DNA of 64,000 bases from Kitasatospora mediocidica KCTC 9733. Lineage in GTDB: Bacteria; Actinomycetota; Actinomycetes; Streptomycetales; Streptomycetaceae. The notes beneath the pieces were generated by a model that had not been told where the DNA came from, did no database searches, and saw nothing but the letters and a program-made list of their open reading frames with translations. Positions within the stretch are counted from its first letter, which is position 1; each line of letters starts with the position of its first letter. Position numbers and translations under genes: made by a program. The stretch is from assembly GCF_000744225.1 (NCBI RefSeq), contig NZ_JQLN01000004.1, forward strand, positions 1,240,001 through 1,304,000. The letters are read 5' to 3'. Shown here piece by piece: positions 1-64,000 of the stretch.

Positions 1-638
1 TGACCAGCGTGCAGAACTCCCCCGAGATCATCCGGTGGAACTCGCACAAGTCCTACCTGACCCGGGTGGCGGACGCGGGCTTCGCGACCATCCCCACCGA
101 GTGGGTCCGCAAGGGCGAGAGCGGCGACCTGGCGGAGATCCTGCGCCGCACCGGCTGGGAGGACGCGGTCGTCAAGCCCGCGATCTCCGCCTCCGCGCAC
201 GGCACCATCAAGGTCGACAAGGACAGCCTGGACGAGGGCCAGGCCCACCTGGACGGCCTGACCCACAACGGCGACGCGCTGATCCAGCCCTACCTGCACG
301 ACTTCACCACCACCGGCGAGACCTCGGTGATCTGGCTGGGCGGCACCCAGTCGCACAGCGTGCGGCGCCCCTCGGGCATGCACACCTCGCTCGAAGTCGC
401 CCACGTGGGAGCCCCCTTGGAGCCCTCCGCGGAGGAACTCGCACTGGCCGGCGCGGTCTACGACTGGATCACCCCCGCACCGCTCTACGCGCGGATCGAC
501 GTGCTCAACACGGTCGACTACGGACTGCTGGTCCTGGAGCTGGAGTTGGTGGAGCCGGCCCTGTACCTGCGGCACTCCGAGGCGATCGCGGACCGCTTCG
601 CGCTGAGCATCAAGAACCTGCTGGACGCCGCGAACTGA
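1..638 (+). CDS. ATP-grasp ligase, 5'-truncated
   Basis: The reading frame is open to the left edge, so the N-terminus lies outside the window; a GTG at 9 is probably internal. About 210 residues are visible. The start matches a family with an N-x-HKSYL motif, followed by the ATP-binding segment VVKPAISASAHGTIKV. Near the C-terminus a metal-binding-like stretch LELELVEPALYLRH follows ARIDV. This is the pattern of RimK/DcsG-like ATP-grasp proteins, which activate a carboxylate as acyl-phosphate and join it to an amine or other nucleophile. The substrate cannot be told. A hydroxyacid dehydrogenase follows 84 bases downstream on the same strand, so the two may be co-transcribed. Confidence 0.8.
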   Translation, partial: TSVQNSPEIIRWNSHKSYLTRVADAGFATIPTEWVRKGESGDLAEILRRTGWEDAVVKPAISASAHGTIKVDKDSLDEGQAHLDGLTHNGDALIQPYLHDFTTTGETSVIWLGGTQSHSVRRPSGMHTSLEVAHVGAPLEPSAEELALAGAVYDWITPAPLYARIDVLNTVDYGLLVLELELVEPALYLRHSEAIADRFALSIKNLLDAAN

Positions 639-722
639 CGCACCATCCGGTGCGGGCGCGCCGCCACGCGCCCGCACCGGAACAGACCCGCACTGCAACT
701 CCCTCCGCTGGAAGGACCGTTC

Positions 723-1664
723 GTGCCAAAGCCCATCGTTCTCGTCGCAGACCCGCTCCCCGCCCACGTGCTCGCCGAGCTCGAACCGGACTTCGACCTG
801 CGCCACTGCGAGGGCGCCGACCGGGTGGCGCTGCTGGCCGCGGTGCCCGCCGCCACCGCCCTGCTGATCCGCAGCGCGACCAAGGTCGACCAGGAGGTCC
901 TGGACGCCGCGCCGCTGCTGCGCATCGTCGCCCGCGCGGGAGTCGGGCTGGACAACGTCGACGTGAGTGCCGCCACCAGAGCCGGGGTGAAGGTCGCCAA
1001 CGCGCCGCAGTCCAACGTGGTGAGCGTGGCGGAGCTGACCGTCGGCCTGATGATCTCGATGGCCCGCACCATCCCCGCCGCCTCGGCCTCCGTGCACGCC
1101 GGGCAGTGGAGGCGCGCGGCGTTCCAGGGCGTCGAGCTGGCCGGCAAGACGGCCGGCATCCTCGGCTTCGGCAAGGTCGGCCGCCTGGTGGCGACCAGGC
1201 TCCGGGCGCTCGACATGCGGATCGTCGCGCACGACCCGTTCGTCCCGGCCGACGCGATGGAGCCGGCCGGCGTGCGGTCGGTGACGCTCGACGAGCTGGT
1301 GCGGGAGAGCGACTTCCTGACCATCCACCTGCCGCTCACGCCGCAGACCCGGGGGATCATCGGCGAGGCCGAACTTGCGCTGGCGAAGCCGTCGTTGCGC
1401 CTGCTGAACACCGCGCGCGGCGGCATCGTCGACGAGTTCGCGCTGGCTCAGGCGCTCAAGGAGAACCGCCTGGCCGGCGCCGCGCTCGACGTCTTCGAGG
1501 TCGAACCCCCGGAGTCCTCCCCGCTGCTCGGCATCGGCTCGGTGATCGCCACCCCGCACATCGGCGCCGGCACCCCCGAAGCCCAGGAGCGCGCGGGCCG
1601 GGAGGCCGTCCGCGCCGTCCGGTTCGCGCTGACCGGACAGGACATCCCGGGCGCGGTCAACTGA
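723..1664 (+). CDS. D-isomer-specific 2-hydroxyacid dehydrogenase
   Basis: A cytosolic NAD(P)-dependent enzyme of 313 residues, starting at a GTG after the purine-rich stretch ggaaggacc. The Rossmann motif GILGFGKVGRLVA lies near residue 145. The catalytic Arg lies in LLNTARGGIVDE, the Glu in ALDVFEVEPP and the His in ATPHIGAGT. The protein resembles the catalytic part of 3-phosphoglycerate dehydrogenase but has no ACT or intervening regulatory domain, so the substrate is open (a 2-oxo/2-hydroxy acid). It follows the ATP-grasp gene and precedes a glutathione peroxidase gene. Confidence 0.88.
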   Translation: MPKPIVLVADPLPAHVLAELEPDFDLRHCEGADRVALLAAVPAATALLIRSATKVDQEVLDAAPLLRIVARAGVGLDNVDVSAATRAGVKVANAPQSNVVSVAELTVGLMISMARTIPAASASVHAGQWRRAAFQGVELAGKTAGILGFGKVGRLVATRLRALDMRIVAHDPFVPADAMEPAGVRSVTLDELVRESDFLTIHLPLTPQTRGIIGEAELALAKPSLRLLNTARGGIVDEFALAQALKENRLAGAALDVFEVEPPESSPLLGIGSVIATPHIGAGTPEAQERAGREAVRAVRFALTGQDIPGAVN

Positions 1665-1744
1665 CGGCCGGGCACCCCGGCTCTACGGGTGCCGTGCGGC
1701 TACCGTGGCAGGTGCAACCCAGACCGTTCGAAGGGAACCGCATC

Positions 1745-2233
<489 letters not shown>

Positions 2234-2244
2234 CGGCCATCGGT

Positions 2245-2269
2245 GGCGGGTCGACCTGATCGACCCGCC
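2245..2269 (+). terminator. Hairpin after glutathione peroxidase copy 1
   Basis: Perfect 10-bp inverted repeat GGCGGGTCGA / TCGACCCGCC with a 5-base loop, 11 bases after the stop codon. No T-run follows, as is usual for streptomycete terminators. It separates the gene from the convergent methyltransferase. Confidence 0.6.
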
Positions 2270-2337
2270 CACCGTCCGCGTCAGTAGCGGACCGGGAGTG
2301 CGAGCAGCCCGTCGGGGACGTGCGGCAATCGAGCCCG

Positions 2338-3432
2338 TCAGAGTGAGCCGATCTCGTGGTCCGGGTCGTCCAACCAGGCCCGGTGTTCGCCGGCCAGGGT
2401 CACGGTCAGGCCGAGCCGGGACAGGTCCGGGCGGTCGTGGCGCTGCCACCACTGGTAGGCGACTGTCACCTCGTCCCAGACGTTCCTGGGGCCGGACTGC
2501 GAGACGGCATGCCCGGCCTGCCAGTCGGCAAGACGGCAGTGGGCGTATGACCGCCCGTCCCAGATCTCGAAGCGGCCCGTGCCGAAGCGGTCGTAGGAGG
2601 CCCAGACGCTTTGCCTGAACAGGTCGGGCATCCGCAGGCCGATCGCGAACGCGGCGTCGGTGTTGTCAGCAACGCCGGTGGGGTCGATCTCCGAACGGCT
2701 GTACCGGACGTCCTCGATGTCGAACTCGCCGCTGTCGGGTCGCTGGTCGCGGACCCACATGAACGCCACGTCCGCCACGAAGGGACCACTCGCCGACTTG
2801 CCGTCCTCGGCGACCGTGAGCCGCGCCAACGCCCCGTTGCAGAAGGCCGTGCCGTACGGGGCCAGGATCACCCCGCCGGGCTCGGTCTGCTCGATCAGGG
2901 CTGCTGGCAGACGCTGAACAGCGGCCGTCAGCTGCACTCGCTGGAAGGGCGCCCTATCTGGGTAGCCGAGCATGCCGTCACCGGCCACCACCCGGGGCCG
3001 CAGGCCGAGCGCGTCAAGCCGGGCTCGGGCCTCAGTGGCGAGCTTGGGGTCCACCTCGATGCTGACGACGTTGTCCGGGCCGAGCCGGTGGGACAGCAGG
3101 GCCGCCGTCCATCCCGTCCCGGTGCCCACCTCCAGGACGCGCATGCCGTCGGCCACGTCCAGGTGGCGGAGCATCGTCGCGACCACCGTGGGCATAGAGC
3201 TGGACGAGGACGGGGTCTCGGTCCCCTCGTACAGCTGCGTGGCCAATGGCAGGTCCGAGGCGGCCAGTTCCGACCACCGAGCCGGGTTGGACTCGAAGTC
3301 GATCCAGTCGCCCCCGTGGTAGATCTGCGCCGGGGTGAAGCGGTCCCGCGGGAAGGCTCGGAACGTCGCCTCCCAGTCGGCCGACAGCGCCCCGGACTCC
3401 CGGAGCCTGTCGGTGAGTTCGTCCCAGGTCAT
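2338..3432 (-). CDS. PCMT-family O-methyltransferase with C-terminal extension (RiPP-type)
   Basis: A 364-residue SAM methyltransferase of the protein-L-isoaspartate O-methyltransferase family. The SAM-binding motif VLEVGTGTGWTAALL is at residues 99-113, preceded by a Ser-rich motif (residues 75-81, SSSSSMP) where housekeeping enzymes have TISQP. Housekeeping PCMTs are about 210-230 residues; here some 140 extra residues follow the catalytic domain. Such extensions are known from RiPP-associated PCMTs (OlvSA, ThfM, NmaM), which methylate a precursor Asp so that it closes to aspartimide. The ATG at 3432 is chosen because GGAGG overlaps the stop of the 49-residue peptide gene 7 bases upstream, implying translational coupling. 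The precursor role of that peptide is inferred. Confidence 0.85.
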   Translation of the reverse strand: MTWDELTDRLRESGALSADWEATFRAFPRDRFTPAQIYHGGDWIDFESNPARWSELAASDLPLATQLYEGTETPSSSSSMPTVVATMLRHLDVADGMRVLEVGTGTGWTAALLSHRLGPDNVVSIEVDPKLATEARARLDALGLRPRVVAGDGMLGYPDRAPFQRVQLTAAVQRLPAALIEQTEPGGVILAPYGTAFCNGALARLTVAEDGKSASGPFVADVAFMWVRDQRPDSGEFDIEDVRYSRSEIDPTGVADNTDAAFAIGLRMPDLFRQSVWASYDRFGTGRFEIWDGRSYAHCRLADWQAGHAVSQSGPRNVWDEVTVAYQWWQRHDRPDLSRLGLTVTLAGEHRAWLDDPDHEIGSL

Positions 3433-3439
3433 TGGTTCC

Positions 3440-3589
3440 CTACCTCCCGGGCTTGGGCAGGTTGGTGGGCGGGGCGTCCCGGTGTCCGTCGTGCGGGGTG
3501 GTGTCGGGCGACCCCGAGTGGCCGCCGCCCGAGCCGCCGCCCGCCTTGCCGGGCCCGTCGCTGCCGCCGCCTCCGCCGTGCTTTCCCAT
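3440..3589 (-). CDS. 49-residue Gly-rich peptide, candidate imiditide precursor
   Basis: A short gene starting at ATG 3589 with a near-perfect ribosome site AAGGAGG 8 bases upstream, ending TAG at 3440. The product has 17 glycines in 49 residues, a poly-Gly/Ser N-terminal half and a Pro-rich tail ending NLPKPGR. It has no Cys and no signal peptide. Two Asp-Gly steps (D11-G12 and D34-G35) are present; Asp-Gly is the sequence at which PCMT-type enzymes drive aspartimide formation in known RiPPs. The stop overlaps the ribosome site of the PCMT gene, so the two are almost certainly co-expressed. It could instead be a small structural or immunity protein; no homologue is recognised. Confidence 0.72.
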   Translation of the reverse strand: MGKHGGGGGSDGPGKAGGGSGGGHSGSPDTTPHDGHRDAPPTNLPKPGR

Positions 3590-3656
3590 CGAGGTGCCTC
3601 CTTGTTGCTGCCGGGCGCTGGAGCGCTCATCCGGGTGTCGTCTGGAGTCAAGCGCA

Positions 3657-3693
3657 CGAGAATCGCCGACGAGTGCGTGATTCTCGAATATTC
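3657..3693 (-). promoter_or_regulatory. Operator-like motif upstream of the peptide/PCMT operon
   Basis: Positions 3679-3693 read GATTCTCGAATATTC on the plus strand and contain the palindrome GAATATTC. Exactly the same 15 bases occur at 5382-5396 upstream of the DUF6879/XRE operon. Here an inverted half-site CGAGAATC (3657-3664) pairs with GATTCTCG (3679-3686) across 14 bases. The site lies 90 bases upstream of the peptide start and 32 bases upstream (transcription direction) of the downstream end of the XRE gene. It is a likely binding site for the neighbouring XRE regulator or a shared promoter element. Confidence 0.55.
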
Positions 3694-3724
3694 CAGAGCC
3701 GGCAGCTGAGGTTCGTGGGGATTC

Positions 3725-4567
3725 TCAGATAGCTCCGAGGGCCCTGCGGCACCGCGTGATGACCCGGTGGGCATCTGGGCCGTAGACGGCTGCGCTGGCT
3801 AGCGTCTCCCAAGCGCGCAGGTACAGCGCCACGTTGTCCGCCTGGTCCAGCCACAGCTCGGCGTGCCAATCCTCAACGATGACAAGCCGTTCGTCATAGA
3901 TCCAAAACCCGTTGGCAGGAGGCAACTTGAGCAAACCGTCGAACGGAACGATGCCCAGCGACACGGTATCCAGCCCGATCACGCCGCTGAGCCGGTCAAG
4001 CTGCGCAGCCATCACCGGCGGTGGGCAGACCAGAGCGCGCAGCGCGGCTTCCCACATGATGATGTGGTACCGCTTGCCCGGCTGATACAGGCTTTCCTGC
4101 CGCCGGACACGGGCCCGCACGGCATCCTCGACATCGCGCGGCGACTGGTGGAGATCGACGTACGCGCTGAACACATGCCGGGCGTAGTCGGCTGTTTGGA
4201 GCATGCCGACGATCATGGAGCCTTCCCAGGCACGCATGACGGTAGAACGCTCGTACTCGGCTGTCAGCGTGTCCTGCACTGGTCTGTGCCCAGCGGCAAG
4301 CTGCCGTCGCCATGAACGAGAGTGCGACTCGAACACCCTTAGCCTGGCAGCCAATTCAGGCGCTGTATGAGGCTGCCCAACGCCCTCCGCCCATGCCTCA
4401 AGGTCGTCATGGGTAGCCGTCTGCCTACCAGTCTCCAGTTTGCTGACCTTGGACTGCGTCCAGCCCAGATGGCCGGCCAGTTGCCGACCCGTGAGACCGC
4501 CCTCGGTGCGCAGCTCACGAAGCCGCAGACCGAGGGCGATTCGGGCCTGTTGGAAGTCGGTGCTCAC
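3725..4567 (-). CDS. XRE-family regulator with DUF5753 domain
   Basis: A 280-residue DNA-binding protein. The N-terminal helix-turn-helix is at about residues 10-65 (RLRELRTEGGLTGRQLAGHL followed by GWTQSKVSKLETGR), and the DUF5753 domain fills the rest. The start is a GTG at 4567 that overlaps the TGA of the upstream DUF6879 gene by four bases, so the two are coupled. In streptomycetes such regulators usually pair with small DUF397 or DUF6879 partners, several of which act as antagonists in development or antibiotic control. The repeated 15-bp motif around it is a candidate target. Confidence 0.88.
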   Translation of the reverse strand: MSTDFQQARIALGLRLRELRTEGGLTGRQLAGHLGWTQSKVSKLETGRQTATHDDLEAWAEGVGQPHTAPELAARLRVFESHSRSWRRQLAAGHRPVQDTLTAEYERSTVMRAWEGSMIVGMLQTADYARHVFSAYVDLHQSPRDVEDAVRARVRRQESLYQPGKRYHIIMWEAALRALVCPPPVMAAQLDRLSGVIGLDTVSLGIVPFDGLLKLPPANGFWIYDERLVIVEDWHAELWLDQADNVALYLRAWETLASAAVYGPDAHRVITRCRRALGAI

Positions 4568-5316
4568 ATGCGGGACGGTACCTCAGCGCTGAACGCCTGG
4601 TGCGGCGTGGCGAAGTGCCAAGCAGCGTCCCGTACCTGGCAGGCACGAGCCACCTGCACCGGGTCGGTGATCAGTTCCACACCGGTCAGTTCGTCGTCAG
4701 GGTCAAAGTGCAGTAGCGCGATCACGCGCGAGTCGAACAGCCAGGCGTCCTCGTTCGGAACGCTCAGACGGTCGGCTTCAGCGCGCCAGAGGTACCGAAT
4801 ATCCTCGCCGACAGTACTGTTGCGCTCGGCGTTGTCGAGCAGATACCGCTGCCCCAGGGTGGGCGGGTTGTCCATGATCCTCACCCGCTCGAACCGCTTG
4901 CCCATGGCCACTTGTTCGCGGCGCGAACGGCACCAGGGGTCTTCCAAGTCCCATCCGGCTGCCTGCCCAGCGGCGAACCGGCGGTAGGTCTCCGTCCGCT
5001 CGTCGGAGCGGTACCGGTGACGGGTCTCCAGCCGGAAGGCCGTGTGCTGGAAGCTCTCAAACATGCCGTCGAACTCGTCGAAGCTGATCAGGACCGGCTC
5101 CCGGTCCACGTCGCGCGGCGAGAAGTCGGCGAGCAGCACGCGCGGCACGATCACGAACCCTTCGCCGGGCTTGATGTCGCGGAGCCGGGCCACTTCGTCA
5201 GGGTCGGTCACCGCCTCGCCCTGCACCAGCACTTCCCCGGTCTCTACATCTTCGTAGAGCGTTGGGCATCCGTTGTTCCCTGAGTTGCTTCCGATATACC
5301 GCAGTCGTCGGGTCAC
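4564..5316 (-). CDS. DUF6879-family protein with extra N-terminal domain
   Basis: A 250-residue cytosolic protein. Residues about 1-70 form a small domain (LRYIGSNSGNNGCPTLYED, then VETGEVLVQGEAVTDP) often found as a separate small protein in actinomycetes. Residues about 75-240 match DUF6879 (FDEFDGMFESFQHTAFRLETR, WDLEDPWCRSRRE, YLWRAEADRLSVPNEDAWLFDS). The biochemical role is unknown; genes of this family sit beside XRE-DUF5753 regulators. The GTG start at 5316 has GGGGAG upstream. The gene is first in an operon with the XRE gene. A shared 15-bp motif lies 66 bases upstream. Confidence 0.75.
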   Translation of the reverse strand: MTRRLRYIGSNSGNNGCPTLYEDVETGEVLVQGEAVTDPDEVARLRDIKPGEGFVIVPRVLLADFSPRDVDREPVLISFDEFDGMFESFQHTAFRLETRHRYRSDERTETYRRFAAGQAAGWDLEDPWCRSRREQVAMGKRFERVRIMDNPPTLGQRYLLDNAERNSTVGEDIRYLWRAEADRLSVPNEDAWLFDSRVIALLHFDPDDELTGVELITDPVQVARACQVRDAAWHFATPHQAFSAEVPSRM

Positions 5317-5381
5317 AGCTGCTCCCCTCGCGTCGGACAGGCTGAATCAGGATGCCCTGGAGTCGCCCCAAAGCGACGGCC

Positions 5382-5396
5382 GATTCTCGAATATTC
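5382..5396 (-). promoter_or_regulatory. Second copy of the 15-bp operator-like motif
   Basis: GATTCTCGAATATTC on the plus strand, identical to 3679-3693. It lies 66 bases upstream of the DUF6879 start. The octamer GACTCCAG also occurs between motif and gene in both promoters (minus-strand reading), supporting a shared promoter architecture. Confidence 0.5.
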
Positions 5397-5517
5397 TCCT
5401 GAGACAGCCGAAGCCCTGTTCCCGACGCGCCCGGGGCACGGCGGCGGGTGCGGTGACGGGGTGCGGGGCGAGTTACCGTGGCGGGCGGAAGCCGGACCCT
5501 TGGAATGGAAGCGCATC

Positions 5518-6006
<489 letters not shown>

Positions 6007-6022
6007 CACCCCCCCGACGGCC

Positions 6023-6049
6023 CGGTGGGCGGGTCGCCCCCGCCCACCG
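6023..6049 (+). terminator. Hairpin after glutathione peroxidase copy 2
   Basis: 11-bp inverted repeat CGGTGGGCGGG / CCCGCCCACCG with a 5-base loop, 17 bases after the stop codon. Confidence 0.55.
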
Positions 6050-6131
6050 GCGCCGCACCGACCGCGCCCCGGACCGCTTCTGCGAACTCCTACGGCACTG
6101 AACCGCGCCGTCCGCGACGACCTGCGCGAGC

Positions 6132-6599
6132 CTACGGAAAGGCGCCGGACAGGCCGGTCCCCGGGTCGGGCCGGTCCAGGGCCGAGCGGACCAGCGAGGC
6201 GACCTCGGCGGCCCGCGCCTCGTCCGGGTAGAAGGTGCGCGGCCAGAAGAAGCCGCGCAGGCCGTCCCGGCGGTTGCGCGGAACCACGTGCACGTGCAGG
6301 TGCGGCACCGACTGGCTGACCCGGTTGTTGGCCGCGACGAAGCTGCCGGCCGCGTCCATGCCGTGCTCGACCGCGGCCGTGACGCGCTGCACCCGCGAGA
6401 AGAACGGCCCGACGTCGGCGGGCGGCAGGTCGGTGACGGTCTCCAGGTGCCGGCGCGGCACGACCAGGACGTGCCCGGGGAAGAGCGGCCGGCGGTCCAG
6501 GAAGGCCACCGCCACCTCGTCGTCCAGCACCCGGTGCGACGGTTCGGTGCCGGCCACGATCGCGCAGAAGACACAGCTCACCCGGCCATTGAAACCCAT
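6132..6599 (-). CDS. HIT-family nucleotide hydrolase/transferase
   Basis: A 155-residue histidine-triad protein. The signature HLHVHVV is present in SVPHLHVHVVPRNRRDGL; the central His forms the nucleotidyl intermediate. The N-terminal CVFCAIVAGTEPSHRVLDD is typical of HINT/FHIT-like proteins, which cleave AMP-linked or dinucleoside polyphosphate substrates. The substrate here is unknown. The gene stands alone and converges with glutathione peroxidase copy 2. Confidence 0.88.
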   Translation of the reverse strand: MGFNGRVSCVFCAIVAGTEPSHRVLDDEVAVAFLDRRPLFPGHVLVVPRRHLETVTDLPPADVGPFFSRVQRVTAAVEHGMDAAGSFVAANNRVSQSVPHLHVHVVPRNRRDGLRGFFWPRTFYPDEARAAEVASLVRSALDRPDPGTGLSGAFP

Positions 6600-6673
6600 C
6601 GGGCGCCGCGGGCGCAGCAGCCGCTCTGGCCGGAGGGGCAGGGTAGCGCGCTCCGGCGGATTATCTCCCGGCC

Positions 6674-6700
6674 TTCAGCTGACTCTCAGGCATCTCTCAT
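6674..6700 (+). promoter_or_regulatory. Three 11-bp-spaced direct repeats upstream of the sensor kinase gene
   Basis: TTCAG (6674), CTCAG (6685) and CTCAT (6696) repeat with an exact 11-bp period, the spacing expected for tandem OmpR-type winged-helix binding. The repeats lie 74-100 bases upstream of the kinase start. Confidence 0.35.
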
Positions 6701-6773
6701 CGGCGACGTGGACGTTGGCACACAGTCGACCGGCGCGGCCACTACGGCAGCTGCCTGACCTGGGGGGATACGG

Positions 6774-8330
6774 ATGATCGAGGGGGCCGGCACGGACGGT
6801 CACGGCGCGGACGAGGGCGCGGCCGGACCGGGCGACGAGCCGGCGCGGGGCGGCGGCGGCCGGTACGCCGGGATGTCGCTGCGCCGGCGGCTGGCCGTGT
6901 TGACGGCGGTCGCGGTGTCGCTCGCGGTGCTGCTCTGCGCGACGGCCAGCTGGTTCTTCGCCCGCGACCAGATGATCAGTCAGGTCGACCAGACGCTGAA
7001 GCAGTCGGTCGGGCCGATCAGCGACGACACGCTGCGCCATCTCGCCGCCCTGTGCACCGACGCGACCCCGTACGACACCGGCCTCGCCGTCCCCACCGTC
7101 GTCTTCGCCACCGGCCGGGCCTGCCCGCCGGACGACAGCAGGGCGGTCCTGGTGACGCCCGGCGACATCCGGATCGCGGCCGGCCACACCTCGGGCCCGG
7201 GGGTGCGGAGCGCGTTCCGGTCGGGCCGGACCAGGGCCGGCACCAGCGTGCGGGTGTACGTGGTGAGCGTTCCGGTGCACTCGGGACGCGGTGCGCAGCG
7301 GCCGATGGCGCTACTGGTCTCGCAGCCGCTCGACCCGGTGCAGGACGCGCTGGAGCGGCTCGCGCTGCTGCTGGCGGGGCTGGCCGTGCTGGTCATCGCC
7401 GGTTCCAGCGTGGGCGCCGGCTGGGTCGCGCACGGCGCGCTGCGCCCGGTGGCCCGGCTCACCGAGGCGGTCGAGGAGATCGCCCGGACCCAGAAGCCCG
7501 GGACCACGGTCGCCGTCGTCGGGACGGACGCGATCGCGCGGCTGGGCCGCTCGTTCAACGCCATGAGCACCGCGCTCGCCAGCTCCCGGGAGCGGCAGTC
7601 GCAGCTGATCGCCGACGCCGGGCACGAGTTGCGGACGCCGCTGACCTCGCTGCGCACCAGCGTGGATCTGCTGGTGCGCAGCGAGGAGACCGGCCGCCCG
7701 CTGCCCGAGCAGATCCGCGGCAAGCTGCTGCGGACCATGAAGGCGCAGATGGTGGAGCTGTCCACGCTGATCGGTGACCTGCTGGAGCTCTCCCGCCCGG
7801 CCCGGGCCGAGGGGGCCGGGGCCCCGCAGGTGACGGCGCTGCACGACATTGTCTCGCGCGCGCTGGACCGCGCCCGACTGCGCGGGCCGGGGCTGGAGTT
7901 CACCGTGGAGCTGGCGCCCTGGTTCGCCCGGGTGGACGTGCACGCGATGGAGCGGGCGGTGATCAACCTGCTGGACAACGCGGTGAAGTTCAGCCCGCCG
8001 GGCAGCCGTGTCGAGGTCCGGCTGAGCTCCGGGACGCTCACTGTGCGCGACCACGGCCCGGGCATCCCCGCCGAGGAGCTGCCGCACGTGTTCGAGCGGT
8101 TCTGGCGCTCCCCGGCGGCGCGGCAGCTGCCGGGGTCGGGGCTCGGGCTGGCGATCGTGGCGCAGACGGTCCGCGACGCGGGCGGCCGGGTGTCGCTGGC
8201 CGCCGCCGAGCCGGGGCCGGGCAGCACGGCGACGCTGAGCCTGCCGGGCACCCCGGCTCCGCCGACCCCGCCACCGCTGTCACCCCCCGCTGTCGTCGAC
8301 GGGCAGCAGCAGCCGGGTGCCGGGGGGTAG
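6774..8330 (+). CDS. Membrane sensor histidine kinase
   Basis: A 518-residue two-component kinase. One transmembrane segment is near residues 38-62 and a second near 190-220; between them lies an extracytoplasmic sensor domain of about 130 residues. A HAMP linker follows, then the phosphoacceptor motif ADAGHELRTPLTSLRT, the N-box NLLDNAVKF and the G-boxes DHGPGIP and GSGLGLAIV. The layout is MprB/BaeS-like. No response regulator is adjacent, so the partner is elsewhere. The last 51 bases overlap the 3' end of the convergent LysR gene. Confidence 0.9.
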   Translation: MIEGAGTDGHGADEGAAGPGDEPARGGGGRYAGMSLRRRLAVLTAVAVSLAVLLCATASWFFARDQMISQVDQTLKQSVGPISDDTLRHLAALCTDATPYDTGLAVPTVVFATGRACPPDDSRAVLVTPGDIRIAAGHTSGPGVRSAFRSGRTRAGTSVRVYVVSVPVHSGRGAQRPMALLVSQPLDPVQDALERLALLLAGLAVLVIAGSSVGAGWVAHGALRPVARLTEAVEEIARTQKPGTTVAVVGTDAIARLGRSFNAMSTALASSRERQSQLIADAGHELRTPLTSLRTSVDLLVRSEETGRPLPEQIRGKLLRTMKAQMVELSTLIGDLLELSRPARAEGAGAPQVTALHDIVSRALDRARLRGPGLEFTVELAPWFARVDVHAMERAVINLLDNAVKFSPPGSRVEVRLSSGTLTVRDHGPGIPAEELPHVFERFWRSPAARQLPGSGLGLAIVAQTVRDAGGRVSLAAAEPGPGSTATLSLPGTPAPPTPPPLSPPAVVDGQQQPGAGG

Positions 8331-9230
8331 CGCGCCGGACCGGGCGGCCTCGGTGAGGTGGCCGAGCAGGACGGCCTGCAGGGCCGCCGCCGCGCGGGTC
8401 GGCGGCAGCTCGCGTCCGTGCGCGAGGGCGATCGTGCGGCCCAGGCCCGGGTCGGCGAACGGCGTGACGGCCAGGCCGGAGCGGGCCGCGACCATGCCCG
8501 GCAGGACGGCCGGGCCCAGGCCCGCCCGGACGAAGCCGAGCACCGCGTCCATCTCGCCGCCCTGGACCGCGAAGTCGGGCTCGAAACCGGCCGCGCGGCA
8601 GGCCGCGAGGGTGGCCTCGCGCAGGTCGTAGCCCTCGCGGAACATCACCAGGGGCTGGTCGCGCAGGTCCTCGATCCGGGCCCGGCGGCGGTCCGGCGCG
8701 GTGGCGGAGACCAGCACCAGGTCCTCGTGCAGCAGGTCGGTGACCGCAAGGCCCGGTTCCTGCGCCGCCCGCGAGGCGATGATCAGCGCGAGGTCCAGTT
8801 CGCCGGCCGCCAGGGTGCGCACCAGGTCGCGCGAGCCGTCCTCACGCACCAGCAGCTCGACGCCCGGGTAGCGGGCGCGGTAGGCGCGCAGCACGTCCGG
8901 GACCAGGCTGGTGCACAGGCTCGGCGGGGCGCCGAGCCTGACCCGGCCGCGCCGCAGCTGGACGGTCTCCTGGACGGCCGACCGGGCGCTCTCGGCGTCC
9001 GCCAGGATCCGCCGGGCCAGCGGCAGCAGGGCCTGCCCGGCGTCGGTCAGCGCGATGTTCCCGCGCTCGCGGTGGAACAGCTCTGCCCCCAACTCCCGTT
9101 CCAGTGAACGGATCTGCTGGGAGAGCGAGGGCTGGGCGACATGCTCCCGGTCCGCCGCGCGGGTGAAGTGGCGGGTCTCGGCGACGGCCGTGAAGTAGCG
9201 GAGCTGTTGGAGCTGCACAGCCTCCAGCAT
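8280..9230 (-). CDS. LysR-family transcriptional regulator
   Basis: A 316-residue regulator with an N-terminal winged helix (LQQLRYFTAVAETRHFTRAA, VAQPSLSQQIRSLERELG) and a LysR substrate-binding domain. The ATG at 9230 lies inside a 15-bp palindrome, so the GTG at 9218 (giving MQLQQLRYF) may be the true start. It is divergent from sdhCAB with 72 bases between starts, which suggests control of succinate dehydrogenase and of itself. The effector is unknown. Confidence 0.88.
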   Translation of the reverse strand: MLEAVQLQQLRYFTAVAETRHFTRAADREHVAQPSLSQQIRSLERELGAELFHRERGNIALTDAGQALLPLARRILADAESARSAVQETVQLRRGRVRLGAPPSLCTSLVPDVLRAYRARYPGVELLVREDGSRDLVRTLAAGELDLALIIASRAAQEPGLAVTDLLHEDLVLVSATAPDRRRARIEDLRDQPLVMFREGYDLREATLAACRAAGFEPDFAVQGGEMDAVLGFVRAGLGPAVLPGMVAARSGLAVTPFADPGLGRTIALAHGRELPPTRAAAALQAVLLGHLTEAARSGALPPGTRLLLPVDDSGG

Positions 9231-9243
9231 AGGACAGGCCTAT
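9229..9243. promoter_or_regulatory. LysR-type palindrome between lysR and sdhC
   Basis: ATAGG-acagg-CCTAT, a perfect 5+5+5 palindrome fitting the T-N11-A rule for LysR boxes. It abuts the annotated LysR start and lies 60 bases upstream of the sdhC ATG. Confidence 0.55.
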
Positions 9244-9302
9244 CGTCGCGAGCTCTGTCATGTCTTGGACGCACCCCGGGGGCGCTGCCTAGCGTGGTCG
9301 GC

Positions 9303-10003
9303 ATGGCACTCGCGACTGGGACGGGACGTCGTCCGTCCACCCTGACGACCCTCTGGCGGTCGACCGTCGGCAAGAAGGCGGCGATGGCGGTCAGCGGCGT
9401 GGTCATGCTGCTGTACCTGGTCTTCCACATGCTCGGCAACCTCAAGGTCTTCTTCGGCCCGGGCGACCTGAACGGCTACGCGGCCTGGCTGCGGACGGTG
9501 GGCGAGCCGTTCCTGCGCTACGGATGGTTCCTCTGGATCGCCCGGTGCGCGCTGACGGCCGCGGTGGTCGTGCACGGCGTGGCCGCCTACCAGCTCAGCC
9601 GGCGCGACCTGCGGGCCCGCCCGCAGAAGTACGCCCACCAGCGGCAACGGGCGACCTACGCGACCCGGACGATGCGCTGGGGCGGGGTGATCCTGGCGCT
9701 CTTCATCGTCTGGCACATCCTGGACCTCACCACGCTCACCGTGAACCCGCACGCCGAGCCGGGCCACCCCTACCAGAACATCGTGGCCTCCTTCTCCACC
9801 TGGTACGGCGGCGGCATCTACTGCGTGGCGATGCTCGCGCTCGGACTGCACGTGCGGCACGGCTTCTGGAGCGCCGCGCAGACCCTCGGCGCCAACAACC
9901 CGCGCCGCGACCGGACGTTGAAGGTCTGCGCGAACGCCCTCGCGCTGGTGCTGACCGTCGGGTTCCTGTCCGTGCCGGTGGGCGTGATGATCGGAGTCGT
10001 CCG

Positions 10004-10007
<4 letters not shown>
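9303..10007 (+). CDS. sdhC: Succinate dehydrogenase cytochrome b558 subunit
   Basis: A 234-residue integral membrane subunit that binds haem b and quinone in the type-B (b558, five-helix) succinate dehydrogenase/fumarate reductase. Membrane segments begin at about residues 25 ([20 protein letters not shown]), 70, 120, 160 and 205. His residues in [24 protein letters not shown] and GLHVRHGFW fit haem ligands. The ATG at 9303 is chosen over upstream codons because the motif [11 protein letters not shown] comes at the usual place. The stop overlaps the TTG start of sdhA. Confidence 0.93.
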
Positions 10008-11946
<1,939 letters not shown>

Positions 11947-11950
<4 letters not shown>

Positions 11951-12684
11951 ACCTCACCCTGCGGATCTGGCGTCAGGCCGGACCGGACGCGCCCGGCGCG
12001 CTGACCCGCTACCAGGTCAGCGGCATCAGCCCGGAGATGTCCTTCCTGGAGATGCTGGACACCCTCAACGAGGAGCTGATCCTCGCGGGCGACCAGCCCA
12101 TCGCCTTCGACCACGACTGCCGCGAGGGCATCTGCGGCGCCTGCGGCATGGTGATCAACGGTCAGGCGCACGGACCCGAGCGCACCACCACCTGCCAGCT
12201 GCACATGCGGCACTTCAGGGACGGCGACACCATCGACGTCGAGCCGTGGCGGGCGGCGGCCTTCCCGGTGGTGAAGGACCTGGTGGTGGACCGTTCCGCC
12301 TTCGACCGGATCATCGGCTCCGGCGGCTACATCACCGCCCCCACCGGCAGTGCCCCCGAGGCCCACGCCACCCCCGTCCCCAAGGAGGCCGCCGACCTCG
12401 CCTTCGAGCACGCCGAGTGCATCGGCTGCGGCGCCTGCGTGGCCGCCTGCCCGAACGGCTCCGCGATGCTCTTCACCGCCGCCAAGGTGGTCCACCTCAA
12501 CGTCCTCCCCCAGGGCGCCCCCGAACGCTCCTCCCGGGTCCGTTCGATGGTCGCCACCATGGACGACGAGGGCTTCGGTGGCTGTACCAACACCGGCGAG
12601 TGCGCCACCGCCTGCCCCAAGGGCATCCCGCTCTCCGGCATCTCGATGCTCAACCGCGAGTTCCTGCGCGGCGCGGGGCGCTAG
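11947..12684 (+). CDS. sdhB: Succinate dehydrogenase iron-sulfur subunit
   Basis: A 245-residue electron-transfer subunit. The [2Fe-2S] site is [11 protein letters not shown] plus a later Cys in TTCQLHM. The second half carries [15 protein letters not shown] and [15 protein letters not shown] for the [4Fe-4S] and [3Fe-4S] or equivalent clusters. The GTG start at 11947 overlaps the sdhA stop (GTGA). It is the last gene of the sdhCAB operon. Streptomycetes commonly have a second, sdhCDAB-type enzyme elsewhere. Confidence 0.95.
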
Positions 12685-12778
12685 GTTCTGTACGGCGACA
12701 GGTCGTAGCCGGTCACTCTTGATCATCCCGGATACTGTTCCTGTTCGCGCAGGACGGCGGTGCGGTGAAGGGGTGGAC

Positions 12779-14944
12779 GTGGCAGGGCGGCGGAACAACG
12801 GGGTACTGGCGGCCTGGGCCGAGGAGCAGCGGCAGGAGCAGCGGCGGTGGGAAGCGCAGCGGCGCGCCGAAGCCGCCGCGCAGCGCCAGGCGGAGCGGCA
12901 GGAGCGGGAGGCGGCGCGAGAGGCCGAGCGGGCGGCGGTGCGCGGGGAGCGCGAGGCGGTGAAGGCGTACCAGCAGGGCCGGGAGGCCGAGGCGGCCCGG
13001 CGGACGTCCGAACTGGAAGCCCAGGTGGCGCAGTTGCAGGGGGTGCTGGTGACGGGCCTGGCGCAGCCCGGGTTTCCGGTGGACGCGCTGCTCGCGCCGG
13101 TGCGGCTTCCCGCCTTCGACCCTGGCCCGCTGGGAGTCCCGGTGGCGATGCCCGACCCGTCGCGCTACCAGGCACCGCCGCCCGGCGGGCTGTTGCAGCG
13201 CCGCCGCTACGAGGAGCAGCAGGCTCAGGAGCGGTCCCGTTTCGAGTACGACTGGCAGCAGGCGCAGACGGCCGAGGCGGACCGCCGACGGCGGCTGACG
13301 GAGTATCACCAGGCGTTCCTGGCATGGGAGTCCGAGCAGCGCCGGCAGGACGCCGAGCGGATCGCGCAGGTCGGCGAGCAGCTGCGGCGGCTGCGCCAGG
13401 GCGACCCCGAAGCCGTCCAGGAGTACTTCACGGCCGTGCTCTACGGCTCCGCCGGGTGGCCGGAGAACTTCCCGCGCCGGCTGTCCGCCGCCTGGGACCC
13501 GAACACCCGTCAGCTGGCGGTCGGTTGGGAGCTGCCGCCGTTCGACGTCGTGCCGGCCACCGCCCGGGTCCGGTACGTGAAGACGGACGACCGGGAGAAC
13601 GAGGTCGCCCGCTCGGCGACCGAGCGGCGGCGGCTGTACCGCGAGGTGCTGGCGCAGAGCGCGCTGCGGGTGCTGCACGAACTCTTCCGCGCCGACCGGG
13701 ACGCCCGCAGCGGCGACAGTGCCCGGGCCGGCCTGCTGGAGTCGGTCGCGCTGACCGGCTTCGTGCACGGCGTCGACCCGGCCACCGGGCGGGAGACCAG
13801 CCGGGTGCTGCTGGCGGTGCACGCCGGGCGGGCCGAGTTCGCGGCGGTGGCGCTGGACCGGGTGGCGCCCGTGGAGTGCCTGGAGGGCCTGCGCGGGCGG
13901 CTGTCGGCCCGCCCGGAGCGGCTGGAGGAGGTCCGCCCGGAGCGGCTGCCGGAGACGGTCGGCGCGAGCGTGGCGGGCCAGGGGCAGGCCGGGGACCCGG
14001 ACCTGTTCACGATGGACCCGATCGAGTTCGAGGAGCTGATCGCCGAGCTGTTCCGGCTGCGCGGGTTCCGGGTGATGACCACCGCGCGCAGCGGCGACGA
14101 GGGCGTCGACGTGCTGGCCGAGGACCCGGACCCGGTGACCGGCGGGAAGATCGTCATCCAGGCCAAGCGCTACCGCCACACCGTGTCGCCGACCGCCGTC
14201 CGGGACCTGGACAGCACCGTGCGCCACCACGGCGCCCGCCAGGGGATCCTGGTGACCACGGCCGGGTTCGGGCCCGGCTCGTACAGCTATATCGCGGGCA
14301 AGCCGCTCGCGCTGATCACCGGACCCGAGCTGGTCGCCCTGCTGGCCGAACAGGGCCTGCGCGGACGGCTGGGCGGCGCGGAAGCGCGGGAGAGCGGGGA
14401 GAACCGGGAGAGCCCGGGGAGCCGGGGGCGCCCGGCGGCGGCGCTGTCGAGCGTCCGGCTGGAGGTCGGCTGGCAGGACCGGACGGCTGCGGGCGACCCG
14501 GTGGAGCTGGACGTCTGCGCGTTCCTCTGCGCGGGCGGACGGGTGCTCAGCGACGAGCACTTCGTCTTCTTCAACAACCTCGCCGACCCGTCCGGGGCCG
14601 TCCACCTGCGCACCGGCGTCCCGTCGGCGGCCGGGCGCGCCACCCGGCTGTCGATCGCGCTGGACCGGCTGCCCCCGGAGGTGGACGAGGTGGCGGTGGC
14701 CGTCGCGACCGACGAGGAGTCGGCGCCCGCGCTGCCGCTGGGCTATGTGCACGGGCTGACGCTGACGGCCCGCGGCGGCGAACCGGTCGGCTGGACCGGC
14801 GGCACCGGCGGGGTCGCGGAGAGCGCGATGCTGCTCGGCTCCTTCCACCGCGGGCCGCAGGGCTGGCGGTTCGAGCAGGCCGGCACTCCGGTACCCGGCG
14901 GTCTGCTGGGGCTGGCCCGGCGCTGGGGTGTGGCGGTCGGCTGA
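12779..14944 (+). CDS. Mrr-type restriction endonuclease fused to a TerD domain
   Basis: A 721-residue multidomain protein. Residues 1-80 and about 130-200 are highly charged Arg/Glu/Ala/Gln coiled coil. A middle domain (about 205-400) has no recognised family. Residues about 420-540 form an Mrr-like nuclease with the PD-(D/E)xK core GDEGVDVLAEDPD and VIQAKRY. The C-terminal 170 residues look like TerD (LDVCAFLCAGGRVLSDEHFV, FFNN). TerD domains bind Ca2+ and belong to the tellurite/phage-stress system. The GTG at 12779 has AAGGGG five bases upstream; a GTG at 12773 is possible. A defence or stress nuclease role is inferred. Confidence 0.82.
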   Translation: MAGRRNNGVLAAWAEEQRQEQRRWEAQRRAEAAAQRQAERQEREAAREAERAAVRGEREAVKAYQQGREAEAARRTSELEAQVAQLQGVLVTGLAQPGFPVDALLAPVRLPAFDPGPLGVPVAMPDPSRYQAPPPGGLLQRRRYEEQQAQERSRFEYDWQQAQTAEADRRRRLTEYHQAFLAWESEQRRQDAERIAQVGEQLRRLRQGDPEAVQEYFTAVLYGSAGWPENFPRRLSAAWDPNTRQLAVGWELPPFDVVPATARVRYVKTDDRENEVARSATERRRLYREVLAQSALRVLHELFRADRDARSGDSARAGLLESVALTGFVHGVDPATGRETSRVLLAVHAGRAEFAAVALDRVAPVECLEGLRGRLSARPERLEEVRPERLPETVGASVAGQGQAGDPDLFTMDPIEFEELIAELFRLRGFRVMTTARSGDEGVDVLAEDPDPVTGGKIVIQAKRYRHTVSPTAVRDLDSTVRHHGARQGILVTTAGFGPGSYSYIAGKPLALITGPELVALLAEQGLRGRLGGAEARESGENRESPGSRGRPAAALSSVRLEVGWQDRTAAGDPVELDVCAFLCAGGRVLSDEHFVFFNNLADPSGAVHLRTGVPSAAGRATRLSIALDRLPPEVDEVAVAVATDEESAPALPLGYVHGLTLTARGGEPVGWTGGTGGVAESAMLLGSFHRGPQGWRFEQAGTPVPGGLLGLARRWGVAVG

Positions 14945-15118
14945 GCAGGCAGCGAGCACGGCCCCGCCTCAGGGGTGCGGGTCATACCTGCGGAGGAGGG
15001 ACGCCCCCGCCGACCCTCCGCCCGACGTACCCGTAACCGTTCATCGGGGCGACGGATCACCCGATCGCGGCAAAGAGACTGTAAAGGAGCAGCGCACCGC
15101 CACCCAGGGAGACCCCGC

Positions 15119-15883
15119 ATGAGCATCACAGCGACCGCCGTCCACGCCGCCGCCGCCGGAGCCACCGGCCTGAGCAAGGTCTACGGAGAGGGCGAGACCC
15201 GGGTGGTGGCGCTGGACCAGGTGAGCGTGGAGTTCCGGCGCGGCGAGTTCACCGCGATCATGGGACCGTCCGGTTCGGGCAAGTCGACCCTGATGCACTG
15301 CATGGCCGGCCTGGACACCGCCACCGCCGGCTCCACCCGGATCGGCGGCACCGAGCTGGTGGGCCTGGCCGACAAGGCGCTGACCAGGCTGCGGCGCGAT
15401 CACATCGGCTTCGTCTTCCAGGCGTTCAACCTGCTGCCGACGCTGAACGCGCTGGAGAACATCACGCTCCCGATGGACATCGCCGGCCGCAAGGTCGACC
15501 AAGCCTGGCTGGACCGGGTGGTGGACACCGTCGGCCTCTCCGGGCGCCTGACGCACCGGCCGTCCCAGCTCTCCGGCGGCCAGCAGCAACGAGTCGCCTG
15601 CGCCCGGGCATTGGCCGGCAAGCCGGACATCGTCTTCGCCGACGAGCCGACCGGGAACCTGGACTCCCGCTCCGGCGGCGAGATCCTCTCCTTCCTGCGC
15701 AACTCGGTGCGCGAGCTGGGCCAGACCGTGGTGATGGTCACCCACGACCCGGTCGCCGCCTCCTACGCGGACCGGGTGATCTTCCTGGCCGACGGCCGGC
15801 TGGTGGACGAGCTGACGATGCCGACCGCCGACAGCGTGCTCGACCGGATGCGCCGCTTCGACGCCAAGGGCCGCACCAGCTGA
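15119..15883 (+). CDS. ABC transporter ATP-binding protein (LolD/MacB type)
   Basis: A 254-residue ATPase. The Walker A motif is GPSGSGKST, the signature LSGGQQQRVA, Walker B VFADEPTGNLDS, and the H-loop VTHD. The E-P-T-G-N-L-D-S form is typical of MacB/LolD-like ATPases that drive mechanotransmission rather than channel transport. The start at 15119 has GGGAGA upstream. The permease gene follows 49 bases later. The substrate could be a lipid, peptide or drug. Confidence 0.92.
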   Translation: MSITATAVHAAAAGATGLSKVYGEGETRVVALDQVSVEFRRGEFTAIMGPSGSGKSTLMHCMAGLDTATAGSTRIGGTELVGLADKALTRLRRDHIGFVFQAFNLLPTLNALENITLPMDIAGRKVDQAWLDRVVDTVGLSGRLTHRPSQLSGGQQQRVACARALAGKPDIVFADEPTGNLDSRSGGEILSFLRNSVRELGQTVVMVTHDPVAASYADRVIFLADGRLVDELTMPTADSVLDRMRRFDAKGRTS

Positions 15884-15932
15884 CGCACCATCCCCTCCAC
15901 CGGTCCGTCCAGCGACTCCAGAACTGAGACCC

Positions 15933-18506
15933 ATGTACCGCACCGCCCTGCGCAACGTCCTGGCCCACAAGGCCCGGCTGCTCATGACGATCCTCGCCGT
16001 GCTGCTCGGCACCGCCTTCGTGGCCGGCACCCTCGTCTTCACCGACACCCTCGGCAGCGCCCTGAAGTCCCAGAACGCCAAGAGCTACACCGACATCGCC
16101 GTCACCGTCAGCGACCCCGACTCCGCGCGCAGCATCTACGGCAGCGGCAGCACCAGCAGCGACGGCGCCGCGCTCACCGAGGACGTCCGCCGCAGGATCG
16201 CCGCGCTCCCCGGCACCGCCGACGCCCGCGGCGTGGTCAGCGGCTTCGCCGGAATCGCCGACCAGCACGGCAAGTTGATCGGCGACGGCTTCTCCACCAC
16301 CGGCACCAACTACGTGCCGGGCCCCGACGGCAAGGACGCCCGCTACCCGCTGGTGGAGGGCCGCGGCCCGAGCGGCCCGGGCGAGGTCGTGCTCGACAGC
16401 AGGACCGCCGGCAAGGGCGGCTTCAAGGTCGGCGACACCGTACGGGTGGCCGTCAACGGGCCCGTGATGCAGCTCAAGCTGACCGGCATCGTGCACACCA
16501 ACGACCCGCGGGTCTCGGCCGGCGGCTCGCTGGCCGCCTTCGACACCGCCACCGCGCAGTCGCTCTACCTCTCCCCCGGCCGCTTCAGCCAGGTCGACGT
16601 CAAGAGCCGGCCCGGCACCGACGACAACGCGCTGCTGACCCAGGTCAAGGCCACGCTGCCCGGCGGCGACTTCGGCGCCGAGACCGGCAGGCAACTCGCC
16701 GACGAGCAGGACAGGATGATCGCCGAGGCGACCAAGGGCATGAGCCAGGTGCTGCTGGCCTTCGCCGGCATCTCGCTCTTCGTCGGCATCTTCATCATCG
16801 CCAACACCTTCACCATGCTGGTCGCCCAGCGCACCAAGGAGCTGGCCCTGCTGCGCGCGGTGGGCGCCTCCCGCAAGCAGATCACCCGGTCCGTGCTGGC
16901 CGAGGCCGTGCTGATCGGTGGGATCGCCTCGGCGGCGGGCCTGTTGGCCGGCACCGGCATCGCCGCCGGGCTGCAGTGGCTGATGACCTCCGTCATGGAC
17001 ACCGGCCTGCCGGACGGCCCGCTGGTGATCGCCCCGGCCACCGTGCTGACCGCCGTCGCCACCGGCGTGCTGGTGACCGTCGCGGCCGCGTGGCTGCCCG
17101 CCCGGCGCGCCTCGCGGATCTCCCCGGTGGCCGCGATGAGCAGCGGCGACCAGCCCGCCACCCAGAAGAGCCTGCTGCTGCGCAACTCCGTCGGCGGCGT
17201 CCTCGCCCTGCTCGGCCTCGGCGCGCTGGCGGCCGGGTCGGCGAGCAAGTCGAGCGGACTGCTCGCGGCGGGCGCCGCCGTCGTCCTGCTCGGGATCTTC
17301 GTCCTCACCCCGCTGCTCTCCCGCCCGCTGATCGGCCTGTTCACCCCGCTGCTGCGCCGCCTCTACGGCACCCCCGGCAAGCTGGCCCGGGAGAACGCGC
17401 TGCGCAACCCGCGCCGCACCGCGGCCACCGCCTCCGCGCTCACCATCGGCGTCACCCTGATCACCGGGCTGACCGTCATCGGTGCCTCGGTCAACCAGGC
17501 GGTCGACAAGGCCTCGGCGACCGACGTGTCGGCCGACTACACGGTCGCGATGGCCAACTTCTCGCCGCTCGCCCCCGAGGTCGCCACCCAGATAGCCAAG
17601 ACCCCCGGCGTCACAGCCAGCAGCGTGGAGCGCACCGTCTCGGTCAAGGTCGGCGACGACACACGCTGGCTGACCGGCGTGAACGCCGACAGCATCGGAT
17701 CGCTCGTCACGCTGACCGCACGGGAGGGCTCGGTCGACGCGCTGAAGCAGGGTCAGCTGCTGGTCAGCCAGGACTACGCCGCCCGGGAGGGCATGAAGCT
17801 CGGCGACACCCTGGCGGTGACCTACCCGGACGGCAGCGCAGGACGGCTGACCGTCGGCGGCGTGCTCGCGAAGGACGGCGGGACGACCGGACTGATCGCC
17901 CCCGACGCGCTGATCGCCCCGCACAGCAAGCCGGCCGGCAGCCCCGCGGGCGCCACCGCCGGGCTGGACAAGGTGCTGGTCAAGGCCGCCAACGGCCCCA
18001 CCGGGCAGCTCAGGCAGGCGCTGACCGACGCCACCGGCGGCAACCCGCTGATCACCGTCAAGGACCAGCAGGACATCAGGGACGAGTCGCGCCAGATGAT
18101 CACCGCCGTGCTCAACATCATGTACGGGCTGCTCGGGATGTCCGTGGTGGTCGCCGTGCTCGGCGTGGTCAACACCATGGCGATGTCGGTCTTCGAGCGG
18201 CGCCGGGAGATCGGCATGCTGCGGGCGATCGGCCTGGACCGGCGCGGGGTGCGGCAGACCGTCCGGCTGGAGTCGCTGCTCATCTCGCTGCTGGGCGGGG
18301 TGCTGGGGATCGGCCTGGGGATCCTGATCGCCTGGGCGGCGGGCGGCCTGATGCGCAGCAGCCTGCCCGGGCTGACGTTGGTGGTGCCGCCGCTGCAGGT
18401 GCTCGGGTTCCTGTTCGGCGCCGCGCTGATCGGCCTGCTGGCCGCGCTCTGGCCGGCCCGCCGGGCGGCCCGGCTGGACATCCTGGACAGCATCAAGGCC
18501 GCCTGA
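15933..18506 (+). CDS. FtsX-like ABC transporter permease
   Basis: An 857-residue membrane protein with a duplicated layout: an N-terminal membrane helix (residues 13-35), an extracytoplasmic MacB-type domain (about 40-260), three helices (about 265-395), three or more helices near 420-530, a second extracytoplasmic domain (about 530-730) and three C-terminal helices ending AARLDILDSIKAA. FtsX modules carry the helices after each MacB domain (LALLRAVGASRKQ; GMLRAIGLDRRGV). It partners the preceding ATPase as a MacB-like exporter or lipoprotein/peptide extruder. Confidence 0.92.
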   Translation: MYRTALRNVLAHKARLLMTILAVLLGTAFVAGTLVFTDTLGSALKSQNAKSYTDIAVTVSDPDSARSIYGSGSTSSDGAALTEDVRRRIAALPGTADARGVVSGFAGIADQHGKLIGDGFSTTGTNYVPGPDGKDARYPLVEGRGPSGPGEVVLDSRTAGKGGFKVGDTVRVAVNGPVMQLKLTGIVHTNDPRVSAGGSLAAFDTATAQSLYLSPGRFSQVDVKSRPGTDDNALLTQVKATLPGGDFGAETGRQLADEQDRMIAEATKGMSQVLLAFAGISLFVGIFIIANTFTMLVAQRTKELALLRAVGASRKQITRSVLAEAVLIGGIASAAGLLAGTGIAAGLQWLMTSVMDTGLPDGPLVIAPATVLTAVATGVLVTVAAAWLPARRASRISPVAAMSSGDQPATQKSLLLRNSVGGVLALLGLGALAAGSASKSSGLLAAGAAVVLLGIFVLTPLLSRPLIGLFTPLLRRLYGTPGKLARENALRNPRRTAATASALTIGVTLITGLTVIGASVNQAVDKASATDVSADYTVAMANFSPLAPEVATQIAKTPGVTASSVERTVSVKVGDDTRWLTGVNADSIGSLVTLTAREGSVDALKQGQLLVSQDYAAREGMKLGDTLAVTYPDGSAGRLTVGGVLAKDGGTTGLIAPDALIAPHSKPAGSPAGATAGLDKVLVKAANGPTGQLRQALTDATGGNPLITVKDQQDIRDESRQMITAVLNIMYGLLGMSVVVAVLGVVNTMAMSVFERRREIGMLRAIGLDRRGVRQTVRLESLLISLLGGVLGIGLGILIAWAAGGLMRSSLPGLTLVVPPLQVLGFLFGAALIGLLAALWPARRAARLDILDSIKAA

Positions 18507-18529
18507 CCCCTGGTCGGACGGCGGTAGGA

Positions 18530-18568
18530 CGGATGGCGGGTCGGGCTCGGTGCCCGGCCCGCCATCCG
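18530..18568 (+). terminator. Hairpin after the FtsX permease gene
   Basis: 11-bp arms CGGATGGCGGG / CCCGCCATCCG with further pairing inside (TCGGGC / GCCCGG), 24 bases after the stop. Confidence 0.6.
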
Positions 18569-18699
18569 CCTGTTCGGGCACTCTTAGGCGGGCGCCGGGG
18601 ACCCGACCACCCGGATGCTGACAAGAGCCGGGCGCTGTGTAAAGCTGCGGTTCTGCACCGTACACGTGCCGTGCAGGACGCACGGGGGGAAAGACCCGC

Positions 18700-19719
18700 A
18701 TGACAGCTGCACAGGAGGCGGCGGACCGCGCCACTCCGCCCGCCCAGGCACCGCCGCGCCCCGGCGCCGGACGCTTCGCGGCAGCCGGTGTGGCGGTCGC
18801 CGCGCTACTGCTGGCCGCGCTGCTGCTGCGCACCGACGGCAGCTCGTGGACGGCCGCCAGGGGGCCGCTGAGCGGCAACTTCTCGGTGAAGATGCTGATC
18901 GCCCTCGGCTGGCTGGCGGCCGTCGGGGCACTGGCCGGGCGCTACCGCAGCTCGGTGCGCGGCGTGCAGGGGCTGTCGCCCCGGGCCGAGCGGCTCAAGG
19001 AGGCGACGCTCGTCCTGCTGCCGGCGCTGGCCGTCGGGGTGCCGGCCCTGATGGTGATCTTCACCAATCCCGGCAATGTCGCCCCGGACCAGGGCGGGAA
19101 CCTGCAGCACCTCCAGCAGCGCCAGCGCGTCAACGCGAGGAGCCACACGCCAACCGGCGACGCCGGGCCCGGTCATCTGCTGCCTGTGCTCACCGGTGTG
19201 GTCGAGGCGGTGATCGTGCTGCTGGTGGTGGTGGGCCTGGCGATCGGGCTGGTCTCGCTGTGGCGCCGCCGGCACGCCCTGTGGGGCGACCCGGCGCAGC
19301 CGCCGGCCCTGGCGCAGGGCGCCGCCGACGAGGAGGTGCTCGCCGAGGCCGTCGACTCCGCCCGCCGGGCGCTGCACGGCGACGACGCCCGGGCGGCCGT
19401 GATCGCCTGCTACGCGGCGATGGAGGACTCGCTGGCCGGCTCCGGCGCTGCCCGCCAGGCCTCCGACAGCCCGACCGACCTGCTGGACCGGGTGGTCTCC
19501 AACGGCACCCTGCGGGCCGCCGAGGCGGTCGAACTGACCACCCTGTTCCGCGAGGCCCGCTACTCCAGCCACCCGATGGGCCCCGCGGAACTGCGCCGCG
19601 CCGGCGCCGCGCTGGAGGCCGTCGCGGCCCAACTCGCCGAACGGGCCGCGGAGTCCGAACGGGCCGCGCAGTCCGAGCAGGCAGAGCGGTCCGCGGCCAC
19701 CGAGCGGAGGTCCCGATGA
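18700..19719 (+). CDS. DUF4129-domain membrane protein
   Basis: A 339-residue protein starting at 18700, 15 bases after a GGGGGGAAAG stretch. Three membrane segments are predicted (about residues 24-45, 63-80, 103-122) and a fourth near 165-190. The C-terminal cytoplasmic DUF4129 domain (about 210-310) contains AVIACYAAMEDSLAGSG and FREARYSSHPMG. Such genes lie with MoxR and DUF58 genes, and are thought to act in assembly of complexes or envelope functions. First gene of a five-gene operon; its stop overlaps the next start (ATGA). Confidence 0.85.
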   Translation: MTAAQEAADRATPPAQAPPRPGAGRFAAAGVAVAALLLAALLLRTDGSSWTAARGPLSGNFSVKMLIALGWLAAVGALAGRYRSSVRGVQGLSPRAERLKEATLVLLPALAVGVPALMVIFTNPGNVAPDQGGNLQHLQQRQRVNARSHTPTGDAGPGHLLPVLTGVVEAVIVLLVVVGLAIGLVSLWRRRHALWGDPAQPPALAQGAADEEVLAEAVDSARRALHGDDARAAVIACYAAMEDSLAGSGAARQASDSPTDLLDRVVSNGTLRAAEAVELTTLFREARYSSHPMGPAELRRAGAALEAVAAQLAERAAESERAAQSEQAERSAATERRSR

Positions 19720-20222
19720 ACGCAGCGCAGGGGCCGGAGGTCCCCCCTGGTTCGGTCCGCGACTCGTTGACCGTGCTCGGTGCCACGGCCGTCGGCGCCG
19801 AACTCGCCCTCACCCTGGCCGGCGGCCTGACCGGCGCGGCCCTGGGCGCGGCGCTGCTGACCGGGGCCGCACTGCTGACCGCCCGCTTCGTGGCCGGCGC
19901 CGACTCCGAGGACAGCGGCTACCGCAAGGGCCTGCGGATGATGGGCACCCACGAGCCCAGCATCCAGGACTGGCACTGGACGGTGCGCAACGGCCTGGAC
20001 GACGGCGGCTTCACGCACGTCCTGCGCCCACGGCTGCAACGCCTGTACGCCTCCCGGCTCTCCGAAGTGCACGCCGTCTCGCTCTTCGACGAGCCGGCCC
20101 GGGCCGCCGAACTGGTGGGCCCGGAGCTCTGGCCCTGGCTCGACCCCGAGCAGCCCCCGCCCGGCGCGACCGTGCCGGAGCCGGTGCTGCGGGCCCTGGT
20201 CGACCGCCTCGAAGCGCTGTAG
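19716..20222 (+). CDS. Conserved membrane-anchored protein of the MoxR operon
   Basis: A 168-residue protein with two adjoining hydrophobic segments near residues 20-60 (GAELALTLAGGLTGAALGAA). A soluble part follows (about 70-168) with GTHEPSIQDWHWTVRNGLDD and LRPRLQRLYASRL. No named domain is recognised; similar proteins sit between DUF4129 and MoxR genes in streptomycetes. It overlaps the upstream stop by four bases. The next gene starts 54 bases on. Confidence 0.7.
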   Translation: MNAAQGPEVPPGSVRDSLTVLGATAVGAELALTLAGGLTGAALGAALLTGAALLTARFVAGADSEDSGYRKGLRMMGTHEPSIQDWHWTVRNGLDDGGFTHVLRPRLQRLYASRLSEVHAVSLFDEPARAAELVGPELWPWLDPEQPPPGATVPEPVLRALVDRLEAL

Positions 20223-20275
20223 TCCCTCTCGGTCCGCTCCCCGACAGAAGCCGGGGCTATCCACGAAGGTATGCG

Positions 20276-21271
20276 ATGAAGCTCTCTCACGACGTCTCGC
20301 TGACACCGCAGCAGGCCGGCCAACGGGCCCGCCAGGTGCTGGACGAGATCGGGCGGGCCGTGGTCGGCAAGCCCGAGGCACTGGAACTGGTCATGCTCGG
20401 CGTGCTGGCCGGCGGCCACATCCTGATCGAGGACCTTCCCGGCCTCGGCAAGACGCTGCTGGCGCGCTCCTTCGCCACCACGCTGGGCCTGGACTTCCGG
20501 CGCATCCAGTTCACCCCCGACCTGCTGCCCTCGGACGTCTCGGGCGCGCCGTTCTACGACCAGCAGAGCGGCGAGATGGTGTTCCGCCCGGGCCCGCTCT
20601 TCACCCACCTGCTGCTGGCCGACGAGATCAACCGGACGCCGCCCAAGACCCAGGCGGCGCTGCTGGAGGCGATGGCCGAGGCGCAGGTGACCGTCGACGG
20701 GACGACCCGGCGGCTGCCCGACCCGTTCGTGGTGATCGCCACCGCCAACCCGATCGAGTACGAGGGGACGTACAGCCTGCCCGAGGCGCAGCTCGACCGG
20801 TTCCTGCTGCGGGTGCGGATGGGCTACCTCACGCCCGAGCTGGAGGGCTCGATGCTGCGCGCCCGGCTCGACCGGGCCGCTCCGGAGGCGCGGGTGCAGG
20901 CGCTGAGCAACCCGGCCGAGGTGCTGGCGATGCGCGCCGCGCTGGAGCAGGTGGAGGTGGACGACGACCTGGTCGACTACATCGTCGCGCTGATCAGCGC
21001 GACCCGGGTGGACCCGCAGATCCAGGTCGGCGCCTCGCCGCGCGGCGGCCTGGCGCTGGTCCAACTCGCGCGCGCCCGTGCGGTGCTGGACGGCCGGGAC
21101 TACCTCACCCCGGAGGACGTCAAGTCCGTCGCCGTGCCGGCGCTGGCCCACCGGGTCACCCTCAAGCCCGAGTTGTGGGTCCGCCAGGTCGAAGCGGACG
21201 ACGTGCTGGCCAAGTTGGTGGCGTCGGTGCCCACCCCGCAGACACTGCCCCGGTCGGCAGTCGAGTCGTGA
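20276..21271 (+). CDS. MoxR-family AAA+ ATPase
   Basis: A 331-residue chaperone-like ATPase. The Walker A region is EDLPGLGKTLLARSFA, Walker B LLADEINRTPPKTQAALLEAM, and sensor 1 VIATANPIEYEGTYSLPEAQ. MoxR proteins help insert cofactors or assemble complexes, typically with a DUF58/VWA partner, here encoded directly downstream with a four-base overlap (GTGA). Confidence 0.93.
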   Translation: MKLSHDVSLTPQQAGQRARQVLDEIGRAVVGKPEALELVMLGVLAGGHILIEDLPGLGKTLLARSFATTLGLDFRRIQFTPDLLPSDVSGAPFYDQQSGEMVFRPGPLFTHLLLADEINRTPPKTQAALLEAMAEAQVTVDGTTRRLPDPFVVIATANPIEYEGTYSLPEAQLDRFLLRVRMGYLTPELEGSMLRARLDRAAPEARVQALSNPAEVLAMRAALEQVEVDDDLVDYIVALISATRVDPQIQVGASPRGGLALVQLARARAVLDGRDYLTPEDVKSVAVPALAHRVTLKPELWVRQVEADDVLAKLVASVPTPQTLPRSAVES

Positions 21272-22599
21272 CCACCGATCGGCGCGTGCTGGAGCGGGCG
21301 CTCACCGACTCCGGCAGTGGGGCGCCCAGCGAGCCGCCGCCGCCGCGCCCGCCGGGCTGGCGGACCGGCGAGCGGGCCCTGCGGCTGGCCACCGTGGCCG
21401 TCGCCGCCGCCACGGCCGCGCTGGTCACCGGCCGGCCCTGGCTGCTGGCGCTGGCGGCCGGCCCGGTGGTGCTGCTGGCGCTGGCCGCGCCCACCCGGCG
21501 CCGGCCCACCCGGCTGGAGACCACGGTGACGGCCGAGCCGCGCCGCTGCTTCGAAGGCGAGAGCATCACGGCTCGGCTGGACCTCGACCACGACGGTGAG
21601 GCCGGACTGATCGACCCGGCCATCACGCTCGGCCCGGGGGTCGAGCTGACCGAGCTGTGGGTCACCGGCTCCACGCTCAACCTCCGCCTGACCGCCCGCC
21701 GTTGGGGGCGCTGGACACTCGGCACGGTGGACCTGGACCTCTACGACACCGGCGGTCTGGCCCGGCGCACCGTGCGGGCCGACCTCGGCGAGGTGGACAT
21801 CTACCCGATCCCCACCCCGTCCCGGCTCACCCCGATCCCGGTGCGGCTGCCCGAGCGGCTCGGCGAGCACACCACCCGGCAGAGCGGCGAGGGCGTGGAG
21901 GTCGTCGGGGTGCGCCCGCACGTCTGGGGTGAGCGTCAGCGACGCATCCACTGGCCCTCGACCACCCGGCGCGGCTCGATCCAGATCAACCAGTTCGCCG
22001 CCGAGCGCACCGCCGACGCGGTCATCCTGCTGGACGCGCTGACCGACCTGCGCGACCCGGCGAGCGGGCGCTCCAGCCTGGACGAGACGCTGCGCGCGGC
22101 CACCGGACTGACCCGCGCCTACCTGCGCAAGCACGACCGGGTGGGCGTGGTCTCGATCGGCGGCGCGATCCACTGGCTGAGCCCCGGCACCGGGGACCGG
22201 CACTTCTACCGGATCGTGGAGAGCGTGCTGGAAGTCCGCAAGGACCTCGGCTACCGCAACCCCGACCTGCACCGGCTGCCGCCGGCGGCGCTGCCCTCGG
22301 GCGCGCTGGTGTACGCGTTCACGCCGCTGGCCGACCAGCGCGTCCTGGACGTGCTGCGCGACCTGGCCGACCGCGGCAACCCGCTGGTGGTGGTGGAGAT
22401 CCCGACCGGCGACCCGGAGATCGAGGCGCAGGACCAGGTCGGGCAGACCGCGCTGCGGCTGTGGCGGGCGGACCGCCGGGCGATGCGCTTCGCCCTGGAG
22501 AACCGCGGCATCCCGGTGGTCACCCAGACGCCCGGGGAGTCGCTCGACCTGACCGTCGCCCCGCTGCTGCGCAGCCGGATCCAGGGGAGATCACGATGA
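21268..22599 (+). CDS. DUF58-domain protein
   Basis: A 443-residue protein starting at a GTG that overlaps the moxR stop. Two short membrane segments (about residues 37-73) are followed by a soluble part. The DUF58 motif GVRPHVWGERQRRIHWPSTTR is near residue 215, within a VWA-like fold (VILLDALTD). This is the usual partner of MoxR ATPases. The stop overlaps the next start (ATGA). Confidence 0.9.
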   Translation: MTTDRRVLERALTDSGSGAPSEPPPPRPPGWRTGERALRLATVAVAAATAALVTGRPWLLALAAGPVVLLALAAPTRRRPTRLETTVTAEPRRCFEGESITARLDLDHDGEAGLIDPAITLGPGVELTELWVTGSTLNLRLTARRWGRWTLGTVDLDLYDTGGLARRTVRADLGEVDIYPIPTPSRLTPIPVRLPERLGEHTTRQSGEGVEVVGVRPHVWGERQRRIHWPSTTRRGSIQINQFAAERTADAVILLDALTDLRDPASGRSSLDETLRAATGLTRAYLRKHDRVGVVSIGGAIHWLSPGTGDRHFYRIVESVLEVRKDLGYRNPDLHRLPPAALPSGALVYAFTPLADQRVLDVLRDLADRGNPLVVVEIPTGDPEIEAQDQVGQTALRLWRADRRAMRFALENRGIPVVTQTPGESLDLTVAPLLRSRIQGRSR

Positions 22600-23159
22600 G
22601 CGGATCACAGAAGGCCACCCGGGCCGAGGGGCCGGACGCCCTGCGGGCGCTGCCCGCGCGGTGCCTGGGCGTGGTGCTGGCCGTCTCGGCCTGTCTGTCC
22701 GAGGCGCACGGCCTGCGGACGGCCGGGGACGCGGTGCTGCCGCTGGCCGCCGCCCTGTTCGGCTGGTGGGCCGGACCGCCGGTGACCGGGCGCCCGGTGC
22801 GCGGCTCCGCCCGGTGGACCCGCCAGTTCGCCCGGCACCGCAACACCGCGCTGGCCACCGCCACCGTGCTGCTCGCGGCGATCAGCGCTCCGCCGGCCTG
22901 GCTGGCGGCCGTGATCACCGTACTGCTGCTCGGCTACCTGGTGTTCGTCGACGCCGCGACCTACGGCCGCCGGCCGACCGGCCCGATGCCCGCACTGGCC
23001 GCGTACGCGGCGGCCGCGCTGGTGCTGCTCGCCGCCTTCACGCCGACCGGCGCGAGCGGCTGGGCCCGGCTGCCGGCCGCGCTCGGGGTGGCGCTGGCCG
23101 GGATCACGGTGGCCTCCGCGCTCTGGCTCTCCCCCTCGGATGGCGTGAAGAAAAGCTGA
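22596..23159 (+). CDS. Small multi-pass membrane protein of the MoxR operon
   Basis: A 187-residue protein with five to six hydrophobic segments (about residues 25-65, 87-125, 132-180) and no recognised domain. It is coupled to the DUF58 gene by a four-base overlap and ends the operon. Its stop codon lies inside a strong hairpin. Confidence 0.72.
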   Translation: MSGSQKATRAEGPDALRALPARCLGVVLAVSACLSEAHGLRTAGDAVLPLAAALFGWWAGPPVTGRPVRGSARWTRQFARHRNTALATATVLLAAISAPPAWLAAVITVLLLGYLVFVDAATYGRRPTGPMPALAAYAAAALVLLAAFTPTGASGWARLPAALGVALAGITVASALWLSPSDGVKKS

Positions 23160-23207
23160 TGGTCCGGCAGTTCCGCGCTGCTACACCGGAACTGACGGAC
23201 CATCAGC
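23155..23207. terminator. Strong bidirectional hairpin between convergent operons
   Basis: Arms GCTGATGGTCCG / CGGACCATCAGC and CAGTTCCG / CGGAACTG around one mismatch, with an 11-base loop: a 21-bp stem. It lies between the MoxR operon and the convergent ABC-2 permease gene and contains the stop codon of the upstream gene. Confidence 0.8.
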
Positions 23208-23244
23208 AGTTTGTGCGTCGACTCCCCCGACCGCCGCCCGGGCG

Positions 23245-24135
23245 CTACCTCGCGAGCCGTCCGAGCAGGGCGGAGGCACAGGCTACGCCCAGTGCGGCGG
23301 CCAGCGCCAGCACCCCGAAGTCGCTGACGAGATGGGCGTGGGTGCCGATCAGCAGCCCGCGCAGTGCGTCCACCTCGTAGCTCAGCGGGTTCGCCTTGCT
23401 GACCGCCTGGAGCCAGCCCGGCATCAGGCTGACCGGGTAGAGGGCGTTGGAGCCGAAGAAGAGCGGCATGGTGATGGCCTGCCCGATGCCCATCAGCCGG
23501 TCGCGGGTGAGCACGATGCCGGCGATCGACATCGAGAGGCAGGAGAAGAAGGCCGAGCCGAGCAGGACCACGACGGCCACGCCCAGCAGCTTCAGCGGGT
23601 TCCAGGTCAGCGCGACCCCGAGCAGGGCGGCGATGACCACTACCACCAGGGCCTGGATCACCGCCTTGACCCCTGCGGCGAAGGCCTTGCCGGTCACCAG
23701 GGCGGCCCTCGGCGTCGGGGTGACCAGCAGTTTGGTCAGCACGCCCGAGTCGCGCTCCCAGATGATCATGATGCCGTAGAAGATCGCGATGAACATCGCG
23801 GACTGGGCGATGATCCCCGGCGCCAGGTAGTCCAGGTACGGGATCCCGTTGGTCGGTATCGCCTTGATCCGGGTGAAGGTCTCACCGAAGATCAGCAGCC
23901 ACAGGGCCGGCTGGACGGCGCGGGTGTAGAGCTCGGTGCGGTCGTGGCGCAGCTTCTGCAGCTCCACCACGCACATCGCCGTGATCCGGGCGAGGACCAC
24001 CCGCCAACCCGACCGGGCCTGCGGCGGGACGAGCAGCAGACCGAGGTCGCGGCGCGGCGCGGCCGCCGGGGCCGCGGCCGGGGTCGCGGCCGGGTCAGCC
24101 GACTCGGGAGGCGGTGCGACGGGTACGACTGACAT
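23245..24135 (-). CDS. ABC-2 type permease (DrrB-like)
   Basis: A 296-residue membrane protein with six hydrophobic segments from about residue 80 on, after an Ala/Pro-rich cytoplasmic tail. The ABC-2 signature region MPLFFGSNALYPVSLMPGWL is followed by NPLSYEVDALRGLLIG, as in daunorubicin-resistance DrrB proteins. It forms an exporter with the ATPase gene, which overlaps it by 41 bases. Substrate unknown, likely a drug or metabolite. Confidence 0.9.
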   Translation of the reverse strand: MSVVPVAPPPESADPAATPAAAPAAAPRRDLGLLLVPPQARSGWRVVLARITAMCVVELQKLRHDRTELYTRAVQPALWLLIFGETFTRIKAIPTNGIPYLDYLAPGIIAQSAMFIAIFYGIMIIWERDSGVLTKLLVTPTPRAALVTGKAFAAGVKAVIQALVVVVIAALLGVALTWNPLKLLGVAVVVLLGSAFFSCLSMSIAGIVLTRDRLMGIGQAITMPLFFGSNALYPVSLMPGWLQAVSKANPLSYEVDALRGLLIGTHAHLVSDFGVLALAAALGVACASALLGRLAR

Positions 24136-24970
24136 CCTTGAACTCCCCTTCGTTCTCGGTCGCGTTGGCGAGGCCGCTGCCGGCGAAGTGCCGGAACACG
24201 TCGTCCAGGGTCGGCGGCTCGGCGAGTTCGAGCTGCTCCCCCACCTCGGTCCGCAGCTGCTCGGGGGTGCCGAGCGCGCGGATCCTGCCGCGGTGCATCA
24301 GGGCGACGCGGTCGCAGTACTGATCCGCCTCGTCCATGTAGTGCGTGGTGACCAGGACGGTCATGCCGGTGGCGGCCCGCACCTCGTCGATGCACTCCCA
24401 CACGCTGGTGCGGGCGATCGGGTCCAGGCCGATCGTCGGCTCGTCCAGGACGAGCAGGCGCGGCGCGCTGACCAGGGCCTGGGCCAGTTCGAGGCGGCGG
24501 ACCATGCCGCCGGAGTAGGTCTTGGCCAGCCGGTCCGCGGCGTCGGTCAGGTCGACCGCGGCGATCGCCTGGGCCACCCGGGCGGCTCGCTCGCGGCGCG
24601 GGACGTCGAAGACCCGGGCGAACAGCGAGACGTTCTCCCGACCGGTCAGCCCGCCGTCGGCGGAGAGCTGCTGGGGGACGTAGCCGAGCATCCGGCGGAC
24701 CTGCATCTGCCGCTTGGCCGGGTCGTGGCCGAACACCCGGACCATGCCGGACGGGACCGGCAGCAGGGTGGTGATCGAGCGGATCGCGGTGGTCTTGCCC
24801 GCGCCGTTGGGGCCAAGCAGACCGAAGACCTCGCCGGTACGCACCGTCAGGTCGAGGCCGTCGACGGCCTTGGTCTGGCCGAAGGAGTACTCCAGACCCG
24901 TACAGACCACGGCCTCGGACGGATCGCCCGGGTCCGCTGTCGTGGTGGTGGTGCTCTCGCTCTGCGTCAT
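24095..24970 (-). CDS. ABC transporter ATP-binding protein (DrrA-like)
   Basis: A 291-residue ATPase: Walker A GPNGAGKTTA, signature YSGGMVRRLELAQAL, Walker B LLVLDEPTIGLDP, H-loop TTHYMDEAD. The last helix region (EPPTLDDVFRHFAG) is as in DrrA. The ATG at 24970 shares one base with the MarR stop and has GGAGG seven bases upstream. Second gene of a marR-ATPase-permease operon. Confidence 0.92.
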   Translation of the reverse strand: MTQSESTTTTTADPGDPSEAVVCTGLEYSFGQTKAVDGLDLTVRTGEVFGLLGPNGAGKTTAIRSITTLLPVPSGMVRVFGHDPAKRQMQVRRMLGYVPQQLSADGGLTGRENVSLFARVFDVPRRERAARVAQAIAAVDLTDAADRLAKTYSGGMVRRLELAQALVSAPRLLVLDEPTIGLDPIARTSVWECIDEVRAATGMTVLVTTHYMDEADQYCDRVALMHRGRIRALGTPEQLRTEVGEQLELAEPPTLDDVFRHFAGSGLANATENEGEFKDVSRTRRTASRVG

Positions 24971-25434
24971 CACCCTTCCTCCTCCCGATCGCGCAGCCCG
25001 GCGGCCAGTCGCCGCAGGGCCGGCAGCGCGGCGGCCAGGGCCGCGCGGTCGTCCGGTGACAGCTGCGCGACCTCTTCGCCGATCAGCGCGTCGCGCTTGG
25101 CCGCCCAGGCCGCCAGCCGTTCGGCCGCCTCCGGCGTGGGCAGCAGCAGCGCCGCACGGCGGTCCTGCGGATCGGTCTCGCGGCGCAGCAGGCCGGTCTT
25201 CACCAGCTGGTTGACCAGCGTGGAGACCGAATTTCCGGCCAGGCCGAGCTCCTTGGCCGCAGCCGAGACCCGGATCCCCGGGCTCGCCTCGACCAGCCGC
25301 AACAGCTCGACCTCGGCGCCGCGCAGGCGCGGCACCGTCAACCCGCGCCGCAGCCTCCGGCGCACCAGCCGCTGGATCCCGGCCAGCAGGCCGGCCAGGT
25401 CGCTGGTGAACTCCACGTCCGTCATGCTCGTCAT
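24970..25434 (-). CDS. MarR-family regulator of the exporter operon
   Basis: A 154-residue winged-helix repressor (LRGAEVELLRLVEASPGIRV, LGLAGNSVSTLVNQLVKTGL, RRETDPQDRRAALLLPT). The ATG at 25434 is preferred: it has GAGAGG upstream, whereas the ATG at 25446 lies inside the palindromic operator. The regulator should repress its own operon and release on binding a ligand, probably an exported compound. Confidence 0.9.
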   Translation of the reverse strand: MTSMTDVEFTSDLAGLLAGIQRLVRRRLRRGLTVPRLRGAEVELLRLVEASPGIRVSAAAKELGLAGNSVSTLVNQLVKTGLLRRETDPQDRRAALLLPTPEAAERLAAWAAKRDALIGEEVAQLSPDDRAALAAALPALRRLAAGLRDREEEG

Positions 25435-25436
25435 TT

Positions 25437-25455
25437 TACCTCTCAATAAGAGGTA
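25437..25455 (-). promoter_or_regulatory. MarR operator overlapping the ribosome site
   Basis: Perfect inverted repeat TACCTCT-caata-AGAGGTA directly before the marR start. The minus-strand arm GAGAGGTA also serves as ribosome binding site, so bound repressor would cover the 5' end of the operon. Confidence 0.7.
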
Positions 25456-25498
25456 TCTGTCCAGACCCCCTCCCGGGACGGGCGGCCTTCGGGGCGGA

Positions 25499-26035
25499 CT
25501 ACGACCGGCCGTTCCACTCGTCGGCGAGCAGGCCGAAGACGACCTCGTCCACGAAGGCGCCGTTGACCCAGGCCGCCCGGCGCAGGATCCCCTCCTGGGT
25601 GAAGCCGGCCCCGAGCGCCGCGCGGCTCATCGCGATGTTGTCGGTGAGCGTCTCCAGCTGGAGGCGCTGCAGGCCGCGCACGGTGAAGCCGTAGTGGCAC
25701 AGCACCCGCACCACGTCGCCGGACAGACCCCGGCCGCGGAACGAGGGACGCAGCGACATGCCCACGTGGGCCGTCCGGTTGTGGACGTCGATGCCCCAGA
25801 GCAGGGCCTCGCCGGCCAACTCGCCCGAGGCCAACTCCAGCACCGAGAAGAAGGAGACGTCGTCCGAGGGGTCGGCGACGGCGTACGGCGAGGCGGCCGA
25901 CCCCGGGGCGATCGGCCGCCAGGGGCGGGTGTCGGAGCGCGACCGGGTGGCCACGTCCTCGTAGAGCTCGGCGTGCAGGACAGGGACATCGCTCTCGTGC
26001 CGGGCGCGCAGCCCGGTTTTCTCACCGCGTAGCAT
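25499..26035 (-). CDS. GNAT acetyltransferase (RimJ/RimL-like)
   Basis: A 178-residue acyl-CoA-dependent N-acetyltransferase. The acetyl-CoA loop is RPSFRGRGLSGDVVRVL, with beta-4 THVGMSL-like AHVGMSLRPS before it and RLQLETLTDNIAMSRAALGAG after it. The acceptor is unknown. It lies between the exporter operon and the carrier-protein locus and may serve either. Confidence 0.87.
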   Translation of the reverse strand: MLRGEKTGLRARHESDVPVLHAELYEDVATRSRSDTRPWRPIAPGSAASPYAVADPSDDVSFFSVLELASGELAGEALLWGIDVHNRTAHVGMSLRPSFRGRGLSGDVVRVLCHYGFTVRGLQRLQLETLTDNIAMSRAALGAGFTQEGILRRAAWVNGAFVDEVVFGLLADEWNGRS

Positions 26036-26118
26036 GCGACGTTCCTATCCGGCCGCTGCCCGGCGATCAACAGGTTTACCCGTGGGCTCCCCCTGCTGGA
26101 GCAGTAGCCGGCAGGCGA

Positions 26119-27846
26119 TCAGCCCAGCAGCGCCTGCCAGTCGGTGACCCCACCGCGACCGGACCCCTCGGCGAGGGTGCGCGGACCCTCGTGCAGGACG
26201 TAGTGCCGCGGCGCCATCGCCGTGTCGCGGCCCGGCAGCGCGGCCATCACGGCGGCGTGCACCTGCTGGAGGGTCAGCGGGCGGCCGTCGATGTCGATCC
26301 TGGCCGTCAACCGATCTTCCTCCAGCGAAACTTGGCAGGGCCGCCGGTCGAGTGCGGACTCCAGCAGGGCGCGGGTGGCCACCAGGTCGATCCACGAGTT
26401 GTCGACCCGGCGCCACCGCTCGCCGGTCCGGCGACCGGCCACCAGGCCGGTGAGCGCGGGCAGTTCGCGCAGCGGCAGCGGTCCGGTCGCGGCGGCGTCG
26501 AGCAGCCGGAGCAGCCCGTGCACCAGGTGTTCGGTCTCGGCCACCGTGAAGAGCTGCGGATCGGCGTGCAGGGTCAGCTCCAGACAGCCGCGCACCCGCC
26601 AGATGTTCAGCATGATCCTGGTCGGCAGGATCTCCTTGGGCAGCCAGGTGAGCTCCGGATCCGCCGCCGGGACCGGGCAGCCGGCCGCCGCGACCTCCTC
26701 GGGGACGGTCATGCTGAGGTCGTTGACCACGACGTGCCGCGCGAAGCGGGCGCCGCGCAGGTGCGCGGTGTCGTCGATCATGCGCCAGATCTTCTCCGCG
26801 TCGAAGGCGCTGTGCCAGTAACCGCCCAGCGCGGCCGCCTGGACGCGCCCGAGCAGCTCGTCGAAGTCGGCGGCGTCGGTCTCCAGGCTGAGCAGGGCGT
26901 CCTGGGCCAGTGTTCCGATGTGGTCGCCCAGCCCCGGCCGGTGCCGGTTGGAGGACAACGCCGCGACGACGACGGTGCGTTGGTCGGCACGCTGGGCCAC
27001 CAGCGCGACGTACGCCGCGAGCAGCACGTTGGAGGCGCTGGTCCCGGTGCGCCGCTCCGCCCGCTCCAACGCCTCGGCGGCGGCCGTCGAGCGGACCAGC
27101 AGGGTCGGCAGCAGCGCGTCGCTCGCCCCGACCCGGTCGTCGGCGAAGACCGCCTGCGGGCTGCAGCGCAGGATCCGTTCCCAGTGCCGCAGCGCCGCCT
27201 TCGCCCGGCGCTGCCCGCCCTTGGACTGCTCCGACTCGGCGACCTCCAGCGGAGTGCGGCCCTGCGCCGGGGGCAGGCTTCCCCCGGCGACCAGCGTCAG
27301 CCACTCCATGTAGAGCAACCCGGTTGCCACGCCGTCCAGTTGGGCATGGCAGATCACCACCACCAACTGGACCGGACGGCCCTGCACGGTGACCAGGGTC
27401 GGCCGGAGCGGGAACTCCGCGGCCAGGTCGAAGGCCCGGGCGCGGCCCAGCCGGCCCAGCTCCATGGTCAGCGCGCCCAGCTCGTCGGTCGGCTCGGCCG
27501 CCACCACCTGGACCGTGAACTCGCCCTCCAGGAGCACCTCCTGGAGCTCCGGCTGATCGCCGGGCGGGCCCGGGAAGACGGTCCGCAGTGCCTCGTGCCG
27601 CTCGGCCAGCGTGCGCAGCGCGCCCAGCACATCCGGCAGCCGGGCGCCCTCGGGGACGGTCCAGAACGCCTGCTTGTTCATATGCGAGGGGTCGTCGAGC
27701 CGGATGCAGCGGATCATGTTGTCCTGACCCAGCGTCAGCGGACCGACCCGTCGGCCCTGCGCCGAATCCTCCACCGCGTAGCGGACGGTGTGCCGTTCAG
27801 CGTCGCGTTCGGTGTGGCGTTCGGTGTGGCGTTCGGACGTGCTCAT
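26119..27846 (-). CDS. Stand-alone NRPS-type condensation domain protein
   Basis: A 575-residue protein of the condensation/acyltransferase fold, which joins a carrier-bound acyl or aminoacyl group to an amine or alcohol. The active-site motif reads CHAQLDG (residues 166-172) instead of HHxxxDG: the second, catalytic His167 and Asp171-Gly172 are kept, the first His is Cys. The C-terminal half continues the fold to about residue 435; the last 130 residues match no domain I recognise. The N-terminus is a His/Glu/Arg/Thr repeat coded by a 12-base tandem repeat. The ATG overlaps the upstream ligase stop (ATGA), so the two are coupled. Confidence 0.8.
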   Translation of the reverse strand: MSTSERHTERHTERDAERHTVRYAVEDSAQGRRVGPLTLGQDNMIRCIRLDDPSHMNKQAFWTVPEGARLPDVLGALRTLAERHEALRTVFPGPPGDQPELQEVLLEGEFTVQVVAAEPTDELGALTMELGRLGRARAFDLAAEFPLRPTLVTVQGRPVQLVVVICHAQLDGVATGLLYMEWLTLVAGGSLPPAQGRTPLEVAESEQSKGGQRRAKAALRHWERILRCSPQAVFADDRVGASDALLPTLLVRSTAAAEALERAERRTGTSASNVLLAAYVALVAQRADQRTVVVAALSSNRHRPGLGDHIGTLAQDALLSLETDAADFDELLGRVQAAALGGYWHSAFDAEKIWRMIDDTAHLRGARFARHVVVNDLSMTVPEEVAAAGCPVPAADPELTWLPKEILPTRIMLNIWRVRGCLELTLHADPQLFTVAETEHLVHGLLRLLDAAATGPLPLRELPALTGLVAGRRTGERWRRVDNSWIDLVATRALLESALDRRPCQVSLEEDRLTARIDIDGRPLTLQQVHAAVMAALPGRDTAMAPRHYVLHEGPRTLAEGSGRGGVTDWQALLG

Positions 27847-28733
27847 GCGGCGCCTCCCGCCGAGCGGGCGGACAGCGCCTGGACGACCTCGGCCGGCCAG
27901 CGGTCCGGACGACTGCCGTGCGCGTGCAGCAACGCCAGCGCGATCCGCTCGATACCGAAGGCCGTACAGGCCGTGTGGCCCGTCGCACCGGCGCTGGTGA
28001 AACCGAAGACCGAGCCGAAGTGGTCCTTGTGGATGTTGGCCGAGGCCACCGCCTGGACCAGGCCGTCGGCGACCGGGACGCGCAGCTCGTACTTCAACTG
28101 CTGCATCCGCTGGGCCGCTTGGTAGAGCCGGCGGCCCGCGCCGAAGAACGGGTCGTCGGCCACCTCCACCGTCACCTTGAGCGAGAGGCCGCTCAGCCAG
28201 TCGGCCACCCGGTCCAGCCAGCGGCCGCGCCAGCGCAGGCAGTGTTCCTCGTCGCCCGCGGTGACCAGCTCGGCCATCCGGAACGTGCGCAGCCGGCCCA
28301 CCTCGCTGGTCGCCTCCTGGCGGAAGCAGTGCGCCTCCACGGCGAACCGGGCCGGCTCGGCGAGGTCCCGGCCGGCCAGCGTCGCGTACACGGGATAGCA
28401 GGCGGCCGGCAGCAGGACCAGGTCGCTGACCCGCTGCCGCTCGTGCCACTCCCCGCCGGTCGCGATCCGCGGCGCCAACTCGCCCCACTGCTCGGCCGTT
28501 CCGGCGTAGCTGTGCACGGTGCCGAGAAGCTGGGGGAAGGTCGCGACGTAGCCGGCCTGCTCGATGGTCTGCCGGGAGATCACCGGCGGGACGGTGAGCC
28601 GACGGAACGGCTCATCGACCGCGAGGGCGCCGATCCCGGCCCGCAGCCCGGCCACGATCCGCTCGAAGGCCTCGGGATAGAGCAGCACGCCGGGCACCCC
28701 GGTCGGCAGCGGGAGTGCTTCGTCATCGATCAT
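27843..28733 (-). CDS. Amino acid:[carrier protein] ligase (truncated SerRS-like)
   Basis: A 296-residue class II aminoacyl-tRNA-synthetase-like protein without a tRNA-binding arm. Motif 2 is CFRQEATSEVGRLRTFRMAE; motif 3 lies in FGIERIALALLHAHGSR. Cys112 (PAACYPVYATLAG), Glu155 (FRMAELV) and Cys256 (HTACTAFG) match the Zn-binding Cys-Glu-Cys set of atypical SerRS and of the Bradyrhizobium/Agrobacterium amino acid:carrier protein ligases. Those enzymes make aminoacyl-AMP (Gly or Ala) and load a phosphopantetheine arm. The ATG at 28733 is chosen over a TTG at 28772 because GGTGG precedes it. The carrier-protein gene is 102 bases upstream; the condensation gene overlaps downstream. Confidence 0.86.
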   Translation of the reverse strand: MIDDEALPLPTGVPGVLLYPEAFERIVAGLRAGIGALAVDEPFRRLTVPPVISRQTIEQAGYVATFPQLLGTVHSYAGTAEQWGELAPRIATGGEWHERQRVSDLVLLPAACYPVYATLAGRDLAEPARFAVEAHCFRQEATSEVGRLRTFRMAELVTAGDEEHCLRWRGRWLDRVADWLSGLSLKVTVEVADDPFFGAGRRLYQAAQRMQQLKYELRVPVADGLVQAVASANIHKDHFGSVFGFTSAGATGHTACTAFGIERIALALLHAHGSRPDRWPAEVVQALSARSAGGAA

Positions 28734-28835
28734 CGATCCACCACCGTGTTCTAGGAATTGACGCTGTCTCAACTGAGCTGCGACGGCGCCCAGTCGTACC
28801 GGCGGGCGCGGTACGACACGGCCACGTCCATCTGC

Positions 28836-29168
28836 TCAGCTCTCCTCAAGGGTGTGGCCGGCCACGAAGTCGGCGAGGGTGGCCACCGTGCGCAGGTCTC
28901 CCTGGGTGATCTGCTCGACGTCGATCTGGATCTCCAGGCTGTCCTCCAGCTCCAGGATCAGTTCCAGCGTGCTGGACGAGGTGAGGCCGAGCTCGTCGAA
29001 GAGGCCGGCCTCCTCGCTCAGCGGCGGGACGTCCCGCTTGAGCACCCGGGGCAGCAGGAGCGCGATGCCCGTCACGACGCGATGCCGCAGTTCGGGGTCG
29101 AGTGGTGCGAGGTCCGGCACTTCGAGGTCCAGTGGCGCGATGGCTGGGTTCGTCACGATCCGTCCCAT
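28836..29168 (-). CDS. Stand-alone acyl/aminoacyl carrier protein
   Basis: A 110-residue carrier protein, somewhat longer than the usual 80-90 because of about 25 N-terminal residues. The attachment region is DELGLTSSSTLELILELEDS (residues 58-77). The usual D-S-L reads T-S-S, so Ser64 is the expected 4'-phosphopantetheine site, with Ser65 or Ser66 as alternatives. Helix 3 is EQITQGDLRTVATLADFV. By context it is the partner of the amino acid:carrier protein ligase and donor or acceptor for the condensation protein. The ribosome site before the ATG is weak. Confidence 0.86.
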   Translation of the reverse strand: MGRIVTNPAIAPLDLEVPDLAPLDPELRHRVVTGIALLLPRVLKRDVPPLSEEAGLFDELGLTSSSTLELILELEDSLEIQIDVEQITQGDLRTVATLADFVAGHTLEES

Positions 29169-29271
29169 CTGATGGTTCGTACGGTCGGTGACGACCGGGC
29201 GAGCGGAAGGGGAGAGAGGAGGTTGCGAGGACGCGGGGCGGGCGGCGACGGCGCGGCCGTCCCGAGGTCCC

Positions 29272-29448
29272 TCAGGGTTCGAGCACCATCGCCGAGAGCG
29301 TCGCGCCGAGTCCGGCGGCGGCGATCAGGTACCGGTCACCCTGGCGGAGCAGGCCTCGGGTGGTCACGGTGTGGTGGTTGATGAACGCGTCTGGGCGAAA
29401 ACTGTGCCGCACCACAGGCAGGTTGTCCAGCACCAGCTTTCGAGCGGG
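29272..29448 (-). pseudogene. C-terminal remnant of a KAS III-like ketosynthase
   Basis: About 57 codons, ending TGA at 29272, resemble the end of 3-oxoacyl-ACP synthase III-like proteins: KLVLDNLPVVRHSF, FINHHTVTTRGLLRQGDRYL, AAAGLGATLSAMVLEP. The active-site Cys and most of the fold are missing, and the frame runs into unrelated sequence (an Arg/Pro/Gly-rich shadow) where the divergent glycosyltransferase promoter begins. A start at 29539 would lie inside the glycosyltransferase gene. I read it as a broken gene rather than a short protein. It lies 103 bases upstream of the carrier-protein gene, same strand. Confidence 0.6.
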
Positions 29449-29528
29449 CGGCCGGGCTAGTATTCCGTCGCCCCGCGGTCCGCACAAGAGACCGCCGGGC
29501 TCTCCCCCGACTCCTGGAGCACCGTCCC

Positions 29529-30776
29529 ATGAGTTCATTCCCGCCTCCTCGGCCCCACGCGCTGCGCGTCCTGATCGTCGTTCCGCCACTGGCGGGGCAC
29601 GTGCATCCGACCCTCGGCCTGGCCCGCGAACTGCGCCTTCGGGGCCACCAAGTCGCCTGGGCCGGCTCGGAACTGTCGCTACGTCCGATGCTCGGCCCCG
29701 ACGCCGTGATCCACCCCACCGGCACCCGGGTGCTGCGCGAACAGGGCGGCAGCGGCCTCGCCGCCGTCCGCTCGCTCTGGGAGGGGTTCATCGTGCCCTA
29801 CGCCCGGTTCACCCGCCGGGCACTGGACCGGATCGTCCACGAGCAGCGCCCTGACCTGGTGTTGGTCGACCAGCACACCCCCGCCGGCGCGTTGGCGGCG
29901 CACCGCCACGGGGCGCGCTGGGCGAGCCTGGCGCCGTCCTCGATGGAGATCGGCCGCCCGCTGCGCGACCACCCGGAGTTGGAGGCCTGGCAGCTCGATC
30001 TGCTGCGCCTGCTCTGGCGTGAGGCCGGGCTGCCCGAGGATGAGTTCGTGGATCCGCGCTTCTCGCCCGAACTGCTGCTCGCCCTCAGCAGCCGGGCGCT
30101 GACCGGCGCCACCGCGTTCCCCGACCACTACGCCCTGGTCGGACCGGTGTTGACCGCCCGTCCGGGGGCACCTGACTTCCCCTGGCAGCGGCTGGACCCG
30201 GACCGGCGCCATGTCCTGGTCACCCTGGGCACGTTGGCCGCCGATGTGGCCGGCGACTTCCATCTGCGGGCCGTCCGGGCGCTGGGCCCGCTCGCCGACC
30301 GGGTTCAGGGCATCGTCGCCGCGCCGCCCGCCGTGCTCGCCGGGATTCCCGAAGAAGCCCTGGCCGGTGGCCTGCTGGCACTCTCGGAAGTACCGGTACT
30401 GGAACTGCTCGGGCGCGGGCTGCTGGACGCGGTGGTCAGTCACGGCGGCATGAACACCGTCTGCGAGACCCTCGCGCACGGCCTGCCACTGGTACTCGCG
30501 CCGATCCGGCACGACCAGCCGATCACGGCCGGGCAGGTGGTCGCCGCCGGGGCCGGCCTGCGGGTGGACTTCGCCGGGGCGACGCCGGAGCAACTGCGTT
30601 CCGCGCTCACCACCGTCCTGGACGACCCGTCCTACCGGGCGGCGGCCCAGCGGGTCCGGTCGTGCTTTCTCGCGGAGGGCGGTGCACGCACGGCAGTTGA
30701 CCGCATTGAGCAGTGCTTCACCGGGCCGGGCCGAGCAGGGGCCGATGTGGTCCAGACCATTGCTGCGGACCGCTAG
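29529..30776 (+). CDS. GT1-family glycosyltransferase (macrolide/MGT type)
   Basis: A 415-residue GT-B enzyme. The N-terminal acceptor domain opens with LIVVPPLAGHVHPTLGLARE; the catalytic-type His is in AGHVHP. The C-terminal donor-binding region is VSHGGMNTVCETLAHGLPLV followed by RHDQPITAGQVVAAGAG, typical of UGT/MGT enzymes using UDP- or dTDP-sugars. The ATG has CTGGAG nine bases upstream. It diverges from the carrier-protein operon and may decorate its product. Self-resistance by glycosylation is an alternative. Confidence 0.88.
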   Translation: MSSFPPPRPHALRVLIVVPPLAGHVHPTLGLARELRLRGHQVAWAGSELSLRPMLGPDAVIHPTGTRVLREQGGSGLAAVRSLWEGFIVPYARFTRRALDRIVHEQRPDLVLVDQHTPAGALAAHRHGARWASLAPSSMEIGRPLRDHPELEAWQLDLLRLLWREAGLPEDEFVDPRFSPELLLALSSRALTGATAFPDHYALVGPVLTARPGAPDFPWQRLDPDRRHVLVTLGTLAADVAGDFHLRAVRALGPLADRVQGIVAAPPAVLAGIPEEALAGGLLALSEVPVLELLGRGLLDAVVSHGGMNTVCETLAHGLPLVLAPIRHDQPITAGQVVAAGAGLRVDFAGATPEQLRSALTTVLDDPSYRAAAQRVRSCFLAEGGARTAVDRIEQCFTGPGRAGADVVQTIAADR

Positions 30777-30802
30777 CACGCCCTAGGGTGGCCGCCACGC
30801 AG

Positions 30803-30838
30803 GAGGCGCGGAACCGGATCCCTCCGGTTCCGCGCCTC
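30803..30838. terminator. Perfect 15-bp hairpin between glycosyltransferase and methyltransferase
   Basis: GAGGCGCGGAACCGG / CCGGTTCCGCGCCTC with a 6-base loop, between two convergent genes. It can end transcription from both sides. Confidence 0.85.
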
Positions 30839-30852
30839 GCCCTTCGCCCTGG

Positions 30853-31638
30853 TCAGCCGCGCGGGACGGTGACCTCCAGGTAGAGCGTCTCGTCGCTGCG
30901 GAAACCCGTGTCCAGCAGGGCGACGTCGGGCCGGGCGCCGTCCTGGAAGGCCCGACGGCGGATCAGCTCGTCCTGGAATCCGGCCGCCGTGAACGCGTGC
31001 CGCAGCTCGTCCTCGTCGAAGATCCAGCGGTGGCCGTAGTGGTAGAAGATCTGGTTCATCATGAACGCCCGCCGCTCGGGCATCGCCGGGCCCACCTTCA
31101 TCAGGCGCAGCCGCCGGCGGTGCCGGGCGAAGAAGCCGCCGCTCTCCTCCAAGTAGCCCTCGACGTAGCTGCGCAGGTCGGGCGTGGTGACCCGGAGCAG
31201 GCCGCCGGGCCGCAGCACCCGGCGGACCTCGGCGAGCCAGCCGATACTGACGGGCAGTGGGATGTGCTCGATCAGGTGCTCGGCGTACACCCAGTCCACC
31301 GAGGCGTCGGCGAACGGCAGTGGATCGCCGATGTCGAGCTGCGTGAACCGGCTCTCGCCGTCGATCCGGTAGAGCCGGCCCGGTACGGTCTGCTCCTGCG
31401 CGCTGCGCAGGCCCACCAGGTCGGTGCCCAGCCCCTGTGGATGCCGGGTGCGGAAGGCCGCGAACTCCAGGCCGGTCAGCCCGTGCCTGAGGAAGTCCTC
31501 ACGGTTGTGCGGGAGTTCATCGGCGATCGGCTCGATCCTCTCGCAGCGGGCCAGATTTCCGGTGAAGTCGTCCATCAGCACCGCCAGGGAATCCGGGTCC
31601 TCCCAGTTCCAGCCCGGGAATGTCGAACCTGCTGCCAC
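30853..31638 (-). CDS. Class I SAM-dependent methyltransferase
   Basis: A 261-residue protein of the Methyltransf_11 type. The core reads FTQLDIGDPLPFADASVDWV (acidic loop and motif II), YAEHLIEHIP and EVRRVLRPGGLLRVTTPD. The canonical GxGxG is not obvious; GTDLVGLRS takes its place, as in methyltransferase-like proteins of glycan and natural-product clusters. The GTG start at 31638 has AAGGAG upstream. Target unknown; by position it may act on the product of the carrier-protein locus. Confidence 0.78.
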   Translation of the reverse strand: MAAGSTFPGWNWEDPDSLAVLMDDFTGNLARCERIEPIADELPHNREDFLRHGLTGLEFAAFRTRHPQGLGTDLVGLRSAQEQTVPGRLYRIDGESRFTQLDIGDPLPFADASVDWVYAEHLIEHIPLPVSIGWLAEVRRVLRPGGLLRVTTPDLRSYVEGYLEESGGFFARHRRRLRLMKVGPAMPERRAFMMNQIFYHYGHRWIFDEDELRHAFTAAGFQDELIRRRAFQDGARPDVALLDTGFRSDETLYLEVTVPRG

Positions 31639-32096
31639 GTGCTGCTCCTTCGGTCCAGATACGGATCCGTGCCGACGCGCGGCCGTGAGCGATCCGGCGG
31701 CCGTGCGTGGGAATTACGTGAACGCGCCAATTCGGCGAGGGGGCGCGGGACATGCGAGACCCGCCCCGGCCTGGCAGCGTAGGTGCAACTCCACCTATTG
31801 GTATAGACCTTGACCCTGGGATTTTCCTGTGCCAGGGTCGGGACCACGGGGAATAGCACTAGATGAAGTCAACCATTAGCCATCCGTGCCTCGCCGATTC
31901 GCGGAGTGGCACTGCGCGGTAATCCCGTTCCAGAAATCATTCTTGTCCGCGAACAGTCGAATGGCTTCTCATGCGGTACGGAGCTCAGCCCGCTCGATCT
32001 GACGGAGCATCAGATGAGGCGGGTTCCAGGCCGTGGACGATACCGTCGCCTTGTTCTCCCGATCGTGAAGCAACCCAACCCCTGTGGAGTTGACGC
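31639..32096. other. 458-base intergenic region, less GC-rich
   Basis: This divergent promoter region between the methyltransferase and the DUF3050 gene is visibly richer in A/T than its surroundings (for instance 31795-31960). It contains one clear hairpin (31812-31839). An open frame at 31906-32100 has no codon bias or ribosome site and is not called as a gene. Confidence 0.6.
31812..31839. promoter_or_regulatory. Inverted repeat in the methyltransferase/DUF3050 divergent region
   Basis: GACCCTGG / CCAGGGTC, 8-bp arms, 12-base spacer rich in T. It could be an operator or an attenuating hairpin for either flanking gene. Confidence 0.35.
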
Positions 32097-32897
32097 ATGA
32101 CCACCGGCACCGACCGCTACCACTGGGACCGCACCCACCCCGGGCTGACCAGCCTGCAGGAGGCGATCGCCGACGTCCGTGACGAGGTGGTGGGGCACTC
32201 GGTCTACCACGAGCTGAACAGCCTCGCCCGGGTCCGGACCTTCCTCGGGACCCACGTCTTCGCGGTCTGGGACTTCATGTCCCTGCTCAAGTCCCTGCAG
32301 TGTCAGCTGACTTGCGTGAGCGTGCCATGGGTCCCGACCGGCCCCACGGCCAGCCGTCGACTGATCAACGACATCGTGCTGGTCGAGGAGAGCGACGAAC
32401 TCGGCGACGGCTACACCAGCCACTTCGAGCTCTACGTCGGCGGGATGGACCAGGCCGGCGCCGACACCGCGCCGGTCAACGCCTTCCTCGGACTGCTGCG
32501 CTCCGGCACCCCGGTCGGCGACGCCGCGAAACTCGCCGAGATCCCTGCCGCCGCAGCCGAGTTCATCGCGGTCACCTGGGAAATCATCGAGACCGCACCG
32601 GTGCACTGCCAGGCCGCCGCCTTCGCGTTCGGCCGCGAGGACCTCATCCCCGAGATGTTCCAGCAGGTCATCCGGATCGACGATGCCGACGGCGCACTGG
32701 AGATCTTCAAGGACTACCTCGCCCGGCACATCGAGGTGGACGGCGAACAGCACACCCCGATGGCCATGCAGATGCTGATCGACCTCTGCGGCGACGACCC
32801 GCAGAAGTGGGACGAGTGCGCCGCGACCGTCCGCAGCGCCCTGCGCGCCCGGGTCGACCTGTGGGACGCCATCCTGGCCGCCTTCGCCGACGCCTGA
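32097..32897 (+). CDS. DUF3050 protein, haem-oxygenase-like fold
   Basis: A 266-residue helical protein. Conserved stretches are [55 protein letters not shown] and [18 protein letters not shown]. The His and Glu residues in these stretches ([20 protein letters not shown]) are placed as in haem-oxygenase-fold proteins, some of which are diiron oxidases acting on fatty or amino acids. The reaction of DUF3050 proteins is not established to my knowledge. The start has GGAG eight bases upstream. It may belong to the neighbouring biosynthetic locus. Confidence 0.82.
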
Positions 32898-32922
32898 GCG
32901 ATCATCCCCGCAGACCCCTTGC

Positions 32923-32977
32923 AGAGTGTTCGGTCAAATCCATACACTCAGGGTGTTCAGCCTTCATTGAACACTCT
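32923..32977 (+). promoter_or_regulatory. Palindromic operator before the quinone oxidoreductase gene
   Basis: GTGTTCA (32953-32959) and TGAACAC (32968-32974) form an inverted repeat. An additional AGAGTGTTC at 32923-32931 matches the right arm GAACACTCT (32969-32977) in inverse. Three related half-sites within 55 bases, 18 bases before the start, suggest binding of a dimeric repressor. No regulator gene is adjacent. Confidence 0.5.
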
Positions 32978-32994
32978 GACGACGGGTGGCAGCC

Positions 32995-33969
32995 ATGCAC
33001 GCAGTCCTGGTGGAGAAGTTCGGCGGACCGGAGGTCCTCACCCTGGCCGAGCTCGCCGCGCCAGACCCCGGCCCCGGCGAGGTCAGCATCGACGTCGCCT
33101 ACGCCGGGGTCAACTTCGCCGAGCTCAAGGCCCGCGGCAGCGGATATCGGGTGGCCTCGCTGCCCTTCCTCCCCGGCCTGGAGGTGTCCGGCCGGATCCG
33201 GGCCGTCGGCGACGGGGTGGCGGACTTCCGCCCCGGCCAGCAGGTCGCGGCGCTGACCAGCGCCGGCGGCTACGCCGAGGTGGCCGTCGCCCCCGCGAGA
33301 ACCGTCTTCGCCCTCCCCGACGGCGTCTCGCTGCGCACCGCCGCCACCCTGCCGACCGTCCTGCCGACCGCGCACGCGCTCCTGCACGAGGTCGGCCGGC
33401 TGCGCGCCGGGGACAGCGTCCTGGTCCACGGCGCGGCGGGTGGCGTGGGTACCGTCGTCGGCCAACTCGCCCGTCTCGCCGGGGCCGAGTCCGTCTACGG
33501 GGTCGTCTCCAGCCCCGCCAAGGCGGCCCACGCCCTGAAGGCCGGCTACGACGAGGTGTTCGTCGGCGACAACTTCGACGAGGACGTCTACCACGCCACC
33601 GGCGGGCTCGGCGTGGACCTCGCCCTGGACTCCGTCGGTGGCGACACCTTCCGCCGCACGCTGGAGGCGCTCTCCCCGTTCGGCCGGCTGGTCTCCTTCG
33701 GCAACGCGAGCGGCGCCGCGCCCTGGCAGGCGACCCAGGCCCAGCTCTACCCCGGCCGCTCGGTGGCCGGCTTCTCGGTCCTCACCCTGGCGAAGACCGA
33801 ACCCGAGGCGCTGCGCGCCATCGCCGCCCGTGCGTTCGCCCTGGTCGCCGACGGCTCGGTCGAACTCCCCGTCACCGCCGAGTTCCCCCTCGCCGAAGCC
33901 GCCGCCGCCCACCGCCTGATGGAGACCCGCACCACCACCGGCAAGCTCCTGCTGCGCATCGCGGACTGA
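32995..33969 (+). CDS. Quinone oxidoreductase-like zinc-free alcohol dehydrogenase (MDR)
   Basis: A 324-residue medium-chain dehydrogenase/reductase. N-terminal GroES-like domain (HAVLVEKFGGPEVLTLAE, PGEVSIDVAYAGVNFAE); NADPH-binding AAGGVGTVVGQLARLAGAES. The Cys/His zinc ligands of alcohol dehydrogenases are lacking, as in QOR enzymes, which reduce quinones or activated alkenes. The ATG at 32995 is chosen; a GTG at 32986 is possible. Confidence 0.88.
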   Translation: MHAVLVEKFGGPEVLTLAELAAPDPGPGEVSIDVAYAGVNFAELKARGSGYRVASLPFLPGLEVSGRIRAVGDGVADFRPGQQVAALTSAGGYAEVAVAPARTVFALPDGVSLRTAATLPTVLPTAHALLHEVGRLRAGDSVLVHGAAGGVGTVVGQLARLAGAESVYGVVSSPAKAAHALKAGYDEVFVGDNFDEDVYHATGGLGVDLALDSVGGDTFRRTLEALSPFGRLVSFGNASGAAPWQATQAQLYPGRSVAGFSVLTLAKTEPEALRAIAARAFALVADGSVELPVTAEFPLAEAAAAHRLMETRTTTGKLLLRIAD

Positions 33970-34047
33970 GCCCGCCCGGGGCGCCCGGGCCACCCGGACC
34001 GCCGTCCGCCCGCACACGTCCCGCGTCCCCTGCATATCCTGCGGACT

Positions 34048-34434
34048 GTGACGACGACATACGTGCTGGACGGCACCCAGGTCAGGACGCTCGAGGACTT
34101 CTGGCGCGTCATCGGGGAGGCGGTCAACGGCCCCGGCGGCTACTTCGGCCGGAACCTGGACGCGTTCGCCGACTGCCTGAGCGGCGGCTTCGGGCAACCC
34201 GACGACGGCGACTACGTGATCGAGTGGCGCGACCACGCGATCTCGCGCGAGCACCTCGGCTACCCCGAGACCGTCCGCCAGTTGGAACTTCGCCTCACCC
34301 GCTGCCATCCCACGAACCGCCCCGCCGTCAGCGCCGAACTCGCCGCAGCGCGCGACGGGCGCGGGACGACGGTCTTCGACTGGCTCGTCGAGATCTTCGA
34401 GGAGCGCGCTCCCGGCGTCCTACGGCTGCAGTAG
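34048..34434 (+). CDS. Barstar-family ribonuclease inhibitor
   Basis: A 128-residue protein with the barstar pattern: TYVLDGTQVRTLEDFWRVIG, PGGYFGRNLDAFADCLSGGF (helix-2 region binding barnase) and the acidic stretch WRDHAIS. Barstars cap the active site of barnase-like RNases. No barnase gene is adjacent; a small secreted DUF4258-like protein is encoded 1.2 kb downstream on the other strand. The start is a GTG at 34048. An M20 peptidase gene follows 36 bases later. Confidence 0.85.
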   Translation: MTTTYVLDGTQVRTLEDFWRVIGEAVNGPGGYFGRNLDAFADCLSGGFGQPDDGDYVIEWRDHAISREHLGYPETVRQLELRLTRCHPTNRPAVSAELAAARDGRGTTVFDWLVEIFEERAPGVLRLQ

Positions 34435-34470
34435 CCCTGCCCCCTCGCTCCGGCCGCCTACCCTTGCCTC

Positions 34471-35571
34471 ATGACGATGCACAGGACCGCCCGGGTGAGT
34501 GTCGACGCGATGATCGAGGACCTCAGGACACTCGTCGAAGTCGAGTCCCCCTCGCGCGATCTCGACGCCCTGGCGGTATCGGCCAAGTCCGTCGCCGCGG
34601 TGATCGAGAGCCGCCTCGGCGGACGGGCCGTCCTCGTCGAGAGCGAGGCCGGACCGCACGTCCACTGGTCCGGCGGCGGCGACCCGCGCGTCCTGGTCCT
34701 CGGCCACCATGACACCGTCTTTCCGCTCGGCACCCTGGAACGCCGTCCGTTCACGGTCCAGGACGGGCGGATAACCGGTCCCGGGGTCTTCGACATGCTC
34801 GGCGGGCTGGTCCAGGCCGTCCACGGTCTGGCGGCGCTCGACGACCGGTCGGGCGTCGAGATCCTGGTCACCGCCGACGAGGAGGTCGGCTCCCGCTCCT
34901 CCCGCGCGCTCCTCGAAGAACGCGCCCTCGCGTGCGGCGCCGTCCTGGTCTTCGAGGGGGCCGCCGACGGCGGAGCCCTGAAGACCGGCCGCAAGGGCTG
35001 CGGCACCTTCCAGGTCACCATCACCGGCCGGGCCTCCCACGCGGGCCTCGAACCCGCGGCCGGCGTCAACGCCCTGGTCGAGGCCGCCCACCAGGTCCTG
35101 GACATCGCCGCGCTCAGCCGGCCCGACCTCGGCACCACGGTCACCCCGACCGTCGCGTCCGCGGGAACGCTGGACAACGTCGTCCCCGCAGAGGCCAGCG
35201 TCATCGTCGACGTCCGGGTCGAGTCGGCCACCGAGAAGGACCGGATCGAGGCCGCGTTCGCGGCGCTCTCCCCCCATCTCGACGAGGCACAGATCGCCGT
35301 GACGGGATCCGTCAGCCGCCCCCCGATGCCCGAATCGGCCTCGGCCGGCCTCTTCGCCCTGGCCCAACGGCTCATCCCCACCGTCGAAGCCCGCAGCGTC
35401 GGCGGCGGCAGCGACGGCAACTTCACGGCCGCCCTGGGCGTCCCGACGCTCGACGGCCTCGGAGCCGTCGGCGGCGGCGCCCACGCCGACCACGAGTACG
35501 TGCTCGTCGACACGATGGCCGAGCGGGCGAACCTCGTCACCGGACTGGTGAGCGCGATCCTCAGGCCCTGA
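34471..35571 (+). CDS. M20-family metallopeptidase (carboxypeptidase G2-like)
   Basis: A 366-residue dizinc exopeptidase/amidase. Metal and catalytic residues are visible: GHHDTVFP (His and Asp), GPGVFDMLGG (bridging Asp), TADEEVGS (catalytic Glu and metal Glu), FEGAADGG, and a late His in GAHADHEYV. A dimerisation domain lies between (TITGRASHAGLEPAAGVNAL). No signal peptide, so probably cytosolic. The substrate is probably a C-terminal Glu or acyl-amino acid. Confidence 0.9.
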   Translation: MTMHRTARVSVDAMIEDLRTLVEVESPSRDLDALAVSAKSVAAVIESRLGGRAVLVESEAGPHVHWSGGGDPRVLVLGHHDTVFPLGTLERRPFTVQDGRITGPGVFDMLGGLVQAVHGLAALDDRSGVEILVTADEEVGSRSSRALLEERALACGAVLVFEGAADGGALKTGRKGCGTFQVTITGRASHAGLEPAAGVNALVEAAHQVLDIAALSRPDLGTTVTPTVASAGTLDNVVPAEASVIVDVRVESATEKDRIEAAFAALSPHLDEAQIAVTGSVSRPPMPESASAGLFALAQRLIPTVEARSVGGGSDGNFTAALGVPTLDGLGAVGGGAHADHEYVLVDTMAERANLVTGLVSAILRP

Positions 35572-35639
35572 ACCCCGACTCCCGCCCCTCCGTCGGGGAC
35601 CGGAGTGGCAGTGGAGGGGCAGTGGAGCCTGCGGTCGTA

Positions 35640-36071
35640 TCAGTTCCACCAGGCGGTGACGGCCACGTTGCCCTGCACGGCGTTGACCGCGACGATGACC
35701 GTCAGCAGGCCGCCGCTGGGCATCCCCAGGTCATAGCGCCAGCGGCCGGTGGTCCGGTCGCACGAAGCGGTACGGGAGCCGATCCGCACCGCGTTCTGGA
35801 TCTCGTCCTCGGAGATGTTCCGCTCGTTCATCCGGTCCCGGACGTGCTGGGTGAACACGTCGATCGACTGCGGCGCACCCTCCGAACAGATCTGGGCCGG
35901 AGTCAGCGGGCAGTCGAAGTCGCAGTGGATCGGCGGACCGAAGGCCTGGGGGGCGGCGACGGCGGCGACCGTCGAGGGGGCGGGGGCGGCCATGGCGGGC
36001 GTGGCGCCGAGCGCCAGTGCGGACACCGTCACGGCCAGCAGGGCGAGGCGGGCGCTCTTGCGGATGATCAT
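35640..36071 (-). CDS. Small secreted DUF4258-like protein
   Basis: A 143-residue precursor. The signal peptide is about residues 1-28 (MIIRKSARLALLAVTVSALA, cleavage near AMA-AP). The mature part has a Cys pair (HCDFDCPL) and a domain FTQHVRDRMNERNISEDEIQ with NAVRIGS, which resembles DUF4258 (H-x3-R-M-x2-R then an E-D-I helix). Some DUF4258 domains occur in toxins with an RNase-like fold. A toxic role is therefore possible but unproven. The ATG has CGGAGGGA upstream. Confidence 0.7.
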   Translation of the reverse strand: MIIRKSARLALLAVTVSALALGATPAMAAPAPSTVAAVAAPQAFGPPIHCDFDCPLTPAQICSEGAPQSIDVFTQHVRDRMNERNISEDEIQNAVRIGSRTASCDRTTGRWRYDLGMPSGGLLTVIVAVNAVQGNVAVTAWWN

Positions 36072-36171
36072 GGGGATTCCCTCCGAGTGACTGAATGAAC
36101 GAACAGACGATCCAGATCGAACCGAACCCGAACTGAACTGATGTCAGCTTGATCGGAGGCCATCTATTTTC

Positions 36172-36202
36172 GATCACCACACGATCAACACGTGATCAAC
36201 AC
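36172..36202 (+). promoter_or_regulatory. Triple 11-bp direct repeat (PHO-box-like)
   Basis: GATCACCAC (36172), GATCAACAC (36183) and GATCAACAC (36194) repeat with an 11-bp period. Streptomycete PHO boxes are built from 11-bp units with GTTCACC, so this is similar but with A at position 2. It lies about 100 bases upstream of the secreted DUF4258-like gene, in the opposite orientation. Confidence 0.4.
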
Positions 36203-36263
36203 CAAGGAGCAGAAGGCCTGCTGGGAGCACCGCCCGGACGCCTGTCCGGTGCTACCGGGATGC

Positions 36264-37223
36264 TCAGCCCGTCCGGGGGTGCAGCGCCCGAAGCTCCCTG
36301 ATCAGGGCGCGGACCGCGATCGTGGTCGCCAGCTCGGGGGTGGTCACGTAGCCGACGGAGCGGGTGGGCCGGTCAGGGCCGAGATCGGTGGTCTCGACGG
36401 TGGGCGGTGCGCCCGTCAGCGAGAGCGCGGGCATGATGGCCATTCCGCGTCCACTGCTCACCATCGAGAGCACTGCTCCGTCGTCTTCGGCCCGGACCGT
36501 CGCACACGGGATCCAATCCTGCTCGGCCCACCATGACCTGGTGTAGGACGAGCAGTTCTCGGTCCAGTCCACCAGTGGCAGCGAGCGCGGATCCGGATGG
36601 CCCGCCGGGTGCACCAGCGCGTACGGCTCCTCCAGGAGCACGTCCCCGATCAGCCCCGGCGGCACCGGCGAGCTCGTACCGATCGTCGCGATCCCCACGT
36701 CCGCACGCCCCTCGGCCACCTCCCCCGCCGTGCCGGGGCCGAGTTCCCTGACCATCGTCACCGTCGGCCTGATCCCGGGGTGCCGCGCGGCCAGCCGTTC
36801 CAGCGCGGGCGGCAGCACGTGCAGAGCCGCGCTTCGGAAGGCCGCGATGCGCAGCGGCCCGGCGACGGTGTCGCCGCCGTTCGCGCCCGCGCCGACCCCG
36901 CGCGCCTCTGCGGCGAGTGTGTCCAGCATCCGCAACACCCGCGACGCGTGCGCCACCGCCCGAGCGCCGGCCGCCGTGGGACGCGCCCCATGGCGGCCGC
37001 GCTCGAAGAGCACGACACCCACCTTGCGTTCGATGCCACGCACCGAGTGCGAGATGGCGGACTGCGTCATGCCGAGGGTGGCGGCTGCCGCCGAGAAGCC
37101 GCCCTCGGCGGCGACGGTCACCAGGGTCCGGAGTTCCTGCGGCGAGAGGTCCCCGGCGGACGCGGACGGCGCGGTGGTCACGCTCGTACCGCGCGGAACG
37201 GTCGTTGCCACGGGGACTCCCAC
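36264..37223 (-). CDS. LysR-family transcriptional regulator
   Basis: A 319-residue regulator with a 20-residue N-terminal tail before the winged helix (LSPQELRTLVTVAAEGGFSA, MTQSAISHSVRGIERKVG). The effector domain follows (GPLRIAAFRSAALHVLPPAL, DWTENCSSYTRSWWAEQ). It is divergent from an oxidoreductase gene whose start is 89 bases away and probably controls it. The inducer is unknown. Confidence 0.88.
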   Translation of the reverse strand: MGVPVATTVPRGTSVTTAPSASAGDLSPQELRTLVTVAAEGGFSAAAATLGMTQSAISHSVRGIERKVGVVLFERGRHGARPTAAGARAVAHASRVLRMLDTLAAEARGVGAGANGGDTVAGPLRIAAFRSAALHVLPPALERLAARHPGIRPTVTMVRELGPGTAGEVAEGRADVGIATIGTSSPVPPGLIGDVLLEEPYALVHPAGHPDPRSLPLVDWTENCSSYTRSWWAEQDWIPCATVRAEDDGAVLSMVSSGRGMAIMPALSLTGAPPTVETTDLGPDRPTRSVGYVTTPELATTIAVRALIRELRALHPRTG

Positions 37224-37312
37224 CTGCGGGTATGAGGACGATTCATGGATGCGATTGTTCCATGAGCGCGACCCTCTGCCCGGCCTCCGCGATCCTGTCT
37301 ACGGTCACGTCC

Positions 37313-38314
37313 ATGACCTCATCGACCGCCTCCGCGCTCACCGTCCACCAGACCGCCCGACCGACCGGCTTCCCCACTCCCGGGCACTTCCGCTTCGTCG
37401 AGTCGCCCGTCCCCGAACCCGGGCCGGGCACCGCCCTCGTGGAGAACCTCTACTGGTCCGTCGACCCGTATCACCGCGAAATGATGGACGGCCACTTCGA
37501 GCTGAACTCTCCGCTGGAGGGTCGCACCCTCGGTCGTGTGATCGAGTCGCGTGACGCGGCGCTCCCCGAGGGGGAGATCGTCTTCCACCGGCACGGCTGG
37601 CGTACCCATTCCGTCGTACGCCCCGACGAGGCCAGGCGCCTCCCGCACCACGAGGGTGTACCTCTGTCGGCGCACCTGGGCATTCTCGGTGGCACGGGCC
37701 TGACCGCGTACGTCGGCCTCACCCGGATCGCTCAACTCCGCGAGGGTGAGGACCTGTTCGTCTCTGCGGCCGCAGGTGGCGTCGGCACGGCCACCGGACG
37801 GCTTGCCCGGCTGATGGGCGCCGGACGGCTCGTCGGCAGCGCGGGCACCCCCGCGAAGGTGGCATTCCTGAAGGAACAGGTCGGCTATGACGAGGCGTTC
37901 GACTACCACGCGGGGAACGTCGCCGACCTGCTGGCAACGGCAGCACCCGACGGCATCGACGTGTTCGTCGACAACGTCGGAGGTGAACACCTGGCTGCGG
38001 CGATCGGCGCGCTCCGCGAGCGCGGCCGGGTGGTGCGGGTCGGCACCGTCGGCCAGTACAACACCCCGGACGCGCCGGACACGCGGTTCAACCACGCCGA
38101 CATCGTGGAGAAGAGCCTGCGCATGGAGGGCTTCCTGGTCCGCAACTACCGAGATGTGCAGGAGGAGTTGTACGCATTCGCCGTGCCGCATCTGCTCGGC
38201 GGCCGCCTTGCCCTTGACGAGACGGTCGTGGAGGGCTTCGACCGGATCGTGGACGCGTTCCTGTCCATGCTGCGCGGCGGGAACACCGGCAAGATGCTCG
38301 TGAAGCGGAGCTGA
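37313..38314 (+). CDS. NADP-dependent oxidoreductase (MDR, PTGR/CurA type)
   Basis: A 333-residue alkene/alkenal reductase-like enzyme. It carries NLYWSVDPYHREMM, the cofactor motif AAGGVGTATGRLARLMGAGR and VDNVGGEHLAAAIGALRERG. No zinc-ligand motifs are seen, as in prostaglandin/curcumin reductases that reduce C=C next to carbonyls with NADPH. The ATG at 37313 begins MTSSTASALTV; longer upstream reading frames cross the LysR promoter and are rejected. Confidence 0.87.
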   Translation: MTSSTASALTVHQTARPTGFPTPGHFRFVESPVPEPGPGTALVENLYWSVDPYHREMMDGHFELNSPLEGRTLGRVIESRDAALPEGEIVFHRHGWRTHSVVRPDEARRLPHHEGVPLSAHLGILGGTGLTAYVGLTRIAQLREGEDLFVSAAAGGVGTATGRLARLMGAGRLVGSAGTPAKVAFLKEQVGYDEAFDYHAGNVADLLATAAPDGIDVFVDNVGGEHLAAAIGALRERGRVVRVGTVGQYNTPDAPDTRFNHADIVEKSLRMEGFLVRNYRDVQEELYAFAVPHLLGGRLALDETVVEGFDRIVDAFLSMLRGGNTGKMLVKRS

Positions 38315-38348
38315 CAGGCTCGAAGTGCCGCACCGCGCTTCAAAAGGA

Positions 38349-38377
38349 TTGAGACACGACGCTCGGGCTGGTAGCTT
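38349..38377 (+). promoter_or_regulatory. Sigma-70/HrdB-like promoter
   Basis: TTGAGA (38349-38354) and TAGCTT (38372-38377) are separated by exactly 17 bases. They lie 38 bases upstream of the leader ORF start and about 147 bases upstream of the hydrolase start. Confidence 0.6.
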
Positions 38378-38414
38378 TCCACTCGACCGTGACACCGCCG
38401 AGGAGGTGAGACCC

Positions 38415-38468
38415 ATGAACGCTGTATCGATGTGGGTGCTCCCCCTTGCCGTCACGGCCGGCGACTGA
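38415..38468 (+). CDS. 17-residue leader peptide ORF
   Basis: A short ORF (MNAVSMWVLPLAVTAGD) begins five bases after AGGAGGTGA, a full match to the 16S anti-Shine-Dalgarno. It follows a good promoter and ends 55 bases before the hydrolase start. Its one Trp and hydrophobic middle would fit a nascent-peptide or attenuation leader, but no conserved codon run is seen. It may instead be a small membrane peptide. Confidence 0.6.
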   Translation: MNAVSMWVLPLAVTAGD

Positions 38469-38523
38469 CGTAGACGTCGCCGGGAGCGCCTCGACAACCA
38501 GGCACTCCCGAAAGGCACCACCC

Positions 38524-39294
38524 TTGAACTCTCTGCACTTCACCGCCCAGTCGTCGTCGAACGGCATGGTCGAGCGCGACTTCACGATCGGCGAGATCCC
38601 CGGCGTCCTCTGGTCGCCGCCGGCCTCCGGCGCCGCCGAGCGCGCACCCCTGGTCCTGATGGGCCACGGCGGCGGCAACCACAAGAAGCACCCCGCGATG
38701 GCGGGCCGCGCACAGCGCCTGGTCGCCGCCTGCGGTTTCCACGTCGCCGTCATCGACGCACCCGGTCACGGCGACCGGCCACGCACGGAGCACGACGAGC
38801 GGGAGATCGCCGAGCTGTTCCGGGCGAGGGCGGCGGGCGAGCCGGAGGGTCCGATCGTGGTCCGCTACAACGCCCACCTGGCCGAACTCGCCCTGCCCGA
38901 ATGGCAGGTGACGCTGGATGCCCTCCAGGAGCTTCCGGAGATCGGAACCGACGGGCCGGTCGGCTACTTCGGCCTCAACATGGGCACCGCGATCGGCCTG
39001 CCGTTCGTGGCGGTCGAACCCAGGATCACCGCCGCGGTCTTCGGTCAGCACTGGCCCGACGTGCTGGCCGAGCAGGCGAAGCGGATCACCATCCCGATCG
39101 AGTTCGCCCTGCAGTGGGACGACGAGCACATCCCGCGCGAGGCCGGTCTCGCACTGTTCGACGCCTTCGCCTCGAAGGAGAAGACACTGCACGCCAACGC
39201 GGGCAGGCACAAGGAACTGCCCCGCTTCGAAGCCGACAGCGCGGTCCGCTTCTTCGCCCGTCACCTCGGCGGACCGGTCACCTCCCAGTCCTGA
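38524..39294 (+). CDS. Alpha/beta hydrolase with Asn at the nucleophile position
   Basis: A 256-residue protein of the dienelactone-hydrolase/acetylesterase type, read from a TTG at 38524 (an ATG at 38566 is an alternative). The oxyanion motif is MGHGGGNHKKHP. The nucleophile elbow reads YFGLNMGTAIGLPF, so the usual G-x-S-x-G is G-L-N-M-G: AAC replaces the Ser codon. The Asp/His region (LQWDDEHIPREAG, NAGRHKELPRFEAD) is still present. Either the enzyme is inactive, uses another residue, or has a non-hydrolytic role. A leader ORF precedes it. Confidence 0.82.
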   Translation: MNSLHFTAQSSSNGMVERDFTIGEIPGVLWSPPASGAAERAPLVLMGHGGGNHKKHPAMAGRAQRLVAACGFHVAVIDAPGHGDRPRTEHDEREIAELFRARAAGEPEGPIVVRYNAHLAELALPEWQVTLDALQELPEIGTDGPVGYFGLNMGTAIGLPFVAVEPRITAAVFGQHWPDVLAEQAKRITIPIEFALQWDDEHIPREAGLALFDAFASKEKTLHANAGRHKELPRFEADSAVRFFARHLGGPVTSQS

Positions 39295-39305
39295 CAGCCG
39301 TGTTC

Positions 39306-39335
39306 GCGGTGCCCGGCTCCCCGGCCGGGCACCGC
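39306..39335. terminator. Hairpin between hydrolase and HAD genes
   Basis: GCGGTGCCCGG / CCGGGCACCGC, 11-bp arms, 8-base loop, between convergent genes. Confidence 0.7.
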
Positions 39336-39341
39336 AGGCGA

Positions 39342-39992
39342 CTACCGCGCGGCGATCAGTTTCGGCAGTTCGCGCATGTCGTAGAAGACGGTGGTGTGGG
39401 GGCCCTCAAGTCGTTCAGCCGGGGTGAGGCCGCCGGCATAGCCGAACGATCGCATGCCGGCCGCGCGTGCGGCGAGGACACCGGGCCGGCTGTCCTCGAC
39501 CACCACGCAGGCTGCGGGATCGACGCCCATCTGCCGGGCGGCGTGCAGGAACAGGTCCGGGGCGGGCTTGCCGTGGGCGACCTCGGTGGCGCTGAAGATG
39601 CGGCCCGCGAAACGTTCGTAGAGTCCGGTACGGCCCAGGGTGTGCCGCATCTTGTCGTGGGAGCCGCTGGAGGCGACGCAGGTCGGCAGGGTGAGTGCGT
39701 CGAGGGCTTCCGGCAAGCCCTCGACCGGGGCGATCTCGGCGTCCACGGCCTCACGGTGGAGCCGCTCGAACCTCTCCGACCAGGTCCGGGCCGTGTCCTC
39801 ACCGAGCCGAGCCGCGACCTGGTCGCGGATGGCCGCGTGTGAGCGCCCGATGAACCGGTCCACGACCTCGTCCTCGGTCAGCGGCCAGCCCAACTCGGCC
39901 CCGATGGCGACCTGCACGCGCGCGGCGATGCGCTCACTGTCGACCAACACACCGTCGCAGTCGAATATGACGAGTTCAATGGCCTTGATCAT
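39342..39992 (-). CDS. HAD-superfamily phosphatase (beta-phosphoglucomutase-like)
   Basis: A 216-residue hydrolase. Motif I is VIFDCDGVLVDSE (nucleophile Asp), motif II CVASSGSHDKM, motif III Lys in HGKPAPDLFLHA, motif IV VVEDSRPGVLAARAAGM. The cap is helical (subclass IA). Such enzymes act on sugar phosphates or small phosphates. The start at ATG 39992 fits the usual distance to motif I; sequence further upstream has no family match. Confidence 0.9.
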   Translation of the reverse strand: MIKAIELVIFDCDGVLVDSERIAARVQVAIGAELGWPLTEDEVVDRFIGRSHAAIRDQVAARLGEDTARTWSERFERLHREAVDAEIAPVEGLPEALDALTLPTCVASSGSHDKMRHTLGRTGLYERFAGRIFSATEVAHGKPAPDLFLHAARQMGVDPAACVVVEDSRPGVLAARAAGMRSFGYAGGLTPAERLEGPHTTVFYDMRELPKLIAAR

Positions 39993-40082
39993 CTCCGCAG
40001 CATAGGGCCTGACCAGGATCGTTCGGAAAGGTCCCCGGCGTGCAGGCGCCCGATCGCCAGAACTCAGGGCCGGGCCGTCGTT

Positions 40083-40102
40083 GGTCAACTCACGATCAAA
40101 TG
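40083..40102 (+). promoter_or_regulatory. PHO-box-like direct repeat before a secreted protein gene
   Basis: GGTCAACTCAC and GATCAAATGG follow each other with an 11-bp period, about 105 bases upstream of the secreted protein start and in its orientation. The units share G-x-TCAA with those at 36172-36202. Confidence 0.3.
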
Positions 40103-40206
40103 GCCGGTATTGACCTTCTCCTGGCCACTCCCACCACTCCTAGGCTGGGCCCCAACCGACGGGGGACGTAGGGCTCCCCCGTCATGTCCAGATCGGGGAC
40201 CCGTCC

Positions 40207-40584
40207 ATGCCGACTCACCGCACGTCCCTGCGATCCACCGTCGCCGTCCTCGGCGCCGGCGCCGCGATCGCCCTGTCCACGGTCGTCGCCACGCCCGCTT
40301 TCGCTGCCAACGAAGGTACCTATCACGGAAATTGGGGCAGCTGCGCCGCCACCGAGGAGATCCAGCTGCAGTACGTCCAGGGCGGCTACCACGACCAGAT
40401 GGAGTTCTTCCCGACCACCACCGGTGCCAACTGCGGGTTCCGGCTCATCAACAACGGCAACATCATCTGGGCCTCCAGCGGCGCGGGATCCGGCTGGGTC
40501 TACGACGGCCCGACCAACTACATGTGTCCGCAGATCTACGACCTGAGCACGGGCATCGTGAAGTGGCAGGGCGTGTGCAACTGA
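40207..40584 (+). CDS. Small secreted Cys-containing protein
   Basis: A 125-residue precursor with a clear signal peptide (residues 1-33, cleavage AFA-AN). The mature part of about 92 residues has four Cys (GSCAA, ANCGF, MCPQ, GVCN), is rich in Tyr/Trp/Gly/Asn, and looks like a disulfide-bonded beta protein. I do not recognise a family. A double hairpin follows. Confidence 0.7.
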   Translation: MPTHRTSLRSTVAVLGAGAAIALSTVVATPAFAANEGTYHGNWGSCAATEEIQLQYVQGGYHDQMEFFPTTTGANCGFRLINNGNIIWASSGAGSGWVYDGPTNYMCPQIYDLSTGIVKWQGVCN

Positions 40585-40613
40585 CGCCCTGAGCCTTCCA
40601 CTCACGGGCACCC

Positions 40614-40678
40614 GTCGGCCCGCCGCCCCCACGGGACGGCGGGCCGACCGAGGTCCCCCGGGCGACTCCCGGGGGACC
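40614..40678. terminator. Two successive hairpins between secreted protein and SDR genes
   Basis: First hairpin GTCGGCCCGCCG / CGGCGGGCCGAC (40614-40648, 11-base loop); second GGTCCCCCGGG / CCCGGGGGACC (40652-40678, 5-base loop). They lie between convergent genes, one for each direction. Confidence 0.8.
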
Positions 40679-40694
40679 GCTCGGAACGAGGGTG

Positions 40695-41447
40695 TCAGCG
40701 CATGCCGCCGGAGGCGAGGATGACATCCCCGGTGATCCAGCGCGCGTCGTCGGAGGCCAGGAAGGCCACCAGCGGGCCGTAGTCGTCGGGGGTGCCCGTG
40801 CGCCCCAGCGGGGTCGCGGCGATCGCCTGCGCTTCCTGATCCGACCCGACGAATCCCATGGCCCTGGTGCCCTCGGTGTCCGACGGCCCGGGCATGATCG
40901 CGTTGACCCGAATGCCGCGCGGGCCCAGTTCCTTGGCCGCAACGACGGTGAAGGCGTTGACGGCGGCCTTGGACGCGACGTAGAGCGAGGCATACGGAGG
41001 ATGGGTGACCGTGCCGGCCGTCGAGACGTTGATGATCGACGCGTCGTCGATGTCGTCCTGCGAGGCCAGGGCCTGCGTGGTCAGGATCGTCCCCAGGAGG
41101 TTCGTGGTCATCTCGCGCTGGAACTCGTCCTCGGTGATGCCCGACAGCGGCGCGAACGTGACGACGGCCGCATTGTTCACGAGCACGTCGACCGGGCCGT
41201 AGGCCTCCCGCGCCCGGTCGAAGAGACGGCGCACGTCGTCGCCGCTGGCCACGTCCGCCTGGACCGCGATCGCCCGGCCGCCCTTGGCGGTGATGTCCGC
41301 GACGACCCGCTCGGCGCCCTTCGCATCCCCCCGGTAGTTCACGACGACGGCTGCGCCGGTATCGGCCAGCGCCTTGGCGATCCCCGTGCCCAGGCCCTTC
41401 GATGCGCCGGTGACGATCGCCGTACGTGTGGCGTTGTTGCTGCTCAC
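40695..41447 (-). CDS. Short-chain dehydrogenase/reductase
   Basis: A 250-residue classical SDR. The cofactor motif is TGASKGLGTGIA, with NNAAVVTF, catalytic Ser in INVSTAG, and YVASK for Tyr and Lys. An Asn-Tyr-Arg after beta-2 (VVVNYRGD) favours NADP(H). It is divergent from the HxlR regulator gene, which probably controls it. Substrate unknown. Confidence 0.9.
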   Translation of the reverse strand: MSSNNATRTAIVTGASKGLGTGIAKALADTGAAVVVNYRGDAKGAERVVADITAKGGRAIAVQADVASGDDVRRLFDRAREAYGPVDVLVNNAAVVTFAPLSGITEDEFQREMTTNLLGTILTTQALASQDDIDDASIINVSTAGTVTHPPYASLYVASKAAVNAFTVVAAKELGPRGIRVNAIMPGPSDTEGTRAMGFVGSDQEAQAIAATPLGRTGTPDDYGPLVAFLASDDARWITGDVILASGGMR

Positions 41448-41506
41448 GGTGGCTCCTTGGCTCCTTGAGAGTTGGTGCTTTCAGAAGTCACCGTAGGAAG
41501 CCCAGT

Positions 41507-41521
41507 TACTTCTGGGAAGTA
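41507..41521. promoter_or_regulatory. HxlR operator between SDR and hxlR genes
   Basis: Perfect palindrome TACTTC-tgg-GAAGTA, with a second overlapping near-palindrome AAGTAC-CTACTT to 41528. It lies 60 bases before the SDR start and 25 bases before the hxlR start. Confidence 0.65.
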
Positions 41522-41545
41522 CCTACTTTTTTGTAAGCTGGTGTC

Positions 41546-41947
41546 ATGGCGGAAACAGAGCAGGTCGCGACAGCCAGCAGGCTGCTGACCCATGACACCT
41601 TCGACAAGTGCCCGCTCAGGCCGATCATGGATCAGACGACAAGCCGCTGGGCGACACTGATCATCTCGGCCCTCATCGGCGGCCCGCACCGCTTCGCGCA
41701 GCTGCACGCACGCGTCGGTGGCATCAGCCAGAAGATGCTGTCGCAGAACCTCAAGGCGCTGGCCCGGTCCGGGCTGGTCGCCCGCGATGTCGCGCCCACC
41801 AACCCGCCCCAGGTCACCTACAGCCTGACGGAACTCGGCGTCAGCCTCGCCGGGCCGCTGACCGGTCTCATCGGATGGTTCGGCCGACACGGAGACGAGC
41901 TCCTCGCCGCTCAGCAGCAGTACGACAGCCAGAGTGCCGACGGCTGA
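41546..41947 (+). CDS. HxlR-family transcriptional regulator
   Basis: A 133-residue winged-helix regulator: CPLRPIMDQTTSRWATLIIS, RFAQLHARVGGISQKMLSQN, LKALARSGLVARDV, TYSLTELG. A conserved-position Cys in the DKCPL start is common in redox- or aldehyde-sensing HxlR proteins. It is paired with a divergent SDR gene across a palindromic operator. Confidence 0.9.
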   Translation: MAETEQVATASRLLTHDTFDKCPLRPIMDQTTSRWATLIISALIGGPHRFAQLHARVGGISQKMLSQNLKALARSGLVARDVAPTNPPQVTYSLTELGVSLAGPLTGLIGWFGRHGDELLAAQQQYDSQSADG

Positions 41948-42101
41948 ACGGGCTGAACTGGCTGATCTGTCAGGCCCTGCCCAGCGGACTTGCTCCGTAC
42001 GAATTTCGCGCGACATGACGCGCCGGCTCTGGAACGCTCGGGCCTGGAGTCCGGGGTCTGTGGACTACGAGCAATCTGAACCGGTACTGGAGTGATGGCC
42101 G

Positions 42102-42761
42102 ATGAGTTTCACGTTTGAGGGACCAGTTCTGGAGGGCTCACTCGTGCGCCTGGAGCCGTTGGATCAACGCCATGCGGTGGACCTGACCTCGGCGGCGAAG
42201 GAGGACCGGAGCTCGTACGGGTTCACCTGGGTCCCTGAGGCCGCCGAAGTCGAGGGATACATCACGACCCAGCTGGCACGTGCCGCTGCCGGGAAGCTGG
42301 TCCCGTACGCGCTGGTGGAACGGTCCTCGGGGCGGGCGGTCGGGGCCACGGCCTACTGGGATCCACGGCTGTGGCCGACAGGGAACGGCCTGCGCGCGAT
42401 CGAGGTCGGGTTCACCTGGCTCGCGGCCTCGGCCCAAGGTACGGGGGTGAACACCGAGGCCAAGTACCTGTTGTTCCGGCACGCCTTCGAGACCTGGGGA
42501 GTGGCACGCCTCGATTTGAAGACCGACGCGCGCAACAGCCGTTCGCGGGCGGCGATCGAGGGGGTGGGCGCACGGTTCGAGGGCGTGCTGCGGAACTGGT
42601 CGCAGTCGTGGGCGCCGGGCGAGGACGGGCAGCTCCGCGACTCCGCGATGTTCTCGATCACCGCGGCGGAGTGGCCGGACTGCCGGGCGAAGCTTGAACA
42701 ACGAACCGCTCTGGCCCTCGCACGCAGGCAATCACGCGCCACGACCAACGCGCCGGCCTGA
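42102..42761 (+). CDS. GNAT acetyltransferase (RimJ/RimL-like)
   Basis: A 219-residue N-acetyltransferase. Core motifs are [20 protein letters not shown] (acetyl-CoA loop), [20 protein letters not shown] and [14 protein letters not shown]. This form is common for aminoacyl or ribosomal-protein-like acceptors; the true acceptor is unknown. The ATG has GGAG eight bases upstream. The region 41948-42101 before it holds nothing notable. Confidence 0.87.
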
Positions 42762-42773
42762 GGACGACAGTGG

Positions 42774-42801
42774 TAGCGGCTGCCGCCCCCGGCAGCCGCT
42801 A
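42774..42801. terminator. Hairpin between GNAT and the DUF397 array
   Basis: TAGCGGCTGCCG / CGGCAGCCGCTA, 12-bp arms, 4-base loop. The right arm contains the stop codon of the last DUF397 gene. Confidence 0.75.
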
Positions 42802-43008
42802 GACGCTCCCGAAGTCGCCCGCCTTGACGCCCGCGACGAACGACGCGAACACCTCGACGGGGAGGAGCAGGACGGGACCGGAGGGGTCCTTCGAGTCCCG
42901 GACAGGGACGACAGCGGCGAAGTCCGGGCAGATCTCCACGCAGTTGCCACCGTTGTTGCTGTGACGGGACTTCACCCACCGGGCGCTGGAAAGATCGATG
43001 TGTGTCAC
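42799..43008 (-). CDS. DUF397 protein, tandem copy 4
   Basis: A 69-residue protein (SARWVKSRHSNNGGNCVEIC, VVPVRDSKDPSGPVL, FVAGVKAGDFGSV). It is the last and most divergent of four tandem copies. DUF397 proteins commonly partner XRE-DUF5753 regulators. Spacing to the previous copy is 249 bases, against 253 for the others. Confidence 0.85.
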   Translation of the reverse strand: MTHIDLSSARWVKSRHSNNGGNCVEICPDFAAVVPVRDSKDPSGPVLLLPVEVFASFVAGVKAGDFGSV

Positions 43009-43050
43009 TCAAGTTCCTTCCGAACAGCGCGGACCGCAGCGGACACGACC

Positions 43051-43257
43051 CTAGACGGCCCCGAACTCGCCAGCCTTGATACCCGCTACGAACGACGCAA
43101 ACGCCTCGGCCGCGAAGACCAGGGCCGGACCGGAGGGGTCCTTCGAGTCCCGGACAGGAACGATGCCAAGGAAGTCGGGCGCTACTTCCACGCATGACCC
43201 CCCGTTGTTGCTGTAGCGAGACTTCACCCATCGAGCACCGGAGAGGTCGATGCGCAT
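43051..43257 (-). CDS. DUF397 protein, tandem copy 3
   Basis: A 68-residue copy with SGARWVKSRYSNNGGSCVEV, then APDFLGIVPVRDSKDPSGP and FVAGIKAGEFGAV. The conserved Cys and the RDSKDP motif are kept; residues around 27-31 differ from its neighbours. It is preceded by the same upstream block (gttcaagttccttccgaaca) as the other copies. Confidence 0.85.
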   Translation of the reverse strand: MRIDLSGARWVKSRYSNNGGSCVEVAPDFLGIVPVRDSKDPSGPALVFAAEAFASFVAGIKAGEFGAV

Positions 43258-43303
43258 CGTTCAAGTTCCTTCCGAACAGCACTGACCGTGGCGAACACGG
43301 CTC

Positions 43304-43510
43304 CTAGACAGTCCCGAACTCGCCAGCCTTGATACCCGCCACGAACGACGCAAACACGTCGGCGGCGAAGACCAGGACAGGACCAGCCGGGTCCTTCGAA
43401 TCCCGGACGGGGACAACGACGCCCAAGTCCCGGACGATCTCCACGCAGTCGCCGCCGTTGTTGCTGTGACGGGACTTCACCCACCGGGCACCGGAGAGGT
43501 CGATGCGCAT
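43304..43510 (-). CDS. DUF397 protein, tandem copy 2
   Basis: A 68-residue copy with SGARWVKSRHSNNGGDCVEI, then VRDLGVVVPVRDSKDPAGP and FVAGIKAGEFGTV. It differs from copy 1 in about ten residues and lies exactly 253 bases downstream of it, so the unit was duplicated together with its upstream sequence. Confidence 0.85.
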   Translation of the reverse strand: MRIDLSGARWVKSRHSNNGGDCVEIVRDLGVVVPVRDSKDPAGPVLVFAADVFASFVAGIKAGEFGTV

Positions 43511-43556
43511 CGTTCAAGTTCCTTCCGAACAGCACTGACCGTGGCGAACACGGCTC

Positions 43557-43763
43557 CTAGACAGTCCCGAACTCGCCAGCCTTGACGCCCGCCACGAACG
43601 ACGCAAACACGTCGGCGGCGAAGATCAGAGCGGGACCGGACGGGTCCTTCGAATCCCGGACGGGGACAACGACGCCCAAGTCCGGGCAGACCTCTACGCA
43701 GTTGCCGCCGTTGTCGCTGTAGCGGGACTTCACCCATCGAGCGCCGGCAAGATCGATGTGCAT
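43557..43763 (-). CDS. DUF397 protein, tandem copy 1
   Basis: A 68-residue copy with AGARWVKSRYSDNGGNCVEV, then CPDLGVVVPVRDSKDPSGP and FVAGVKAGEFGTV. It overlaps the 3' end of the XRE-DUF5753 gene by 34 bases, the normal arrangement of such pairs, and is the likely cognate partner of that regulator. Confidence 0.87.
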   Translation of the reverse strand: MHIDLAGARWVKSRYSDNGGNCVEVCPDLGVVVPVRDSKDPSGPALIFAADVFASFVAGVKAGEFGTV

Positions 43764-44596
43764 CGTTCAAGTTCCTTCCGAACAGCGCGAATCGTAGCAA
43801 GGGAGGCCATCTTTGACAGCGACTCCACCTGAAGCTGATCGTAGTCCCTTTCCCACGCCAAGATGGGGTCTCGACTGCGCTCAAGGTAGCCCCGCAGCTG
43901 GGATTCGGCGTAGCCCACGACCGTACGGTCTGGCTGTGTCAGCAAGACCACAGGCAAGGTGAAGGGTCGATGCTCCGCCAGAGCGAACGGGGCAACCTGG
44001 ATCGTGATGTGCGGTCGCTCCGCCAGTCCCTCAAGCCGGTGGAACTGTTCAATCATCACGTGCCGCCCACCAATCGGACGCATAAGGCAGCTCTCGTCCA
44101 GCACCGCCTGGATGATCGGTGGCGACTTCTGATCCAGCAGCCGTTGCTGCCGGTTGGCAAGGAATGCGACCCGTTCGTCCGCCTGGTCCTGGGTGATACT
44201 CCCTCGCTGAACGGCTGCCGTAGCCAGCGCCGTCGCGTAGGCCGGCGTCTGGAACAGTCCAGGGATCACACCCAATTCAAACGTTCGAAGCCGTCGGCAG
44301 CGCGCCTCGCACTCCGCGAACTCCGCGAAGCCCTCCAGCAGGGCGGCGTGGGCGATCCTCCGCCACAGCTCGTAAAAGGTGCCCGGGGTCCCGAGCGCCT
44401 CGTCCGCTTTAACAGCGAAGTTAGGCGTGGGAGGACGCTTCCCTCGTTCGACGTACGACACCAGCGCATTGGAGAACCCCATGCGCCGGCCGAGCTCGAC
44501 CTGGGACCAGCCTTTGACTCGCCGTGACCTGCGAAGATCTCCACCGAATCGAGTCAGCGGAGATGATGTCGCGTCAATTTCCGCCTGCTCCAACAT
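43730..44596 (-). CDS. XRE-family regulator with DUF5753 domain
   Basis: A 288-residue regulator. Helix-turn-helix at about residues 15-70 (DLRRSRRVKGWSQVELGRRM, GFSNALVSYVERGKRPPT), then DUF5753 (LGVIPGLFQTPAYATALATA, RPHITIQVAPFALAEHRPFT). The ATG at 44596 has GAGAGG eight bases upstream; a GTG at 44605 would be too close to it. It is the first gene of the unit with four DUF397 copies. Confidence 0.9.
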   Translation of the reverse strand: MLEQAEIDATSSPLTRFGGDLRRSRRVKGWSQVELGRRMGFSNALVSYVERGKRPPTPNFAVKADEALGTPGTFYELWRRIAHAALLEGFAEFAECEARCRRLRTFELGVIPGLFQTPAYATALATAAVQRGSITQDQADERVAFLANRQQRLLDQKSPPIIQAVLDESCLMRPIGGRHVMIEQFHRLEGLAERPHITIQVAPFALAEHRPFTLPVVLLTQPDRTVVGYAESQLRGYLERSRDPILAWERDYDQLQVESLSKMASLATIRAVRKELERCTSILPALDG

Positions 44597-44700
44597 CGCC
44601 CACACCTCTCACACGCCGGAAGCGTCAACGTCCAACCCCTTCCGATCGTACGGGCCGATGTCGATCCTGGGTAGTGGAACGACTACAGAACGGAGTCACC

Positions 44701-44940
44701 GTGCACCCGCTCAAGACGCTCATCGAAGAGGCGATCAGGCGAGCCACCGAAGCAGCAACCGAGTTGAGGGAGGCACTGGCCCTCGACAGTGCCGTACTCC
44801 CCTCCCTCGCCGTCGACTCGCCCGGGGAGGTCACCGGCATCGTCCTCGTCGATCTCGGCAGGGCCCGGCCCGACGTGGCGCTTCAGCTGGCTGGACTGGT
44901 TCGCGATGGAGTGAAGTACCGTGCGCAGCAGATCAGTTGA
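44701..44940 (+). CDS. Small conserved protein divergent from the XRE gene
   Basis: A 79-residue protein starting at a GTG with CGGAG five bases upstream (HPLKTLIEEAIRRATEAATE, LRDGVKYRAQQIS-like end). It is helical and acidic in the middle, without signal peptide or membrane segment. No named family is recognised, but its position next to XRE/DUF397 genes suggests a link. Confidence 0.6.
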   Translation: MHPLKTLIEEAIRRATEAATELREALALDSAVLPSLAVDSPGEVTGIVLVDLGRARPDVALQLAGLVRDGVKYRAQQIS

Positions 44941-45045
44941 ACTCCGCGACACCACCCCGTGCCTGGTGGGCGCGGCTGCGCCGTCCGTCCCGCCCACTGT
45001 GCCCGCTGGGGTGGCCCTCCTGCCCGCTGTGCGTGCGGAGTTGAG

Positions 45046-45231
45046 ATGACGCGGCGGCGCGGGAGCTCGATGACCATCGTCACCTACCGGATCACCGGCG
45101 ACGGGCGGCGGATCGACCTCGCGCCGCGCGAGGTGGTGTCCGCCGAGTGGCCGTCGCACGACCCGCTGTCCTGGCCGCCCTGCCGGTGCCCGCTCCACCG
45201 GGACGCGGACGATCGGCGAACCCCGGCGTAA
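45046..45231 (+). CDS. Small basic/acidic protein, function unknown
   Basis: A 61-residue ORF from ATG 45046 (GCGGAG upstream); an ATG at 45070 (MTIVTYRITGDGRRIDLAPR) is also possible. The core TYRITGDGRRIDLAPREVVS and the end WPPCRCPLH with a Cys-x-Cys look conserved-like, but I know no function. A hairpin follows. Confidence 0.5.
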   Translation: MTRRRGSSMTIVTYRITGDGRRIDLAPREVVSAEWPSHDPLSWPPCRCPLHRDADDRRTPA

Positions 45232-45246
45232 GCGGATGCGGGCAGC

Positions 45247-45286
45247 GGTGAGCGCCCGGCCGGACGGTACCGGACGGGCGCTCACC
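45247..45286. terminator. Hairpin between the small ORF and the monooxygenase gene
   Basis: GGTGAGCGCCCG / CGGGCGCTCACC, 12-bp arms, 16-base loop, between convergent genes. Confidence 0.7.
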
Positions 45287-45303
45287 GACAGGTCGTCAGG
45301 TCG

Positions 45304-46542
45304 TCAGGACTGCGGGGTGACCGAGGCGAGGTAGGCGCCGGCCAGCTCCGGGTCGTAGAACCAGTGCTCGAAGTCGGCGGGGTTGTTGAAGCCGTTGGCG
45401 AAGCGGTGGGCCACGGGCGGGAGTTGGCCGGCTGCGCCGATCAGGTTGAGGACGTGCTCCGGCGGCGGGCCGAGCATCGCGTTGGTCCACTTGGTCACGT
45501 GCTGGGCGTCGGCCCAGTAGCGGTCGAAGGCGGCCTGCAGGAAGTCGCGGTCGAACGGCTTGTCGCCGTGGGCCAGGATGGCGGCCAGGTAGACGGCGGC
45601 GCAGCGGGCGGCGTTGTTGGAACCCTGGCCGGTGATGGGATCGTTGGCGACGACGACGTCGGCCACGCCGAGCACCAGGCCGCCGCTGGGCAGCTCGCCG
45701 ATCGGGTTGCGGACCACGGGGGCGTAGCGGCCGGCCAAGGTGGCTCCGGCGTCGGTGAGTTCGACGCCATTGCGGGCGCGGTCGTACTCCCAGGGGGTGA
45801 AGGTCTTCATCAGCTCAAGGGTGAGCCGCAGGTGCTCGGACGGGTCCTTCACCTGGTCGAAGACGTCCAGCGGGCCGCCGGGGATGCCCTCCCAGAAGAG
45901 GATGTCGCAGGGGCCGGACGTGGTCAGGCTGGGTATCACGAAGAGCTCGCCGACACCGGGGACCAGGTTGCAGCGCACGGCCTTGAAGTCGTGCTCCGGG
46001 CGCGGGCCCAGGCCGTGGACGTAGGAGACCGCGAGGGCGCGCTGGGGAGCCTCGTACGGCGAACGGCTCGCGTCGCGGCCGAACATCGAGACCAGCTCGC
46101 CCTTGCCGGCCGCGACCAGCACCAGATCGTAGGTCCGCGCCAGGTAGTCCAGGTCGGAGACGGCGACGCCGTGCACCACCACCTGGCCGCCGCGCTGGGC
46201 GAACGTCTCCAGCCAGCCGGCCATCTTGAGCCGCTGGTCGACGGACTGCGCGTAGCCGTCGAGCACGCCCACCCAGTCGATCACCCGGGAGGAGTCGGGC
46301 CCGGCCACCGAGACGCCGAGGCCCTCGACTCTGGGCGTCTCGTCCTCCCAGAAGTTGATGCCGAGGTCCCGCTCGTGCTGCAGCGCGGTGTCGAACATGC
46401 ACTGGGTCGACATCACCCGCCCGTCCCGGACCTCGTCCGCGGTGCGGTTGGTCATCACCGTGACGTCGTAGCCGTTGGACTGGAGACCCAGCGCGAGCTG
46501 GAGTCCGGCCTGACCGGCTCCGACGATCAATATCCTGCGCAT
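45304..46542 (-). CDS. StyA-like FAD-dependent monooxygenase
   Basis: A 412-residue flavoprotein. The dinucleotide motif ILIVGAGQAGLQLALGLQSN is at the N-terminus; the second FAD motif is GLVLGVADVVVANDPITGQG with SNNAARCAAV. The substrate-binding part resembles styrene/indole monooxygenase StyA, which epoxidises with FADH2 from a separate reductase. No reductase gene is adjacent. The gene lies 70 bases after cvnD on the same strand, so it probably belongs to the conservon operon. The substrate is unknown. Confidence 0.85.
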   Translation of the reverse strand: MRRILIVGAGQAGLQLALGLQSNGYDVTVMTNRTADEVRDGRVMSTQCMFDTALQHERDLGINFWEDETPRVEGLGVSVAGPDSSRVIDWVGVLDGYAQSVDQRLKMAGWLETFAQRGGQVVVHGVAVSDLDYLARTYDLVLVAAGKGELVSMFGRDASRSPYEAPQRALAVSYVHGLGPRPEHDFKAVRCNLVPGVGELFVIPSLTTSGPCDILFWEGIPGGPLDVFDQVKDPSEHLRLTLELMKTFTPWEYDRARNGVELTDAGATLAGRYAPVVRNPIGELPSGGLVLGVADVVVANDPITGQGSNNAARCAAVYLAAILAHGDKPFDRDFLQAAFDRYWADAQHVTKWTNAMLGPPPEHVLNLIGAAGQLPPVAHRFANGFNNPADFEHWFYDPELAGAYLASVTPQS

Positions 46543-46612
46543 CGCTGTCTGCCTTCTTGCTAGGTGTACTGGTGAGAGAAATGGGCTGACGCGAAACGAA
46601 TATGAGGGAGCG

Positions 46613-47272
46613 TCAGACCATTTCGGGAGCGGCGGCCGGCTCCTCGGCCAGGGCGTGGACCACCAGGGCGGTCAGCACCTCCACCGTCGAGGAGCGCTGC
46701 CGTACGTCGCAGAGCAACACCGGAATGTGGTCCGGCACCGCGAGCGAGTCCCGGACGGCCTCGGCGGAATAGACCGGAGCGTCGTCGAACTGGTTGACCG
46801 CCACCACGAACGGCAGCCCGCTGCCCTCGAAGTAGTCCAACGCCGGGAAGGAGTCGGCCAGTCGGCGGGTGTCGACCAGGACGACGGCGCCGACCGCGCC
46901 GCGCACCAGGTCGTCCCACATGAACCAGAAGCGGCCCTGCCCGGGGGTCCCGAAGAGGTAGAGCACCAGGTCGGGCGCCAGGCTGATCCGGCCGAAGTCC
47001 ATCGCCACGGTGGTCGAGGTCTTCGCGGGGACGGCGGAGGTGTCGTCCACCCCGAGGCTCGCCTCGGTCATCACCGCCTCGGTGGTGAGCGGCGGGATCT
47101 CGGACACCGAACGGACCAGCGTGGTCTTGCCGACGCCGAACCCGCCCGCCACCACGATCTTGGTGGAGGTGGCGCCACCGGACACCAAGGGCACTCCCGG
47201 CGGGATGGCCGGCCGACCCGACCCGGTGGAACCGGCCGAACCGCCCGCCGCCTCAGAGCTTGCGAAGTCCAC
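46613..47272 (-). CDS. cvnD: Conservon Ras-like GTP/ATP-binding protein
   Basis: A 219-residue small GTPase-like protein. The P-loop is GGFGVGKTTLVRSVSEIPPL, switch region TTVAMDFGRISL, G3-like LYLFGTPGQGRFWFMWDDL, and AVNQFDDAP where Ras has NKxD. The GTG at 47272 overlaps the DUF742 gene by 20 bases. In streptomycetes CvnD works with CvnA-C as a membrane-associated switch comparable to a G-protein-coupled system. Confidence 0.92.
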   Translation of the reverse strand: MDFASSEAAGGSAGSTGSGRPAIPPGVPLVSGGATSTKIVVAGGFGVGKTTLVRSVSEIPPLTTEAVMTEASLGVDDTSAVPAKTSTTVAMDFGRISLAPDLVLYLFGTPGQGRFWFMWDDLVRGAVGAVVLVDTRRLADSFPALDYFEGSGLPFVVAVNQFDDAPVYSAEAVRDSLAVPDHIPVLLCDVRQRSSTVEVLTALVVHALAEEPAAAPEMV

Positions 47273-47777
47273 CCAACACCCTCTCCAACAGATCCCGCTT
47301 CGACGCCCCCGGCACCTCGTCCCCGCCGTCCAGCTCCGCGCCGTCCACCGAGTCGGCGCCGTGCACACGGATCCGGCCCTGGTCGGCGAGGTCGCTGACC
47401 AGCACCTTCACCACCCCCAACGGGATCCGCAGCAGCGCCGAGATCTCCGCGATGGACCGCATCTGCCCCCGGCAGACGTCGCAGATCGCGGTGAGCTCGG
47501 GCAGGCTGCGGTCGGCCGGGTCGGCCGGCCGGTTCAGCGCGGAGACCAGGGTCTCAACCAGCAGCACCCGGCCGAACCTGGTCCGCCCACGGGTGATGGC
47601 GTACGGCCGCACCCGGGACGAACGCCCCTGGCCCGGACGGACCGTGTCGCTCCGGCGGCCTCGGACGGGCCCACCCTGCAGCGGTCCGGCACCAGCGCCG
47701 GTACGACTGCCGCTGCCACCACTGCTGTTACTGCTGTTACTGCTGTGACTACTGCTGCCACTCGTGGTACCGGGCAT
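47253..47777 (-). CDS. cvnC: Conservon DUF742 protein
   Basis: A 174-residue protein. A low-complexity Ser/Asn/Gly start (SSGSSSHSSNSSNSSGGSGS) precedes the DUF742 core: RPYAITRGRTR, LPELTAICDVCRGQMRSIAE, LRIPLGVVKVLVSDLADQG, ending LLERVLGGLRKL. The ATG at 47777 has AGAGGAGG upstream; an ATG at 47801 overlapping the preceding stop is an alternative. Third gene of the conservon. Confidence 0.9.
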   Translation of the reverse strand: MPGTTSGSSSHSSNSSNSSGGSGSRTGAGAGPLQGGPVRGRRSDTVRPGQGRSSRVRPYAITRGRTRFGRVLLVETLVSALNRPADPADRSLPELTAICDVCRGQMRSIAEISALLRIPLGVVKVLVSDLADQGRIRVHGADSVDGAELDGGDEVPGASKRDLLERVLGGLRKL

Positions 47778-47797
47778 GTCTCCCCCCTCCTCTGGGC

Positions 47798-48253
47798 TCA
47801 TCGGACGGCCATCGCCCGGTGGAGTTCGCTGCGCACCTGGGGTGTCAGCGCGTGACCGGCGCGCTCGACGAGCAGCGCCATCTGGTAGGCCAGCACGCCC
47901 AGTTCACAACTGAGCGTGGCGTAGACACCGAGACAGGATCCGTCGCTGATCGCCATCACCACCAGGTGTCCCTCGTCCATCGTCACCATGGTCTGACGGA
48001 CGCCCCCGTACTCCAGCACCCGGGCCACCCCGGCCGCCAGGCTGGTCAACGCCGAGACGATGGCCGAGAGTTCGTCGGACCGGACACCCGCGCGGGAGTC
48101 GGCGAGCAACAGGCCGTCGGACGAGACGACGACGGCGTCCGCGACCCCGCCCACCGTGCCGAGGAACTCGTCGAGGAGCCAGCGGATGTTCTTCGCGGCC
48201 TGGCTCACCGCGGGACAGGCCGGCGTCGGTCGTGCGGAGTCGAAGTCGGTCAT
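47798..48253 (-). CDS. cvnB: Conservon roadblock/LC7 protein
   Basis: A 151-residue protein of the roadblock/LC7 fold, regulators of small GTPases. Typical stretches: NIRWLLDEFLGTVGGVADAV, VVSSDGLLLADSR, AAGVARVLEYGGVRQTMVTM, LLVERAGHALTPQVRSELH. Its start overlaps the cvnA stop by four bases (48250-48253). Confidence 0.92.
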   Translation of the reverse strand: MTDFDSARPTPACPAVSQAAKNIRWLLDEFLGTVGGVADAVVVSSDGLLLADSRAGVRSDELSAIVSALTSLAAGVARVLEYGGVRQTMVTMDEGHLVVMAISDGSCLGVYATLSCELGVLAYQMALLVERAGHALTPQVRSELHRAMAVR

Positions 48254-50385
48254 CGGTCCTCTCCTTCGCCGGGCGCGGGGCGTTGCTCTTCGGTACTGCT
48301 CGTCGGGGTGGCCGGTGCGGCGGCGGCGCTCTCGGCCGCCGCACTCTCCGCGGCGGCCTGACGCAGGCCGCTCTGGAAGCCGCCGAGTCTGCGGCGCAAC
48401 TCCTCGGGCGAGATCCCCGAACGCGGCGCCACGGCCGGCTGCTCTGCGGGCAGCGGCTCCGCGGACGGCTGAACGGCGGGCGGTGGCTCGACGGGCGACG
48501 GCTGCGCGTGCCGCGGTCCGCCGCCGGTCACCGCGTCCCCGGCCACAGGGTCGGGCGAAGGAGCGGGAGCCGCCTCGGGCTCCGCCGTGAACCGCCGCAA
48601 CCCGGAGGCCGGGGTCTCCCCCGTCCCGGGCAACCCGTTGCCGCGCGGCAGCCGCCGGGGCAGCCCGATCGGGGTGACAGCACCACCCTCCGCCGGCTCG
48701 ACAGTCGGCACGGGGGCAACGGGAGCAACGGCAGGAGCGGGCGCAGGAGCAGGAGTCGGCTCGGGCGCGGGAGCAACCGCAGCAGGAGCAGGAGCAGGAG
48801 CAGGAGCGGCCGCAGGCTTGCGCCGCGGCAGCGCCGGCAACCCCGCGTCCGCCGCAGCGCCGTCGGCAGCACCGGCACCAGCACCGCCGGCACCGCTCCC
48901 CCGCTGCGCTGCCACCCGCGGCAGCGCCCCGAGCGGCAACGTGCCAAGCGGCACCGGCTGCGCGGCGGCCGCCGCGGCCTCCACCGCTCGCGCCTGCGCC
49001 GCCGTCGACGTCACCGTGCGCTCGGCCCGCCGCTGGTCGTCCAGGTCCGCGGTGCTGACGGCGTCCTGCTGCAACGCCTCGCGCGGCAGCACCACCATCG
49101 CGGTGACCCCGCCGCCCTGCGCGTTCTCCCGCAGCTGCACCCGGATGTCGTGCCGCCGCGCGAGGCGGGCCACCACGAAGAGGCCCATGCTGCGCCCGGT
49201 CAGCGCACCCGCGAGCAGTGCGTCGCGTCGCTCGGCGCCCGTCTCGGACGGTTCGGCCAGCTGCTCGTTGAGGGCCCGCAGCCGCTCGGCGGGCAGGCCG
49301 ATGCCACGGTCGACGACCGAGATCATCACCTCGCCGTTGTCCAGCAGCCAGCCGCCGACCTCGACCTGGTCCTGCGGCGGCGAGAACGCGGTGGCGTTCT
49401 CCAGGAGTTCGGCCAGCAGGTGGCTGGTGTCGTCGGCGACCGAGCCGGTCAGCCGGACGGCGGCCAGGAAGCCGAGCTTGACCCGCTCGTAGCGCTCGAT
49501 CTCGGAGACGGCGGCGCGGACCACGTCCAGCAGCGTCACGGTCTTGCGGCTGCGGTGGCTGTTCTCCATCCCGGCGAGGAGCAGCATGTTCTCACTGTTG
49601 CGCCGCATCCGGGTGGCCAGGTGGTCGAGCCGGAACAGGCTCTCCAGCTGGGCGGAGTCGGCCTCCCGGCCCTCCAGCGCCTCGATCAGCACCAACTGTC
49701 GCTCGACCAGGGTGAGGGTGCGCATCGCCAGGTTCACGAAGGTGGCGTCGACGCTGCCCTGGAGCTCGTCGCGCTCCTTGGCCAGTTCGTCGCGCTCCTT
49801 GAGGAGTTCGTCCCGCTCCCAGATGACCTGCTCGCGCCCGCGCCGCACCTCCTCCAGCTGACCGGCCATCTCGGTCTGGACGGCCACGGCGTCGTTCCAC
49901 TGCTTGGTGAACTCGCCCTGGCGACGCAGCAGTTCGTCGCGCCCTTGGAGCAGTTGGTGGCGTTCGGCGGCCTGGGTGCGCAGTTCGCCGAGGTACGCGT
50001 CGCGCTCGGCGACCAACCCGGCGCGCTCCTCCAGCAGGGCGCCGAGGTTCTGCGCGGCCTGGTCCCGCGCACGCTCCAACGGCCGCGCGGTGACCCGCCG
50101 GACCACGACGGCGGTGCCGCCCAGCAGGACGACGGCGGCGGCGGAGCCCGCGGTCCACAGGGCGGGGGCGGCGCCGGAGCCACTCGCCAGCCCGCAGCCG
50201 GAGAGCGCCGTCAGGGCCGGAAGTCCCAGCAGGGGGGCGGCCAGCCGGCGCCGGAGCTGTCTCGGCGGGCGGCGGCGCAGCAGCAGCGACCCGGCGGCCG
50301 TGCCGCCGACGGGTTCAGGGGCGCGCACGCCCGGCTCACCTGACGGCCGGGCGGTACGGCGGCGCCCCGTAATCCTCTTACGCAA
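48250..50385 (-). CDS. cvnA: Conservon sensor histidine kinase-like protein
   Basis: A 711-residue membrane protein. Two hydrophobic segments near residues 45-90 are followed by a long coiled coil (about 95-215). The ATPase part has HLLAELLENATAFSPPQDQV and VVDRGIGLPAERL; no clear phosphoacceptor H-box is seen, normal for CvnA. The last 280 residues are Pro/Ala-rich low complexity. A palindrome and GATCAAC repeats lie 125-160 bases upstream of the start. Confidence 0.9.
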   Translation of the reverse strand: MRKRITGRRRTARPSGEPGVRAPEPVGGTAAGSLLLRRRPPRQLRRRLAAPLLGLPALTALSGCGLASGSGAAPALWTAGSAAAVVLLGGTAVVVRRVTARPLERARDQAAQNLGALLEERAGLVAERDAYLGELRTQAAERHQLLQGRDELLRRQGEFTKQWNDAVAVQTEMAGQLEEVRRGREQVIWERDELLKERDELAKERDELQGSVDATFVNLAMRTLTLVERQLVLIEALEGREADSAQLESLFRLDHLATRMRRNSENMLLLAGMENSHRSRKTVTLLDVVRAAVSEIERYERVKLGFLAAVRLTGSVADDTSHLLAELLENATAFSPPQDQVEVGGWLLDNGEVMISVVDRGIGLPAERLRALNEQLAEPSETGAERRDALLAGALTGRSMGLFVVARLARRHDIRVQLRENAQGGGVTAMVVLPREALQQDAVSTADLDDQRRAERTVTSTAAQARAVEAAAAAAQPVPLGTLPLGALPRVAAQRGSGAGGAGAGAADGAAADAGLPALPRRKPAAAPAPAPAPAAVAPAPEPTPAPAPAPAVAPVAPVPTVEPAEGGAVTPIGLPRRLPRGNGLPGTGETPASGLRRFTAEPEAAPAPSPDPVAGDAVTGGGPRHAQPSPVEPPPAVQPSAEPLPAEQPAVAPRSGISPEELRRRLGGFQSGLRQAAAESAAAESAAAAPATPTSSTEEQRPAPGEGEDR

Positions 50386-50979
50386 GGTGCTCTCAATCTC
50401 GTCAGGCCTCAGTTGCCCCGACCATGCCTGGCCTTGACATCGCTCTCAGGAAGACGGCCGCACCCCGTTCCGCCGCTGATACCCGCAAGAGTGAATCGTA
50501 GAACACGGTCGATCAACAAGATCAACTCTTTCGCCAACTTTGGCGAATTCTTCACGCGACCGCCCGACGTCCGATGTTTTCGCAGGTCACGGATGTATCA
50601 CCGAGTACGTCGAAGATGCCCCGACAGACCCCGGTGTGACGCATATCTCACCCCCCGGGCCCGACCGTGTCCCGCCCCTCAACTGAGCATCCGCCAGGCC
50701 TCCTTCCGACCCTGCGACCGTCCTGCGGACGCACTCCCGGCGCGTGCCGCCGACCGGGCGGGCAGAATCACGGATTGTCACTCCACCCGACCCGGCCGGC
50801 CGATCGCCGAACAGAATTGCCGATACCGGAAATCCCCTGCGTCCTCAATTCCGGTTCGCTCCCGTCCCGTTATCCGGACACGCCTCAGCACCCGTCCACC
50901 GCCCCGGGATCGGGCGGCGGACGGGTGCCGGGAAGCCCCGCGGCGCCGGAGGGAATCCGGGCGCGCGGCCGAACAGCTG
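50386..50979. other. 594-base intergenic region between cvnA and the PNGase A-like gene
   Basis: No gene is supported. The cvnA-proximal part (about 50490-50560) is A/T-richer and holds a direct repeat GATCAACAA/GATCAACTC (50511-50528) and a palindrome (50531-50546). The remainder is ordinary GC-rich sequence without codon bias. Confidence 0.6.
50531..50546 (-). promoter_or_regulatory. Palindrome upstream of the conservon
   Basis: TCGCCAA-ct-TTGGCGA, perfect 7-bp arms, 146 bases before the cvnA start. It directly follows the GATCAAC direct repeat, so the stretch 50511-50546 looks like a compound regulatory site. Confidence 0.45.
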
Positions 50980-52803
50980 CTAGCGGCAGGAGTGTTGGCG
51001 GTCCAGCGTCAGGTAGCCGTGGTCCGCGGCGAGCCGGTGGTCGTAGCACCCGCCGTCCGCCGTCCGGCCGACGTAGTGCTCGGAGGCACTGCCGTCGGCC
51101 TGCACGATCGTGCCGGACTGCCGGTCCAGCACACCCTGTGACGTCAGCTCGTCGTCCGTGGAGACGACCGGGCGCGGACGCCAGGCGTCCAGCGTCTGGT
51201 CCGTCAGGTGCCGGGCCACGGTGACCTGGCCCTTGACCAGGTAGCTGTCGGCGTCGGCGCCGGGCGTGTAGGTGCTGGTGACGTCGATCGGATAGGACCA
51301 GGTGCTGCGGACCAGCTGCGGCGACCCGTACCCCCGGCCGCCGTCGGTGCTGGTGACCGTCCAGCCGCTGTCGCGCTGCGAGGTGATCTGCTGCTGGCCC
51401 TGGTCGGCGATGGTGTCGCTGTTGCGGTACTCGCCGTGGCGCTCGATCCGGGTGGTGACCCGGCCGTGGGAGGTGTCCACGTAGCCGGCCACCGTCCAGT
51501 CGCGGTCCGCGGTGGCGGTGATCAGGTCGCTGCCGTTCGCGGTGGTGCTCTGCGCGGTGGCGACCTGGGCCGCGGCGGTGATGGTGTCGGTGGTGACGGC
51601 ACCGGTGGTCTGCGCGCGCAGCGGGTCGGTGGTCAGGAAGAGGCTGCCGTCGAGCGTCCAGCCGTCGCTGATCCCGGCCGGCGGGACGAGCGTGACGGTG
51701 TGCGGCCTACCGTCCGTCAGGGTACCGGCGAACGGCGTCAGGTCGACGTCGTACGGCAGCGTGCGGAACGCGTCGATGCTCGGGATCGGCCGCCACATCA
51801 GCGGACTGATCCCCCCGGTGTAGATCGCGGGGAACGGCTGCACCGTCCCGGCGATCCGGCCGTCCACCAGGACCTGGACCTCGCGGTAGGTGCCCCCGCC
51901 GCAGAGCCCGTAGCCGGGGTGCGCGGCGGCGTAGGCGTCCGGCACGTTGGAGTACCAGAACTCCTCGCAGCCGCCGCCCCGTGCGTACACCTGGAGGTGG
52001 GCGGCGGTGAGGTTGCGCGGGAAGCTGAGGGTGGAGGTCGCGCTCTGGCCGTTGGTCAGCGTCCACCAGCCGGGCGCGGTGGTCGACTGCGAGACCGGGA
52101 GCACCTGGTCGGCGGTGGCGGCCGCGGGGTTCGACCGGTCGGCCTGGTAGTACGTGACCGTCATGGTCATGTGATACGTGCCGGTATAGGTGGAATTGAC
52201 GATGTTTCCGAGGTCGACCACCAGCGGCTGCGGGGTGCGCAGCAGCGGGATGAAGCTGCTGAGGTCCTGGTCGACGTGCCAGCTGATGCCGGCCGGGTCG
52301 GGCTCCGGGGTACTGGTGCGGAACACCTCGGCGCCGCCGATCCAGACGCCCGCGAGCCGGTCGTACTGGCGGCCCGCGACGCTGCCGTTCCAGTCCAGGA
52401 CGACCTTCGACCAGGGCCCGGGGCAGTCGGCGGGCGGCGCGAGGGTGCCGGTGAAGGGCTGGCCGTAGCTGTTCGCGAAGTCGTGCTGCATCGCGGTGAC
52501 CGTGCAGTGCGGGGCGTTCGGACGGCTGACCGGGGGCAGCGCGGTCGCGGGGTCGGCGTAGTTGGTCTCGACCTTGCCGGGTGCGCCGTCGGCGGGGGCC
52601 GGGGCGGCGTCCGCGTGTATCAGGCCGCGCCCGGCCGCCGGGGCAGCGGTTCCGGCCGCCGGGGCGGAGGCAGCGGTTCCGGTTGCCGAGGTCGAGGTCA
52701 GGGCCGACGCCGAGGCGACCGGCAGGCAGAGCGCCGCGGCGAGGGCCAGTACCACGGCGGGGACGGCGAGGGCGCGCGGGCGGCGGTGCGGGAATGTCTT
52801 CAT
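50980..52803 (-). CDS. Secreted PNGase A-like peptide amidase
   Basis: A 607-residue exported protein. The signal peptide is about residues 1-33 (HRRPRALAVPAVVLALAAAL, CLPVASASA). The family match is to peptide-N4-(N-acetyl-beta-glucosaminyl)asparagine amidase A: WSKVVLDWNGSVAGRQYDRL, AGVWIGGAEVFRTSTPEPDP, ISWHVDQDLSSFIPLL. These enzymes remove N-glycans from plant or fungal glycopeptides. The ATG at 52803 has GGAGGAAGG upstream. A role in scavenging eukaryotic glycoproteins in soil is likely. Confidence 0.87.
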   Translation of the reverse strand: MKTFPHRRPRALAVPAVVLALAAALCLPVASASALTSTSATGTAASAPAAGTAAPAAGRGLIHADAAPAPADGAPGKVETNYADPATALPPVSRPNAPHCTVTAMQHDFANSYGQPFTGTLAPPADCPGPWSKVVLDWNGSVAGRQYDRLAGVWIGGAEVFRTSTPEPDPAGISWHVDQDLSSFIPLLRTPQPLVVDLGNIVNSTYTGTYHMTMTVTYYQADRSNPAAATADQVLPVSQSTTAPGWWTLTNGQSATSTLSFPRNLTAAHLQVYARGGGCEEFWYSNVPDAYAAAHPGYGLCGGGTYREVQVLVDGRIAGTVQPFPAIYTGGISPLMWRPIPSIDAFRTLPYDVDLTPFAGTLTDGRPHTVTLVPPAGISDGWTLDGSLFLTTDPLRAQTTGAVTTDTITAAAQVATAQSTTANGSDLITATADRDWTVAGYVDTSHGRVTTRIERHGEYRNSDTIADQGQQQITSQRDSGWTVTSTDGGRGYGSPQLVRSTWSYPIDVTSTYTPGADADSYLVKGQVTVARHLTDQTLDAWRPRPVVSTDDELTSQGVLDRQSGTIVQADGSASEHYVGRTADGGCYDHRLAADHGYLTLDRQHSCR

Positions 52804-52997
52804 CGGGCCTTCCTCCGGCGGCGGCCTCGCACGGTGCTGTGCTGTGCTCCGCGCCACGACGACATTGATGCGCTTGGCATGTACTCACGCTGCAGCGATC
52901 ACTGTCAAGGCTCCGGACCACGTTTCCGGCCACCGCGCCGCCCTGCTGACACCCCGTCCGACACCGGCCACCACCTCCCCCGGTCACCGCCCGGCGT

Positions 52998-53039
52998 GCC
53001 GCCGCCCCCGACGTCGGAGCTGACGTCGGGGGCGGCGGC
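52998..53039. terminator. Perfect 18-bp hairpin
   Basis: GCCGCCGCCCCCGACGTC / GACGTCGGGGGCGGCGGC with a 6-base loop. It lies 21 bases after the stop of the 79-residue gene (minus strand) and before the PNGase A promoter. Confidence 0.8.
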
Positions 53040-53059
53040 GGGCTATGACCGGCGGACGG

Positions 53060-53299
53060 TCACCGACCGTCGTGGTGCAGCTGGGCGGCGAGCGTCCGGC
53101 ACCAGCGCGCGAGTTCCTCGCGGCCCTGCGGCTGCCCCGCGCCGAGCGCGCTGACCTGCGCGTCGCTCAGCCGGTTGGGACCCCGGACGGCCATCAGGTG
53201 GCCCAGCTCGTCCAAGAGCTCCGCGAGCCGTGGTGCGTCGGCGTGCTCGATGGTGGCAACGGCCTCGGTGTGGCCGATCGTGACGGATCCAGGCATCAC
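53060..53299 (-). CDS. Small conserved protein, unknown
   Basis: A 79-residue helical protein starting MMPGSVTIGHTEAVATIEHA (the start may be the second Met, 53296). It has no signal peptide and no recognised family; the mid region LLDELGHLMAVRGPNRLSDA and the His-rich end are notable. Codon usage and a strong terminator support a real gene. Confidence 0.6.
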   Translation of the reverse strand: MMPGSVTIGHTEAVATIEHADAPRLAELLDELGHLMAVRGPNRLSDAQVSALGAGQPQGREELARWCRTLAAQLHHDGR

Positions 53300-53409
53300 G
53301 GACTCCTTTTCTCGCCCCTTTCCCCACCGTACGACCGCGACGCGCCACCCGCATCGGGGGCAGAATCGTCGGACCCGTCGCGCCCCGCCTTCGAGGAGAC
53401 TCCCCGCCC

Positions 53410-53838
53410 GTGCTCCCCTTCTTCGCCTACGGAACGCTCCGCCCCGGCCAGCGCAACCACGCGCAGTACCTGGGCGGCCGGTGCGAGGCGGTCCGCCCGG
53501 CCGTCCTGGACGGGGCGGCGCTGCACCGGGGGCCTGGCTACCCGTACGCCGTCCTCGCCCCCGGGCAGCGCGTCCACGGGGACCTGATCACCGTGCGCCC
53601 GGCCGACTACCCCGCCGTGCTGGCCGCGCTGGACGACCTGGAGGACTGCCTGCCGGACGGCAGCGGGATCTACGTGCGGCTCAGCCTCCCGGTCACCGTC
53701 CAGCCGCGTGCCGTCCGTCCCGGCGCCGACGCCCGGCAGGTCGACGCCTGGGTCTACCTCGCCGGTCCCGCCGAGTCAGCCCGGCTGCGCGCCGCGCCCG
53801 CCCCGATACCGTCCGGCGACTGGCTCCGGCGCGGCTGA
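53410..53838 (+). CDS. Gamma-glutamylcyclotransferase-like protein
   Basis: A 142-residue protein of the GGCT fold. The substrate loop FAYGTLRPGQRNHAQYLGG and the Glu in ALDDLEDCLPDGSGIYVRL fit the family, which releases 5-oxoproline from gamma-glutamyl amines. The start is a GTG at 53410. Substrate not determinable. Confidence 0.87.
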   Translation: MLPFFAYGTLRPGQRNHAQYLGGRCEAVRPAVLDGAALHRGPGYPYAVLAPGQRVHGDLITVRPADYPAVLAALDDLEDCLPDGSGIYVRLSLPVTVQPRAVRPGADARQVDAWVYLAGPAESARLRAAPAPIPSGDWLRRG

Positions 53839-53863
53839 CCAGCCGGTCCGAGCCGATCACCGG

Positions 53864-54328
53864 TCACCCAGCCGAGTCCTCCGCGCCGGCCTCGCGCAGC
53901 AGTCGGCGCATCCTGGCGTACTTGGCCGTCAGCCGGTCCCGGGTGGCCGGGTCCAGGACGGCCAGGCGCTCCGGGTCGGCGTTGTGCGCCATGTCCGCCT
54001 CCTTGATGACGGACGCGCCCGGGGTGGCCGCGATCCGCGCCGCGTAGTCGCGCGGCTCCTCCCCCGAGCGCTTGGTGAGCGCCAGCACGAGCCGCTTGGT
54101 GTGCTCCGACAGCGGCGCCGCGGCCAGCCACTGCGCCGACAGCGCGTCGTCCTCGATCGCGTCGTGCAGCCAGGCGGCGGCGATCTGCTCCGCGCTCCCG
54201 CCGCGCGCCGCCACGCCCCGGGCCACCGCCTCCAGATGACCGGCGTACGGCTGCCCGGCCTTGTCCAGCTGGCCCGCGTGGGCCCGCCGGGCCACCGCCT
54301 CGACCTCGTCCAGGCTCAGAAATGTCAT
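53864..54328 (-). CDS. HD-domain phosphohydrolase
   Basis: A 154-residue protein. The HD signature is AAWLHDAIEDDAL, preceded by AHAGQLDKAGQPYAGHLEAV (first His) and followed by IKEADMAHNADPERL (late Asp). This resembles the hydrolase half of RelA/SpoT or small ppGpp/nucleotide hydrolases. The ATG at 54328 fits the family start. It converges with the GGCT gene. Confidence 0.87.
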   Translation of the reverse strand: MTFLSLDEVEAVARRAHAGQLDKAGQPYAGHLEAVARGVAARGGSAEQIAAAWLHDAIEDDALSAQWLAAAPLSEHTKRLVLALTKRSGEEPRDYAARIAATPGASVIKEADMAHNADPERLAVLDPATRDRLTAKYARMRRLLREAGAEDSAG

Positions 54329-54497
54329 CCCGGCAGCGTAGCGCCGAGCCCCGGAGGCAGGCTTCCAGGAGGATTTCCAACAACCTCCGCTCCGCACCCA
54401 TCCGCCGGGACCGCCGCTACGAATCGAGCCCGACACCGTCCCCCACCGCCCGTCCCTCGTCCCGTGTCCCGTGTCCCTCGTCCAGGAGGCAATCGCC

Positions 54498-55574
54498 GTG
54501 CCACTCGCCCGCCGACCGCTGCAGCTGTTCGACGTCCGGGAGATCTACGCGGAACCTGCGGCCGCCGCCTCGCCGCGCGGGCGCCAGGTGCTGGAACGCT
54601 TCCCGGCGGCGCGGGTGATCGAGGTGGCCTCGCACTGGCAGATCCCGCATCTGCACGGCAACGAGGGCAACGTCGAGCGCTGGGCGCGGATCAAGAGCGA
54701 GGTGCTGGTGCTCGGGGTCAAGAAGTCGCTGGCCGCCCGCCCCAACGGCCGCTCGGCGGACTGGATCGCCCCCAGCTCCGCCAACGGCTGCGCGCTCGCC
54801 TGCGCGTACTGCTACGTACCGCGCCGCAAGGGCTACGCCAACCCGATCACCGTCTTCACCAACATCGAACAGACCATCGGCTACCTGGAGCGGCACATCC
54901 GCCGCCAGGGCCCCAAGGGCGAGCCGAACCAGTGCGACCCGACGGCCTGGGTCTACGACATCGGGGAGAACAACGACTGCGCGGTGGACGCGATGGTCTG
55001 CGACAACACCGCCGACCTGATCCGGGCCTTCCGCGGCTGGCCGAGCGCCAAGGCCTCCTTCGCCACCAAGTGGGTCAACCCCGACCTGCTCGACCTGGAA
55101 CCGCGCGGCCGGACCCGGATCCGGTTCTCGCTGATGCCCCCGGCCGATGCCCGGTTGCTGGACATCCGCACCACGCCCGTCCCGGCCCGGCTGGCCGCCG
55201 CCGGCGACTTCCTGGAGGCGGGCTACGAGGTGCACTTCAACCTCTCCCCCGTCGTCCTGCGCGAGGGCTGGGAGGCGGACTGGGCCGAGCTGCTCTGCCG
55301 GATGGACGACATGCTCCCGGCCGGGGTCAAGGCGCAGGCCGCCGCGGAGATCATCATGTTGACGCACAACCACGGGCTGCACGAGGTCAACCTCGGCTGG
55401 CACCCCAAGGCCGAGGACCTGCTCTGGCGCCCCGAGATCCAGGAGCCCAAGCGCTCGCAGAACGGCAGCTGGAACGTCCGCTACCGCTCCGGCGGCAAGG
55501 CCGCCGCGCTGGAGACGCTGCGCGGCCTGATCGCCCGCCACGCGCCCTGGCTGCGGATCCGGTACGCCTTCTGA
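54498..55574 (+). CDS. Spore photoproduct lyase-like radical SAM protein
   Basis: A 358-residue radical SAM protein. The cluster motif is CALACAYCYV (C-x3-C-x2-C), with FDVREIYAEP at the N-terminus and FATKWVNPDLLDLEPRGRTR, HFNLSPVVLREGWE, HNHGLHEVNLGWHPKAEDLL later. It belongs to the actinomycete branch of the SplB family; SplB itself repairs the spore photoproduct in UV-damaged DNA. The GTG at 54498 has AGGAGG eight bases upstream and is preferred over a GTG at 54471. Confidence 0.88.
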   Translation: MPLARRPLQLFDVREIYAEPAAAASPRGRQVLERFPAARVIEVASHWQIPHLHGNEGNVERWARIKSEVLVLGVKKSLAARPNGRSADWIAPSSANGCALACAYCYVPRRKGYANPITVFTNIEQTIGYLERHIRRQGPKGEPNQCDPTAWVYDIGENNDCAVDAMVCDNTADLIRAFRGWPSAKASFATKWVNPDLLDLEPRGRTRIRFSLMPPADARLLDIRTTPVPARLAAAGDFLEAGYEVHFNLSPVVLREGWEADWAELLCRMDDMLPAGVKAQAAAEIIMLTHNHGLHEVNLGWHPKAEDLLWRPEIQEPKRSQNGSWNVRYRSGGKAAALETLRGLIARHAPWLRIRYAF

Positions 55575-55607
55575 CCCGGGCCGGCCCCAGCGCTCCGGCC
55601 GCGCACC

Positions 55608-57008
55608 TCAGTCGGCGACCGACAGCGCGTGCAGGTAGGTCCCGCGGCCGGCGAAGACGCGCCGGCCGTCCGTGCTGACCGTCCAGACGTCCGCGGCAGG
55701 GCTGGCATCCCGGAAGGTCCACCGGACGGCGCCCGTCGCGGCGTCCAGCGCGACCACGCCGGCGTCCGCGGGGCCGGGGACCACCAGGACGCCGGCCGCC
55801 AGCAGCGGCTGGTTGCGGTTGTCCGGCTTGAACGGCAGGGTGGCCGCCCAGAGCCGCCGGCCGTCGCCGGCCGCATGCGCGGCCACGCTTCCGTCACCGC
55901 CGAGCAGGTACACCACGCCGTCGCCGACCACCGGCGGCAGGTAGCCCCAGTCCGAGTCCGCCAGGGGTGCCAGGCGCCAGCTGGGGGTGCCGTCCGCCGC
56001 GTTCAGCGCCTGGATACCGGTGCCGGCCAGCGCCAGGTAGACGTGCTGCTCGTCGGCGCTCTGCCAGCCGCGCACCTCGTCCAGCTTGGTCGTCCAGAGC
56101 CTGCGGCCGTCGGCGCAGTTCACCACCACCAGCTGCTCCTGGGTGTCCGAACAGATCAGCCGGCCGCCGGGAGCCGGCGCCGCCGAGAGCAGCCAGGAGT
56201 CCGGCGCGGCGGGGAGGGACCAGCGGATCTGGCGGCTCTGGAGCGACAGCGCGACCAGGACGGAGCTGGTCAGGCCGTTGCCGGGCTGTTCGTTCGTGCA
56301 GTAGAGCGTCGTGCCGTCGCAGGCCAGCGGCTGGATGTCACCCGGCGTGCCGGCGCCCTGCGCGGAGGCGGGGCCCGGGCCGGAGTAGGTCCAGTCGCTG
56401 CGGCCGGTGGCCAGGTCGTAGCGGTCGAGGCGCCCGGTGGGAGTGCCGCTGACACCGCTGCCGCAGAACACCTGCCCGCCGTCGGTCACCGGCGTGACGT
56501 CCGGTGCCAGGTCCAGGTGGCAGCGGGACCTGCCGGTGTCCGGGTCCAGGCCGGTCAGGCCCTGGTCGGAGAGGAAGACCGGGAGCGTCGGGCTCCGGTC
56601 GAAGCGGGTCAGCGAGTACGTGCCGGTGCCCTGGTAGCTCCAGAGCACCGTGCGGCCACTGAGTCGCGGCGGCGCGGGCGGCGGCGGTACGAACGGTGAC
56701 GGTCCGGACGGTGACAGGTCGGCCGGCGGCACGGCCTCCGCCGGTACGGGCTGCGGCGCGTCGGCCACCGGCGGACCGCTGTGCGGACGGCTGTGCGGAC
56801 GGCTCAGCGCCCAGGCGGACCCGCCCGCCAGCAACGCGCCCGCGCCGATCAGCAGCTGCCGCCGGTTGGGACGCCGTCCGTACGTGGGATCGCCGTCGCC
56901 GTCCGCGAGGCCCGCCGCCGCCCGCGCCCTCGCCTCGGCCACCGACACCGGGTCGGACAACTCCTCCAGCCCGCCGACGAACCCCGTGCCGCCCGTGTCG
57001 TCCCCCAC
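55608..57008 (-). CDS. PQQ-type beta-propeller protein with membrane/Tat-like anchor
   Basis: A 466-residue protein. After a cytoplasmic start of about 45 residues comes RRQLLIGAGALLAGGSAWAL, a Tat-like or anchoring segment, then a Pro-rich linker, then a beta-propeller of repeated blocks (LYCTNEQPGNG, LICSDTQEQLVVVNCADGRR, VYLALAGTGIQALNAADGTP, VYLLGGDGSVAAHAAGDGRR). Such domains usually bind ligands or proteins; in streptomycetes they often accompany Ser/Thr kinases, none here. Divergent from the phosphatase gene. Confidence 0.82.
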   Translation of the reverse strand: MGDDTGGTGFVGGLEELSDPVSVAEARARAAAGLADGDGDPTYGRRPNRRQLLIGAGALLAGGSAWALSRPHSRPHSGPPVADAPQPVPAEAVPPADLSPSGPSPFVPPPPAPPRLSGRTVLWSYQGTGTYSLTRFDRSPTLPVFLSDQGLTGLDPDTGRSRCHLDLAPDVTPVTDGGQVFCGSGVSGTPTGRLDRYDLATGRSDWTYSGPGPASAQGAGTPGDIQPLACDGTTLYCTNEQPGNGLTSSVLVALSLQSRQIRWSLPAAPDSWLLSAAPAPGGRLICSDTQEQLVVVNCADGRRLWTTKLDEVRGWQSADEQHVYLALAGTGIQALNAADGTPSWRLAPLADSDWGYLPPVVGDGVVYLLGGDGSVAAHAAGDGRRLWAATLPFKPDNRNQPLLAAGVLVVPGPADAGVVALDAATGAVRWTFRDASPAADVWTVSTDGRRVFAGRGTYLHALSVAD

Positions 57009-57136
57009 CGGACGCCCCCTTCGCTCCCGAACAGCCCGACGCGCCCGATATCCGCACGACCCTAGCCCACGCCCCGCACACCTCCCGCTCTGCGCGTCGC
57101 GGTGCGCCCACGGCGGCCGGGGTGTAGTCAGGAGAG

Positions 57137-58225
57137 GTGCCCGAGCGGCAACGATCCGAGAGGACCCACCAGCCCCGGCGACCGGCCGGGGCGCTGGTGC
57201 TGCTGCCGCTCGCGCTGATCGCGGTGATCACGGTCGCCGACGTCCTCTCCCCGCCGGACATCCATCTCGGCCCGCTGCTCGTGGTGGCCCCCGCGATCAC
57301 GGCAGCGTTCGCCGGCACCCGGCTCACCGCGCTGATCAGCGTGCTGGCCGTGGCGGCACTGACCGTGATCGGGGTGATGCGCGACGGGCTGACGACGGCC
57401 AACCACCTGACCCAGATCGCCGCGCTGATCGTGGTCTCGGCCCTGGTGGTGGTCTTCTGCGCGGTGCGCGGCCGGCACGCCCGTGAGCTGGTGCAGGTGC
57501 GCTCGGTCTCGGAGGCGGCGCAGCGCGTCCTGCTGCGACCGCTGCCCGCGCGGGTCGCCGGGCTGCGGATCGCCTCCGTCTACCTGGCCGCCGAGGCCGA
57601 GGCGCAGATCGGCGGCGACCTGTACGCGGCCACCCGGACGGCCACCAGCACCCGGCTGCTGGTCGGCGACGTCCGCGGCAAGGGCCTGCCCTCGCTCAGT
57701 GACGCCGCGCTGCTGCTCGGCGCGTTCCGGGCGGCCGCACATCTGCAGACCGGCCTGCCGGAGCTGGCCGCCCACCTGGACGCCAGCGTCAGCTGGGACA
57801 GCGCGGAGACCGAGTCGTTCATCACCGCGGTGCTGCTCGACATCCCGGACGACGGCGGCGAGATCCAGATCGTCAACTGCGGCCACCCCTCACCGCTGCT
57901 GCTGCGCGACGGCCGGGTGCGGGCGCTGGACCCGAGCCGGCCCGCGCCGCCGCTGGGCCTGGGCGCGCTGGCGGCCGTCCCGTACCAGCCGGACGCCTTC
58001 GGTTTCGAGCCGGGCGACCGGCTGCTGATCTACACCGACGGCGTGATCGAGGCCCGCGACAGCACGCGCGCCTTCTACCCGCTCACCGAGCGGATCACCG
58101 CCTGGGACGGCGAGCAGCCGGCCGTCCTCCTCGATCACCTCCGCACGGACCTGCTGGCCCACGCGGGCGGCCACCTCGGCGACGACGCCGCGATAGTCGC
58201 CGTCGAACGCCTGCCGGGCGCTTAG
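57137..58225 (+). CDS. Membrane SpoIIE-type PP2C phosphatase
   Basis: A 362-residue protein phosphatase. Three or four membrane helices fill residues 20-115; the catalytic domain (about 130-355) has IGGDLYAATRTATSTRLLVG (metal Asp), GDVRGKGLPSLSDAALLLGA, NCGHPSPLLLRDGRV and DRLLIYTDGVIEARD. These enzymes dephosphorylate anti-sigma antagonist proteins. No anti-sigma factor genes are nearby. The start is GTG 57137. Confidence 0.9.
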   Translation: MPERQRSERTHQPRRPAGALVLLPLALIAVITVADVLSPPDIHLGPLLVVAPAITAAFAGTRLTALISVLAVAALTVIGVMRDGLTTANHLTQIAALIVVSALVVVFCAVRGRHARELVQVRSVSEAAQRVLLRPLPARVAGLRIASVYLAAEAEAQIGGDLYAATRTATSTRLLVGDVRGKGLPSLSDAALLLGAFRAAAHLQTGLPELAAHLDASVSWDSAETESFITAVLLDIPDDGGEIQIVNCGHPSPLLLRDGRVRALDPSRPAPPLGLGALAAVPYQPDAFGFEPGDRLLIYTDGVIEARDSTRAFYPLTERITAWDGEQPAVLLDHLRTDLLAHAGGHLGDDAAIVAVERLPGA

Positions 58226-58233
58226 GTTCTGTC

Positions 58234-58518
58234 TCAGGATCCGCCCGGCGTTCCCGTGTCGACGGGCGTGGGCACAGGGGTGGGCGTGGGCACAGGGGTG
58301 GGCGTGGGGGTGGGCGTGGGGGTGGGCACGGAGCCGGAGGCGGCCGACCCGATCTCCCCCGGCTCCGGCGGGGCGTTGGACGTCGCCGGGGCCTTCGGTG
58401 CCACCGGGAACTGCGTGTCGGGCGCCCGCAGCTCACCGTGCACGGCCAGAAGTACGGTGCCGACGCTGGCGATTGTGCACACCAACCAGATCAGCGGATA
58501 GCGCCAGACCGGTTTCAT
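58234..58518 (-). CDS. Small membrane protein with Pro-Thr repeat tail
   Basis: A 94-residue protein: one membrane segment (about residues 8-26, IWLVCTIASVGTVLLAVHGE), then an extracytoplasmic Pro/Thr/Val repeat (PTPTPTPTPTPVPTPTPVPT) coded by a G/C-skewed 12-base repeat. It is divergent from the two-component genes with 36 bases between starts and may be a signalling accessory; function unknown. Confidence 0.65.
   Translation of the reverse strand: MKPVWRYPLIWLVCTIASVGTVLLAVHGELRAPDTQFPVAPKAPATSNAPPEPGEIGSAASGSVPTPTPTPTPTPVPTPTPVPTPVDTGTPGGS
58264..58327 (+). repeat. G-rich tandem repeat with G-quadruplex potential
   Basis: Plus-strand sequence of repeated gggcgtgggcacaggggt and gggcgtgggggt units gives ten or more runs of three or more G within 64 bases. 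It codes the Pro-Thr tail on the opposite strand. Confidence 0.8.
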
Positions 58519-58553
58519 GGGGCCATCCTGACGCATCGGCTACCGTGTGCCTC

Positions 58554-59282
58554 ATGGCGTCCGTCCTCGTCGTCGAAGACGATCCGATCATCCGCACATC
58601 GCTGATACAGAGCCTGAGCACCTGCGGGCATCTGGTGCGCAGCGCACCCGACGGTTTCGGTGCGCTGCGCGAGATCACCCAGTCCCCACCGGACGCGGTG
58701 GTGCTGGATCTGGGGCTGCCCGACATCGACGGCGCCGACGCGCTGCGCATGATCCGCGGGCTGTCCAGAGTCCCGGTGCTGGTCGCGACCGCCCGGGACG
58801 ACGACCTGGAGATCATCAGGCTGCTCAACGCGGGCGCCGACGACTACCTGGTCAAGCCCTTCTCCGGCGGGCAGCTGGCGGCGCGGCTGGAGGCCGTCCT
58901 GCGCCGCTGCCTGCCGGCGGCTGCCGGTGCGCCGCAGGCGCAGGGCGGCGGCGGGGGCCTGCCCGGCAGCGGCGGCAGCTCCCCGATGGTGATCGGGGAG
59001 CTGCGGATCGACCCGCTGGCGCGGGTGGTCCAGCTGGCCGGACAGGACGTGCAGCTCACCCGTCGGGAGTTCGACCTGCTGGCGTTCCTGGCCGAGCACA
59101 CCGGGCAGGTGGTCTCCCGGCAGCGCATCCTCAGTGAGGTGTGGCGCCGGGCCTACCTGGACGAACAGACGGTCGACGTCCACCTGTCCTGCCTGCGGCG
59201 CAAGTTGGGTGAGAACGCGGCGCAGCCGCGGTTCCTGCACACCGTCCGGGGCGTCGGCGTCAAGCTCGTCTGCCCTGCGTGA
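58554..59282 (+). CDS. OmpR-family response regulator
   Basis: A 242-residue regulator. Receiver domain: VLVVEDDPIIRTSL, phosphoacceptor Asp in VVLDLGLPDIDG, and Lys in DDYLVKPFSGGQ. A Gly-rich linker precedes the winged-helix domain (RREFDLLAFLAEHTGQVVSR, DVHLSCLRRKLGE, RGVGVKLVC). It is coupled to the next kinase gene by a four-base overlap (GTGA). Confidence 0.93.
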   Translation: MASVLVVEDDPIIRTSLIQSLSTCGHLVRSAPDGFGALREITQSPPDAVVLDLGLPDIDGADALRMIRGLSRVPVLVATARDDDLEIIRLLNAGADDYLVKPFSGGQLAARLEAVLRRCLPAAAGAPQAQGGGGGLPGSGGSSPMVIGELRIDPLARVVQLAGQDVQLTRREFDLLAFLAEHTGQVVSRQRILSEVWRRAYLDEQTVDVHLSCLRRKLGENAAQPRFLHTVRGVGVKLVCPA

Positions 59283-60787
59283 GAGGGCTGTTGGCCAGGG
59301 TCGCCCTGGCGGTGACCTCCACGGCCGTGCTGTCCTTCCTGATCCCGCTCGCGCTGCTGACGCAGACCCACCTGCGCAGCCAGGTGGTCGCCCGGGCGCA
59401 GCAACGAGCCGCCGCCCTGGCACCCGTGCTGGCCGTCTCGGGCCCCTCCGCCGAACCCGACGGGCCGGACGACCCCGAGGCCCCCGACGCGCTGGACCAG
59501 GTCGCGGCCCGGGCCGGGGCGCCGGGGCAACTGTCCGTGCACCTCCCCGACGGGAGCGTGGTCGGCACCAGCCACGCCCCGTCGAACCGGCTGCTGGGCG
59601 CCGTCCAGGGGCGCGAGACGGCCGGGTACGACGTGCCCGGCGGCTGGGACTACCTGCAACCGGTGGTGCTGGCCGACGCGCGGGTCGCGGTGGTCGAGGT
59701 GTTCGTCCCGTCGGCCGAGCTGTCCCGGGGCCTGACCACCTACTGGACGGCGCTGGGCGCGCTGGGCGCCGCCCTGGTACTGGCATCGGTGCTGCTGGCC
59801 GAGCGGTTGGGCGCCCGGATCGCCCGCTCGCTGCGCGGTGTCTCCGAGGCCTCGGACGCGCTGGGCGGCGGCGACCTCGACGTCCGGGTGGACCCGGCCG
59901 GCGCCCGGGAGGTGCGCGCGGCGGGGCTGGCCTTCAACGCGATGGCCGACCGGATCAGCGCCCTCCTCGCGAACGAGCGCGAGCTGATCGCCGACATGTC
60001 GCACCGGCTCCGGACCCCGCTGACGGCGCTGTACCTGGCCAGCGAGCAGGTCGGGCCGGTGCCGGGGGCGGAGCGGGTGTCCGCGGCGATCCACCAGATG
60101 GAGTCCGAGCTGGACTCCGTCATCCGGGCCGCCCGCGCCCCCCTGCCCACCAACCGGCCGGGAGGGGACGGCGGTTCCGGCTCGCGTGCGGGCGGTGCCG
60201 CGGGTGCGGGTGGCGCTGTCGGTACGGGTGTCGGTACGGGTGTGGGTGCGCCCGGGGTGGCCGCGCGGACCGTCGGGCGGCGGGCCGGGGCAGGCTGCGA
60301 GGTGTCCGAGGTCGCGCGGCACCGGGTCGGCTTCTGGTCGGTGCTGGCGACCCAGCAGAACCGCCGCTGCTCCTTCGCCGCCACCGACGAGCCGACGCCC
60401 GTCGCACTGCCGCCGGACGACCTGGCGGTGGTCGTCGACGCGCTGGTCGGCAATGTCTTCCGGCACACCCCGCGCGGGGCGCCGTTCGAGGTGAGCGTCC
60501 AACGGACCGCGCAGAGCGTCGTCCTGGTGGTCGAGGACGGCGGCGAGGGCATCGAGGACCCGGACAGCGTGCTGGCGCGCGGCGTCAGCGACGGCGGGTC
60601 CACCGGCCTCGGCCTGGACATCGTCCGGCGCACCGCCACCTCGACCCGCGGCGCCCTGCGGATCACGCCCAGCGCGCTGGGCGGCACCCGGATGGAGGTG
60701 GAACTCGGCCTGGTCGTCGGGCCGCGCCGCCCGCTGCACGCGGCCTGGACCGAGCAGCGTCGCCGCCGCCGGGCCCGCAGCCGCTAG
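59279..60787 (+). CDS. Sensor histidine kinase partner
   Basis: A 502-residue kinase. Membrane segments near residues 8-28 and 160-180 bracket a sensor domain; then HAMP (residues about 182-235), the H-box MSHRLRTPLTALYLASEQVG and the ATPase part. The N-box reads VVDALVGNVFRHTP and the G-boxes VEDGGEGIEDPD and GSTGLGLDIVRRTA. A Gly/Val-rich insert (about residues 290-340) separates the H-box helix pair from the ATPase domain. Its start overlaps the regulator stop. Confidence 0.92.
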   Translation: MRGLLARVALAVTSTAVLSFLIPLALLTQTHLRSQVVARAQQRAAALAPVLAVSGPSAEPDGPDDPEAPDALDQVAARAGAPGQLSVHLPDGSVVGTSHAPSNRLLGAVQGRETAGYDVPGGWDYLQPVVLADARVAVVEVFVPSAELSRGLTTYWTALGALGAALVLASVLLAERLGARIARSLRGVSEASDALGGGDLDVRVDPAGAREVRAAGLAFNAMADRISALLANERELIADMSHRLRTPLTALYLASEQVGPVPGAERVSAAIHQMESELDSVIRAARAPLPTNRPGGDGGSGSRAGGAAGAGGAVGTGVGTGVGAPGVAARTVGRRAGAGCEVSEVARHRVGFWSVLATQQNRRCSFAATDEPTPVALPPDDLAVVVDALVGNVFRHTPRGAPFEVSVQRTAQSVVLVVEDGGEGIEDPDSVLARGVSDGGSTGLGLDIVRRTATSTRGALRITPSALGGTRMEVELGLVVGPRRPLHAAWTEQRRRRRARSR

Positions 60788-60804
60788 TGCCGCGTCAGGC
60801 ACTA
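60785..60804 (+). terminator. Hairpin overlapping the kinase stop codon
   Basis: TAGTGCC-gcgtca-GGCACTA, perfect 7-bp arms beginning at the TAG stop. A further palindrome TGACG-ttc-CGTCA (60823-60835) and arms CGAAGCCC / GGGCTTCG follow within 110 bases in this 254-base gap; they may belong to the promoter of the next operon. Confidence 0.55.
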
Positions 60805-61041
60805 GGTCCATACCATCTGACCTGACGTTCCGTCAGCTTTGGCTGTGCCACGCCCGAAGCCCCACCTGAGCGGAACCTTAGGGCTTCGTTAGGTAGGGCC
60901 TGCGGCCGCATACCCGGTCGGTCACAGCTCATACGATCGGCCTTGCCGGCCCCGGACAGCCGAGGACCGGCGTGTGCTCGACCGGTGGCCGGCAGCCGAC
61001 TGCCCTGCCGCGAGCAGACACGAGGCAAGGGATCCACCACC

Positions 61042-61704
61042 ATGACTGCTGATGCGGCGTCTCGACTCACCTCCGCGCCGACACCCCAGCCGGGCAGCCC
61101 CATCCCGGGCTCCGCTCTGGACGCCTACACCAGACACCTGAGTTACGACTACGGAGTCCACCACCTGGCGCGGCTCACCGCGCTGATCGCCTACGTCCTC
61201 CTGGTGTCCGCACTGGTGCTCGGCACGATCCTGCGGATGCGGTACTTCCAGCGCATCGTCAACCGCCCCACGGTCTACGGCGCCCACATGACCGTGGCGC
61301 TCTCCGCCCTGATCTTCGGCGCGCTGCACGGCCTGACCTTCCTGTACCAGCCGGTCTGGGACATCGGCTCCCTCGACCTGATCGTCCCGTTCGCCGGGGG
61401 ACTGCAACGCGTCCCGGTCGGACTCGGGGTGATGGGACTGGAGTTGGCGATCGCCGTCGGGTGCTCGGTCTGGCTGCAACGGCGGCTGGGCTACCGGCGC
61501 TGGCTGAGATTCCACCAACTCGGCTATCTGGCCTTCGCGCTGATCTGGCTGCACATCTTCACCGTCCACCCCGAGCCACGGCATTTCGACCTGGTCGCCG
61601 TGGGGGTCGCCGCAGGAGCGGGCGCCTGCCTGTTCGCCTTCGTGATCCGCGTGCTGCCCTCCCGGTCCCGACTCCTCAACTACCCAGGAAGCCAGGTGAG
61701 GTGA
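61042..61704 (+). CDS. Ferric reductase-like membrane cytochrome b
   Basis: A 220-residue integral membrane protein with about six helices from residue 38 on. Pairs of His in facing helices (GAHMTVALSALIFGALHGLT; FHQLGYLAFALIWLHIFTVH) fit bis-haem ligation in the ferric-reductase/YedZ fold, moving electrons across the membrane. It stands just before a ferredoxin-reductase fusion gene (4-base gap). The ATG at 61042 is chosen by the Pro-rich N-terminal tail; the gene is first in a four-gene operon. Confidence 0.85.
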   Translation: MTADAASRLTSAPTPQPGSPIPGSALDAYTRHLSYDYGVHHLARLTALIAYVLLVSALVLGTILRMRYFQRIVNRPTVYGAHMTVALSALIFGALHGLTFLYQPVWDIGSLDLIVPFAGGLQRVPVGLGVMGLELAIAVGCSVWLQRRLGYRRWLRFHQLGYLAFALIWLHIFTVHPEPRHFDLVAVGVAAGAGACLFAFVIRVLPSRSRLLNYPGSQVR

Positions 61705-61708
61705 ACCT

Positions 61709-63400
61709 GTGAACACCCAACTCCCGGTTCTCGCACCCGCACCCGCCCCCACTTCGCCGATCCGGCCCCAACTGGTCGCGGAACACGCCCCGCTGCGGGT
61801 CAGCGTCGACAACAACCGCTGCCACATCTACGGGATCTGCCAGCAGGAGGCGCCCGAGGTCTTCCGGATCTCCGAAGGGGGCTCGCTGCACTACACGGGG
61901 AACGTGCCCGCCCCGCTCGCGGCCCAGGCGCGCCAGGCCGCCCGCTGCTGCCCGATGCAGGCCATCGAGCTGCGCGGCGCCGGCGCCGGCCGCCCCCTTC
62001 CCGCCCGGCCCGCGCCCGCCGGGCCCTCTCCGGTCCGTCCGCTCCCCGGCCGTCCCGCGTCGGCCCGACGCCCCGGCCGGGCGAGCGTCGGCGATGGCGC
62101 CGGGAGTGCCGGCACCAGCGCGGACCGGATCGTGGTGGCCGGCGCCGGACTGGCCGGCCTCAGCGCGGCCGCCCGACTACGCGAGCGCGGCTTCGACGGG
62201 GAACTCGTGCTCGTCGGCGAGGAGTTGCACCGCCCGTACAGCCGGCCGCCGCTCTCCAAGCAGTTCCTGGCGGGTGAACTCGGCGGCGAGGACCTGTCCT
62301 TCCACGCCGAGGACGACACGCTCGACGCGCACTGGCTGCTCGGCTCGCATCTGGTCGGGCTGGACCCGGCCGCGAAGGCCGTCCTGCTGCGTGGCGGCGA
62401 ACGCCTGCGCTACGACGGCCTGGTGATCGCCACCGGCGTCGACGCCAAGCGACTGCCCGAGACCCCGGTGATCAGCGACCGGATCCGGACGCTCCGCACG
62501 CTGGAGGACGCGGTCGCGATCCAGCAGGCCATGCACGCCGCCCGGTTCCACCACGTGCTGATCCTCGGCGGCGGCTTCGTCGGCTGCGAACTGGCCTGCA
62601 CCGCACGGGAACACGGCATGGACGTCACCCTGGTCGCGCACGGCGCCCCGCTGCTGCGGCGGGTGCTCGGCAACCGGCTCGGCGAGGTGGTGGGACGCAT
62701 CCAGCAACGGGCCGGCGTCGACGTCCGGCTGAACACCCGGATCACCGACTGGATCGACACCGGCGACGGGCTGCTCCTGCGCCTGGACGACGGTGAGTCG
62801 GTCGAGGTCGACCTCGTGGTCCTCGGACTGGGCGGACTGCCCCGGACGGACTGGCTGAGCGGCAGCGGACTGGACATCACCGACGGCGTCCGGTGCGCGC
62901 CCACCTGCCACGCGCTCAACCTCGCCGGCCGTCCGGTCCCCGGCATCGTGGCCGCGGGCGACGTGGCCAGCTGGCCCAACATCCGCTTCGACGCCGTCCC
63001 GCGCCGCGTCGAACACCTGATCCACGCCGTGGAGATGGGCCAACACGCCGCCGACTCGCTGCTGCACGGCCCGGTCGACGCCCAGCCGTTCGCGCCGGTA
63101 CCGCGGTTCTGGTCCGAGCAGCACGGGATGCGCCTGCAGGCGGTCGGGATACCGGCGTTGGGCGAGCGGATGGAGATCGTCGAGGGCTCGCTACGCTCGG
63201 AGCGCTTCGTGGCCGCCTACCACCGCGACACCCCGCAGGGCGCCCAACTGGTCGCCGCCGTGGCCTTCGACATGCCGCGCGAACTCCTCGCCTACCGCGA
63301 CCGGATCGGCCTCGTCCACCCGCACCTGCCGGCCACCCGCTTCTCGCACACCGCCCACACCGCCCACCCCCGGCCGCTCGGCCGCCGGAAGCACCGATGA
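61709..63400 (+). CDS. Ferredoxin fused to FAD-dependent ferredoxin reductase
   Basis: A 563-residue fusion. Residues about 28-92 are a single-cluster ferredoxin (NRCHIYGICQQEAPEVFRIS, then RCCPMQAIEL), of the 3Fe-4S/4Fe-4S type found with P450s. A Pro/Arg/Ala linker of about 40 residues follows. Residues about 135-545 are a rhodocoxin-reductase-like flavoprotein: VVAGAGLAGLSAAARLRERG, VLILGGGFVGCELACTAREH, IVAAGDVASWPN. It could pass electrons from NAD(P)H to the adjoining cytochrome. The start is GTG 61709. Confidence 0.9.
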   Translation: MNTQLPVLAPAPAPTSPIRPQLVAEHAPLRVSVDNNRCHIYGICQQEAPEVFRISEGGSLHYTGNVPAPLAAQARQAARCCPMQAIELRGAGAGRPLPARPAPAGPSPVRPLPGRPASARRPGRASVGDGAGSAGTSADRIVVAGAGLAGLSAAARLRERGFDGELVLVGEELHRPYSRPPLSKQFLAGELGGEDLSFHAEDDTLDAHWLLGSHLVGLDPAAKAVLLRGGERLRYDGLVIATGVDAKRLPETPVISDRIRTLRTLEDAVAIQQAMHAARFHHVLILGGGFVGCELACTAREHGMDVTLVAHGAPLLRRVLGNRLGEVVGRIQQRAGVDVRLNTRITDWIDTGDGLLLRLDDGESVEVDLVVLGLGGLPRTDWLSGSGLDITDGVRCAPTCHALNLAGRPVPGIVAAGDVASWPNIRFDAVPRRVEHLIHAVEMGQHAADSLLHGPVDAQPFAPVPRFWSEQHGMRLQAVGIPALGERMEIVEGSLRSERFVAAYHRDTPQGAQLVAAVAFDMPRELLAYRDRIGLVHPHLPATRFSHTAHTAHPRPLGRRKHR

Positions 63401-63609
63401 GCCGCCGAGGGACGCGCCGACGTCGCAGCGCGCCCTCCCCGTACGGCGGCCCGGTGCGCCGGCTGCTCGCACTCCCCGCGGTCCTGCAGATCCGCTGGCT
63501 GTGCATCGTCGCCGTGATGGCCGTCGCGACAGCCGCCTACGCGGCGGTACTGCTGACCGCACCGCCGATGCCCCCCAGCCGGGCGCCGGTCGCCCGGATC
63601 GCCCCCTGA
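63397..63609 (+). CDS. Small single-span membrane protein
   Basis: A 70-residue protein whose ATG overlaps the preceding stop (ATGA). A basic cytoplasmic start (SRRGTRRRRSAPS) is followed by one membrane helix (about residues 32-54, LCIVAVMAVATAAYAAVLLT). No family recognised. It is part of the ferric-reductase/ferredoxin operon, perhaps as a membrane anchor. Confidence 0.65.
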   Translation: MSRRGTRRRRSAPSPYGGPVRRLLALPAVLQIRWLCIVAVMAVATAAYAAVLLTAPPMPPSRAPVARIAP

Positions 63610-63663
63610 CGCCCGCGCTCCTGACCCTCCCGCTCCTGACGCTCCCTCTCCCGGAGGTTCCCG

Positions 63664-64000
63664 ATGCCCTTCCCCCGTCGTCCCCGTGGCCAACGCCGCT
63701 CCCGCCAGCGTCGCCGCCGGATCACCGTGCTGAGCCTGGCGGGTGGTGGCGTGCTGGTCGCCGCCTCGGCGCTGCTCAGCCTCTCCTTCGCCGCCACCAC
63801 GCCGGCGGTGCCCGACCCGAACTGCTCGCTGCTCGTCCCCGCCGATCCGCTCAGTGCCCACGGCCTGTCCACCCCCTACCAGTTGACCGCCACCGACCCC
63901 GCCAAGGGCCCGTGTCACGAGAGCAACGTCAACCAGTCGGCCTTCGTGCAGGCCACCGTGATCGATCCGGCCACCGGCACGGTCTCCGTCTACAGCCCGC
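63664..64000 (+). CDS. Exported protein, 3'-truncated by the window end
   Basis: At least 112 residues from ATG 63664. A very basic start (RRPRGQRRSRQRRRR) leads into a hydrophobic segment (LSLAGGGVLVAASALLSLSF, cleavage possible after FAA), then an extracytoplasmic part with Cys in PDPNCSLLVP and KGPCHESN, and the sequence FVQATVIDPATGTVSVYSP. It is the next gene of the redox operon, 54 bases on. Family not recognised from the visible part. Confidence 0.7.
   Translation, partial: MPFPRRPRGQRRSRQRRRRITVLSLAGGGVLVAASALLSLSFAATTPAVPDPNCSLLVPADPLSAHGLSTPYQLTATDPAKGPCHESNVNQSAFVQATVIDPATGTVSVYSP

Follow-up and report, generated by a model that had tools for sequence, protein, structure and literature searches.

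A candidate imiditide locus of Kitasatospora mediocidica behind a DUF6879-XRE gene pair and a paired 16-base site

Is a short glycine-rich peptide the substrate of the methyltransferase encoded directly after it, and what controls the expression of the two genes? This question is raised by a locus of Kitasatospora mediocidica KCTC 9733, which we have studied in a window of 64,000 nucleotides; by window we mean the whole stretch of DNA analysed. The sequence-only reading had proposed a candidate imiditide locus. This proposal is supported: the peptide is coupled to an extended PIMT homolog, has conserved Asp residues and is under purifying selection. With a probability of about 0.78 we consider the locus to be a regulated module of the imiditide or type I pamtide kind, in which the PAMT (a PIMT-like Asp O-methyltransferase) would act on the adjacent peptide and a DUF6879-XRE pair would regulate. 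The operon has four minus-strand genes in a row: DUF6879, XRE-DUF5753, precursor and the PCMT-family gene which codes for the PAMT. The features are as follows.

4564..5316, minus strand: DUF6879 protein, 250 aa; its 3' end overlaps the XRE start
3725..4567, minus strand: XRE-DUF5753 (WhiJ/Scr1-type) transcriptional regulator, 280 aa
3440..3589, minus strand: precursor peptide gene, 49 aa, MGKHGGGGGSDGPGKAGGGSGGGHSGSPDTTPHDGHRDAPPTNLPKPGR; predicted site Asp34, with Asp11 second
2338..3432, minus strand: PAMT, PIMT-like Asp O-methyltransferase, 364 aa, with a C-terminal extension
3679..3694, minus strand: putative operator copy 1, GGAATATTCGAGAATC, between XRE and precursor
3657-3664 and 3679-3686: a further inverted repeat CGAGAATC/GATTCTCG, at putative operator copy 1
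5382..5397, minus strand: putative operator copy 2, AGAATATTCGAGAATC, upstream of DUF6879-XRE
1687..2234, plus strand: glutathione peroxidase gene region, copy 1, on one flank of the module
5459..6007, plus strand: glutathione peroxidase gene region, copy 2, 97% identical to copy 1, on the opposite flank

The peptide and the PCMT had been described accurately. The 49-residue frame has an ATG start and a strong ribosome site, with the Shine-Dalgarno word AAGGAGG, and its TAG stop overlaps GGGAGG, the ribosome site ahead of the PCMT ATG. It was also correct that no other tailoring enzyme is adjacent; the operon is larger than had been described. Three things had gone unnoticed: two genes upstream (DUF6879 and XRE-DUF5753), the paired 16-base site, and nearly identical glutathione peroxidase (GPx) genes on both sides. 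The operon holds no class-defining enzyme of another RiPP class, and none of its four genes codes for a transporter or a peptidase. Among 12 orthologous loci, inspected by eye with a crude gene finder, no gene is common to the whole set; close pairs (L056/L017, L010/L011) have downstream genes in common.

The subfamily set which we have used for the peptide has 17 intact PCMT loci with 57-100% identity, the window included. A conserved peptide does lie beside these homologous PCMTs: a clean precursor is present in 13 of the 17, and in one more (L009) the body of the peptide remains without the usual MGKH start. The other three have no intact precursor: in L014 the tail alone remains, and in L013 and L062 no precursor was found. 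The 13 clean peptides align as M[GA]KHGGGxGxDG...HSGxPDTAxxDGxR...PP..LPKP. Their pooled pN/pS is 0.314 in the peptide frame; the two other frames give 2.00 and 2.20. Purifying selection across the 13 orthologs shows that the peptide gene is real and not a product of chance. The peptide of the window contains 35% G, 14% P and 8% D, has a pI of 8.3 and matches no Pfam or NCBIfam family. It has no Cys, and with it no tetracysteine (zinc ribbon) motif.

Both Asp-Gly pairs which had been pointed out, D11-G12 and D34-G35, are present in the window, and both positions are kept in the subfamily. D11, D29 and D34 are found in all 13 orthologs, D38 in 10 of them. The C-terminal pair also recurs in more distant precursors. 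An automatic scan, whose criteria were more than 50% G/P/D/K/H/S and one Asp or more, without a demand for Asp-Gly, found a precursor at 48 of 58 PAMT loci; all 48 contain Asp-Gly, and 45 obey a broad DG[QHKSRAN] rule in their C-terminal half. The precursor of L024, a Nocardiopsis locus, has WDGQKDAPPPPP where the window has HDGHRDAPPTNLP, and four other Nocardiopsis precursors have STxDGHKPDRP. Since the C-terminal Asp-Gly motif recurs in other precursor subfamilies, including those of Nocardiopsis, D34 is the likeliest candidate for the modified residue; D11 is a possible second one.

Several PAMT subfamilies also have a Pro-rich micro-ORF of about 20-37 codons which precedes the Gly-rich precursor. 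It is found upstream of the precursor in L056, L017, L063, L071, L012, L010, L011, L059, L060 and L087, and in L070 it is fused to it in frame. A trace of it, MSAPAPG, is visible in the window at about 3630-3610 on the minus strand. A word similar to a ribosome site accompanies it, MTTPTPGPNRPPGPGPMPPE in L056 and L017 and MSTPTPGPNRPPGPGPMPP... in L063. Most of these upstream frames lack Asp-Gly.

The enzyme matches PF01135 in residues 76-211 (E 9e-31). This leaves about 130-150 of its 364 residues beyond the catalytic domain, in agreement with the extension noticed before. TISQP is a motif of canonical PIMTs. At that place the PAMT has PSSSSSMP, a Ser-rich motif as had been stated, and the Ser-rich stretch is a feature of the whole family, with S76, S77 and S79 invariant in 35 sequences. 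A structure model (pLDDT 92.8) has PIMTs as its best PDB matches; with 2yxe the VIA-align Z is 27.1, with an rmsd of 1.8 over 205 residues. The PIMT structures cover the model up to about residue 232, and on this model the catalytic part is a PIMT fold. Thermotoga maritima PIMT (1dl5) aligns with the whole model over 308 residues with a Z of 26.5 but an rmsd of 6.8. When the C-terminal domain was modelled alone, no significant match to it was found in the PDB, and T. maritima PIMT was absent among the 50 matches listed. The order of strands and helices in the extension resembles what the accessible text of PMC10787088 describes for RiPP PIMTs. Their WxxxGxP motif is recognizable: W329 and P335 are invariant in the 35 sequences, and the window reads W-QRH-D-R-P, with the middle G replaced by D.

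One homolog departs from this pattern. In L023 (4001-5164) the PAMT homology stops at residue 137, after which the frame stays open into what appears by eye to be the sequence of another SAM methyltransferase. The N-terminus of its precursor differs as well, so that it is either a decayed copy or a fusion.

Should the enzyme be considered an ordinary isoAsp repair enzyme, with the peptide as a fortuitous neighbour? The PF01135 match and the PIMT fold agree with that. On the other side, its scores are below the curated cut-offs of the repair enzymes (97.2 bits for TIGR00080, the canonical PIMT, with a cut-off of 159.05; 113.8 bits for NF001453, with a cut-off of 188), and the peptide is co-conserved and under purifying selection. 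We have rejected the repair reading on these two grounds and consider it highly improbable. Canonical PIMTs (E. coli Pcm, 3lbf; T. maritima PIMT, 1dl5) share the catalytic fold of the PAMT, which differs from them by its C-terminal extension (absent in E. coli), its Ser-rich motif and the coupled peptide.

A profile of a different kind, TIGR04188 (ATP-grasp peptide maturase system methyltransferase), matches the PAMT from end to end. It could indicate a graspetide cluster of group 13 with its ATP-grasp partner elsewhere, for which the gene at 9-638 (complete in L151) is the candidate. The match has 274.9 bits where the cut-off is 380. As for the ATP-grasp-like protein, it is similar to the D-cycloserine synthetase DcsG (160.7 bits, below the cut-off of 360), and its gene lies on the strand opposite to the operon, beyond GPx copy 1 and after a haem-oxygenase-like gene. 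A graspetide locus has been rejected because this gene is similar to DcsG and lies on the opposite strand in the company of other genes; it has hardly any probability left. The DcsG-like gene has a 2-hydroxyacid dehydrogenase as well as the haem-oxygenase-like gene near it, and together they are possibly a separate small pathway.

In group 13 graspetides (graspimiditides, with ThfM, AmdM and SsfM) the methyltransferase is homologous to the PAMT, and their clusters may also hold DUF5753 and DUF397 genes, as far as described in the accessible part of PMC13097080; DUF5753 genes near graspetide clusters also appear in that of PMC8939145. The operon of the window differs by having no graspetide synthetase, and its precursor is presumably linear.

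The closest systems are imiditides and type I pamtides, which in the available parts of PMC13001092 and PMC10787088 are defined by two-gene pairs, with 1414 type I members. As in the characterised pairs NmaA-NmaM and SpaA-SpaM, we find two adjacent genes. The likeness extends to a Gly/Pro/Asp-rich precursor of about 45 aa without cysteine, a PIMT homolog with a C-terminal extension (over 100 aa in the published definition), a conserved Asp, charged termini and the lack of any other tailoring enzyme. The peptide of the window resembles type I pamtides in composition as given in the portion of PMC10787088 at hand, but its 35% Gly exceeds the published mean of 17.3%. Unlike NmaA-NmaM and SpaA-SpaM, to which it is likened by description, the pair of the window is found behind a DUF6879-XRE pair with a paired 16-base site. 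Matches of the subfamily at E 1e-110 occur in 16 of 394 sampled genomes of the family, all in the genus of the window. It is well supported that the pair is a new subfamily within known imiditides/type I pamtides; its chemistry as such is ordinary.

Methylation and aspartimide formation have been published for NmaA and SpaA, according to the available text of PMC13001092 and PMC10787088. By analogy with such characterised relatives, the adjacent PAMT would have the 49-residue peptide as its substrate. With its pI of 4.8 the enzyme is acidic and would probably hold the conserved basic, Pro-rich tail of the peptide (LPKPxK/R), and the pI values of enzyme and peptide agree with the charge-based recognition published for NmaM. 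One Asp would then be methylated, with D34 in the C-terminal Asp-Gly motif as the most likely one, and the methyl ester would close to an aspartimide, which may open to isoAsp or Asp.

We now come to the regulator. It contains PF19054 (DUF5753, E 1.4e-36) and HTH_31 (E 9.3e-14). In the XRE-DUF5753/DUF397 pairs WhiJ-BldB and Scr1-Scr2, as presented in the accessible parts of PMC10294661 and PMC10364602, an XRE with DUF5753 also stands beside a small gene; unlike them, the XRE of the window has DUF6879 and the peptide-PAMT pair as partners, and the gene directly downstream is the precursor, not DUF397. The genome has 21 DUF5753 genes and three PAMT genes of the pamtide type (on contigs C4, C6 and C1). 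A DUF5753 gene adjoins two of these three, on C4 and C6; the contig of the C1 PAMT has none. The main texts of the two pamtide papers, PMC10787088 and PMC13001092, contain neither "regulator" nor "helix-turn-helix".

With a custom XRE profile (E<1e-20), a same-strand DUF5753-type XRE ends no more than 1.5 kb upstream at 21 of 56 other PAMT loci, which cannot be taken as independent, since loci of one genus are related (7 of the 58 PAMT loci come from Nocardiopsis). On the opposite strand there are 6 of 56, and downstream on the same strand 2 of 56. This count leaves out the window, one further locus per side without flank and the loci L108-L127, which had been chosen by their XRE. As a background we have at least 1457 DUF5753 genes in about 612 Mb (70 genomes of the genus), a chance of at least roughly 0.2% per locus; this value was obtained with PF19054, in Kitasatospora-type genomes only and with scoring limited to 41 candidates per genome. 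An XRE as universal partner of PAMTs is rejected by the same figure of 21 in 56. The XRE lineage of the window is present at one of the 17 intact subfamily loci, the window itself.

The site which accompanies this lineage is almost unique. With up to two mismatches, GGAATATTCGAGAATC occurs twice in the 8.68-Mb genome, before the peptide and before DUF6879-XRE. In 70 genomes the same search gives 44 sites, against one for the reversed control pattern. The 18 sites with no more than one mismatch are all found at DUF6879-XRE loci, PAMT loci or relics of them (L146 and L147, the latter recognised by eye); of the 26 with two mismatches 6 were placed at modules, the remaining 20 lying outside the loci inspected. 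In L148 the site precedes a peptide-PAMT pair with no adjacent XRE ortholog. DUF6879-XRE lies between two sites, about 1.7 kb from each other, in nine genomes (G000, G003, G004, G020, G025, G030, G055, G061 and G064), and the XRE orthologs of L074, L113, L114 and L122 have no site even when two mismatches are allowed. By eye, several orthologous loci also have a possible -10 element, a TAnCGT box about 28 bases after the site; the window departs from it.

A local test for words shared by the two intergenic regions was applied to 22 loci. At the 16 loci whose XRE belongs to another lineage the shuffles were never exceeded, so a common site for those lineages is unsupported by this weak test. 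Among the six loci with the lineage of the window L091 alone exceeded them, and the window itself reached 16, equal to the shuffle maximum of 16. The test is weak because it missed the site pairs of L023 and L067, known from the scans. It is the genome-wide scans that speak for the site. The XRE may bind the 16-base site before its own operon and before the peptide-PAMT unit, and expression would probably be set by the upstream DUF6879-XRE pair. Both the DNA binding and the sign of the regulation are predictions from sequence, and the paired site suggests that the XRE is autoregulated.

The same regulator lineage is found with different cargo: peptide-PAMT pairs of other subfamilies, and genes other than PAMT. 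We have inspected all 15 loci with an XRE at least 73% identical to that of the window. In ten of them a PAMT is found downstream on the same strand (truncated in L023), and in eight of these ten the PAMT is just 39-43% identical to that of the window. In L111 the last 35 residues of a PAMT are joined to the end of the XRE. The other four (L108, L109, L110 and L112) have no PAMT within the 7-10 kb examined and have other genes behind the same 16-base site. Elsewhere, the PAMT subfamily of the window lies behind distant XREs (L057 and L059, with 29-31% identity) or has none nearby.

A similar case involves another regulator. L013, L014 and L064 have 1.4 kb of upstream DNA in common, 85-89% identical, with PAMTs of two subfamilies. 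A divergent gene in this DNA, with over 430 codons, is HTH-like as judged by eye. The likeness stops about 30-100 bases before the PAMT, where remains of the precursor lie; the precursors of these loci are truncated or missing. The pattern points to an exchange of regulator-promoter and cargo with a junction in or close to the 5' part of the precursor. DUF6879-XRE would then be a regulator cassette with exchangeable cargo, in which the XRE controls both units.

The genes of the loci without PAMT deserve a description. In L109, L110 and L112 a 161-aa protein replaces the PAMT pair behind the same site (its frame is broken in L112); it has a tail like GSGNCAQCHRGCHSS and no Pfam match, and by eye its gene is followed by a kinase-like gene. 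They are possibly another peptide system under the same regulator. L108 has a small protein at 4744-4968, also behind the same regulator and site and with no Pfam match; similar words occur upstream of the PAMT pair of L057.

The modified peptide might not be an exported product: it could be an effector of the XRE, in the place of DUF397, whose methylated, aspartimide or isoAsp form tunes the XRE which drives its own synthesis. Such a role is unlikely in our opinion. It agrees with the enrichment of DUF5753-type XREs upstream of PAMT loci, the lack of a transporter or peptidase in the operon, the position of the precursor directly after the XRE where DUF397 might be expected, and the autoregulation which the paired site suggests; WhiJ9, in the accessible text of PMC10294661, activates a neighbour from direct repeats. 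However, the same XRE lineage also precedes genes other than PAMT (the four loci just described), and this XRE is missing next to the peptide in 16 of the 17 intact subfamily loci.

The surroundings of the module bring in a further alternative. The two GPx gene regions between which it lies are direct repeats; the other genomes listed have one long GPx match each. In G055 a related module separates HIT from a single GPx. G052 has the same gene order (LysR, kinase, HIT, GPx) without the module, the 1.3 kb between HIT and GPx being outside the DNA examined. A module at the GPx-HIT junction of the window and G055 and not of G052, one regulator lineage with different cargo (together with the similar case of another regulator) and the decayed copies L023, L111, L146 and L147 would all fit a selfish or toxin-antitoxin-like mobile module, whose peptide and PAMT act on the host cell. 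XRE-DUF397 pairs have been proposed as TA systems in the part of PMC10364602 available. Against this, the peptide has a composition like that of verified PAMT substrates, and PADLOC gave only partial or generic matches (methyltransferase, HTH), on which a defence system was also discarded. We consider a selfish module very unlikely, and a regulated imiditide or type I pamtide module is the reading we prefer.

No biological role of imiditides is named in the available text of the review PMC13001092. A bolder reading would make DUF6879-XRE(DUF5753) an exchangeable regulatory chassis with a paired operator of its own, which captures small-peptide cargo by recombining between the chassis promoter and the first codons of the cargo, with the Asp-modified peptide as the DUF5753 ligand in an autoregulatory loop. 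We regard it as quite unlikely; if it were true, this signal loop would give imiditides a biological function.

What specialists would find useful in this locus is the regulatory cassette with its near-unique site. The literature already counts over 1000 imiditide pairs. A practical handle on them is a regulator whose lineage is linked to a 16-base site found almost nowhere else: a condition which turns the regulator on would point to a condition where the peptide matters. Our results also suggest that mining by PAMT alone may miss a system of exchange between regulator and cargo which carries other small proteins.
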